A stretch of 39,538 bases of DNA from Prochlorococcus sp. AG-418-C09 (GTDB taxonomy: Bacteria > Cyanobacteriota > Cyanobacteriia > PCC-6307 > Cyanobiaceae), in the NCBI GenBank assembly GCA_003214355.1, contig QCLS01000010.1, positions 1 to 39,538 on the forward strand, written 5' to 3'. The notes beneath the pieces are model-generated. The model searched no databases and was not told where the DNA came from. It saw only the letters and a list, made by a program, of their open reading frames with translations. Shown here piece after piece: positions 1 to 39,538 of this stretch (the first letter of the stretch is position 1; every line of letters starts with the position of its first letter). A program made the position numbers and the translations under genes.

Positions 1-845
1 TAATTAAAAATTTTGGTCAATTATCATTAGATCTTCAATTAAATAATTTTAAAATAAACTTAATATTATCAGTTGGATTCTGTCTCCTTAGTATTCTTCT
101 AAACGCATTAGCTTGGGAACAAATAATTATTTGGTTTGGGCACAATAATAATACTAAAGAAATAATCTCAACTTTTATCTCAACAAATATTCTTAAATAT
201 ATTCCTGGAAGTATTTGGCATTTTCTAGAAAGATTCAATTTCTTAAAGCAGAAAGGGGATGAAAAATTAGCTTTTTATGCCACTATTGTTGAGCCCTATT
301 TTATGTTAGCTGCGGCATTATTCCTGGGATCTATTGGATCGTTATATTTTCCACCTTTGATTTTATTGATATTACCCACCATTTTTCTTAAAAGGGATCT
401 AATATATTTCACTATTATGAAAATTGATTCTATAAAGAATAAGAGTTTTAGATTATTTAAAATCCCAGTTTCAAAGCAGGCATTTGATTCTAAAATTAAA
501 TTAAATTCAATATTTCCTTGGCATGCATTTTTTGTAGATTTATTTTTTATCTTATTTAAATTTTTAGGATTTATAAGTTGTTTTTATATCTTCAATTCTT
601 ATGATCCCTCAAAAGTGATTTTGGTTTTTGTAGTCTTTTGTATTTCTTGGTCTGTCGGTTTAATAATACCGGCTGCTCCTGGCGGGGCTGGAGTCTTTGA
701 GTCATGTTTTTTGTTATTTATTAGGAATTATTATCCCGAACAATCAATATTAGTTGCAGTTATTTTCTTTCGTTTTATATCTACATCATCTGATTTATTT
801 TTGGCTTCCCCTTTCTTTGTAAAGAAACTTCTAAGAAGAAATTAA
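1..845 (+). CDS. UPF0104 / LPG-synthase-TM-like integral membrane protein, 5' truncated by window edge
   Basis: An open frame runs from base 3 to the TAA at 843-845 with no stop, so the ATG at 303 is internal and the gene begins before the window. The visible ~280 residues contain several hydrophobic segments. They also contain two motifs typical of the YbhN/UPF0104 (lysylphosphatidylglycerol synthase TM region) family: KYIPGSIWHF near the start and PGGAGVFES near the end. Family members are multi-pass inner-membrane proteins, and many lack the MprF catalytic domain and have no defined function. I see only the membrane part here, so a flippase or lipid-modifying role would be speculation. The 3' end overlaps the convergent permease gene by 4 bp. 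Confidence 0.75.
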   Translation, partial: IKNFGQLSLDLQLNNFKINLILSVGFCLLSILLNALAWEQIIIWFGHNNNTKEIISTFISTNILKYIPGSIWHFLERFNFLKQKGDEKLAFYATIVEPYFMLAAALFLGSIGSLYFPPLILLILPTIFLKRDLIYFTIMKIDSIKNKSFRLFKIPVSKQAFDSKIKLNSIFPWHAFFVDLFFILFKFLGFISCFYIFNSYDPSKVILVFVVFCISWSVGLIIPAAPGGAGVFESCFLLFIRNYYPEQSILVAVIFFRFISTSSDLFLASPFFVKKLLRRN

Positions 846-2377
846 TCTATTTTGTTTTCTAAGCTAGGAATGAGTGTGCTTGAAGCTATTAGCCCCAATA
901 TGATTATTAAGATTGCTGGTAAAATTGCTTCCGCCAATCTTTCATCACTGGCATATTGATAAAGACGAACCGATAGAGTATCAAAATCAGTTGGTCTTAT
1001 TATGAAAGAAATAGGCAATTCTTTAATTGTGTCAATGAATACTAAAAGTGTTCCAACAAAAATAGGGCCTCTTAATAAAGGAATCTGAATTCTTCTTATT
1101 ACTTTTAACTGATTTGCTCCTAGACCTTTAGCAGCCTCATCAATGTTAGGAGAAATTCTCTCCAGAGCTGAATCTATTGCCCCTTTTGATATTGTTAAGA
1201 ATCGGGTTATGTATCCAAATATAAGAAGATAAAGGTAGTAAGTCGGATCATTAATAATTGTCAATAAGAAAATAGCTAATACTGTGCCTGGGATGGCATA
1301 ACCAATACCACATATAAATGTTGATATATTAATAACTAAACTTTTATTCCATCTATTGGATAAAGAGACTAATAACGAGATTATTATTGCCAATAATGCC
1401 GCTAATAAGCCTAGGCTTAATGTTCTAAAAGTTAGAATAAGAAGTTCTACATTCAAACCTTTTTGAAGTTGATCAATATTCAATCCAATCCAATAGGCTG
1501 GAATACCTAAAGAAAAAAGAGCAGGAAAAGAGGTAATAATAATTGCTATGAAAGATCTATACCCCTTTAAATGCCAATTTTGTGTGTTTATTTTCGATGG
1601 ATTTTCACTCCAACGCTTTGTTTTTCTTCTTGAAAATTTCTCGATAAAAATCAATGAAAATACTATCACCAAGGCAATAAGGGACAATGCTATTCCACTA
1701 CTTGGATTACGATCAATATTCCAGTTCTCCCTAATCCCTGTTGAAATTGTTGGAATATTCAATAATTCAAATGAACCTAACTCATTCATTACTTCCATGC
1801 ACATTAAACTAAGACCCGTAACAAAAGAAGGTAATGCCATTGGTAATGCAATCTTAAAAAAACTCTGCCAAGGGCCAGCTCCTAATCCTCTGCTAGCAAG
1901 TATTTGATTTATACCAAATTTGTTAAAACTTTCGTTAGTTAATATAAAGGTATAAGGATAAGTAGATATTGACAGTATTAAAACTCCCCACCATATTCCA
2001 GAGATTTGGAAACCCATTATACTGCCCACATCTTGTAAAATTGCTGTGGTTAAATATGCTGGAGCTGCTAATGGTACTAGCTGGCAAATTCTAAGAAACT
2101 TCCTAAATGGGAATTCACAATTTGAAAGTAACCATCCATTGATTATTCCAAGGCTGCCTCCAAATATACTAGTAAAAAAAAGCATCTTAAAGGAACCTGT
2201 TATTTCATCTCTTCCAGTGATGCCAAGAGAAAATTTTCCGCTAATTATAAGATTTAGCCCTTCTATAGTGAAACTAATTAATGGTAAAAGAATTACTGCC
2301 GCTATTAATAATGCAGACAAATCTATAAGTTTAAATTGATATTTTCTTTTATTTACTAGTTGTAAGAAATTATCCAA
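842..2377 (-). CDS. futB: ABC transporter permease, fused two-domain type, probable Fe(III) importer (FutB/SfuB-like)
   Basis: A 511-residue protein with about 12 hydrophobic segments in two repeated halves. Each half carries an EAA-type cytoplasmic loop that contacts the ATPase: around residues 158-178 (SRGLGAGPWQSFFKIALP) and from residue 413 (DEAAKGLGANQLKVIRRIQI). The duplicated permease in one chain is the arrangement of FutB/SfuB/ThiP-type importers, and iron is the usual substrate in cyanobacteria. No binding protein or ATPase gene lies in the window, so the partners must be encoded elsewhere. Iron rather than thiamine or another substrate is inferred from family resemblance. It is the last gene of a minus-strand run, 17 bp after the COG0523 GTPase. 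Confidence 0.8.
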   Translation of the reverse strand: MDNFLQLVNKRKYQFKLIDLSALLIAAVILLPLISFTIEGLNLIISGKFSLGITGRDEITGSFKMLFFTSIFGGSLGIINGWLLSNCEFPFRKFLRICQLVPLAAPAYLTTAILQDVGSIMGFQISGIWWGVLILSISTYPYTFILTNESFNKFGINQILASRGLGAGPWQSFFKIALPMALPSFVTGLSLMCMEVMNELGSFELLNIPTISTGIRENWNIDRNPSSGIALSLIALVIVFSLIFIEKFSRRKTKRWSENPSKINTQNWHLKGYRSFIAIIITSFPALFSLGIPAYWIGLNIDQLQKGLNVELLILTFRTLSLGLLAALLAIIISLLVSLSNRWNKSLVINISTFICGIGYAIPGTVLAIFLLTIINDPTYYLYLLIFGYITRFLTISKGAIDSALERISPNIDEAAKGLGANQLKVIRRIQIPLLRGPIFVGTLLVFIDTIKELPISFIIRPTDFDTLSVRLYQYASDERLAEAILPAILIIILGLIASSTLIPSLENKID

Positions 2378-2394
2378 TTATCTTGAGTCGTGTA

Positions 2395-3456
2395 TTAGAG
2401 GGATTCATTTGATGATGATTTACAGACCTCTAGTTGTTCTTTAATCTTTTCATGATTTAGGTTTTTACCAATTAGAACTATTTTGTTAGATCTTTCACTT
2501 TCCCATTGATCATCATCTAGTGAAAATCTTTTACCAGAGAGATGAAAAATATGTTTTCTTTCGCTTTCTTCAAACCATAATATACCTTTTGCCCTGAATA
2601 CATTCTGAGATAATTGATTATCTAGAAAATTCTGGAATCTTCTTAGGGAAAATGGTTCTAAACATTTGAATGAAACCGATGTAAAGCCCTCTATGTTATT
2701 CTCGGAGCTCTCATGGGAATGATGTGAATGGTCATGGGAATGATGTGAATGGTCATGGGAATGATGTGAATGGTCATGGGAATGATGTGAATCCTCATGA
2801 GAATTAGAGATATTTTCTGGAGTTTTAATTTCTTCGAACTTAAACTTATCGGTTTCAAAAAGTCCGACACTAATAATTGTCTGAAGGCTAACTTCACTAT
2901 TAACTGTCTTTAGAATTCTGGGCTCTTTTTTCATTTCGGTAATCTTATTTTCTATTTTGGATAGATCTTCTTTTTCAACTAAATCACACTTGTTGAGAAG
3001 TAAGATGTCTCCATAAAGGATCTGAGAATAGGCAACGTTTGAGGACTTCATCCCAAAATCAAAATTCTCAGCATCAATTAATGTAATGATTGAATCTAGT
3101 CTAACCTTATCTCTTAGATCACCTCCTGCAAAAGTCATAGCTACTGGGAGAGGATCTGCAAGGCCAGTGGTTTCTACAATTAGATAGTCTAGTCTTTCAG
3201 ATTCTTTCAGTATTTTACTTAATGTTGTTAATAACTCTCCATTGATAGTGCAGCAAATACATCCATTACTCAATTCAATCATATCTTCTCCCGTTTCTAT
3301 TATTAAATCATTATCAATTCCAATTTCTCCAAATTCGTTTACCAAAACGGCTGTTCTGATGCCTTCCTGATTTTTTAGAATATGATTTAACAGTGTAGTT
3401 TTACCCGAACCTAAAAATCCACTGATAATTGTTACTGGCAAAAGTTTTTTAGACAT
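2395..3456 (-). CDS. COG0523 (CobW/P47K-like) GTPase, putative metallochaperone with His-rich tract
   Basis: A 353-residue SIMIBI-class GTPase. The Walker A GFLGSGKTT is at residues 13-21, the family-defining CxCC metal site (GCICC) ends at C69, ETTGLADP is at 95-102, and the guanine-specificity NKCD is at about 155-158. A His/Ser/Asp tract at residues 220-249 separates the GTPase domain from the C-terminal CobW_C domain. COG0523 proteins bind Zn, Co or other metals and pass them to client enzymes. The His tract and lack of cobalt-insertion neighbours favour a zinc or general metal chaperone over cobalamin synthesis, but this is inference. It sits between pterin dehydratase and the iron-type permease on the same strand. 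An imperfect palindrome lies just upstream of its start. Confidence 0.85.
   Translation of the reverse strand: MSKKLLPVTIISGFLGSGKTTLLNHILKNQEGIRTAVLVNEFGEIGIDNDLIIETGEDMIELSNGCICCTINGELLTTLSKILKESERLDYLIVETTGLADPLPVAMTFAGGDLRDKVRLDSIITLIDAENFDFGMKSSNVAYSQILYGDILLLNKCDLVEKEDLSKIENKITEMKKEPRILKTVNSEVSLQTIISVGLFETDKFKFEEIKTPENISNSHEDSHHSHDHSHHSHDHSHHSHDHSHHSHESSENNIEGFTSVSFKCLEPFSLRRFQNFLDNQLSQNVFRAKGILWFEESERKHIFHLSGKRFSLDDDQWESERSNKIVLIGKNLNHEKIKEQLEVCKSSSNESL
2711..2794 (-). repeat. Four tandem 21-bp units encoding the His-rich tract of the COG0523 GTPase
   Basis: Four copies of a 21-bp unit begin at 2711, 2732, 2753 and 2774. The first three are identical and the fourth differs in its last two bases. 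They encode a seven-residue HHSHDHS-type repeat in frame. Near-identity at DNA level, including synonymous positions, points to recent slippage or unequal exchange rather than old protein-level conservation, so copy number may vary between strains. Confidence 0.95.
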
Positions 3457-3470
3457 ATAGTTTTTTTAAT

Positions 3471-3489
3471 TCATTATTAATATTAATGA
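3471..3489. promoter_or_regulatory. Imperfect 19-bp palindrome upstream of the COG0523 gene, possible Fur/Zur-family operator
   Basis: The sequence TCATTATTAATATTAATGA matches its own reverse complement at 16 of 19 positions. It lies 15-33 bases before the GTPase start codon. Fur-family boxes are AT-rich palindromes of about this size, and COG0523 genes are frequent Zur targets in bacteria. In a genome this AT-rich such a palindrome can arise by chance, so this is only a candidate. Confidence 0.3.
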
Positions 3490-3511
3490 TTTATTTATAA
3501 AAAACACGAAT

Positions 3512-3802
3512 TTAATTTTTGATGAAATTATTTATTTCAGTTGCAATTTTCTGATCTAAATTAGTCAAACCGCCAAGGTCATGCGTTGTTAATTTTATAT
3601 TTACTTTTGAATAATTATTTATCCATTCTGGATGGTGATTATACTTCTCACAAATCATGGCAACCTTTGTCATAAAAGAAAAGGCTTCTACAAAGTCTTC
3701 AAATATAAAATCTTTTTCAATATGATTATTAAAAATCTTCCAGCCTTCTGCACTTTTATTTAATTCTCTAAGTTCTTTCTCTTGTAATAGGTATGTTTTC
3801 AT
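3512..3802 (-). CDS. Pterin-4a-carbinolamine dehydratase (PCD/DCoH family)
   Basis: A 96-residue protein of normal family length. The active-site signature is present: NHHPEW followed by a second His in KLTTHDLGG. The family dehydrates 4a-hydroxy-tetrahydropterin during pterin recycling. Cyanobacteria generally lack an obvious aromatic amino-acid hydroxylase, so the physiological substrate here is uncertain. A diverged relative, acRAF, assists Rubisco assembly, but this copy keeps the catalytic histidines and is not next to carboxysome genes. It lies between yjbQ (22 bp upstream) and the COG0523 GTPase (55 bp downstream), same strand. Confidence 0.85.
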
Positions 3803-3824
3803 ATGTATTTAGATTGATATTACA

Positions 3825-4292
3825 TTATAAATAATTTCTTTGCTTTTCACCAATAGCATGAATATGTATGGACCTGTTTTTTCTTTCTACTCGATGCTCG
3901 CATAAGTATATAGATTGCCATGTTCCAAGAACAAGTTTTTTGTTTGTAAAACTAAATGATAATGAAGTATTTGTAAGTGCAGTTTTTATGTGTGCGGGCA
4001 TATCATCTGCTCCTTCTTGAGAATGTCTATAACTAACTTCCTTATTATCTATTGCAAGAGATCGATAAGAATTTTCTGGAACAATTGATTTAAGGTATTT
4101 CTTTAAATCATAAAGTACATTTGAATCTGCATTTTCATTTACTATTAGGCTACAACTAGTATGCATTGAATTTATAATTAATATTCCAGTTGATAAATTA
4201 TTATCATTCAGAAATTCATTTATTTTGGAAGTTATGTTAATAAATCCTTCTCCATTAGAGGTTAATTCTATGGTTGTTTGAATCTGTTCCAT
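3825..4292 (-). CDS. YjbQ / UPF0047 family protein
   Basis: A 155-residue protein with the whole UPF0047 fold signature. HTSCSLIVNENAD is at about residues 44-56, then MPAHIKTAL, LGTWQSIYLCEH, and a C-terminal strand RSIHIHAIGE. The family is small and cytoplasmic. YjbQ has been linked to a weak secondary thiamine-phosphate synthase activity, but its main job is unknown. The ATG at 4292 gives the usual beginning (a short beta strand, then a GFINIT-like motif), so the start looks right. Probably the first gene of the minus-strand run that continues through PCD, the COG0523 GTPase and futB. Confidence 0.85.
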   Translation of the reverse strand: MEQIQTTIELTSNGEGFINITSKINEFLNDNNLSTGILIINSMHTSCSLIVNENADSNVLYDLKKYLKSIVPENSYRSLAIDNKEVSYRHSQEGADDMPAHIKTALTNTSLSFSFTNKKLVLGTWQSIYLCEHRVERKNRSIHIHAIGEKQRNYL

Positions 4293-4315
4293 ACAACTAA
4301 AGTTAATGATTCTAT

Positions 4316-4344
4316 TTACTATTTAAGAATACTTTTTATAGTAA
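4316..4344. promoter_or_regulatory. Inverted repeat in the yjbQ / carboxypeptidase divergent spacer
   Basis: TTACTAT (4316-4322) and ATAGTAA (4338-4344) are perfect 7-bp inverted repeats separated by 15 bp. They lie in the 103-bp gap between two divergent genes, where the promoters must be. This could be an operator or a chance AT-rich repeat. Confidence 0.2.
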
Positions 4345-4383
4345 TCGTTCAACAAACAAAAATTAACTTAATATATACATATT

Positions 4384-4389
4384 GAGGGA
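4384..4389 (+). promoter_or_regulatory. Ribosome binding site fixing the TTG start of the M32 carboxypeptidase
   Basis: GAGGGA lies 6 bases before the TTG at 4396. Strong Shine-Dalgarno matches are uncommon in this window, so this one supports the non-ATG start. Confidence 0.55.
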
Positions 4390-4395
4390 TTTCAT

Positions 4396-5892
4396 TTGAA
4401 AGAAATTAATTGGAATAAACTTGGTAATTATTTAAAGGAGACTCAACTTTTAGGCTCTATACAAAATACGCTATATTGGGACCAGAATACTATGATGCCA
4501 AAAGAAGGTGCATCATGGAGAGCGGAACAGCTTACTTATATTGCAAAGAAGTTGCATGCTAGAAATACTTCAGAAGAGTTCTCTAATTTAATTGATTCAG
4601 CCAATGAGGAGTTACAAACTCATAACGCCAATGATACAAAACTCAATGATAAAAAAAGAAATATTCAACTTTTATATCAGGAGATAGATAGGCAAAGGAA
4701 ATTAGATCCAAAACTTGTTGAATTACTTGCCAAAGCCAAATCAGAGGGTTACCAAAATTGGCAGCAAGCAAAGTTAGAATCAAACTATCAAATCTTTCTT
4801 CCTTTCTTTAAGAATTTAATTAAGTTAAGAATCGAGGAGGCAAGGCAAATATCTGATAATTTATCACCATGGGAAACTTTAGCTCAGCCATATGAACCTG
4901 AAATTTCAAAAGAATGGGTTTTTAGAATTTTTAATCCTCTCAAAGAAGTCATCCCGTTTTTGCTAGAAAAAAGTAATGAAAAGAAATCTAAGAATTGGGA
5001 TCTTAATAAAGAATCCCAGAATTTACTATGTAATAAATTACTTGATGAGTTTGGAAGGAATTGTGATCTGGTCACTTCGGCGGAATCGCCCCATCCTTTC
5101 TCAATAACATTAGGCCCAAGAGATTATAGAATTACTACAAGGATAGTAAAAGGAGAACCCCTTTCTAGCTTTTTAGCTACGGCACATGAATGGGGCCACT
5201 CAATTTATGAACAGAATTTACCGTCTAGAAGTCATCAATGGTTTGCTTGGCCTTTGGGCCAAGCTACTTCAATGGCTGTTCATGAGAGTCAGTCTTTGTT
5301 TTGGGAGAATAGAATAGTTAAGTCGAAATCTTTTGCTAAAGGTTTTTTCCGATATTTTCTTGAACAAAATGTTCCTTTTAAAGATCATCTTGAATTCTGG
5401 AGATCAATTAATGTATTTAAAGCGGGTTTTAATAGGGTAGAGGCGGATGAACTTACATATGGATTACATATTTTGATAAGAACTGAACTCGAAATAGGAT
5501 TAATTGAAGATGGACTCGATCCTAGGGATTTACCTTTTGAGTGGAATAAAAGATATCAGGACCTTTTAGGAATAAAGCCTCAAAATGATAGGGAAGGTTG
5601 TTTGCAAGATGTTCATTGGAGCGAAGGGGCCTTTGGATATTTCCCTTCTTACCTAATTGGCCATATCATAAGTGCTCAAATAACCTCAAAGTTGGAAGAA
5701 GAATTAGGACCTCTTGATTATTTGATCGAAAAAAAATACTATCAACGTATTATTGAATGGCTAAAAGAAAATGTTCATCAATATGGGAGATCTTTAAATG
5801 CTATGCAGCTTGTTAAGAAAGTTACTGAAGTTGATATTAATCCTGATTTCTTTATAAATTATTTGAACAAAAAGATAGATGATTTAATCTAA
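4396..5892 (+). CDS. M32-family metallocarboxypeptidase (carboxypeptidase Taq type)
   Basis: A 498-residue zinc carboxypeptidase, full length for the family. The zinc motif is HEWGH at residues 264-268, and HESQS at 296-300 supplies the third ligand. LGPRDYRITTR precedes the metal site, as in M32 enzymes. It trims C-terminal residues from peptides in the cytoplasm and probably acts in peptide recycling. There is no signal peptide. Translation starts at TTG 4396, supported by GAGGGA upstream. The pyrophosphatase gene follows 72 bp downstream on the same strand. Confidence 0.9.
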   Translation: MKEINWNKLGNYLKETQLLGSIQNTLYWDQNTMMPKEGASWRAEQLTYIAKKLHARNTSEEFSNLIDSANEELQTHNANDTKLNDKKRNIQLLYQEIDRQRKLDPKLVELLAKAKSEGYQNWQQAKLESNYQIFLPFFKNLIKLRIEEARQISDNLSPWETLAQPYEPEISKEWVFRIFNPLKEVIPFLLEKSNEKKSKNWDLNKESQNLLCNKLLDEFGRNCDLVTSAESPHPFSITLGPRDYRITTRIVKGEPLSSFLATAHEWGHSIYEQNLPSRSHQWFAWPLGQATSMAVHESQSLFWENRIVKSKSFAKGFFRYFLEQNVPFKDHLEFWRSINVFKAGFNRVEADELTYGLHILIRTELEIGLIEDGLDPRDLPFEWNKRYQDLLGIKPQNDREGCLQDVHWSEGAFGYFPSYLIGHIISAQITSKLEEELGPLDYLIEKKYYQRIIEWLKENVHQYGRSLNAMQLVKKVTEVDINPDFFINYLNKKIDDLI

Positions 5893-5964
5893 ATCCATAT
5901 TTTTAAATATTAGATATTTTAATCTATGTAAGGTTGTAAGATTAATAACGTTACTAAAAAAAAA

Positions 5965-6552
5965 ATGGCAAATTTAAGTCAACCTCCAAGTAGAAGCACC
6001 CCTAATTTATTGCATATTCTTGAAGCATTTACTGATGAATCAAAAGCAATAGTAAATACAATTGTTGAATTAAATTCAAATACCATAAATAAATATGAAT
6101 TAATTACAGAAACTGGTCATCTCAAATTAGATAGAGTCGGATATTCCTCACTGGCTTATCCTTTCGCCTACGGTTGTATTCCAAGAACGTGGGATGAAGA
6201 TGGCGATCCTTTAGATATTGAGATTGTAAATGTGACTGAGCCACTTATCCCTGGCTCAATTGTGGAAGCAAGAATTATTGGGGTTATGAAATTTGATGAT
6301 GGAGGAGAAGTCGATGATAAGGTAATTGCTGTTTTATCAGATGACAAAAGAATGGATCACATTAAAACTTTTGAAGATTTAGGAGAACATTGGCTTAAGG
6401 AAACTACTTACTATTGGGAGCACTATAAAGATCTAAAGAAACCAGGGACATGCAAAGTCAATGGATTTTTTGGAGTTAATATTGCTCAAGAAGTCATAAA
6501 AGAATGTGAATCGAGATATAAAGAGGAAATTGTTCCCAAGTTAATTGATTGA
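5965..6552 (+). CDS. Inorganic pyrophosphatase, family I, divergent copy with complete active site
   Basis: A 195-residue family I soluble pyrophosphatase with a ~20-residue N-terminal extension. Aligned by eye with E. coli PPase, every catalytic position is kept: E35, K43, E45, R57, Y65 and Y69; the DGDPLD cluster D79, D81 and D84; D111 or D112; a second acidic residue and K119; and the pair Y154-K155. It hydrolyses PPi to two phosphates and so pulls biosynthetic reactions forward. It differs strongly from the cyanobacterial/plastid-type sequence at 21321-21869, and its origin may differ (possible ancient transfer). Because the other copy lacks catalytic residues, this one is probably the working enzyme. 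Its stop is 7 bp from the convergent hemC stop. Confidence 0.9.
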   Translation: MANLSQPPSRSTPNLLHILEAFTDESKAIVNTIVELNSNTINKYELITETGHLKLDRVGYSSLAYPFAYGCIPRTWDEDGDPLDIEIVNVTEPLIPGSIVEARIIGVMKFDDGGEVDDKVIAVLSDDKRMDHIKTFEDLGEHWLKETTYYWEHYKDLKKPGTCKVNGFFGVNIAQEVIKECESRYKEEIVPKLID

Positions 6553-6559
6553 AAAGCAT

Positions 6560-7510
6560 TTATTTTTCTCTAAATTCTTTGAATATATTTGCGAGGATTT
6601 TATCAGCACCTTGGTTAATTAATTTTCGTGCTAAATCAATACCTACTTGTTCAGGATTGACTATAGGTCCTACGGAATTATCTTTAATAAGATCCTTCCC
6701 ATCAATTGAAGCAACCATACCAGTTAAAGATATATGATTTTCTTGAATATAACTATTAACACCAATAGGTACTTGGCAGCCTCCCTCGAGTTCTCTTAGG
6801 AAAGCTCTCTCAGCCAAGCATGCTTTGCTTGTGGCTTCATGATTTAAAACATTTATTAAGTTTATAACTTCTTTATTATCTTCTCGACACTCAATACCTA
6901 ATGCTCCTTGGCCAACGGCATGAAGAGATATTGCATTTGGTATTTCTTGATGTATTCTTTTAGAGAAACCTAGCCTTTTAAGTCCAGCTGCGGCAAGAAT
7001 AATACAATCAAACTCTCCTGCATCTAGCTTCTCAAGCCTTGTTAAGACATTGCCTCTTATGTCTTTAAATTTTAGTTCTGGGTAATGAAACCTTAACTGC
7101 GCTAGTCTCCTTAAAGAGCTTGTTCCAACAATCGATCCTGGAGGTAATGTTTCTAATCTATATTTCTCATTTTTTGCATTTACAATGAGTGCATCAGCAG
7201 GGTCTTCTCTTTTTGTTATGCAACCTAGCATAAGACCTTCAGGTAGGTGGGTGGGAAGATCTTTTAAAGAATGAACTGCTATGTCTGCTTTATCTAATAA
7301 CATTTGAGCTTCAAGCTCTTTAGTAAAAAGACCCTTGTCTCCAATTTTAGCCAAAGCAACATCAAGGATTTTATCGCCTTGAGTTGCCATTGCCTCTACT
7401 GAAACTTCCAAATTAGGAATATGCTGTTCTAATTGATCCTTTACCCATAAAGTTTGTACCATAGCTAATTTACTTCTTCTGGTAGCTATTCTTAGTTTTG
7501 AATTTTTCAT
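6560..7510 (-). CDS. hemC: Porphobilinogen deaminase (hydroxymethylbilane synthase)
   Basis: A 316-residue HemC of normal length. It joins four porphobilinogens into hydroxymethylbilane, the step feeding heme, chlorophyll and corrinoid synthesis. The dipyrromethane cofactor cysteine is C245 in [10 protein letters not shown]. Other family motifs are [10 protein letters not shown] (7-16), HSLKDLPT (80-87), GTSSLRR (129-135) and RGNVLTRL (152-159). It follows the sigma factor gene on the same strand after a 95-bp gap containing a perfect 10-bp hairpin next to the hemC start. Confidence 0.97.
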
Positions 7511-7517
7511 TAAGATA

Positions 7518-7541
7518 TTCTTTTAATTTAGATTAAAAGAA
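7518..7541 (-). promoter_or_regulatory. Perfect 10-bp hairpin in the hemC leader
   Basis: Arms 7518-7527 and 7532-7541 are perfectly complementary around a 4-base loop, only 7 bases before the hemC ATG. There is no T-run after it in the hemC direction, so it does not look like a rho-independent terminator for the upstream sigma gene. It could be an mRNA structure near the ribosome binding region or an operator. Confidence 0.4.
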
Positions 7542-7605
7542 AGTAGTCAAGATTTACAGATATTATTTAGCAACTTAACAAAGCTGGAAATATTTCCTAA
7601 GGAAT

Positions 7606-8787
7606 TTACTTAATATATTCCTTAAGAACCCCGTTTCTATTGGGGTGTCTTAATTTTCTTAAAGCCTTGGCCTCTATTTGTCTAATTCTTTCTCTAGTAA
7701 CATCAAAAATCTGTCCAATTTCTTCAAGAGTTTTCATTCTTCCATCATCAATACCGTAACGCAATCTGAGGACATCTCTTTCTCTTGGACTTAATGTAGC
7801 CAATACTCCTTCTAAGTCTTCCCTTAGAAGCGTCTTTGAGACATCTTGTTCAGGGTTCTCGATGTCTGCCTCAATGAAGTCTCCAAGGCGAGAATCTTCT
7901 TCCTTCCCAATAGGGGTTTCTAAAGAAATAGGTAGTTGAGCACTCTTTGCTATGAATCTTAATTTTTCTATGGTCATTTCCATGCTTTCAGCAATTTCTT
8001 CTTCGCTAGGCTTTCGTCCAAATTCTTGGCTTAAAACCTTTGTGGTTTTTTTTATTCTTGAAATTGTCTCATAAAGATGTACTGGTAATCTAATAGTCCT
8101 GCTTTGATCAGCAATAGCTCTTGTTATAGCTTGTCTAATCCACCAAGTAGCATATGTTGAGAATTTATATCCTTTCTCATGATCAAATTTTTCTGCGGCT
8201 CTAATTAATCCTAGGCTTCCCTCTTGAATTAAGTCCTGGAATGAGAGCCCTCTGTTCATGTATTTTTTGGCAATAGAGACTACTAATCTTAAATTAGACT
8301 GAACCATTTTCTCTTTTGCTCGTCTTCCAAGTAGTAATCTTCTTCTGAATTTAGATAGAGGCATGTCAATAAGTTCTGCCCACTCTCTGACTGATGGGAA
8401 ATGTCCCTTCTCTGATTCAAACTGTGTTGCCAATTCTTCTAGTTGTAGTAAATCAGCTATTTTCCTTGCAAGCTCTATTTCTTCATCTGGACGTAATAGT
8501 CTGATTCTTCCAATCTCTTGAAGATAAACTCTTATTGAATCCTCTGTATATATACCTTTTGGCCCAAGTTTGATATTCGATAGACTTTTAGCATCTTCTT
8601 CAGATAAGCTAAAGTCGTTATTTTCGTCGTTATTTTCTTTCGATGGGCTAGTAATATTGCTCTCTAATTGATTATTAATCTGATTTTTTGTATTTATATT
8701 AGTTTCAGAAGTTGGATCAATATTCTTACTAATTTTTTTCTTTGATCGCTGTCTAGAATTATTAGACTCAGTTGCTAGTGGACACAT
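7606..8787 (-). CDS. rpoD: Principal sigma-70 factor (group 1, RpoD/SigA)
   Basis: A 393-residue sigma-70. Residues 1-75 are a low-complexity Asn/Ser/Lys-rich arm. Region 1.2 begins at about 80 ([16 protein letters not shown]). Region 2 holds [21 protein letters not shown] and the -10 recognition helix [18 protein letters not shown]. Region 3 follows, and region 4.2 ends the protein ([19 protein letters not shown]). The N-terminal region 1.2, complete region 3 and canonical 2.4/4.2 fit the housekeeping factor better than a group 2 paralogue. Marine picocyanobacteria also carry close paralogues, so group assignment needs a tree. AAGGAG on the minus strand (8794-8799) supports this start. Confidence 0.9.
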
Positions 8788-8793
8788 AATAAA

Positions 8794-8799
8794 CTCCTT
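8794..8799 (-). promoter_or_regulatory. Ribosome binding site of the principal sigma factor gene
   Basis: On the minus strand this reads AAGGAG and ends 6 bases before the ATG at 8787. It is one of the best Shine-Dalgarno matches in the window and fixes the start. Confidence 0.75.
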
Positions 8800-9106
8800 C
8801 TCTTGGGTGAATTTAACTAAATAAAAAATTAATTAAGGCAATTCAGCACATTTAGTAGCAAAAATTTGTCTTGTGAATAGATTTTTAATTGCCAAGTGTG
8901 CAAAAAATAAAGTGCTTGAGAAATGTTGAAAAATTTAATTAGTGTTATAAATTACCTAGAGCAAAAAGTTTAGGGCTTTCTCAGACTGGCAGATTCTTGA
9001 GGTATTTACTCAATGATCAGCTTCAGGTCTTTCCTGAGAACTTGATGCTTACAATGTGCAAAAACACTTTGTGGAATGTTCAACAATCCAATACTAAGAA
9101 AAAGTT
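8800..9106. other. Long intergenic region between the divergent sigma factor and priA genes
   Basis: No credible ORF. The sigma-proximal part (8800-8893) has an inverted repeat, GGCAATT 8837-8843 with AATTGCC 8887-8893. The priA-proximal part is less AT-rich than other spacers here and full of nested complementary segments, described separately as an RNA candidate. A 10-nt direct repeat, TGTGCAAAAA, occurs at 8897-8906 and 9055-9064. Promoters for both genes must lie here, and I cannot place them firmly. One possible +strand pair is TTGAAA at 8926-8931 with TATAAA at 8946-8951, but the 14-bp spacer is short. Confidence 0.7.
8924..9085 (+). ncRNA. Candidate structured RNA (6S-like rod) or structured priA leader
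   Basis: Segments pair in nested order to make one long interrupted rod. 8924-8930 pairs with 9079-9085 (7 bp), 8941-8946 with 9063-9068 (6 bp), and 8978-8984 (TTCTCAG) with 9034-9040 (CTGAGAA, 7 bp). A terminal hairpin of 8988-9001 with 9009-9022 has a 7-base loop, two mismatches and two wobbles. Alternative local hairpins also exist: 9023-9027 with 9033-9037, and 9051-9058 with 9065-9072. Length (~160 nt), rod shape and large internal loops recall 6S RNA, which is about 180-190 nt in cyanobacteria. I did not recognise the sequence itself. The strand could also be minus, since pairing is nearly symmetric. Confidence 0.35.
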
Positions 9107-11377
9107 TTGAAGCTCGCAACTAATAATCAATATAAAAATTATGAGAAATTTGGAGTTCTATTGGATTTGGGTAGATATAGCAATAGTTTTGACTATATAG
9201 ATGGAAGAAATCTAGGAGTAGATATTGGAGATATTGTATTAGTGAAATTAAAAGGAAGATTTTCTAGTGGCTTGGTAGTTACTAAAAGTACTCTTAAATT
9301 TAATTATGAAAGTAAGAAGAAACTTGATAATTTTGAGTATTTAAATATCGATAAAATCATACAAAAATCTATATTTGACAACGAGTTTGGAGAATGGATT
9401 GTAACCCTGGCGAGGTTCTATAGGGTGAGTGTTTTTAAAATGTTCAAAACCGCTTTGCCACCAGGATGGATTGGTGGTTACAAGAATAAAACAGAAATCA
9501 TTCGTGAACATAACTGGATCTTTTGCATGGAAGAAAATAAATATGTCAATAGAAAGATGACTGATAATCAACTCTTATTATTGAAGACAGTAAAAGATAA
9601 AGGAGGTTTATGGCAGGTTGACTTACTAAAAGAGGGGTTCACATACTATCAAATCGATTTACTTGTAAAAAATAAGTTCCTTTCAAAGATTAAGAAAAAG
9701 AAGGAACCTTCCCTAGTTCTCAATTCTTTTGAAACTATCTCTTCTCAAGAAGGAATACCAGAATTAACAGATGAACAGAAAAGAGCATATCGTGCAATAG
9801 AAATTATGAATCCTGGAGAAGTCTTCTTACTATGGGGCGAAACAGGTTCGGGTAAAACCGAAATTTATTTAAGAACTGCTGGAAATGAATTAATAAAAAA
9901 GAAGAGTTGTTTAATCTTGGCACCTGAAATTGGATTAATTCCACAACTGATTGATAGGTTTCGCGAAAGGTTTAAAGAAAATGTCTTTGAATATCACAGC
10001 AATTGCTCTTCAACTCACCGCAAATTGGTTTGGAAAAGAATAGCTGAAATAGATAAGCCAATTATTATTATCGGCACCAGATCAGCAATATTTCTACCAA
10101 TAAGAAATTTAGGATTGATAGTTTTAGATGAAGAGCATGATAATTCTTATAAACAAGAAACACCTATGCCTTGTTATGACGCTCGTGATGTTGCAATAGG
10201 TAGAGCATTGAGAGATAAAAGTAAATTAATTTTTGGTAGTGCTACACCTTCTATGAATCTTTGGAAGAAGATTTATTTTGAAAATAAATTCAAAATGATC
10301 AGAATGAGAAAAAGAATATCAGATGTAAAAATACCAGATATAGCAGTAGTTGATATGAGGAAGGAGTTTAAAAATGGCAATAAGAAAATTCTTAGTAATA
10401 GATTACTAAGTGCACTATCAGATTTAAGGAATAAAAAAGAACAGGCAATAATTTTAATCCCCAGAAGAGGATATAATGGGTTTTTGAGTTGTAGAAGTTG
10501 TGGGCATGTTGTTAATTGTCCAAATTGCGATTCTGCTTTATCAGTACATATTGGTTCAAAAGGTACAAGATGGCTCAGTTGTCATTGGTGCAATTTAAAG
10601 AAGCCATATTTAAATACATGTCCAGATTGTAAATCAAATGCATTTAAACCTTTTGGAATAGGTACGCAGAGAGTCGCTGAGTTTCTTAATGATGAATTAC
10701 CTCAATTGAGGATTTTAAGATTTGATAGAGATACTACCTCTGGAAAGGATGGCCACAGAAGAATTCTCTCGGAATTCTCAAAAGGAAGTGCTGATGTACT
10801 CGTTGGTACTCAAATGTTAGCCAAAGGCATTGACATACCAAATGTGACCCTTTCAGTCGTTTTAGCTGCAGACGGTCTGTTGCATCGTCCGGATTTATCT
10901 GCAGAAGAGAAAGCGTTGCAATTGTTTCTTCAATTAGCTGGAAGGTCTGGAAGAGCCAATAAAACAGGTTTGGTGATATTTCAGACTTATCAACCCAATC
11001 ACCCAATAATTGAATACTTTAAAAAGAGAGACTATGAAAGTTTCTTACTTGAAAATGCAAAGATCAGACAAGAATCTAGTCTTTTTCCTTTTTGTAGAGT
11101 TTGTCTGATAAAGATTTCAGGCGAAGATTATGATCTGACCGAAGAATCTGCTAATGAAATATCAATTTATCTGAAACCATATTGTGATAATCATAATTGG
11201 AAAATAGTTGGACCAGCTCCAAGTCTTATTTCTAGAATTGGAAAGAAATTTAGGTGGCAAATATTACTATATGGTCCAGAAAACTCTGACTTACCTGATT
11301 CAATCGGGATTAATCTCTGGAAGATTATTAAAAAAGAAGTACACTTAGTAATTGATACAAATCCAGTTGAGATTTAA
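9107..11377 (+). CDS. priA: Primosomal protein N', replication restart helicase PriA
   Basis: A 756-residue PriA. The N-terminal 3'-DNA-end-binding domain covers about residues 14-110. Walker A GETGSGKT is at 244-251 and the Walker B/DEEH box at 341-344. Eight zinc-ribbon cysteines are at 462, 465, 471, 474, 492, 495, 505 and 508. The helicase C-terminal motifs include GTQMLAKGIDIPNVTL and QLAGRSGRA. It reloads the replisome at collapsed forks. Translation begins at TTG 9107; no in-frame ATG lies nearby upstream of the first family-conserved residues. Its 3' end is 4 bp from the convergent DUF3153 gene. Confidence 0.95.
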   Translation: MKLATNNQYKNYEKFGVLLDLGRYSNSFDYIDGRNLGVDIGDIVLVKLKGRFSSGLVVTKSTLKFNYESKKKLDNFEYLNIDKIIQKSIFDNEFGEWIVTLARFYRVSVFKMFKTALPPGWIGGYKNKTEIIREHNWIFCMEENKYVNRKMTDNQLLLLKTVKDKGGLWQVDLLKEGFTYYQIDLLVKNKFLSKIKKKKEPSLVLNSFETISSQEGIPELTDEQKRAYRAIEIMNPGEVFLLWGETGSGKTEIYLRTAGNELIKKKSCLILAPEIGLIPQLIDRFRERFKENVFEYHSNCSSTHRKLVWKRIAEIDKPIIIIGTRSAIFLPIRNLGLIVLDEEHDNSYKQETPMPCYDARDVAIGRALRDKSKLIFGSATPSMNLWKKIYFENKFKMIRMRKRISDVKIPDIAVVDMRKEFKNGNKKILSNRLLSALSDLRNKKEQAIILIPRRGYNGFLSCRSCGHVVNCPNCDSALSVHIGSKGTRWLSCHWCNLKKPYLNTCPDCKSNAFKPFGIGTQRVAEFLNDELPQLRILRFDRDTTSGKDGHRRILSEFSKGSADVLVGTQMLAKGIDIPNVTLSVVLAADGLLHRPDLSAEEKALQLFLQLAGRSGRANKTGLVIFQTYQPNHPIIEYFKKRDYESFLLENAKIRQESSLFPFCRVCLIKISGEDYDLTEESANEISIYLKPYCDNHNWKIVGPAPSLISRIGKKFRWQILLYGPENSDLPDSIGINLWKIIKKEVHLVIDTNPVEI

Positions 11378-11381
11378 TTTA

Positions 11382-12494
11382 TCATGATGGCAATTCAGGT
11401 AGATTTGAACCTAGTTCATATCTATTTCTACGAATAATATAGGCTATGCATACAACAATCAAAGTCAAAAAAGTACTTATTAATATTTTATTCCAATACA
11501 AGAATTTAAATGATAAATGATTTATTTCGCCGGGGTTCAGTTTCCAGTTTATTTTATTTTCTGATAAGTTGATATTCTTATCATCATCATCATTTAAAAT
11601 CTCTACTTTTGAAGGGCTCAGAATATTTATTAAGATTTCTAGATTATCTATCCTCTCTAAATTAAGTAGATTGATATCAATATCAAAAGAATATCTTTTA
11701 GCTATAAAATAGTTTTTCTGATTGTATTTAAATTCTATATCTTTGAAATCAGTCTCAGTCGACTCAGATGCAGCCTCTAAGAATTTATTGAGAGCTGATT
11801 CAGCTTCTTTAATATTGATTTGCTTGTTTATCAATAAAATTTCTTTCTTATCTTCTGTGAAAGCATTATTATCATAAATTTTCTTAAGCTCATTTTCGAA
11901 ATTTATCTGCCAAGGTATTTTACTCTCAAATTTACTTTTAACTATATAGGTAATATTTATATCGCCAAGATCTCTTAGATCTAAATTACTCTCAATTTTT
12001 ACACAACTACTAAGAAGTAATGTGATTAGAAATAATAGAACTGCAACGATAAATGTAAAGCCTTTTTGAAATGATTGAGTTTCTCCAGTTGGGACATCTG
12101 ATATTTTAATAAACCTTTCTTTTGTGGTTGAAGTGATATTGTTATTTTTTGATTTGGAGATTATTGTTTTATCTTCAGATTTATTTTCAAGTGTTATGAC
12201 CCAGTTTTTCGGAGTTTTCAAAGCTGGAGAATTTAGAATTTCTAGCTGTGACTTAGCGTTTAATCTTATATGAGAATATTTTGATTTCATTAGCTGTTTA
12301 CAGAAAAAAATAGCTTCATCTTTATTATTGATGCCACTTAATGCTGTAATTAATATGTATCTTAAATTTATGCCTTCCTTTGTAGATATTGGTATGACAT
12401 CACTCAAAGGTTTTAGAGTCTCAATGCAATATTTATAATCTCCATTATTTAAAGCTATTTCAGCCTTTTGAATAATGCGATTATATTCATTCAT
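11382..12494 (-). CDS. TPR-like N-terminus joined to a DUF3153 membrane domain
   Basis: A 370-residue protein. Residues 1-90 are helical and TPR-like (paired helices such as IIQKAEIALNNGDYKYCIET). Residues 91-140 are a polar linker. Residues 146-161 are hydrophobic and end in LLLSSC (Cys164), which looks like a lipobox in the middle of the chain. The rest resembles DUF3153, a cyanobacterial/plastid extracytoplasmic domain with a C-terminal TM segment (about 335-356) and a basic tail. Function is unknown. The internal lipobox-like motif suggests that a TPR module was joined to a former lipoprotein. It lies 2 bp after argB on the same strand, so probably co-transcribed. Confidence 0.7.
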   Translation of the reverse strand: MNEYNRIIQKAEIALNNGDYKYCIETLKPLSDVIPISTKEGINLRYILITALSGINNKDEAIFFCKQLMKSKYSHIRLNAKSQLEILNSPALKTPKNWVITLENKSEDKTIISKSKNNNITSTTKERFIKISDVPTGETQSFQKGFTFIVAVLLFLITLLLSSCVKIESNLDLRDLGDINITYIVKSKFESKIPWQINFENELKKIYDNNAFTEDKKEILLINKQINIKEAESALNKFLEAASESTETDFKDIEFKYNQKNYFIAKRYSFDIDINLLNLERIDNLEILINILSPSKVEILNDDDDKNINLSENKINWKLNPGEINHLSFKFLYWNKILISTFLTLIVVCIAYIIRRNRYELGSNLPELPS

Positions 12495-12496
12495 CT

Positions 12497-13348
12497 CTAA
12501 GCATTTATCATCGTACCAATTCCCGACTTTGTAAAGATCTCTAGAAGCAATGCATGCTCTACTCTCCCATCAATAATATGAGCAGCTTTTACTCCTTGGG
12601 CTAAAGCTCTAATGCAACATTCTGTTTTTGGCTTCATACCATTTGATACTATATTTTGGTTTATCAATTCCCTGGCTTGTTTAAGATTTATTTGTTCTAA
12701 TAAGCTCTGATTATTTTCAGCTTCTTTGAGTATTCCAGGAGTATCTGTAAGTAAAATTAATTTCTCTGCATTAATTGCTGCAGCAATTTCCCCTGCAACA
12801 AAATCGGCGTTAATATTGTGTGAAATACCATCAATAGATGCTCCTATACTTGAAATAACAGGTATATAACCTTTTTCAATTATTGGACATAATACATCAG
12901 CATTTATTTTGGTTATGTCTCCTACAAAACCATGACTCCCATCTCCTAATTGCCTTGTCTGAATAAGATTGCCATCTAAGCCTGATATACCAATAGCAGA
13001 AGAACCAGTTTTATTTATGCCTCTAACAATTTGTTTATTTACCTTTCCCATAAGGACCATTTCAACTATTTCCATAGTTTGAAAATCAGTTACTCTAAGG
13101 CCGTTTTCAAATTTGGGAGATATATTTAACCTCTCTAACCAATTGTTAATTTCAGGTCCCCCTCCATGAATAATTATGGGCCTTACTCCCACACTAGATA
13201 AAAGGGCTATATCTACAAATAGTGCATTTTTTAACTGATCTTCTTCCATGATCGAGCCACCATACTTTATTACAATTTTTTTTCCTGAAAATTTCTGTAT
13301 GTATGGCAAGGCTTCGCTTAATATTGATACTCTTTGTGAATCATTCAT
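12497..13348 (-). CDS. argB: Acetylglutamate kinase
   Basis: A 283-residue amino-acid kinase that phosphorylates N-acetylglutamate, the second step of arginine synthesis. The phosphate-binding KYGGS is at residues 28-32, the substrate-binding loop [10 protein letters not shown] at 58-67, and the C-terminal region contains LLTDTPGIL. In cyanobacteria ArgB is activated by the PII protein GlnB. The C-terminal segment with [14 protein letters not shown], where arginine and PII act, is present. It follows the DUF2854 gene by 55 bp on the same strand and is followed at once by the TPR/DUF3153 gene. Confidence 0.97.
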
Positions 13349-13403
13349 TTTTGAAAAGGGAGATTCTATATTAAATTTCTGAAATAGAATTTCTATTCAT
13401 ATT

Positions 13404-13934
13404 TTAGTAGAAAAGAAATAAATCGAACTCTTTCTTATTATCATCCATAACAAATTCTGATTCAAGGCCCTTAGCAAAAAATCTATTTAATCTCTCTTGC
13501 TTTTCTAGCCATTGTTCAAAAGGAACTGAATTTGTTATGAAGCGCATTCTGAGACCATTCTTTTCGCTTTTGTGGACTTCCTCCAGTTCAATTAGTTGTG
13601 GAGGATTGTCTTCATCCCATAGTTTAAGAGCCTCTAAAGATGATTCAAGATGAGCTTTTTGGCCATATCTCCATCTTGTTACGTCTGCTACAAGGTTGGT
13701 TATTTCTTTTGGTCTTTTAAATTCATCAAGTTTGAATTTGTCTCTATTTATTAACATAACTGGTCCGATTTCAGCTGTTTTTAATCCTAGCCCAATTAAC
13801 AGTATGGGGACGCCATAGAAGAAGGTAGGAACACTTAAGTTTACTGAATCAGTAAAATAAGCAGTCATTCCAACAAAAGCTAATACTCCTCCTGTTATTG
13901 TTATTAAGTTACCTGGAGATAAAAATTTCTTCAT
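13404..13934 (-). CDS. DUF2854 membrane protein (cyanobacteria/plastid family)
   Basis: A 176-residue protein with two N-terminal membrane segments (about residues 8-28 and 33-50) and a soluble C-terminal part. The pattern, including GVPILLIGLGLKTAEIGPV and WLEKQERLNRFFAKGLE, fits DUF2854, a family shared by cyanobacteria and plants. The molecular role is not established. The start codon is 24 bp from the divergent small ORF at 13959, leaving little room for two separate promoters. Confidence 0.75.
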   Translation of the reverse strand: MKKFLSPGNLITITGGVLAFVGMTAYFTDSVNLSVPTFFYGVPILLIGLGLKTAEIGPVMLINRDKFKLDEFKRPKEITNLVADVTRWRYGQKAHLESSLEALKLWDEDNPPQLIELEEVHKSEKNGLRMRFITNSVPFEQWLEKQERLNRFFAKGLESEFVMDDNKKEFDLFLFY

Positions 13935-13958
13935 AATTCATAGTTTATTCTTTGTAAG

Positions 13959-14144
13959 ATGATGCAAGATTCAGATGAGTTAGGTCAAGAAGATTTAATA
14001 TCTAAAATAGATAAAGATCGAGAATGGCTTTTGAAAAACATTGATCAGGGTAAATGGCCTCAGATTAGAAATGATCTTGCCAAGCTAGAAAGGGAATTAA
14101 GCAAATTAATTCTAAGAGTTAAAGATTACTATAGTGAGAAATAA
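13959..14144 (+). CDS. Small conserved-looking hypothetical protein (61 aa)
   Basis: Two ATGs in tandem (13959 and 13962) open a 61-residue ORF. It encodes a charged, all-helical, probably coiled-coil protein (RNDLAKLERELSKLILRVK) with no TM segment or cysteine. It fits tightly between divergent DUF2854 (24 bp) and convergent ssb (1 bp), which supports it as a real gene. I recognise no domain. A protein-partner or subunit role would be a guess. Confidence 0.6.
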   Translation: MMQDSDELGQEDLISKIDKDREWLLKNIDQGKWPQIRNDLAKLERELSKLILRVKDYYSEK

Positions 14145-14145
14145 T

Positions 14146-14601
14146 CTAGAAAGGGATCTCGTCGACTTCAGGTACTAATGGGGAACTATCCCAATTAGTG
14201 TTTTGGTCATTACTTTTAGCTACTTCTTTGGAAGCCTGCTCTTTTACTTGGTTATTTGAAGGAGAATAACTCTCCGAGGCATTTGAATTATGATCTATGG
14301 AGGTAATATGATGAATCTTGGAGGCTGTGAGCTCTGCTTGTTTTTCTTTTGTTCCATCTTTGCGAGTGACTGAATTCATTCTCAATCTTCCCTCTAGAAC
14401 AATTTTTTTGCCTTCAACAAGCTCATCTACCATTGCTTGAGCGACTGCACCCCATCCAAGTACCTTAAGCTCACTTTCAGGGTCATCATTTCTCAATCCC
14501 TTAAAAGTCACAATCATTTCCGCTATAGGTGTTTGGTTCTCTTTTGTATAGCGCATTTGAGGATTGCTTTTAACTACAGTTTGAATTAGGCAATGATTCA
14601 T
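14146..14601 (-). CDS. ssb: Single-stranded DNA-binding protein
   Basis: A 151-residue SSB. The OB-fold covers about residues 1-105 (MNHCLIQTVVKSNPQMRYT, LKVLGWGAVAQAM, IVLEGRLRMNS). A disordered Ser/Asn/Gln-rich linker follows, then the acidic tail EVDEIPF that docks repair and replication proteins such as PriA. The frame stays open upstream to 14640, but family members begin at the MNHC-like strand, so I use the ATG at 14601. That start also leaves a 31-bp gap to the divergent cobK. It ends 1 bp from the small ORF. Confidence 0.92.
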   Translation of the reverse strand: MNHCLIQTVVKSNPQMRYTKENQTPIAEMIVTFKGLRNDDPESELKVLGWGAVAQAMVDELVEGKKIVLEGRLRMNSVTRKDGTKEKQAELTASKIHHITSIDHNSNASESYSPSNNQVKEQASKEVAKSNDQNTNWDSSPLVPEVDEIPF

Positions 14602-14632
14602 TTTTTTTTCTCTTTTACATAAGAACATATTG

Positions 14633-15424
14633 ATGCACAATGCTCAGAAATGCCACGAAAATGTTTGGATCCTTTCAGGAACTGCTGACGGACCTATTCT
14701 GGTAGATAAGCTATTGCAATTCAATTATGCAGTATTTGTAAGTGTTATTAGTTATCGAGCTAGTCGATCTTATAAGAAAAATAGTAAGTTACACATCTTT
14801 ACAGGGATTCTTTCTAACGAAGAAGAAATCAAAATATTCATAGAAAATAATAAAATTGATACTATAGTTGATGCTACTCATCCCTTTGCAATGGATATTT
14901 CTGCAAAACTAATTAAGGTTTCTAATCAAAACCATTTACCTCTGATTAGATTTGAAAGGAATATTGATAAGGAAATTGATAAAAGATTTAAAGTAATATC
15001 TAATTTAAAAGGAATAAATGATGTCGATCTATTCAACAAGAACCTCTTATTAGCTATTGGTTCAAGATATTTAGATAATACAGCAAGATTTTATATGGAT
15101 TTAGGAGCAAATGTTTTCGCGAGGATTATTCCTACACCCGATAGTATCTCAAGAGCATTTGCATCATGTGTTAAGAATTCTAATCTAGCGATCCTAAATC
15201 CCAGCAAAAACAACCATGAAAATTTGGAGTTGCATATTTGTAAATATTGGTCTATTGACTATATTCTGTGTAGAGACTCAGGAGGATATCCTCAAGGGAT
15301 ATGGGAGCAAATTAGTTTAGTATCAAAAATACAATTGTTCTTAGCAAAAAGACCAGTGGTAAATGAGAATGTATACAGATGCTCAACTCATGAAGGCGTG
15401 CTTGAATTCTTGAAATCAACTTAA
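14633..15424 (+). CDS. cobK: Precorrin-6A/cobalt-precorrin-6A reductase (CobK/CbiJ)
   Basis: A 263-residue reductase of the corrin pathway, using NAD(P)H to reduce precorrin-6A during (pseudo)cobalamin synthesis. Family features are the N-terminal VWILSGTADGP nucleotide-binding loop, VDATHPFA, and a C-terminal RDSGG. The frame could start at TTG 14630, but the ATG at 14633 immediately follows and is preferred. It is 26 bp upstream of cutA on the same strand. It complements cobO at 31696-32406, showing that the organism makes rather than only imports the cofactor. Confidence 0.85.
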   Translation: MHNAQKCHENVWILSGTADGPILVDKLLQFNYAVFVSVISYRASRSYKKNSKLHIFTGILSNEEEIKIFIENNKIDTIVDATHPFAMDISAKLIKVSNQNHLPLIRFERNIDKEIDKRFKVISNLKGINDVDLFNKNLLLAIGSRYLDNTARFYMDLGANVFARIIPTPDSISRAFASCVKNSNLAILNPSKNNHENLELHICKYWSIDYILCRDSGGYPQGIWEQISLVSKIQLFLAKRPVVNENVYRCSTHEGVLEFLKST

Positions 15425-15450
15425 ACTTTTAAGTTAATTAATATGGATAA

Positions 15451-15765
15451 ATGAAAAAAGAAATATTAGTATTGATTGCCACTGAATCTAACAAAGAGAC
15501 AGCTGTTAGTATTGCAAAATTATTGATTAGAAAAAAACTTGCTGCTTGTATCTCATTTAAAGAGATACAGTCCCTTTATTCTTGGCAAGGACAATTAGAA
15601 TATTCTAAGGAAATTGAGATTATTATAAAAAGCAAGCCAAATAAACTAAATCCTTTGTTAGAAACTCTGAGAAAAGAACTCTCCTATGAAATACCTCAAT
15701 TAATTTATAAAGTTTTTGAATCTGAAGAAAATTATTATAAATGGATAACAAAATTAATTGGATAA
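15451..15765 (+). CDS. cutA: CutA1 divalent-cation tolerance family protein
   Basis: A 104-residue small trimeric-fold protein, typical CutA length. Motifs are LLIRKKLAACISF, SLYSWQGQLEYSKEIEIIIKS, and the strand ending in EIPQLIYKV. CutA1 binds Cu(II) and other metals in vitro, and its physiological function is unsettled. The usual pre-core cysteine is kept in LAACIS. Its 3' end overlaps the convergent PfkB kinase gene by 12 bp. Confidence 0.9.
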   Translation: MKKEILVLIATESNKETAVSIAKLLIRKKLAACISFKEIQSLYSWQGQLEYSKEIEIIIKSKPNKLNPLLETLRKELSYEIPQLIYKVFESEENYYKWITKLIG

Positions 15766-16770
15766 ATTCTTATTGATTAATTTAGTTAAGTTTTGATTAG
15801 TCCTAGAGCCAATTTGAGTAATTATATGACCTGCACAAATCGAACCTAATATCCCACATTTTTTTAGAGGATAATTATTAATTAAACCATTTATAAAGCC
15901 TCCTGCATATATATCACCAGCCCCTGTTGTATCTATGACTTCACCGAATGCATAAGGTTCTATCTCAATTTTCTTATCTTCAGAATATATAATTGAGCCT
16001 TTATTACCAAGAGTAATAATAATTAAAGGACATATGGAACTAAGTTTGTTTTTACATTTATGGATATTTTGTTCTTTTAGAAGGGATTTCAACTCCCCTT
16101 CATTACAAAATAAAATATCAACATATTCTTTTATTAAATTTAAAAAACTTTCTCTATGCCTCTCTACACAAAATGAATCTGATAGGGACAGTATTATTTT
16201 TGTTTCTGATTCTTTGGCTATTTTGGCGGCCTGAATGAATGCTTCTTTTGCTAATTTACTATCCCAAAGGTAACCCTCAAGATATAGGTATTTGCTTTTT
16301 CTGATGGAACTTTCGTTAATATCTTCTTTATCAAATTCAATAGATGCGCCTAAATAAGTACACATTGTCCTTTGAGCATCAGGAGTTATAAATATAATTG
16401 AATGTGCACTTGATTCCTCACTGTTAATAGGATTCATATTAAATATTGTTCCGCTTTCTTTTATGTCATTTGAAAAAATATTTCCAAAGTAATCATCTTT
16501 TATTCTACCCATAAATTGAACTTTATTTCCTAAGTTTGCAAGAGAAACAACAGTGTTCGCTGATGAGCCGCCTGAGATCTTTTTGATTACTTCACAATTT
16601 TGCAAGAGGAGATCTGATTGAGAAATTCCTATTAAACTCATAGATCCTTTTTGAAGATTATTAGTCTCTAAAAAAACATCTTCTACATTAACTATTAGAT
16701 CTACGATTGCATTGCCAATACCTACAAGATCGATTTCTTTATCTAATTCAATATGTCTAAAATTATCCAT
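15754..16770 (-). CDS. PfkB-family carbohydrate/nucleoside kinase (adenosine-kinase-like)
   Basis: A 338-residue ribokinase-fold kinase. The N-terminal GIGNAIVDLIVNV is at about residues 17-29. The substrate motif GGSSANTVVSLANLG is at about 67-81. The PfkB signature DTTGAGDIYAGGF (anion hole and catalytic Asp) is near 280. The GSSANT form and overall layout are closest to bacterial adenosine/sugar kinases, but the substrate cannot be read from sequence. It lies 22 bp after purA on the same strand, which makes a purine-salvage role plausible. Confidence 0.85.
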   Translation of the reverse strand: MDNFRHIELDKEIDLVGIGNAIVDLIVNVEDVFLETNNLQKGSMSLIGISQSDLLLQNCEVIKKISGGSSANTVVSLANLGNKVQFMGRIKDDYFGNIFSNDIKESGTIFNMNPINSEESSAHSIIFITPDAQRTMCTYLGASIEFDKEDINESSIRKSKYLYLEGYLWDSKLAKEAFIQAAKIAKESETKIILSLSDSFCVERHRESFLNLIKEYVDILFCNEGELKSLLKEQNIHKCKNKLSSICPLIIITLGNKGSIIYSEDKKIEIEPYAFGEVIDTTGAGDIYAGGFINGLINNYPLKKCGILGSICAGHIITQIGSRTNQNLTKLINKNLSN

Positions 16771-16792
16771 TTAATAAATTAAGGAGTTACAT

Positions 16793-18106
<1,314 letters not shown>

Positions 18107-18185
18107 CTAAAAAAACAATTTTTTATCATGAATATTCAATATATGCAAAAAATATGCTTACATCGAAAAAAGTAAATGATTTGTA

Positions 18186-18623
18186 TTAACTTTCTCTTAA
18201 TACCATCTTTTCTGCCAGAGCTAATTCTTTGTTAAGTCTTTCTTTAAGCTTGTCTGGCAAAGGTCTGCTTGCAAAGTTTTTGTAGTGGCCAGCCATAGCA
18301 TTTAATGCAGTTTGCATTGTTGTAAATGATTGAGTTTTATTTACCATCCCTCTATTTCTGTATCTTGAGATGTAATCAGTTATCAACGCCAAAGCCTCAT
18401 CTCTGACCTCGCCACTATTTAGTGCATCTTTAGAGGTTCCTACTGCATCCTTTAATGTCTGAACTACTGCAATTGTGTCTTTTGTGTAATCACCTGTCAT
18501 TGAAGTCTTTGCAGCATAACTAGGAATAGCAGATAAATTTATACATAGAATAAAAGCTAATATAATTGTTAATGTTTTAAAAATTTTTTTTAAAATCAAT
18601 TGATTGATTTCTTTTAACGACAT
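18186..18623 (-). CDS. psb27: Photosystem II assembly protein Psb27, apparently non-lipidated
   Basis: A 145-residue Psb27, a lumenal four-helix protein that binds CP43 in PSII assembly intermediates and keeps the Mn cluster site free during repair. Family sequence is clear from GDYTKDTIAVVQTLKDAV through YISRYRNR to the C-terminal helices. The N-terminus is a signal peptide (basic residues, hydrophobic residues 18-34). It ends in PSYA before AK, a signal peptidase I site, instead of the lipobox known from freshwater cyanobacterial Psb27. The only Cys (27) follows Leu and does not make a lipobox. GGAG at 18631-18634 (minus strand) supports the start. Confidence 0.9.
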   Translation of the reverse strand: MSLKEINQLILKKIFKTLTIILAFILCINLSAIPSYAAKTSMTGDYTKDTIAVVQTLKDAVGTSKDALNSGEVRDEALALITDYISRYRNRGMVNKTQSFTTMQTALNAMAGHYKNFASRPLPDKLKERLNKELALAEKMVLRES

Positions 18624-18630
18624 GATTTCA

Positions 18631-18634
18631 CTCC
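18631..18634 (-). promoter_or_regulatory. Ribosome binding site of psb27
   Basis: GGAG on the minus strand, 7 bases before the psb27 ATG. It lies in the 33-bp gap after proS. Confidence 0.5.
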
Positions 18635-18656
18635 AAAAGAAGTTTAATAGCTTTTT

Positions 18657-20444
18657 TTAATTGTACATTAGTTTTGATTCATAAAGAAACTTCTCTAATA
18701 TATTTCGTCTATGAACTTTAATACTTTTTTTGGTTACTCTAGATATCAACTCAACTTCATTATTGATAGAATCTCTACCAATTACTATTCTGAATGGTAT
18801 ACCAATTAAGTCGGAATCTTTAAATTTTATACCCGCTCTTATATCTCTGTCATCTAGTAGGACATCTATATCATTATTTTTTAATTCAAGATAGATTTCT
18901 TCAGCAAGATTCTTTTGATTCGAATCTTTGATATTAGTTGGAATTAAATTAACTTCAAATGGAGCAATATGGATTGGCCAGCAAATACCATCATCATCAT
19001 GATTTTGTTCGATCGCAGCCTGTGCTAAACGAGTAACTCCTATTCCATAGCATCCCATCCATATATTTTCTAATTTACCCTCTTTATTTGAGAATTTAGC
19101 ATTTAACTTATGACTATATTTTTGTCCTAATTGAAATATATGCCCAATCTCTATACCTCTTTTTTCTATTAGAGTTTCTGTTCCCTTAATAGTAATATAA
19201 TCACCCTGCTTCGAATTCCTTACATCTGCATTTATAAATTTCTGACTCATAGAATTAAATGAATTAATTTTGTGATAATCAATTTTGTTTGCTCCTGTGA
19301 AAAATAAATTCAGATTATTTGCAGAATGGTCAACTATCCTTAACCATGATTTTTGCCAATTGGAATCACTTTTTATTATTGAATCATTAATATCAGGTCC
19401 GATAAAGCCGAAGGGTAAATTATCTAAGTTTTTTTCTGACTCAATATTTCTTTCTATTATTGATAGATTAATTAGACTTTTTTCATACTTGGTATCAACC
19501 AAGTTAAATAACTTCACTTCATTAACCGTCTGATCTCCTCTAATACAAACTAAGATTGGGAGCTGAGAATCGTCATCAAACACCCCTAAAAAAAGAATCA
19601 CCTTTACTATTTGAGTGGAGTCAATTTTATTTTGCTTGCAGACTTCATATACAGATTTCTGATTAGGAGTGAATAATAAATCTTGACTTTGAACCTTTAT
19701 AGGAATCTCTTTGGTTGGAATCGAATTGGCTTTTTCAATGTTTGCAGCATAAGAACCACTTTCCGTGAATAAAATTGAATCCTCACCAGATTCAGCAGTT
19801 ACCATAAATTCTTTCGATGCAGAACCACCAATTGACCCGCTATCAGCATCAACACCAACTGTCTCTAAACCACAATTACTAAATATCTTGATATAGGCAG
19901 TTTCCATTTTTTCATAGAATTGTTTTAAGTCTTCTTCACTTGAGTGAAATGAATAACCGTCTTTCATAATAAACTCTCTACTTCTCATCAGTCCGAATCT
20001 TGGCCTTATTTCGTCTCTGAACTTTGTTTGTATTTGATAGTAACAAATTGGTAGTTGTTTATAAGAAGTTATTATCTCCGAGGCAATAGTTGTTATTACT
20101 TCCTCATGAGTTGGGGCTAAGCCAAAACCTCTATTTTGTCTATCAAGGAGATTAAACATAATACCTTCTCCTGCTGTATAGCTTTCCCATCTACCAGATC
20201 TTTCCCAGAGTTCTGCAGGGTGTAACAAAGGAAGAAGTAATTTATTGCATCCTATACTTTTAAGTTCTTTATCAATAATGGACGATATTTTTTCTATGAC
20301 CCTCAACATTAGAGGCATATATGAATATATCCCTGAGCTAACCCTTCGGATAAAGCCACCTTTTAGTAATAATTGATGAGATACTATTTCAGCCTCTGCT
20401 GGGTTCTCACGAAGGGTCGCCAGAGGGTATGAAGTAGCACGCAT
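18657..20444 (-). CDS. proS: Prolyl-tRNA synthetase, bacterial type with editing insert
   Basis: A 595-residue class II aminoacyl-tRNA synthetase. Order: the N-terminal catalytic part with RVSSGIYSYMPLMLRV, the motif 2 region RPRFGLMRSREFIMKDGYSF, the inserted editing (INS) domain at about residues 225-380, motif 3 (GCYGIGVTRLAQA) and a C-terminal anticodon-binding domain. The frame is open to 20477, but family members begin at the equivalent of MRATSYPLATLRENPAEAE, so the ATG at 20444 is chosen. psb27 follows 33 bp later on the same strand. Confidence 0.96.
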   Translation of the reverse strand: MRATSYPLATLRENPAEAEIVSHQLLLKGGFIRRVSSGIYSYMPLMLRVIEKISSIIDKELKSIGCNKLLLPLLHPAELWERSGRWESYTAGEGIMFNLLDRQNRGFGLAPTHEEVITTIASEIITSYKQLPICYYQIQTKFRDEIRPRFGLMRSREFIMKDGYSFHSSEEDLKQFYEKMETAYIKIFSNCGLETVGVDADSGSIGGSASKEFMVTAESGEDSILFTESGSYAANIEKANSIPTKEIPIKVQSQDLLFTPNQKSVYEVCKQNKIDSTQIVKVILFLGVFDDDSQLPILVCIRGDQTVNEVKLFNLVDTKYEKSLINLSIIERNIESEKNLDNLPFGFIGPDINDSIIKSDSNWQKSWLRIVDHSANNLNLFFTGANKIDYHKINSFNSMSQKFINADVRNSKQGDYITIKGTETLIEKRGIEIGHIFQLGQKYSHKLNAKFSNKEGKLENIWMGCYGIGVTRLAQAAIEQNHDDDGICWPIHIAPFEVNLIPTNIKDSNQKNLAEEIYLELKNNDIDVLLDDRDIRAGIKFKDSDLIGIPFRIVIGRDSINNEVELISRVTKKSIKVHRRNILEKFLYESKLMYN

Positions 20445-20626
20445 TCTAGAAATATGAAAGTATATTAATTTTATCAATCCAAGGTATAAAAAAAATTATA
20501 GTGTCTTGAGTCCCTAAAGGCTTGTAGTTTTGTTTTGTAGTATTTGCTAATTTTTTCAATAACAAAATAAAAAGATTTTAAATCTAAGAAATTCATTCCT
20601 ATTACTGAAAAACGTCTACTAAAACT

Positions 20627-20977
20627 ATGGAAAATAAAGAAGCTGATATTTCAAATTCAGAAGAGTTACTTGGAATTGATGAGGTTCAGAGGTTTCTTAA
20701 TAGATCAAGAGCCTCTGTTTATAGATACACAAATACTGATTTAAGAAATTTAAATCCAAGTTTTAATCCTAGAAAATTAAATCCAGAGTTTAGAAGTGAT
20801 CAGAAAGATCCTTTACTTTTTCATCCTAATGAAATCGCTAGATTCGCTAAAGATATTCTTAGAATCAAAGAGGTTACCGTTGAGATTCTAAATTCCCCTT
20901 CCTCGGCGACTCAGAATGCACTATTAAAAATACTTGAAGAATTAAAGAGTATTAGAATTTTGCTTGAAAAGCAATAA
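20627..20977 (+). CDS. Small protein with excisionase/MerR-like winged helix-turn-helix
   Basis: A 116-residue protein. Residues 13-36 (LLGIDEVQRFLNRSRASVYR) look like the recognition helix pair of excisionase/MerR-type winged HTH proteins. The C-terminal 40 residues are helical and could form a dimerising coiled coil (ALLKILEELKSIRILLEKQ). The 149-bp divergent spacer from proS provides room for its promoter. I recognise no named family. A DNA-binding role is inferred from the HTH-like segment alone. Confidence 0.6.
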   Translation: MENKEADISNSEELLGIDEVQRFLNRSRASVYRYTNTDLRNLNPSFNPRKLNPEFRSDQKDPLLFHPNEIARFAKDILRIKEVTVEILNSPSSATQNALLKILEELKSIRILLEKQ

Positions 20978-21021
20978 CTTTTAATACCTATTAAGTATTT
21001 ATTTTTTGATTTATTTTCCCC

Positions 21022-21048
21022 TTGACTGTAGAGTAATATTGTTAAATT
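21022..21048 (+). promoter_or_regulatory. Possible promoter of the small-membrane-protein / ppa / arsC-like / lepB run
   Basis: TTGACT at 21022-21027 is a good -35 element. The best -10 match, TAAATT at 21043-21048, is 15 bp away, which is short. It lies ~30 bp upstream of the first gene of the cluster. Confidence 0.3.
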
Positions 21049-21079
21049 GAAACTTAATTATTAACAAGAAGCATTCTTG

Positions 21080-21319
21080 ATGGATAGTAATCCAAAAATG
21101 TTAGTACAAACTAATTCTATAAACGAATCTACAATTGCCTCTGAAATTGAAAATGTAGAGAGAGATGACGATGATCCTTTAAGTATTAGGGATTCTTCAA
21201 TAAACTTCTTTGGGATTTTGTTAGCTATTATGACTTTTTTAATACCAACAATTGGAGTATTGTTGGATAGACCATTACCAATAGATAATGGGGTAACTAT
21301 TTCATCATTTCTGAAATAA
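21080..21319 (+). CDS. Small single-pass membrane protein, unknown function
   Basis: A 79-residue ORF starting at ATG 21080 (a TTG directly before it is an alternative). An acidic, soluble N-terminal half (ENVERDDDDPLSIRDSS) precedes one TM helix at about residues 42-61, followed by a short tail. I do not recognise the family. Its stop is 1 bp from the ATG of ppa, so the two are almost certainly co-translated. A competing ORF on the opposite strand spans the same DNA but has no such context. Confidence 0.6.
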   Translation: MDSNPKMLVQTNSINESTIASEIENVERDDDDPLSIRDSSINFFGILLAIMTFLIPTIGVLLDRPLPIDNGVTISSFLK

Positions 21320-21320
21320 G

Positions 21321-21869
21321 ATGGACTTAAGATCAATCCCACCATCACCTATGAAGGGAGTTGTCAATTTAGTTGTTGAGATTCCTGCGGGCAGTAGAAA
21401 CAAATATGAATATAATTCAGAAGCAGGAATTATGGCATTAGATAGGGTTTTACATTCTTCTGTTAGATATCCATTCGACTATGGTTTTATTCCTAATACA
21501 TTGGCTGAGGATGGAGCACCTCTTGATGCAATGATAATTATGGATGAACCCACTTTTGCTGGATGTTTGATTAAAGCAAGGCCCATAGGGGTTTTGGATA
21601 TGAATGACTGTGGTGCATATGATGGCAAGTTATTATGTGTTCCAATTGCTAATCCTAGGCAAAAAAGTATTGTAAGCATTAAGCAAATTGCACCTAATCA
21701 ACTAGAGGATGTTGCTGAGTTCTTTCGGACGAGTAAAGGTTTAGAGGGTAGGACTGTGCATATTGATGGGTGGAGAGACTGCGATGCGGTTGACGAATTA
21801 ATACAAAAATGTAGTAAAAATAAGAAGAAAACTTTTAAAATCCTGAAAAAAACAAAAACTGTAATCTAA
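21321..21869 (+). CDS. ppa: Family I inorganic pyrophosphatase homologue, cyanobacterial type, two active-site residues replaced
   Basis: A 182-residue protein that matches the cyanobacterial/plastid Ppa pattern along its whole length (EIPAGSRNKYEY, LDRVLHSSVRYPFDYGFIPN, DEPTFAGCLIKARPIGVLDM). Numbered against E. coli PPase, E20, K29, E31, R43, Y51, Y55, D65, D70, D97, D102, K104 and K142 are kept. The metal ligand D67 is Ala66 here (codon GCA 21516-21518), and Y141 is Ser138 (AGT 21732-21734). D67 is the general-base-side metal ligand, so PPi hydrolysis should be strongly reduced or absent. The frame is intact, so it is a maintained gene, not an obvious pseudogene. The ArsC-like gene follows after 1 bp. 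Confidence 0.9.
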   Translation: MDLRSIPPSPMKGVVNLVVEIPAGSRNKYEYNSEAGIMALDRVLHSSVRYPFDYGFIPNTLAEDGAPLDAMIIMDEPTFAGCLIKARPIGVLDMNDCGAYDGKLLCVPIANPRQKSIVSIKQIAPNQLEDVAEFFRTSKGLEGRTVHIDGWRDCDAVDELIQKCSKNKKKTFKILKKTKTVI

Positions 21870-21870
21870 A

Positions 21871-22233
21871 TTGAAAAGAATAATAATTTATAGTTACTCT
21901 AAATGTTCTACTTGTAAAAAGGCTATTAATTGGCTAAATGAAAATGGCATTACATTTGATGCTATTGATATAGTTAATACTCCACCATCAAAGGAAGTAA
22001 TAATGAAAGTTCTGCAAGCTTTTCCCGAAAATAAAAAGAAGGTTTTTAATACAGGAGGCAAAAGTTACCGTGAACTAAATTTGAAGGATCTAAATAACTT
22101 ATCTGATAAAGATTTAGTTGAACTTCTTTCAAAAGATGGCAGATTAATAAAAAGACCATTTTTAATATTTGACTTTAATAAATTCCTTCTTGGTTTTAAT
22201 GAAGAAGAATATAAATTAAATTTGAATCAATAG
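21871..22233 (+). CDS. ArsC/Spx family thioredoxin-fold protein
   Basis: A 120-residue ArsC/Spx/YffB-type protein. The N-terminal CSTC (about residues 11-14) follows the first strand, and the family arginine-proline motif is in GRLIKRPFLIF. The full CxxC is more typical of Spx-like redox sensors than of glutaredoxin-dependent ArsC, but family function cannot be fixed from sequence. It could be an arsenate reductase, a transcription-associated redox switch, or neither. Translation starts at TTG 21871, 1 bp after the ppa stop. lepB follows 22 bp later. Confidence 0.75.
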   Translation: MKRIIIYSYSKCSTCKKAINWLNENGITFDAIDIVNTPPSKEVIMKVLQAFPENKKKVFNTGGKSYRELNLKDLNNLSDKDLVELLSKDGRLIKRPFLIFDFNKFLLGFNEEEYKLNLNQ

Positions 22234-22255
22234 TTATTTTTTAATTAATTAATTA

Positions 22256-22930
22256 ATGAAAACATCAATTAGAGAAGTCATAAAGGAATGGACCCCACTG
22301 ATACTTATCGCATTATTTATTTCTTCATGCAGATCATTTATTGCTGAGCCAAGATATATACCTTCTGGTTCAATGTTACCTGAATTGCAAATAAACGATA
22401 GACTAATAATTGAGAAATTCATTTTAAGAAATAGAGATCCTAATCGAGGAGAAATTGTCGTATTTAATTCACCTTATTCTTTTGATGAGGAATTAATATC
22501 TGATAGAGATGAACAATTACCTTCAAGATTGAGCTGTTTCTTTATGGGGTTTCCACCTATGTCAATTATTCCTGGTCTAAGTGATAAAGCTTGCGATGCC
22601 TACATAAAAAGAGTTGTCGCTTTACCTGGAGAGTTAGTTAGTGTAAATAATCTAGGAGAGGTATTTATTAACAACGAGAAACTTGATGAACCCTATGTAA
22701 CTAGCTTTTGTAAGGAGGGTTTTTTTGGAAACTGTGGTCAATTTCAGAATATAATAGTACCTGAAGATCACTTCCTAGTACTTGGAGATAATAGATCAAA
22801 TAGCTGGGATGGCAGATTCTGGCCTGGTGGTAAGTTTTTACATAAAGATGAGATAATTGGTAAAGCTTATTTTAGATTTTGGCCTTTAAAGGATTTTGGT
22901 TTTTTTAGTATCCCAATAAATATGAAATGA
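22256..22930 (+). CDS. lepB: Signal peptidase I (leader peptidase)
   Basis: A 224-residue type I signal peptidase that cleaves Sec/Tat signal peptides on the periplasmic/lumenal side. One N-terminal TM segment lies at about residues 13-30. The catalytic serine is S39 in PSGSM and the general-base lysine is K118 in AYIKRVVALPGE. GDNRSNSWDGRFW is the C-terminal signature. Two additional cysteine-bearing loops (C94/C113 and the CKEGFFGNC segment) could form disulfides. It is the last gene of the HTH-to-lepB plus-strand run. Confidence 0.95.
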   Translation: MKTSIREVIKEWTPLILIALFISSCRSFIAEPRYIPSGSMLPELQINDRLIIEKFILRNRDPNRGEIVVFNSPYSFDEELISDRDEQLPSRLSCFFMGFPPMSIIPGLSDKACDAYIKRVVALPGELVSVNNLGEVFINNEKLDEPYVTSFCKEGFFGNCGQFQNIIVPEDHFLVLGDNRSNSWDGRFWPGGKFLHKDEIIGKAYFRFWPLKDFGFFSIPINMK

Positions 22931-22944
22931 TTTGCCTTTTATCA

Positions 22945-22961
22945 TTTTGTTGATATCAAAA
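22945..22961. terminator. Weak inverted repeat between the convergent lepB and histidine phosphatase genes
   Basis: TTTTG (22945-22949) and CAAAA (22957-22961) flank a 7-base centre, and TTGATATCAA inside is itself palindromic. It lies in the 43-bp convergent gap. There is no GC-rich stem or clean T-run, so this is a weak bidirectional terminator candidate at best. Confidence 0.25.
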
Positions 22962-22973
22962 GAATATAATTAT

Positions 22974-24305
22974 TCATAAAGCACCTGAAGCAGTTGAATC
23001 AATAACGCTTCCGAGATGGGTAGTTATATTTAGAGCACTAATTACACTATCTTTATTCTTATCGGAGAAAATATCTATAACTGTGATACCTCCATTACCT
23101 TGCTTTATCATCCATATATCTGAAGAATTTAGGCCTAGGATATGGCATAAAAGTGTTTTATTTACTGCATCATGAGCAACTAGCAAGGTAATATCACCTG
23201 GATTTTGAGATTCACAGATATCGCTCCATGCTAAGACCGATCTTTTTGAAACCGCATCTATTGATTCTCCTTCTGGCATTTCGACTTTCTCTGGAGTTTG
23301 ATGCCAAGATCTAAGTAATTCAGGCCATTTCTCCTTTATTTCTTTTTCTAATTTTCCCTCCCATAGCCCATGACTTATTTCAACTAACTTATCAACCTTT
23401 TCTATTTTTAACTTTTTATAATTTTTGATAATAATTTCTGCCGTTTCATAAGGCCTATTCATTGAGCTTGAATAAACTTTATTGAAATTAATATTCTTAA
23501 GAAATTCAGATGCTTTTTGAGCTTGATCCTTTCCATTCTGATTTAAGGGGATATCAATCTGACCTTGAAAACGACCTTCTTTATTCCAGTTAGTTTCCCC
23601 ATGCCTAACCAAGATTATTCTAGAATCACCAATCTGGCCTGGAATATTTTTTTGTAAATGTGAAGTCTGATTAAGGCACTCAACCTGATTCTTAAACATT
23701 CCTTTTTGATTATTGGCAATATTTAATATTGATATTGATGCATTGTCTAACTTTATTCTTCTGAATCCTTTCGCAGGTTTATTAATTAAAGAGAGGATTA
23801 GGCACCTTAGTATTGCATTATGTGCAATTACAAGAATATTTTTATTTTCAGTACTTTTTTGAATATTTAAAATATTCTCTATAAATCTATCCGCCTGAGA
23901 GAAAAGATCCTTAATAGGATAGTAAATTTCATGAGTCTTATCTTCTATCGATAGATCTTCAGGATTTGATTTCCAAGTTTTATATTGCTCGGGGTATTTT
24001 TTTTTAATTTCTTCGAAAGTAAACCCAGACCAGGTTTCTAGGTTAACTTCCATTAGATTTTCATCGATTTCAATAGGTGTTTTATTTTTAAAACATTTTT
24101 GTATGGTTGTAGCAGTCTCTGAGGCTCTTACTAAAGGGGAAGAGTATATTTTCTCAAATTTTATATCTTTTAAAACAGTTCCAGCAAGTTCAGCTTGTTT
24201 ATAACCTTCCTCAGTTAAATAAGAATCATTTGTTCTTCCTTGAATTAATCCATTTTTGTTGAAGCTACTCAAACCATGTCTTACTAAAACTAAACGCAGA
24301 ATCAT
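22974..24305 (-). CDS. Two-domain histidine phosphatase (phosphoglycerate-mutase-like superfamily)
   Basis: A 443-residue protein with two complete histidine-phosphatase domains in tandem. Domain 1 has VRHG with H10, the acidic EVNLETWSG near 86-94, and the second His H162 (VIAHNA). Domain 2 has VRHGETNW with H235, EISHGLWEG, and VAHDA near 388. Both keep the RHG nucleophile and the partner histidine, so both could be active. Substrate is unknown. Cyanobacterial relatives are variously annotated as phosphoglycerate mutase, alpha-ribazole phosphatase or phosphoserine phosphatase. It is divergent from the CPBP protease with a 106-bp spacer holding a strong inverted repeat. Confidence 0.85.
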   Translation of the reverse strand: MILRLVLVRHGLSSFNKNGLIQGRTNDSYLTEEGYKQAELAGTVLKDIKFEKIYSSPLVRASETATTIQKCFKNKTPIEIDENLMEVNLETWSGFTFEEIKKKYPEQYKTWKSNPEDLSIEDKTHEIYYPIKDLFSQADRFIENILNIQKSTENKNILVIAHNAILRCLILSLINKPAKGFRRIKLDNASISILNIANNQKGMFKNQVECLNQTSHLQKNIPGQIGDSRIILVRHGETNWNKEGRFQGQIDIPLNQNGKDQAQKASEFLKNINFNKVYSSSMNRPYETAEIIIKNYKKLKIEKVDKLVEISHGLWEGKLEKEIKEKWPELLRSWHQTPEKVEMPEGESIDAVSKRSVLAWSDICESQNPGDITLLVAHDAVNKTLLCHILGLNSSDIWMIKQGNGGITVIDIFSDKNKDSVISALNITTHLGSVIDSTASGAL

Positions 24306-24325
24306 TATTTTGCTGTAGAACTCTC

Positions 24326-24348
24326 TTAATCATCTCAGGGATGATTAA
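24326..24348. promoter_or_regulatory. Perfect 9-bp inverted repeat in the phosphatase / CPBP protease divergent spacer
   Basis: TTAATCATC (24326-24334) and GATGATTAA (24340-24348) are perfect complements around the loop TCAGG. It is 20 bp upstream of the phosphatase start and 63 bp upstream of the protease start. Because the flanking genes are divergent, a terminator makes little sense. A dimeric repressor operator or leader hairpin of the phosphatase mRNA fits better. Confidence 0.45.
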
Positions 24349-24411
24349 AAATAGCTATGAAGAATTTAAAAAATCTAATAAAAACTCATATTTTAAATTA
24401 TCATTAAATTC

Positions 24412-25767
24412 ATGAATAAAAAGATTTCTAAGTCTAAGTTGGCTTTAGCCATTCTTTCCTTAATAATAACTTTCTTTGTTTGGCAAGAAGGGCTTAGAGA
24501 TAGCCTCAAAAGGCCATCAGTCTCTTATGATCTGGTCCAAAAGGAATATGAAATAACTTTATTAGCCCAACCTGCAATACCCAATAACTTAAAGCAATTA
24601 TTAGGTTATGATGACCCAGATATTAATATGCGAGAGTTCCTTTCGGATTCTACTTATTCAGATTTAACAGATAGAAACAAGATAATAATGATTCTTCTCG
24701 GAGGGACTGAGAATTATCTTGAAATTAATGAAAGCCAACAATTAATGGAAGGGGAATATGGAGTCGTAATTGAAAACATAAGGAGAAAGTTAGTTGAAAA
24801 TTCATTTATGCCTCCCAGGGACTTTTTCCAGCAATTTGAAAATGATAAATATCTATATCATTTGATATCCAATAAGTTTAATTATGATGATTCAGAATTA
24901 ATTAATATTCAATTAGCTCAAAATATGTTTATACGAATAATGGCAATTAAATTTGTTCCATTATTTGCAATAATAGCCGGCACAATATTAGTTTTTAGAG
25001 ATTTATTTAAGATCTTAAAATCAAAAACTATAAATTGGAAACCCTTTGTGGCGTTAGAGCTTGATGCATTAGATATGGTTTTACTTATATCTGGAGGATT
25101 TGTGGTTCTTGGTGAGGTTATTTCCCCTGTTTTTTCAATAACAATTGTAGAGCTATTAACTAAAAATCTTTCTCAAGAGATTGCACAATCCTTAAAAATA
25201 TTTTTTGGTTATTTATTTATGACCTTACCTCCGCTGGTTATAGTTTACTACCAAATAAAATCCATAGATAATAAATTCTCTTTTAAAGTGGATTATTTCC
25301 AATTTAACCAAAAGCCACTAATGGAATCATTTAGAAATGGATTAAAAGGGTTTTTAATGATCATACCCTTTGTACTTTTGACATCGCTTTTGATGAATTC
25401 ATTTATAGAGAATCAAGGAGGAAGTAACCCTTTGCTTGAAATAGTTTTAAGAAACAATAATTATTTTGCATTTTCTCTCCTGTTCTTAACAACGACCGTT
25501 TTGGCACCATTATTCGAAGAGATTGTTTTCAGAGGAGTGCTATTGCCGATTTTATCTAGAGATTTTGGCATTATTGTTGGAATTCTTGCATCCTCTTTTA
25601 TATTTGCCATAGCTCATCTAAGTATTGGTGAGTTAGCACCATTATTAGTTTTGGGAATTGGTCTTGGCATTACTAGATTAGTTTCTGGAAGATTAACTTC
25701 ATCAATAATTATGCATTCATTATGGAATGGTCTAACTTTCCTGAATTTGTTTTTGTTAAGAACCTAA
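24412..25767 (+). CDS. CPBP (CAAX/Abi-type) intramembrane metalloprotease family protein
   Basis: A 451-residue membrane protein. One TM segment lies near residues 10-25, then a ~150-residue soluble domain, then about eight TM segments. The C-terminal half carries the CPBP signature: glutamates E369-E370 with R374 in FEEIVFRG, the histidine motif FAIAHLS near 400, and MHSLWN near 437, which form the metal site within the membrane. Substrates of bacterial CPBP enzymes are mostly unknown. The large N-terminal soluble part is characteristic of cyanobacterial/plastid members. It is followed 81 bp later by the FtsL-like gene. Confidence 0.85.
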   Translation: MNKKISKSKLALAILSLIITFFVWQEGLRDSLKRPSVSYDLVQKEYEITLLAQPAIPNNLKQLLGYDDPDINMREFLSDSTYSDLTDRNKIIMILLGGTENYLEINESQQLMEGEYGVVIENIRRKLVENSFMPPRDFFQQFENDKYLYHLISNKFNYDDSELINIQLAQNMFIRIMAIKFVPLFAIIAGTILVFRDLFKILKSKTINWKPFVALELDALDMVLLISGGFVVLGEVISPVFSITIVELLTKNLSQEIAQSLKIFFGYLFMTLPPLVIVYYQIKSIDNKFSFKVDYFQFNQKPLMESFRNGLKGFLMIIPFVLLTSLLMNSFIENQGGSNPLLEIVLRNNNYFAFSLLFLTTTVLAPLFEEIVFRGVLLPILSRDFGIIVGILASSFIFAIAHLSIGELAPLLVLGIGLGITRLVSGRLTSSIIMHSLWNGLTFLNLFLLRT

Positions 25768-25848
25768 TTAAAAAAAAGGTTTATCCTTGCAATCAAAATT
25801 AAAAAGTGTTTACTTAGCATATGTATTATTTTCTTTGTAAAGTGAAAA

Positions 25849-26292
25849 ATGAATTCTTATAGTTATGAGAATGATTTACAAAGATTAAATGATAAAAGGC
25901 CTCAACAAACCTTTAAAGCCGAAGTAAAACAAATAGCTAAAGGTAATAATAATCCTATACATAAGATTCTTGATTATTTAAATATCTCAATAATTATTCT
26001 GATAGTAATAGTGTCTTTTTTATCTTTTGATAGTCAAAGGAAATGGACTAATTATTATTCTGCAATGCAAATTATTAAACATATAAATAGTAATCTTGTT
26101 AATTTCTCTTCCCAAGCAGAGAAATATTATCTAGAGGAAATAGAATCACTTGATCAGTTTCGAATAACTACTACTAAAGATCTAATTTATCTTTCTCGAC
26201 CCTCTTTGAAAAAAGAAACAAATTTATTAAGTAATTTGTTTAAGCAATTAAGTGAAGGTTTAAAAGAAGGCTTCTACAAAAGGGGCTATTAA
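25849..26292 (+). CDS. Bitopic membrane protein directly upstream of ftsI, FtsL-like candidate
   Basis: A 147-residue protein with a charged cytoplasmic part of about 43 residues, one TM segment (about 44-60) and about 85 periplasmic residues rich in predicted helix. These include QAEKYYLEEIESLDQFRI. Size, topology and position 4 bp before ftsI match FtsL, which precedes ftsI in many division clusters but is too diverged to recognise by sequence. I see no strong leucine zipper, so the assignment rests on topology and context. It could alternatively be a lineage-specific divisome or envelope protein. Confidence 0.5.
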   Translation: MNSYSYENDLQRLNDKRPQQTFKAEVKQIAKGNNNPIHKILDYLNISIIILIVIVSFLSFDSQRKWTNYYSAMQIIKHINSNLVNFSSQAEKYYLEEIESLDQFRITTTKDLIYLSRPSLKKETNLLSNLFKQLSEGLKEGFYKRGY

Positions 26293-26296
26293 TAAA

Positions 26297-28051
26297 ATGC
26301 GTAGGCTAAAAAAAAGGTTATTAAATTTAAAACCACTTGATCAAAGAAGATTGAAGTCTGTTTATATTTTTGCATTAGTTTTGATTGTTGGTTTGTTTGG
26401 AAGAATAGTAAATTTACAGGTTATTAACTCTGCATTGCTTGATGCCAAAGCAAGAGCTATTCAGATTCAAAGGACTAATGCATTGAACGGAAGAAGATCA
26501 ATTGTTGATAGAAATAATAGACTAATAGCCTATGATATTTCTCTTTATAGGTTATGGGCTCATCCTCAATACTTTAATTTCCCAGGTGATATTTCTAGTT
26601 ACAGAAGAAGTATTGAAGAGGTGGTTACTAAATTGGCTTCGGTGTTAGATATTGAAGAGGAAATAATCCTTTCAAAATTTATTAATGAAAATACAGGGGT
26701 TAAATTATTTGATGCTTTAACAGAAGAGGAAGCTAGCGAAATCAGAGAGCTGTATATCAGTGGATTGGACTTAGAGGAGTATTCCCAGAGAATCTACCCT
26801 CAAGGAAATATTTTTTCAAATATTATTGGGTTTGTTAATGATGAGAATAATGGATCTTCGGGGTTAGAATTACATTTAGACAATCTAATAAGCGTATTTA
26901 GGGAAAGTAGAATATTAAATGAGGGAGGTGATGGAACCCCTCTCCCGGATGTTTCAGGACCTAATGATTTTGTTAATGATGATAGAGATATCATGTTAAC
27001 ACTAGATTCTAGGCTTCAAAAAATAGCATTCGAAGCATTGTCTACACAAGTCGAAGAATGGGATGCAGAAAAGGGACTCGCTATTGTAATGAATGTCAAT
27101 AATGGTGAAATATTATCTTTAGTATCAGTACCTTCCTATAACCCTAATAAGTTTTGGGAATATAATTTGAATGACTTTAATGGATGGTTCGCATTAGATT
27201 TATTTGAACCAGGTTCAACCTTTAAGCCAATTAATCTTGCATTGGCTTTGGAAGAAGAAATTATAGAAAAGGATGGAGTGGTGGATGATAGTGGCAATGT
27301 TTTTATAGGAGGATGGGAAATCGCTAATTGGGACGGGAAAGGCAATGGTCTTATTAATTATCCAGAAGTGTTGCAGTTTTCAAGTAATGTTGGAATGGTA
27401 AAAATCATGAATGGAATGGACCCATCCACTTACTGGGAGTGGCTTAATAAGCTAGGAATTAATAAAACAATCACAACGGACTTATTTGAAATTACACCTG
27501 GATATTTGAAACCTAAAGATATTTTTCTTACCCAACCAATAGAACCAGCAGTCACCTCTTTTGGTCAAGGGTTTTCAATTTCGTCTTTGAAGTTAGCTCA
27601 ACTCCATGCTGCACTTGCTAATGGTGGTTATGAAGTTATTCCTCATGTAACTTATGACTTTAAGCATGAAATTAATAATATTGAGAAAGAACGATATTTC
27701 TCGGAAAATGTAACTAAGATCGTTCTTGAATGGATGGAGAGTGTTGTGAATGAAGGAACAGGCATTGGTGCAATGGTAGAAGGTTATAGAATTGGAGGTA
27801 AAACAGGAACATCTCAGAAAGCAATTGATGGTATATATTCTGATAAGAAAACAGTTAGTTTTATTGCTACATTGCCTATAGATAATCCACAATATCTTGT
27901 TCTTGTGGTCATTGATGAACCAAGCAAGCCTTATGCTTATGGATCAACAGTAGCTGTTCCAGTCGCTAAAGAAATCATTGAAAGTCTAATTGTCTTAGAA
28001 GAGATTCCTCCCTCAACAATAGAAACTAAAATTATTGTTAAAAAACCCTGA
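26297..28051 (+). CDS. ftsI: Peptidoglycan D,D-transpeptidase FtsI / class B penicillin-binding protein
   Basis: A 584-residue class B PBP. TM anchor at about residues 22-39, the N-terminal pedestal with NALNGRRSIVDRNNRLIA, then the transpeptidase domain. S307 in EPGSTFK is the SxxK nucleophile motif, SSN at 362-364 is SxN, and KTG at 502-504 completes the active site. It crosslinks septal peptidoglycan with FtsW. The short spacing to the FtsL-like gene indicates an operon. PBP2 of elongation is the main alternative; the context favours FtsI. Confidence 0.9.
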   Translation: MRRLKKRLLNLKPLDQRRLKSVYIFALVLIVGLFGRIVNLQVINSALLDAKARAIQIQRTNALNGRRSIVDRNNRLIAYDISLYRLWAHPQYFNFPGDISSYRRSIEEVVTKLASVLDIEEEIILSKFINENTGVKLFDALTEEEASEIRELYISGLDLEEYSQRIYPQGNIFSNIIGFVNDENNGSSGLELHLDNLISVFRESRILNEGGDGTPLPDVSGPNDFVNDDRDIMLTLDSRLQKIAFEALSTQVEEWDAEKGLAIVMNVNNGEILSLVSVPSYNPNKFWEYNLNDFNGWFALDLFEPGSTFKPINLALALEEEIIEKDGVVDDSGNVFIGGWEIANWDGKGNGLINYPEVLQFSSNVGMVKIMNGMDPSTYWEWLNKLGINKTITTDLFEITPGYLKPKDIFLTQPIEPAVTSFGQGFSISSLKLAQLHAALANGGYEVIPHVTYDFKHEINNIEKERYFSENVTKIVLEWMESVVNEGTGIGAMVEGYRIGGKTGTSQKAIDGIYSDKKTVSFIATLPIDNPQYLVLVVIDEPSKPYAYGSTVAVPVAKEIIESLIVLEEIPPSTIETKIIVKKP

Positions 28052-28139
28052 AAATCGACCTTTTTTAGTTAGAAAGCTAATTATTGGATGATTTAAATTG
28101 AATAAATAGCTAGTTTAAAAATATATTAATCAATTAAAA

Positions 28140-29138
28140 ATGAAATCCATTTTAGAACAATTGTCATTGATGACTACAGTTGTTGCTGATACTGGGGATT
28201 TAGATGCTATAAAAAAATTCCTTCCAAGAGATGCAACTACTAATCCCTCACTTATCTTGGCGGCAGCAAAGAATCCGGATTATATTCAGCTAATAGATGA
28301 GGCCTTAGAAAATTCAATTAAAATTTTGCCTAGAGACTTTTCAAAAGATGCACTCATTAAAGAGGCTATTGATCAGGTTTCAGTTCTTTTTGGTAAAGAA
28401 ATTCTTGGAATCATTTCAGGAAGAGTCTCTACAGAAGTTGATGCAAGATTAAGTTTTGATATCGAAGCGACAGTAAATAAAGCAAGGAAGTTAATTAAAC
28501 TTTATGAAAAATATGGAATTAATAAAAATAGAATACTAATAAAAATAGCTTCAACATGGGAAGGCATTAAAGCAGCAGAGATTTTAGAAAGAGAAGGCAT
28601 AAGTTGTAATTTGACTTTGTTATTTAATTTCTGTCAAGCTGTTGCATGTGCTGATGCAAATGTTACTCTAATTTCACCTTTTGTTGGCCGTATTCTTGAT
28701 TGGCATAAAGCTAAAACTGGTAAAGATCAGTTTCTACCCCAGGAAGATCCAGGTGTTATTTCAGTAACAAAGATTTTTAATTACTTTAAAGAAAAAGGAT
28801 ACTCAACTGAAGTTATGGGAGCTAGCTTTAGAAATGTTGATGAAATAAAGGAATTAGCGGGATGTGATTTGCTGACTATTGCTCCAAAGTTTCTTGAAGA
28901 GCTTGATAGTGATCATTCAGATTTATTTAAGAAATTAGACAAAGATTCATTGAATCAAATCTCATCAGATTATAAATTTGGTGAAAAAGATTTCAGAGTT
29001 AATATGTTGGAGGATCAAATGGCGAGTGAGAAACTTAGTGAAGGTATAACTGGATTTAGTAAAGCAATAGAGGAATTAGAGTTATTACTATTTCATAGAT
29101 TCTCTGAAATTAATAGCGAGCATTTAATTGCATTGTAG
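28140..29138 (+). CDS. tal: Transaldolase (TalB type)
   Basis: A 332-residue transaldolase. The N-terminal [20 protein letters not shown] matches TalB, and the Schiff-base lysine is in [15 protein letters not shown]. Length is close to E. coli TalB (317), without the long C-terminal extension seen in some cyanobacteria. It moves a dihydroxyacetone unit in the oxidative pentose phosphate pathway, which picocyanobacteria use in the dark. It is preceded by an 88-bp spacer and convergent with the GG-reductase-like gene. Confidence 0.96.
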
Positions 29139-29157
29139 GGGTCTTAAATTTCTTGAT

Positions 29158-30291
29158 TTAACTTTGGCTTCTAAAGATAAGTCTTTTAATTACTCTTTTT
29201 GCAATATCTGAATAATTCATTTCTCCTGATAAGATTTGAGCGATTCTTTGTGGAGCGGTTTTTCTTTTAACTCCTAATTTATAACCCGTCTTGGGAAACC
29301 TATAAAACACATTTGCAATTCTTTTGCCCCAAGCCATAGATTTTCCCCAGTTATTTGTCATTGCTTGTGAGTATTCATCTAAATTAGATGTATTTGATAT
29401 CAAGCATTTATCTATACATTCGGCAGCATAGAAGCTACTTATTAATGCTGGCCTTATCCCTTCAGCCAGAAAAGGGTCGCATAGTGAAGCTGCATCTCCA
29501 ACAACTAATGCATTTTCATGGTTTAACTTATATATGCCACTCCAGATTCTAAGCTTTTTGTGCATTGGTTTATATTTACTATCTATAAAACCGAACCCAT
29601 CTATGATTCCCTTGTTGAGCTCATAATTCTCCAATCCATGATTACCAATAAAGGTACCAAGTCCAATATTAACAGAATCTTTTAATGGGAAAGCCCATGC
29701 AAATCCATATTTAATTGATCCGAAGTCAAATCTAACCGAATCCTTTGAGATATTTCCTAATCCTTCTAATCTAATAGCTAATGTTTTGGCATATTTAGGT
29801 TTTTTAGGACCAAGATTTAAATATGATGCCCACTTTGATTCGGAACCATCCGCAATAACTAAGAATTTTGAATGAATAATAGTTTCATCAGAACAAACAA
29901 AATTCCATACTTCTCCTGATTTATTTATTGAAATAGCTTCTGAAGCCCTGATAATGGTTGTGCCATACTTTAGTGCTTCTTCGAGGATTAACTTATCTAA
30001 CTTTTCTCTTCTTACTACCCAGAATGAAGATCCTCCAGGTATATCGGCAATTACCTTGTCTGATGATTTCCAAGTAAAATGAACACTTTTCACTTTGGTC
30101 TCAATAACTGAAGTGATGTCAGTAGAAATAAAATCTGCCATCGATGCGGCCATACCCCCTGCACAACTTACAAGATCTCTTTTTTGTTGTTTTTCTATAA
30201 CAACTACTGAATACCCTTTCTTTGATAAGTTAAGTGCTGTTGACGATCCAGATAATCCACCCCCAAATATTGCGATATCAAAGACTTTCAA
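29158..30291 (-). CDS. Geranylgeranyl-reductase-like FAD-dependent oxidoreductase
   Basis: A 377-residue flavoprotein. The N-terminal FAD-binding [18 protein letters not shown] gives the GxGxxG fold, and CAGGMAASM follows. A second FAD contact is [21 protein letters not shown], as in geranylgeranyl reductases (ChlP/BchP) and related hydroxylases. I cannot tell whether the substrate is a prenyl chain, a lipid or something else; chlP itself would normally be a distinct gene. It starts at TTG 30291, whose TTGA overlaps the stop codon of frr (4 bp), so translation is probably coupled. Confidence 0.75.
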
Positions 30292-30836
30292 ACTTTTAAG
30301 ATTTCTTTTTCTTTTTCTGAAAGTTTTTTCTCAATAGTTGCAATGCATTGGTCTGTAATCTTTTGTATTTTTTGTTGATTATCTCTTGATTCATCTACCG
30401 ATATCAATCCCTCCTTCTCATCTTTTTTTTCTTTGTCAATAGCATCTCTTCTTATATTCCTTAAAGCAACTTTGCCTTCTTCTGCGTACTTAGATGCTAG
30501 TTTGCAGAACTCTTTTCGTCTCTCTTCAGTTAAAGGAGGTACATTAATACGAATTACTTTACCATCATTATTAGGAGTAATGCCAAGGTCACTCATGGAT
30601 ATTGATTTCTCAATTGCTTGTAAACATGAAATATCAAAAGGTTGTATTGATATTGTCTGAGAATCAATAGTTGAAATTGTAGCTAGTGATTTTATGGGTG
30701 TTTCTGCTCCGTAATATTCAACATTTACCCTGTCTAGTAAAGATGCATTAGCCCTTCCAGTTCTAATGGTATTGAAATTTCTTTGAGTAGCTTCAATACT
30801 TTTATTCATATTGGAGTGAATTTCTTGTTCGTTCAT
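30288..30836 (-). CDS. frr: Ribosome recycling factor
   Basis: A 182-residue RRF of normal length. It splits post-termination ribosomes with EF-G. Conserved segments are [40 protein letters not shown] and the C-terminal helix of the three-helix bundle. It follows pyrH after 18 bp on the same strand, the classical pyrH-frr pairing. It overlaps the downstream flavoprotein start by 4 bp. Confidence 0.97.
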
Positions 30837-30854
30837 GATTTTTGGTGTTGATGT

Positions 30855-31559
30855 TTAACTTATTAAAGATCCTATCGACTCTCCATCAGCGGCCCTTGAA
30901 ATGTTTCCTTCTTTAAAGATGTCAAAAACTAAAATGGGAATATTATTATCCTTGCAAAGTGCTATGGCAGTGCTATCCATAACGGCAATTTCATCGGTGA
31001 GGACCTGATGGTAGGTAAGTTTCTCATATTTCTTTGCATTAGTATATTGGTTTGGGTCTTTATCATAAACCCCATCTACCTTTGTTGCCTTCATTACAGC
31101 ATCAGCATTTATTTCTGCAGCTCGTAAAGCCGCTGTTGTGTCAGTTGTGAAAAAAGGATTTCCGCACCCCCCTCCAAATACAACAACTCTTCCTTTCTCT
31201 AGATGTCTAATAGCCCTTCTTCTAATATAAGGTTCAGCAATTTCTTGCATTTCAATTGCAGTTTGTACGCGTGTTTCAACACCAGCTCTTTCAAGTCCAT
31301 CTTGTAAAGAAATAGCGTTCATAACAGTGGCTAACATACCAACATAATCTGCTGTTGCTCTATCCATCCCATCAGCAGAACCCTTTAAACCTCGAAAGAT
31401 ATTTCCGCCTCCTACTACAATTGCAAGCTGAACGTTTTTAGAAACAACTTTAGAAACATCTTTAGCTATAGATTGAACTATGGCAGGGTCAATTCCGTAA
31501 GGCTTTTGACCCATTAAGGCTTCGCCGCTAAGTTTTAATAGAATTCTTTTGTAAGTCAT
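30855..31559 (-). CDS. pyrH: Uridylate kinase (UMP kinase)
   Basis: A 234-residue hexameric UMP kinase of the amino-acid-kinase fold. Motifs are [39 protein letters not shown] and DGVYDKDP. It phosphorylates UMP to UDP. It is paired with frr as in most bacteria. A 136-bp AT-rich spacer separates it from cobO downstream on the same strand; wait-free transcription through it is possible, and I see no clear hairpin in it. Confidence 0.97.
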
Positions 31560-31695
31560 TCAATAACCATACCTTTAAGACAGTAGCAAGTAATACGCAG
31601 ATTTCCTAATTTTAAATAAAAATTGCTTTTTTCTCTAAACATTTTTCTAAAGATTTCTTTTTTGACTTCTTTCAAGTTCTAAGGAATTTATAAAT

Positions 31696-32406
31696 TTAGA
31701 ATTCAACGCATTTTTGAGCTTTAATACCTTGGTCTTTAAATGGATGCTTAATTAATTCCATCGTTGTAACTAAATCTGCAGTTTCAATAATTGACTTTGG
31801 AGCACTTCTGCCAGTAAGAACTATATGACTATCTTTATTATCTGTAATTTTAAAAAAATCAATAATGGTGTTTGCATCAATATATCCTAACTTGATTGCA
31901 ATATTTATTTCATCTAGGATGATCAGTCTATATGAGTCATCCTTAATATATTTCTTTGATATTTCCCATGCCTCTTTAACTAATTCTTCATCTCTTATTC
32001 GATTTTGTGTCTCCCAAGTAAATCCCTCTCCTAGAGAATGCCAAGATATATTTCTTGATAAACTCTTTAAGGCTTTTTCCTCCCCTGTTTTCCATGCACC
32101 TTTGATAAATTGAATTATTGCAACTTTATATCCATGCCCTAATGTTCTTAATGCCATTCCCAATGCAGCCGTAGTTTTTCCTTTGCCGTTGCCTGTAAAA
32201 ACTATTATTAAACCCTTTTCTGATTTTCTTATTTTTAATCTTTCTTGCTGAACCCTTTTTCTTGCTTGCATCCGCTCTTGATATAGTTTTTCATTGTCTT
32301 CTGGGGAGTACTTGCCTCCAATACCGAGATTGCCTGCCTTTTCGTCAAGACTTGCTAAATCTTTAACAAAGGATTTTTTGTCATTGCCAAGATTCTTTTT
32401 GGTCAT
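31696..32406 (-). CDS. cobO: Cob(I)alamin/cobinamide adenosyltransferase (CobO/BtuR)
   Basis: A 236-residue CobO-type adenosyltransferase. The P-loop TGNGKGKTTAALGMAL is near residues 71-86, followed by IIQFIKGAWKTGEE. The acidic ILDEINIAIKLGYID and VLTGR are also typical. An N-terminal ~60-residue charged extension is present. It attaches the adenosyl group to the corrinoid cobalt. With cobK at 14633-15424 it supports de novo (pseudo)cobalamin synthesis. It lies 33 bp after the integrase gene on the same strand. Confidence 0.93.
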   Translation of the reverse strand: MTKKNLGNDKKSFVKDLASLDEKAGNLGIGGKYSPEDNEKLYQERMQARKRVQQERLKIRKSEKGLIIVFTGNGKGKTTAALGMALRTLGHGYKVAIIQFIKGAWKTGEEKALKSLSRNISWHSLGEGFTWETQNRIRDEELVKEAWEISKKYIKDDSYRLIILDEINIAIKLGYIDANTIIDFFKITDNKDSHIVLTGRSAPKSIIETADLVTTMELIKHPFKDQGIKAQKCVEF

Positions 32407-32439
32407 TACCTAACTATATTTTTAATTAATTCTATAACC

Positions 32440-33609
32440 TCATATAGATTCTCTCTTCTTGAATTTTAATAGAGCATTATTTACTGCCTTCTGCTGATCT
32501 CTTTTTGTAATCCAGTGATGGTAAGTTTGTGTATGGACATTGACAGAGTGTCCCATCATTCTTGCGGCAACTGAGTCTGGTAAATCATATAGTATAGTTC
32601 TTACTGCCCAAGCATGTCTTAGATCATATGGTTTTATCTTTAGGTTATACCTCTTGAATTGATCAGTAATTCTTTTCCCTACATATTGAAGAGTTGTGCT
32701 TTTTAGATCTTTGTTTATTTTTGGCAAAAGTGTTGGATCTTTGCCTAAGTTGTAAAGTCCAAAATAATCAACCCATTTGGGGTGAAATGGCCAAACTTGA
32801 TGTTCTCCAGTTTTGGTAGTTGGCAGAACTCTTATGATTTTATCTCCATCATCCTGAAGTGATTTTAAATCGCAAAAAAATACCTCATGATTGCGTAATC
32901 CATATGTTGCCATAAGCCCAAATACGTACTGCCAAGATCGGTTCGGGATTTTCCCCCAAAGGTCCTCAATTAAATTATCACTAGGCAAATCTCGGAAGCT
33001 CGCTTTATTTAGTCCATAACCCCTAGCCATTAATTTCCAGTCTTTAGGAAGTTGATAATTTAAAAAACTTGCAAATACACCTAGAGAAGTTCCACATTGT
33101 TTTCTACTTCTACTACCTTCTTTATAAGTTTCTAATGTATTTATAAAAAGCTGATCAAGCTCTTTTAAATTTTTTTCTTTATGGATAGATATTAATCTTT
33201 TAATATAAGGTTTGTAAGAATTATTCCAAGTAGTTTTTCTTGTGCTTGAACGAAAGTCATTTTTCTTTTCATTAAAGAAAAATTCCTCAAATTTATTGAT
33301 TTTCTTTATGAAGTCTTCATTGAAGTTGATTTCCAATGGTTTGATTATTGTTATCCAATTATTCCAGTCAAATTGACTTAATTCTAATTGAAGAATTATA
33401 AGTTGTAATTTCTTTTTTGCCTCTTCCAGACCTAATCTGTCGGCATTAAGTCCTAATGAAATTCTTTGAATTCTTGAAGTCTGTTTATTCTCTTTTGATG
33501 GTAAGGATCCTCTAATATTAAGTTTTTCTCCGCGTTTTTCAATTCTTAGCTTGCAACCTTGAGCCGCAAACTTTTTATTTATGGAATCAATTTCATGAAT
33601 TATGTTCAT
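32440..33609 (-). CDS. Tyrosine recombinase / phage-integrase family protein, solitary
   Basis: A 389-residue site-specific recombinase. The N-terminal 60 residues look like an arm- or AP2-type DNA-binding module with basic beta strands. Residues 110-205 fit a SAM-like core-binding domain. The catalytic set is complete: R239, K266, the HxxR box as Y328-D-L-R331 (Tyr for His is a common variant), H354 in MMGHS, and nucleophile Y363. No tRNA, excisionase pair, phage gene or att-like direct repeat is visible nearby, so it does not look like part of a mobile island. A domesticated housekeeping role, such as chromosome-dimer resolution, is possible but unproven. Confidence 0.8.
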   Translation of the reverse strand: MNIIHEIDSINKKFAAQGCKLRIEKRGEKLNIRGSLPSKENKQTSRIQRISLGLNADRLGLEEAKKKLQLIILQLELSQFDWNNWITIIKPLEINFNEDFIKKINKFEEFFFNEKKNDFRSSTRKTTWNNSYKPYIKRLISIHKEKNLKELDQLFINTLETYKEGSRSRKQCGTSLGVFASFLNYQLPKDWKLMARGYGLNKASFRDLPSDNLIEDLWGKIPNRSWQYVFGLMATYGLRNHEVFFCDLKSLQDDGDKIIRVLPTTKTGEHQVWPFHPKWVDYFGLYNLGKDPTLLPKINKDLKSTTLQYVGKRITDQFKRYNLKIKPYDLRHAWAVRTILYDLPDSVAARMMGHSVNVHTQTYHHWITKRDQQKAVNNALLKFKKRESI

Positions 33610-33628
33610 TAACTTATATAATTATTTT

Positions 33629-33648
33629 TATAATGACATTTTAATGTC
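33629..33648 (+). promoter_or_regulatory. Probable hemH -10 box abutting a 5-bp inverted repeat
   Basis: A perfect TATAAT (33629-33634) lies 39 bp before the hemH ATG. It is followed directly by GACAT (33635-33639) and ATGTC (33644-33648), perfect inverted repeats around TTTA. The -35 (TTCATT at 33605-33610, 18-bp spacer) is weak. The repeat would cover the predicted transcription start, so it could be an operator or a 5'-end hairpin. Confidence 0.45.
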
Positions 33649-33673
33649 CTTTTTCAATCTCCATAGAATCTAA

Positions 33674-34849
33674 ATGGAAAAAATTGGTGTCCTATTATTA
33701 AACCTAGGAGGCCCTGAACGTATAAAAGATGTTGGCCCATTTTTATATAACCTTTTTGCTGATCCTGAGATTATTAGGTTACCTATACCTGCATTCCAAA
33801 AACCACTTGCTTGGCTTATTAGCACATTAAGAAGTACAAAATCTCAGGAAGCTTATCTTTCAATTGGAGGAGGTTCTCCTATCAGGCGGATTACAGAACA
33901 GCAGGCCAGAGAATTACAAAGTAAGTTGAGGAATAGTGGAGTAAATGCAACAACATATATCGCCATGAGGTATTGGCATCCTTTTACTGAGTCAGCCATA
34001 GCAGATATTAAGGCTGACGGAATCGATCAAGTAGTGGTGCTGCCTCTCTACCCTCATTTCTCTATCAGTACAAGTGGATCAAGTTTTAGAGAACTTAAGA
34101 AATTGCGAGAAAAAGATACTGAATTTCAGAAGATTCCAATTAGATGTATTCGTAGTTGGTTTAGTCAATCAGGATATATAAAGGCAATGTCTGAGCTGAT
34201 TTCTGAACAAATATTACTTTGTTCCTTCCCTTCAGATGCCCATGTTTGTTTTACTGCTCATGGTGTGCCAAAAAGTTATGTCGAGGAGGCGGGAGATCCT
34301 TATAAGGAGCAAATAGAAGATTGTTCAATCTTAATTATTGATGAACTTGAGAGAAATTTAGGATTTAGCAATCCATATACTCTCTCTTATCAAAGTAGAG
34401 TTGGTCCTGAAGAGTGGTTAAAACCATACACTGAAGATGTCCTAGAAGGACTTGGTAAGCAGAAAATTAAAGATCTCGTTGTAGTGCCAATTAGTTTTGT
34501 AGGAGAACATATTGAAACACTGCAAGAAATTGATATTGAATACAAAGAGATTGCACTGAAAGCAGGAATTACTAATTTTAGGAGAGTTAAAGCTTTAAAT
34601 ACTTACCCTACTTTTATTGATGGGTTGAGTGATCTAGTAATGTCATCTTTGCAAGATCCAATTATTGATTTAGATCAAGCATCCAAGCTACCCAGAAGAG
34701 TAAAATTATATCCTCAGGAGAAATGGCAATGGGGATGGAATAATAGCTCTGAAGTATGGAATGGGAGGGTCGCAATGATTGTATTTTTAATTCTTTTTAT
34801 TGAACTTTTATTCGGATCAGGACCTCTCCATAAATTAGGGATCCTTTAA
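33674..34849 (+). CDS. hemH: Ferrochelatase with C-terminal chlorophyll-binding (Hlip-like) helix
   Basis: A 391-residue HemH. It inserts Fe2+ into protoporphyrin IX. Core motifs are [20 protein letters not shown], the catalytic His in [10 protein letters not shown], and [14 protein letters not shown]. After the ~345-residue core and a linker comes a membrane helix carrying EVWNGRVAM, the ExxNxRxAM chlorophyll-binding motif of high-light-inducible proteins. That extension, typical of cyanobacterial and plastid type II enzymes, anchors it in the thylakoid and couples heme synthesis to chlorophyll status. Its promoter lies in the 64-bp spacer to the divergent integrase. Confidence 0.97.
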
Positions 34850-34860
34850 AACATTAACTT

Positions 34861-34876
34861 TTGAGTCCTTACTCAA
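34861..34876 (+). terminator. Short hairpin after hemH
   Basis: TTGAG (34861-34865) and CTCAA (34872-34876) form a 5-bp stem with a 6-base loop, 11 bases after the hemH stop. There is no following T-run, so its strength as a terminator is doubtful. Confidence 0.25.
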
Positions 34877-34923
34877 GCAATAATTTCTGACATTAGGTTT
34901 ATAAATTAGGCAAAATTCCTTGT

Positions 34924-34950
34924 TTGAGTTTAATATTTAATATATATATT
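34924..34950 (+). promoter_or_regulatory. Possible ilvB promoter
   Basis: TTGAGT (34924-34929) and TATATT (34945-34950) are separated by 15 bp, shorter than the usual 16-18. The pair lies just before the GTG start at 34962, so the predicted leader would be only a few bases. Confidence 0.25.
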
Positions 34951-34961
34951 TAGTTTCTTAA

Positions 34962-36731
34962 GTGACCCTTACTTCAACAACTGTACAAAAGGGAGATTCG
35001 GGGCATAAATATCCTCAATGGATTACAGGTGCTGATGCACTTATGGATTCTCTTAAAATACATGGTGTAAGAGTTATCTTTGGATATCCTGGAGGTGCAA
35101 TTCTTCCGATATATGACGCTGTTCACAAAGCAGAGAAAGATGGCTGGTTAAAGCATTATATGGTTAGGCATGAACAAGGCGGCTCTCATGCTGCAGATGG
35201 ATATGCACGATCCACAGGGAAAGTAGGTGTTTGTTTCGGAACTTCTGGGCCAGGTGCAACAAATTTAGTTACAGGGATAGCAACTGCACAAATGGACTCT
35301 GTTCCATTAGTTGTAGTAACAGGCCAGGTTCCTCGTCCAGCTATAGGTACAGATGCATTCCAAGAAACTGATATTTTTGGAATTACTTTGCCGATAGTTA
35401 AGCATTCTTGGGTTATTAGAGATCCTGCTGATATAGGTAAAGTTGTTTCAGAAGCCTTTTTTATTGCTTCATCAGGGCGACCAGGCCCAGTATTAATTGA
35501 TATTCCCAAAGACGTAGGTCAAGAGTTTTTTAATTATAAACGCGTGTTACCAGGGGAAGTTATACCAAAAGGATTTAAAGTTAATTTAGCAATAAAAGAA
35601 AACGATATTGATAATGCTATTGAGTTAATAAAAAAATCAAACAAACCATTGCTTTATGTAGGTGGGGGAGCGGTATCATCTGGCGCTCATGAGCAAATTA
35701 AGACTTTATCTGAGAATTATCAAATACCTGTGACGACAACATTAATGGGTAAAGGAGTCTTTGATGAAAGAAATAACTTATCTTTAGGAATGCTTGGCAT
35801 GCATGGTACAGCCTATGCAAATTTTGCTGTTACTGAATGTGATTTATTGATAGCAGTTGGGGCTCGGTTTGATGACCGTGTAACTGGCAAGTTAGATACT
35901 TTTGCACCTAATGCGAAAGTCATTCATATTGATATTGATCCTGCCGAGGTTAACAAGAATAGACTCGCTAATGTAGCGATAGTATCAGATGTATTATCAG
36001 CGCTGAATGAGATTAATGCAAAATTCTCAGAGGAAGACACTCAAATAAATACTTCACAATGGCTAGAAAGAATTAATTCTTGGAAAAGAAAACATCCGTT
36101 ATTTATTCCTCCTCAAGAAGGTGCAATTTATCCTCAAGAAGTCATAATAAAGATAAAGGAATATTGTCCTGACGCATTCATTACAACGGATGTAGGTCAG
36201 CATCAGATGTGGGCTGCTCAATATCTAAGAAATGGACCAAGAAAATGGATAAGTAGTGCTGGTCTTGGAACAATGGGTTTTGGATTGCCTGCTGCTATTG
36301 GAGTAGAGGCCTCAGATCCATCAGAAGAGGTAATTTGTGTTGCAGGTGATGCAAGTATCCTTATGAATATTCAAGAACTAGGAACTATCTCCCAATATGG
36401 ATTAAATCTAAAAATTGTAATTGTTAATAATCGTTGGCAAGGGATGGTAAGGCAATGGCAAGAAAGTTTTTATGATGAAAGGTATTCTGCTTCTGATATG
36501 AGTAATGGTGAACCTGATTTTGTTAAACTCGCTGAATCATTTGGAATTAAAGGATTTCTAATAGAAAGTAGAAACAATTTCAATGATACTTTTAAAGATG
36601 CATTAAATTTTAATGGACCAGCTCTTATAAATGTGCATGTTAGAAGAGGTGAGAATTGTTATCCAATGGTTCCTCCTGGAAAAAGCAATGCTCAAATGGT
36701 TGGTTATATTAATAATGAAGATGTCTCTTGA
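34962..36731 (+). CDS. ilvB: Acetolactate synthase, large catalytic subunit
   Basis: A 589-residue ThDP enzyme. It condenses pyruvate (or pyruvate plus 2-oxobutyrate) in valine, leucine and isoleucine synthesis. Motifs are [16 protein letters not shown], the catalytic Glu in [30 protein letters not shown], and the ThDP/Mg motif [14 protein letters not shown]...NNRWQGM. It starts at GTG 34962. No regulatory subunit gene (ilvN/ilvH) is adjacent, so it must be encoded elsewhere. The small secreted-protein gene follows after 55 bp. Confidence 0.97.
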
Positions 36732-36786
36732 GATCATTTATTTCTTTATTTGCTTTGTGATATAAATAAATAATTATAAACAATCT

Positions 36787-37143
36787 TTGAGCTTGAAAAA
36801 AACTTTAAATTTATTAATAGTTGCTTTTCTTTTCTTATTCCCTTTAACTGGTTATTCTGCAGAAATTCTTCAAATCAATACAACTAACGATATTGTTATT
36901 GGAGACCAAAACAGAGAACTCTCACTAACTTTGCCTTGTATTGAGGTAAAAAAAGATAATGAAAGATTAGCGGTAGAGATGCTTAAGAAGAGTTTTCCCA
37001 GAGGAAGTAAAATCAAAATAAAACCTTTTGGCTTAGATGAATCTATCTTGTCTGCAAAAATTTTCAGAGTTGATAATAAAAGTGAAATGACGCAAATTCT
37101 AATTTCTAGTGATTTAGCTAAAGATAAATGTACAAATAGTTAA
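36787..37143 (+). CDS. Small secreted protein, possibly a degenerate SNase-like OB-fold
   Basis: A 118-residue protein starting at TTG 36787 (a second TTG at 36793 is possible). The signal peptide (MSLKKT, hydrophobic 8-21) ends at GYSA, with cleavage before E26. The mature ~93 residues have the strand and helix order of a staphylococcal-nuclease-like fold: LTLPCIEV, an ERLAVEMLKKSFPRGSKIKIK segment in two parts, AKIFRV, and ILISSDLA. The catalytic Arg/Asp/Glu pattern of true SNases is not evident. That resemblance is by eye and weak. Two cysteines (in LPCIE and DKCTN) could form a disulfide. Confidence 0.55.
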   Translation: MSLKKTLNLLIVAFLFLFPLTGYSAEILQINTTNDIVIGDQNRELSLTLPCIEVKKDNERLAVEMLKKSFPRGSKIKIKPFGLDESILSAKIFRVDNKSEMTQILISSDLAKDKCTNS

Positions 37144-37147
37144 AATT

Positions 37148-37933
37148 TTAAGAACAAATTAAACTCCATTGGCGTTTATTTGTTTTTGTTCTTCTCCAGG
37201 AATGAAATTCCTTAGGGGTTTCATATGTACATTTCTCAGCGATTTCAATATTCATAATTGGAATCTTTTCCTTGCAAAGTTGTTTAAATGCAAACTCATG
37301 CAAATCTAATGGGTGTAAATCTTTTACATTGGGCAGATCTGAGATATCTTTATTTTTTTTAAGAGAATTATCAATAAAAGAATGGCCTACTTCATCGAAG
37401 TTTATTCTCTTATCAAATTCCTTAATGTATTTGGCTTCCAATAAATAATTTATTTTTGAAATAGATGGACCAATAGCTACTAACAACTCTTGTCTATTTG
37501 AACCTAATTCTTCTAGTAAAGATATTGTATTTCTTATTATTTTCTTTTCTAAACCTAGTCTCCCGCAATGTATCGCTGCGACTCTTCTCGTCTGTTTATC
37601 TGCAAATAGAATTGGTAGGCAATCAGCTGTATAAATCCATAAGTTCTGTCTAACCGCATCACTAATTATCCCGTCAGCTTTAGATCTCTCTTTTTGATAA
37701 AGATTTGATCCAAGTAATAAATTATTACTATGAACTTGATTTAATGAGCAGTTTATATTTTCTTTAGGTAGTCCATTAGCTATAGAATTAAGACTGAATT
37801 CATGGCTTTCTTTGGTAAAAAAAGCATGAATGAATTTAAAATTATTTAATAGCGGAGATGAATAGTAATTTAGCTTTATATCATTATTGATAACGATGAA
37901 TTCTTTTTTAAAAGATGTTTTAGAGTATTCCAC
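37148..37933 (-). CDS. pgeF: PgeF / YfiH (laccase-domain, DUF152) family protein
   Basis: A 261-residue YfiH-type protein. The zinc/metal triad is present: H68 in NQVHSNN, C105 in TADCLPI and H122 in AAIHCGR. The C-terminal signature (CTY..., FHSWRR, NKRQWSLI) is also kept. The family removes L-Ser-containing muropeptide errors in E. coli (PgeF) and has purine nucleoside phosphorylase activity in some homologues. The usual HAGWRG after the metal His reads HCGRLG here, losing the Trp. It ends 4 bp from the convergent secreted-protein gene and follows tab2 by 16 bp. Confidence 0.85.
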   Translation of the reverse strand: MEYSKTSFKKEFIVINNDIKLNYYSSPLLNNFKFIHAFFTKESHEFSLNSIANGLPKENINCSLNQVHSNNLLLGSNLYQKERSKADGIISDAVRQNLWIYTADCLPILFADKQTRRVAAIHCGRLGLEKKIIRNTISLLEELGSNRQELLVAIGPSISKINYLLEAKYIKEFDKRINFDEVGHSFIDNSLKKNKDISDLPNVKDLHPLDLHEFAFKQLCKEKIPIMNIEIAEKCTYETPKEFHSWRRTKTNKRQWSLICS

Positions 37934-37949
37934 TTAGTTAAGTAATAAG

Positions 37950-38861
37950 TTAATTAATAAGATCAATATCTTTAAGCAACCAGAATCCTGCAAATTTCTC
38001 GATAAATGGATTGGATTGAATAGATATAAATTGATACCCATTTGATAATTTCTTTGATTCAGAGAATTTAATTTTTAATGCTTCAGCATCTTTCTCCGAA
38101 AAATCAGAAACTAACCATTTGTCGTCTTCAAGAGCTTCAAGGATTAATCTCCTTTCATCTATTTCCAACTTAATAGGTTCAAGACTGCTAAACCAAGCGG
38201 CAAGAGCTATTGCTCTGTTTTCGCTAAATAGCCTCAAACCTGGGATTAAATGCTCATCGCTTATATCTTTACTGATTGGGAAAATATTTCCAAACTCAAT
38301 TGGCCATGTTTTTGCTTTTTTTAATTGCCCAATAGATAGTTCTGAAATTGTGAGTGAATCACCTCTTACTGCTTCAGGAAGTGGTTTTGGGTCATTTGCA
38401 ATTTGCGAGGTAAAGCTCGGAGCTAGAACTCCTCTAATGTATCCCGACTCTTTTGGGTAAATCTCCTTTTCAAGGTATTCAATTCTTTCAAAAAGTGAAT
38501 AAGTTCTTCTGCTTACTAAAGGTTCGATTTCTAGATTTTCTAGAGATTTTTTTATAATTGATTTCATGGAAGACCTCCAGAATCTTATCTTTGCTGGTTT
38601 TCCATGCCCGATGGTTGATGCATTCTCTATGGCTTCTTCTAATGCTTTAGTTAGCCATATTGAATTAACCTGATCTGAAGGACAAGTCTTTTCCCAATGA
38701 AAAGTTTCTTTAGAATCGAAATCTGATGTTGATGCGATAATTAGTTCCCATCTTTTTTTTCCATTCTTTTCAATTATTGGTCTTGAATAGAAATCCAATT
38801 CCCAATCTGAATTAGTTAATTTATTCTTTGAATAACTATTAATCTCACTTGTCATATTCAA
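37950..38861 (-). CDS. Tab2/Atab2 (DUF1092) family RNA-binding protein
   Basis: A 303-residue member of the Tab2/Atab2 family, recognised by the N-terminal WELDFYSRPI and by RFWRSSMKSII, RRTYSLFERIEYLEKEIYP and GVLAPSF. Plant and algal members bind psaB mRNA and promote photosystem protein translation in chloroplasts; the cyanobacterial role is inferred. Its ATG overlaps the stop of the S1-domain gene (ATGA, 38858-38861), so the two are translationally coupled. Both are predicted RNA-binding proteins, which suggests a shared translational role. Confidence 0.8.
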   Translation of the reverse strand: MNMTSEINSYSKNKLTNSDWELDFYSRPIIEKNGKKRWELIIASTSDFDSKETFHWEKTCPSDQVNSIWLTKALEEAIENASTIGHGKPAKIRFWRSSMKSIIKKSLENLEIEPLVSRRTYSLFERIEYLEKEIYPKESGYIRGVLAPSFTSQIANDPKPLPEAVRGDSLTISELSIGQLKKAKTWPIEFGNIFPISKDISDEHLIPGLRLFSENRAIALAAWFSSLEPIKLEIDERRLILEALEDDKWLVSDFSEKDAEALKIKFSESKKLSNGYQFISIQSNPFIEKFAGFWLLKDIDLIN

Positions 38862-39538
38862 ACTTCTTTGTGATTAAAAAGTGATTTAGCTTTTAGAGCT
38901 CTATCCTCAGCTTCGAGAAGTACCTTCTCTTTGTCTATGAGTAATTCTCCTGGGGTGTTTTCAAGTAGAGATGTATCTAACCCTATCCTGCCCTTTTCTA
39001 AATCGATCTCATTTATCAGTGCCTTTATTTCCTCCCCTTCAGCAAAAATTTCTCTTATATTGCGGATACTGCCTTTAGTTACTGATGAATGATGGAGAAG
39101 ACCACTAGCTCCACCTAGATCAACAAAAAAGCCATATGGCTTTACGGCCAGGATTCTACCCTGAATTAGTTGGCCTAACTCAAGTTCTGAGAATTTAGTA
39201 ACCAATGCAGCTTTTTTTTGCGATAAAACTAATTTCCTGGTTTCTGGATTAACTTCTAGGAAAGCGACTTTTATATTTTTGCTAACTAATGATTGGTAGT
39301 CAGAACCGTTATCTAATTGAGACCTTGGTATGAATCCTCTTAATCCATCAACATCACAAGTTAAACCTCCTCTATTAAAGCCATTAATTAATACTTCAAC
39401 AAGCTCTCCATTTTTTGCGATCTGAGATACATTTTCCCAACTCTTCCTTAGAATAAGTGCTCGCGCACTTACCGTGACCATTCCATCAGCATTCTGTTCT
39501 TTTACTACTAAAACTTCCATTTCTAGACCTATTGGAAA
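38858..39538 (-). CDS. S1-domain RNA-binding protein, ribosomal protein S1 homologue (Rps1b type), 5' end beyond window
   Basis: The frame is open through the ATG at 39520 to the window edge (FPIGLE precedes it), so the gene starts beyond 39538. The visible part includes the end of one S1 domain and two further ones: GELVEVLINGFNRGGLTCDV... and LGQLIQGRILAVKPYGFFVDLG. An acidic, helical C-terminal tail follows (KEKVLLEAEDRALKAKSLF). Cyanobacteria carry a full rpsA and a shorter S1-like gene (rps1b/nbp1). The short, low-complexity tail and pairing with Tab2 suggest the latter, but the missing 5' part prevents certainty. Confidence 0.8.
   Translation of the reverse strand, partial: FPIGLEMEVLVVKEQNADGMVTVSARALILRKSWENVSQIAKNGELVEVLINGFNRGGLTCDVDGLRGFIPRSQLDNGSDYQSLVSKNIKVAFLEVNPETRKLVLSQKKAALVTKFSELELGQLIQGRILAVKPYGFFVDLGGASGLLHHSSVTKGSIRNIREIFAEGEEIKALINEIDLEKGRIGLDTSLLENTPGELLIDKEKVLLEAEDRALKAKSLFNHKEV

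Follow-up and report, generated by a model that had tools for sequence, protein, structure and literature searches.

The window analyzed, i.e., the whole stretch of 39,538 nt, corresponds to positions 1 to 39,538 of contig QCLS01000010.1 of Prochlorococcus sp. AG-418-C09 (assembly GCA_003214355.1). The gene located at 21321–21869 (forward strand) represents an open reading frame of 182 amino acids featuring an ATG start codon and no internal stop codon, and its product matched the inorganic pyrophosphatase (PPase) profile PF00719 with an E-value of 4.3e-48 (163.4 bits, cut-off 23.5). Based on this match, an alignment and an AlphaFold2 model, it was classified as a family I PPase of the native cyanobacterial lineage carrying the replacements D67A and Y141S, and as a candidate pseudo-PPase. 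Directly upstream lies a poorly conserved open reading frame of 80 amino acids (21077–21319, forward strand), preceded by the gene for a conserved 116-amino-acid neighbor, here designated c116 (20627–20977, forward strand), which resembled HTH_17 only weakly in the profile search, scoring under the Pfam threshold. A divergently oriented upstream gene on the reverse strand (18657–20477), which we take to be proS from its translation, forms the conserved left border of the locus according to the locus comparison. Downstream, family profiles identified an ArsC/Spx/MgsR-type protein (21871–22233, forward strand), starting one base past the PPase stop, and signal peptidase I (lepB; 22256–22930, forward strand). 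The adjacent region (22974–24305) encodes a single chain of 443 amino acids that contains two histidine-phosphatase stretches, scoring above the cut-off of the alpha-ribazole phosphatase model and below that of the PspA model.

Catalytic positions were numbered according to E. coli PPase, whose sequence is identical to PDB entry 4um4. In the alignment, 12 of the 14 positions checked are kept in the altered PPase (E20, K29, E31, R43, Y51, Y55, D65, D70, D97, D102, K104, and K142), while D67 is replaced by Ala66 and Y141 by Ser138, exactly as an initial annotation, made from the sequence alone, had proposed. Ala66 (codon GCA, 21516–21518, forward strand) is embedded in the metal cluster D-G-A-P-L-D (residues D64-G65-A66-P67-L68-D69; 21510–21527, forward strand), and Ser138-Lys139 (21732–21737, forward strand) takes the place of the Tyr141-Lys142 pair. 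The cluster departs from the active-site signature of family I PPases, D-(S/G/N)-D-P-ali-D, as given in PMC8900733. The protein agrees with family I in profile and fold but lacks the full catalytic set. At the position of E98 it carries Cys; Glu was found there in none of 57 outgroup PPases (54 from the same class and three from other classes of the phylum) and in none of 142 sequences of the second PPase type described below. An AlphaFold2 model computed from a 40-sequence alignment adopted the family I PPase fold (pLDDT 88), with low confidence for the lysine-rich tail from residue 170 onward, and was similar to Thermococcus PPase 3i98 (Z 27.6, 171 residues, rmsd 1.5) and to E. coli PPase (Z 25.5).

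A second family I PPase of 195 amino acids, probably the working enzyme, is encoded in the same window 15 kb upstream of the altered PPase (5965–6552, forward strand), adjoining hemC, rpoD, and priA. It matched PF00719 with all 14 catalytic positions intact, its best PDB chain being 5tea, and shares 35% identity with the altered PPase over about 160 residues. A PF00719 search of the genome (1.6 Mb, 32 contigs, 95% complete) retrieved two genes, both inside the window; the matches of both to NCBIfam equivalog models remained below the cut-off. The membrane H+-PPase (PF03030) and the family II PPase (PF02833) yielded no match in this genome, an absence that is not absolute at 95% completeness, and on this basis both were rejected as the working enzyme. 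Housekeeping hydrolysis of pyrophosphate (PPi) is probably performed by the second PPase. Neither this intact gene nor the family-wide loss of D67 reported below had been part of the initial annotation, although its mention of duplicate PPases in marine picocyanobacteria was borne out; most genomes of the family carry two PF00719 genes.

The distribution of both types was evaluated for 201 genomes of the family, which represent 59 genera and were sampled evenly out of a larger set. Matches with an E-value below 1e-60 were regarded as native orthologues of the altered PPase, and those below 1e-70 as second-type PPases. Native orthologues were present in 139 of the 201 genomes. For 50 others, the best match to the native query was weak (1e-15 to 1e-28), i.e., obtained through the second type, with two of these genomes (G098 and G160) showing an additional weak match, possibly to a fragment; the remaining 12 gave no match to the native query. 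Because 32 of the 50 second-type-only genomes are at least 95% complete, the absences of the native gene can hardly be explained by assembly gaps. All ten members of one genus (g6) fall into this group. The second type was detected in 183 of the 201 genomes, and the other 18 are all less than 90% complete. In many genomes, the native and second PPase genes are located on the same contig, separated by roughly 15–28 kb. Within the phylum sample (292 genomes), same-class genomes outside the family that had a match (103 by subtraction) carried one PF00719 match each, and two matches occurred in two of the ten matching genomes from other classes; the order sample consisted of this family alone (61 of 61 genomes).

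Scanning with the second type revealed 473 relatives in the genome collection, of which the best 80 were retained; these originated from Cyanobium, Vulcanococcus, Synechococcus, Aphanothece, Microcystis elabens, Prochlorococcus, and cyanobacterial MAGs. Among 40 of these best 80 genomes searched with PF00719, 21 harbored two or more genes (MED650 three) and 19 a single one. Two or more were found in the four Prochlorococcus, Synechococcus AG-670-B23, MED650, BSA11S, WH 5701, and three Vulcanococcus, and a single gene, among others, in Cyanobium N.Huapi 1H5, Cruz-8D1, and Aljojuca 7A6, as well as in BO 8801, two Aphanothece, CCY 0621, and CCY 9618, the latter two being listed as isolates from Dutch lakes in PMC10161378. 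Loss of the native PPase looks common in freshwater lines, while its retention is not purely marine (Vulcanococcus limneticus, a lake form by name). According to PMC4734447, an inorganic PPase belongs to the 46 orthologue groups that only Prochlorococcus and marine Synechococcus possess and that freshwater Synechococcus lacks; such a PPase group would be consistent with the second type.

The genomic context of the native gene is conserved. Among 77 native loci with flanking sequence (some genomes being represented twice), 76 feature c116 before the PPase and the Spx/ArsC-type gene after it, with proS (tentative name) and lepB also present wherever the sequence reaches. The single exception, G049, showed no neighbor match. 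Across the 76 loci, leaving aside the two entries of the window itself, identity to the copy in the window amounted to 69–88% for the PPase and 33–53% for the Spx-type gene; for c116, which has no Pfam match above the cut-off, it ranged between 71% and 84%. In the 30 outgroup loci compared, the neighborhood was unlike that of the family, c116 alone occurring in one. All 22 genomes lacking the native PPase that were checked contain c116, with proS adjacent to it in 21 of them. Within roughly 1.5 kb on the 3' side of c116, no PPase was detected in 20 of these 22, and in L351 there is no downstream sequence. The remaining one, Cyanobium sp. FGCU6 (L349), carries fragments of a PPase, still reading D-G-S-P, at the expected place after c116, and this remnant appears to be an altered PPase in decay. 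Several lineages thus dispense with the gene, so that its role is non-essential.

The replacement of D67 extends across the family: position 67 is Ala in 101, Ser in 36, Cys in one, and Asp in one of the 139 native sequences, so that D67 is replaced in 138 of the 139. Given this number of genomes, a sequencing error or a loss in a single lineage was ruled out. Likewise, 18 native copies from named genomes carry Ala (14) or Ser (4). Asp is invariant at this position in the 57 outgroup PPases and in 142 second-type sequences (50 from the sampled genomes and 92 from named loci, with some genomes in both sets), whose active site is unaltered throughout, including in genomes lacking the native PPase. 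Y141 is replaced by Ser in all ten genomes of the window's genus and only there; the other genera carry His in 11 and Asn in one, and Tyr is kept in 117 of the 139 sequences. K142 is Lys in 120, Arg in 17, and Gln in two. The residue loss noticed in the initial annotation is therefore real, but for D67 it is neither recent nor local; since the D67 loss is family-wide and Y141S confined to one genus, the two differ in age. The former is ancient and the latter a later, genus-level addition.

Other parts of the active site are largely preserved in the native sequences. No substitution was seen at E20, K29, Y51, D65, D70, D102, or K104 in any of those that have a letter there, and R43, Y55, D97, and E31 are kept in 96% or more. 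At least 95% conservation was reached by 11 of the 14 catalytic positions, compared to 71 of all 171 columns (hypergeometric P 0.004). In five native copies (L104, L106, L107, L114, and L116), E31 is replaced by His, Ser, or Val, which represents further erosion in some lineages. No compensating acid for D67 emerged when every alignment column was scanned for a newly fixed Asp or Glu. Residue 76 is the sole column that is nearly always Asp or Glu in the natives and clearly less often in the outgroups, 44% of which are already acidic there. In 72 of the 139 genomes, the codon at position 67 is GCT or GCC and a single base change away from Asp, yet Asp was found in G049 only, an observation in favor of the pseudoenzyme reading presented below.

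The phylogeny supported the native origin of the altered PPase. In a mixture-model tree of 47 sequences (27 of the 139 natives and 20 of the 57 outgroups), the 27 natives formed one clade (support 100/99, stem length 0.73) within the cyanobacterial PPases, in line with the family assignment of the initial annotation. This smaller tree was built because a quick tree of 123 sequences had given warnings of long branches meeting; the quick tree included 85 of 126 natives (truncated G124 and G174 left out, with a limit per genus) and, with these warnings, agreed on the native clade (98). G049, represented by a single draft assembly (L095 and L203), retains D67 and carries Thr in place of R43; its copy lies outside the usual locus and is 58% identical to that of the window. 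In the best tree it was sister to all other natives with weak support (74/70). With the caution due to a single draft assembly, G049 may represent an early-diverging copy impaired by a different change. The second type was placed on a long branch apart from the cyanobacterial PPases in the quick tree, which was rooted on the second type by choice and contained few non-cyanobacterial sequences. Based on this long branch and on the single PF00719 gene of other cyanobacteria, the second PPase would have been acquired from outside, or it may be an ancient duplicate lost elsewhere. As to a donor, the plasmid collection provided matches of at best about 42% identity (top match from Neisseria at 41.6%, one shorter match at 41.9%).

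Selection was analyzed with the codon model GY+F3X4 in three genera comprising 27 genomes, leaving out G174 and one g5 genome missing the second-type sequence. Omega for the native gene was 0.026 in the window's genus (g1, ten genomes), 0.039 in g34 (nine genomes), and 0.046 in g5 (eight genomes), with the second PPase of these genomes giving 0.025, 0.013, and 0.016, respectively; these values are rough, since synonymous changes may be near saturation. Constraint on both genes is equal in the window's genus, whereas the native gene is about three times looser in g34 and g5. Fixing omega at 1 (kappa fixed at 2) for the native gene of the window's genus lowered the log-likelihood from -2062 to -2441, a cost of 379. 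Purifying selection on the native PPase is not in doubt. The initial annotation had called for such a dN/dS comparison and had regarded the gene, with its intact frame, as maintained rather than decaying, a view that these results uphold.

Taken together, the native PPase combines loss of a catalytic residue across its orthologues (138 of 139) with maintenance by selection, as expected for a pseudoenzyme. We consider it slightly more probable than even (roughly 0.5) that it is a displaced PPase turned pseudoenzyme, binding Mg-PPi with little hydrolysis and serving a non-catalytic role. In an early ancestor of Prochlorococcus, Synechococcus, and Cyanobium, a second, unlike family I PPase would have become established and taken over PPi hydrolysis. 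The inherited PPase, freed of that duty, would then have lost D67, with Ala or Ser becoming fixed, a loss tolerable because of the intact PPase in the same cell, and its remaining Mg2+ and two-phosphate ligands would have stayed under strong selection. Because the other ligand residues are kept while D67 is lost, folding, assembly, and binding of Mg-PPi are most likely preserved in the altered PPase, which would hydrolyze PPi very slowly or not at all. It may act as a PPi-responsive protein, in keeping with the PPi-binding regulator considered in the initial annotation, by sensing or buffering PPi or by presenting it to a partner, sensing or buffering presumably being the simplest use. Displacement followed by retention is best supported, since D67 was lost amid kept ligands in the presence of an intact PPase. 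Against this reading count the dispensability of the gene in several lineages, its faster evolution relative to the second PPase in two of the three genera, and the retention of D67 (with T43) in G049. Furthermore, the binding site itself drifts in places, as Y141 and K142 vary and E31 is lost in five sequences.

The main rival to the pseudoenzyme reading, a distinct possibility although we would not bet on it, is that the altered PPase is still a hydrolase, either slow, as the initial annotation had also suggested, or re-targeted to another phosphoanhydride or metal, the space of the lost Asp serving a new substrate or water path. From work on the E. coli and yeast enzymes, D67 helps to prepare the nucleophilic water, and its loss costs activity. 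PMC6770254, however, favors an attacking water that may come from solvent outside the canonical site, so that more activity without D67 is conceivable. The same paper places Asp68, the equivalent of D67, among the residues coordinating cations or PPi, so that PPi binding may suffer as well. Continued hydrolysis would agree with the largely kept metal and phosphate ligands, with the two PPases of the window's genus being under equally strong selection, and with a re-tuned site, to which changes nearly fixed relative to the outgroups would fit (residues 70 G to A, 80 P to A, 102 E to G, and 144 K to R, in 89–100% of the natives). It is harder to reconcile with the lost Asp being part of the signature D-(S/G/N)-D-P (PMC8900733) and present in all 199 outgroup and second-type sequences, while the natives, G049 apart, carry only the small uncharged Ala, Ser, or Cys there and no fixed substitute acid.

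A role as regulatory subunit in mixed hexamers with the second PPase 15 kb away, a form of the partner subunit raised by the initial annotation, seems improbable. Both proteins belong to family I, for which PMC8900733 describes hexamers in E. coli and other bacteria, and the two genes share one contig in many genomes. Nevertheless, the partners are only 35% identical in the window's genome, and the second type occurs without a native PPase in many genomes (50 of the 201, including the 32 nearly complete ones and the whole of g6), retaining its unchanged active site in all 142 sequences, native-less genomes included; these findings disfavor a joint complex. That the retained copies are decaying relics is highly improbable: several lineages lack the gene and the copy of Cyanobium sp. 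FGCU6 is broken, but omega values of 0.026–0.046 and a PPase identity of 69–88% across the flanked loci (58% in G049), against 33–53% for the gene directly downstream, do not resemble decay.

Returning to the pseudoenzyme reading, a more specific version of it would be a natural substrate trap, arisen after the takeover, that binds uncut Mg-PPi and signals its level in the cell to a partner, perhaps the Spx-type neighbor; in this detailed form it is rather unlikely. The Spx-type protein (21871–22233) is a candidate partner by analogy, its relatives binding RNA polymerase, and is poorly conserved (33–53%); gene-neighbor association is no proof of function. A promoter and terminator scan around the locus revealed no excess over shuffled sequences. 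The small RNAs Yfr1 and Yfr10 are reported to bind ppa of MED4 (PMM0494) in PMC6778093. For Yfr1-type target sites near either PPase, six matches with at most two mismatches were obtained compared to 14 expected, none being located at either gene start. A phage origin or carriage of the PPase was rejected: 20 pattern matches in viral_contigs yielded no confirmed relative, and ten phage records reached only 35–38% identity.

PPi is a by-product of biosynthetic polymerization, and to our knowledge PPi sensors are hardly known; a dedicated PPi-binding protein in bacteria would, if confirmed, be a rare find. Picocyanobacteria such as Prochlorococcus are among the most numerous photosynthetic cells on Earth. 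The PF00719 score invites the label 'inorganic pyrophosphatase' for the altered PPase, and if it is a pseudoenzyme, phosphorus and energy models of these abundant marine phototrophs that count it credit the wrong gene. The family also provides a natural experiment, in which a resident enzyme was seemingly displaced by a second one and thereafter retained by some lineages but deleted from others. A paper in FEBS J from 2007 is said to deal with cyanobacterial PPases. Among the papers listed by the literature searches, which covered subscription papers poorly, no description of a degenerate or duplicate picocyanobacterial PPase was recognized, so that an earlier remark may exist, and no paper was found for locus tags PMM0507-0511. 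PMC9361551 includes one ppa in its list of picocyanobacterial phosphorus genes and, as far as its accessible sections go, the ppa mentioned in PMC7332688 is that of Synechocystis only.

Compared to cyanobacterial Ppa, the family I PPase defined by PF00719, the altered copy is alike in fold, length, 12 of the 14 catalytic positions, and vertical descent. It differs by Ala or Ser at the second Asp of D-x-D-P, by Ser for Tyr141 in the window's genus, and by not being the sole PPase of the cell. With pseudoenzymes residing beside an active paralogue, it shares the family-wide catalytic loss, the kept ligands, and the purifying selection; however, the active enzyme is here a distant family member instead of a sister duplicate, and partner and ligand are putative. 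The altered PPase also resembles the substrate-trap mutants of phosphatases that are made on purpose. None of the 50 PDB entries listed for the fold matches is titled as a D67 variant. The engineered E. coli PPase variants (1mjw D42N, 1mjx D65N, 1mjy D70N, 1mjz D97N, and 2au7 R43Q) are similar in that one active-site residue is changed while the fold is kept, whereas the change described here is natural, ancient, and located at D67.
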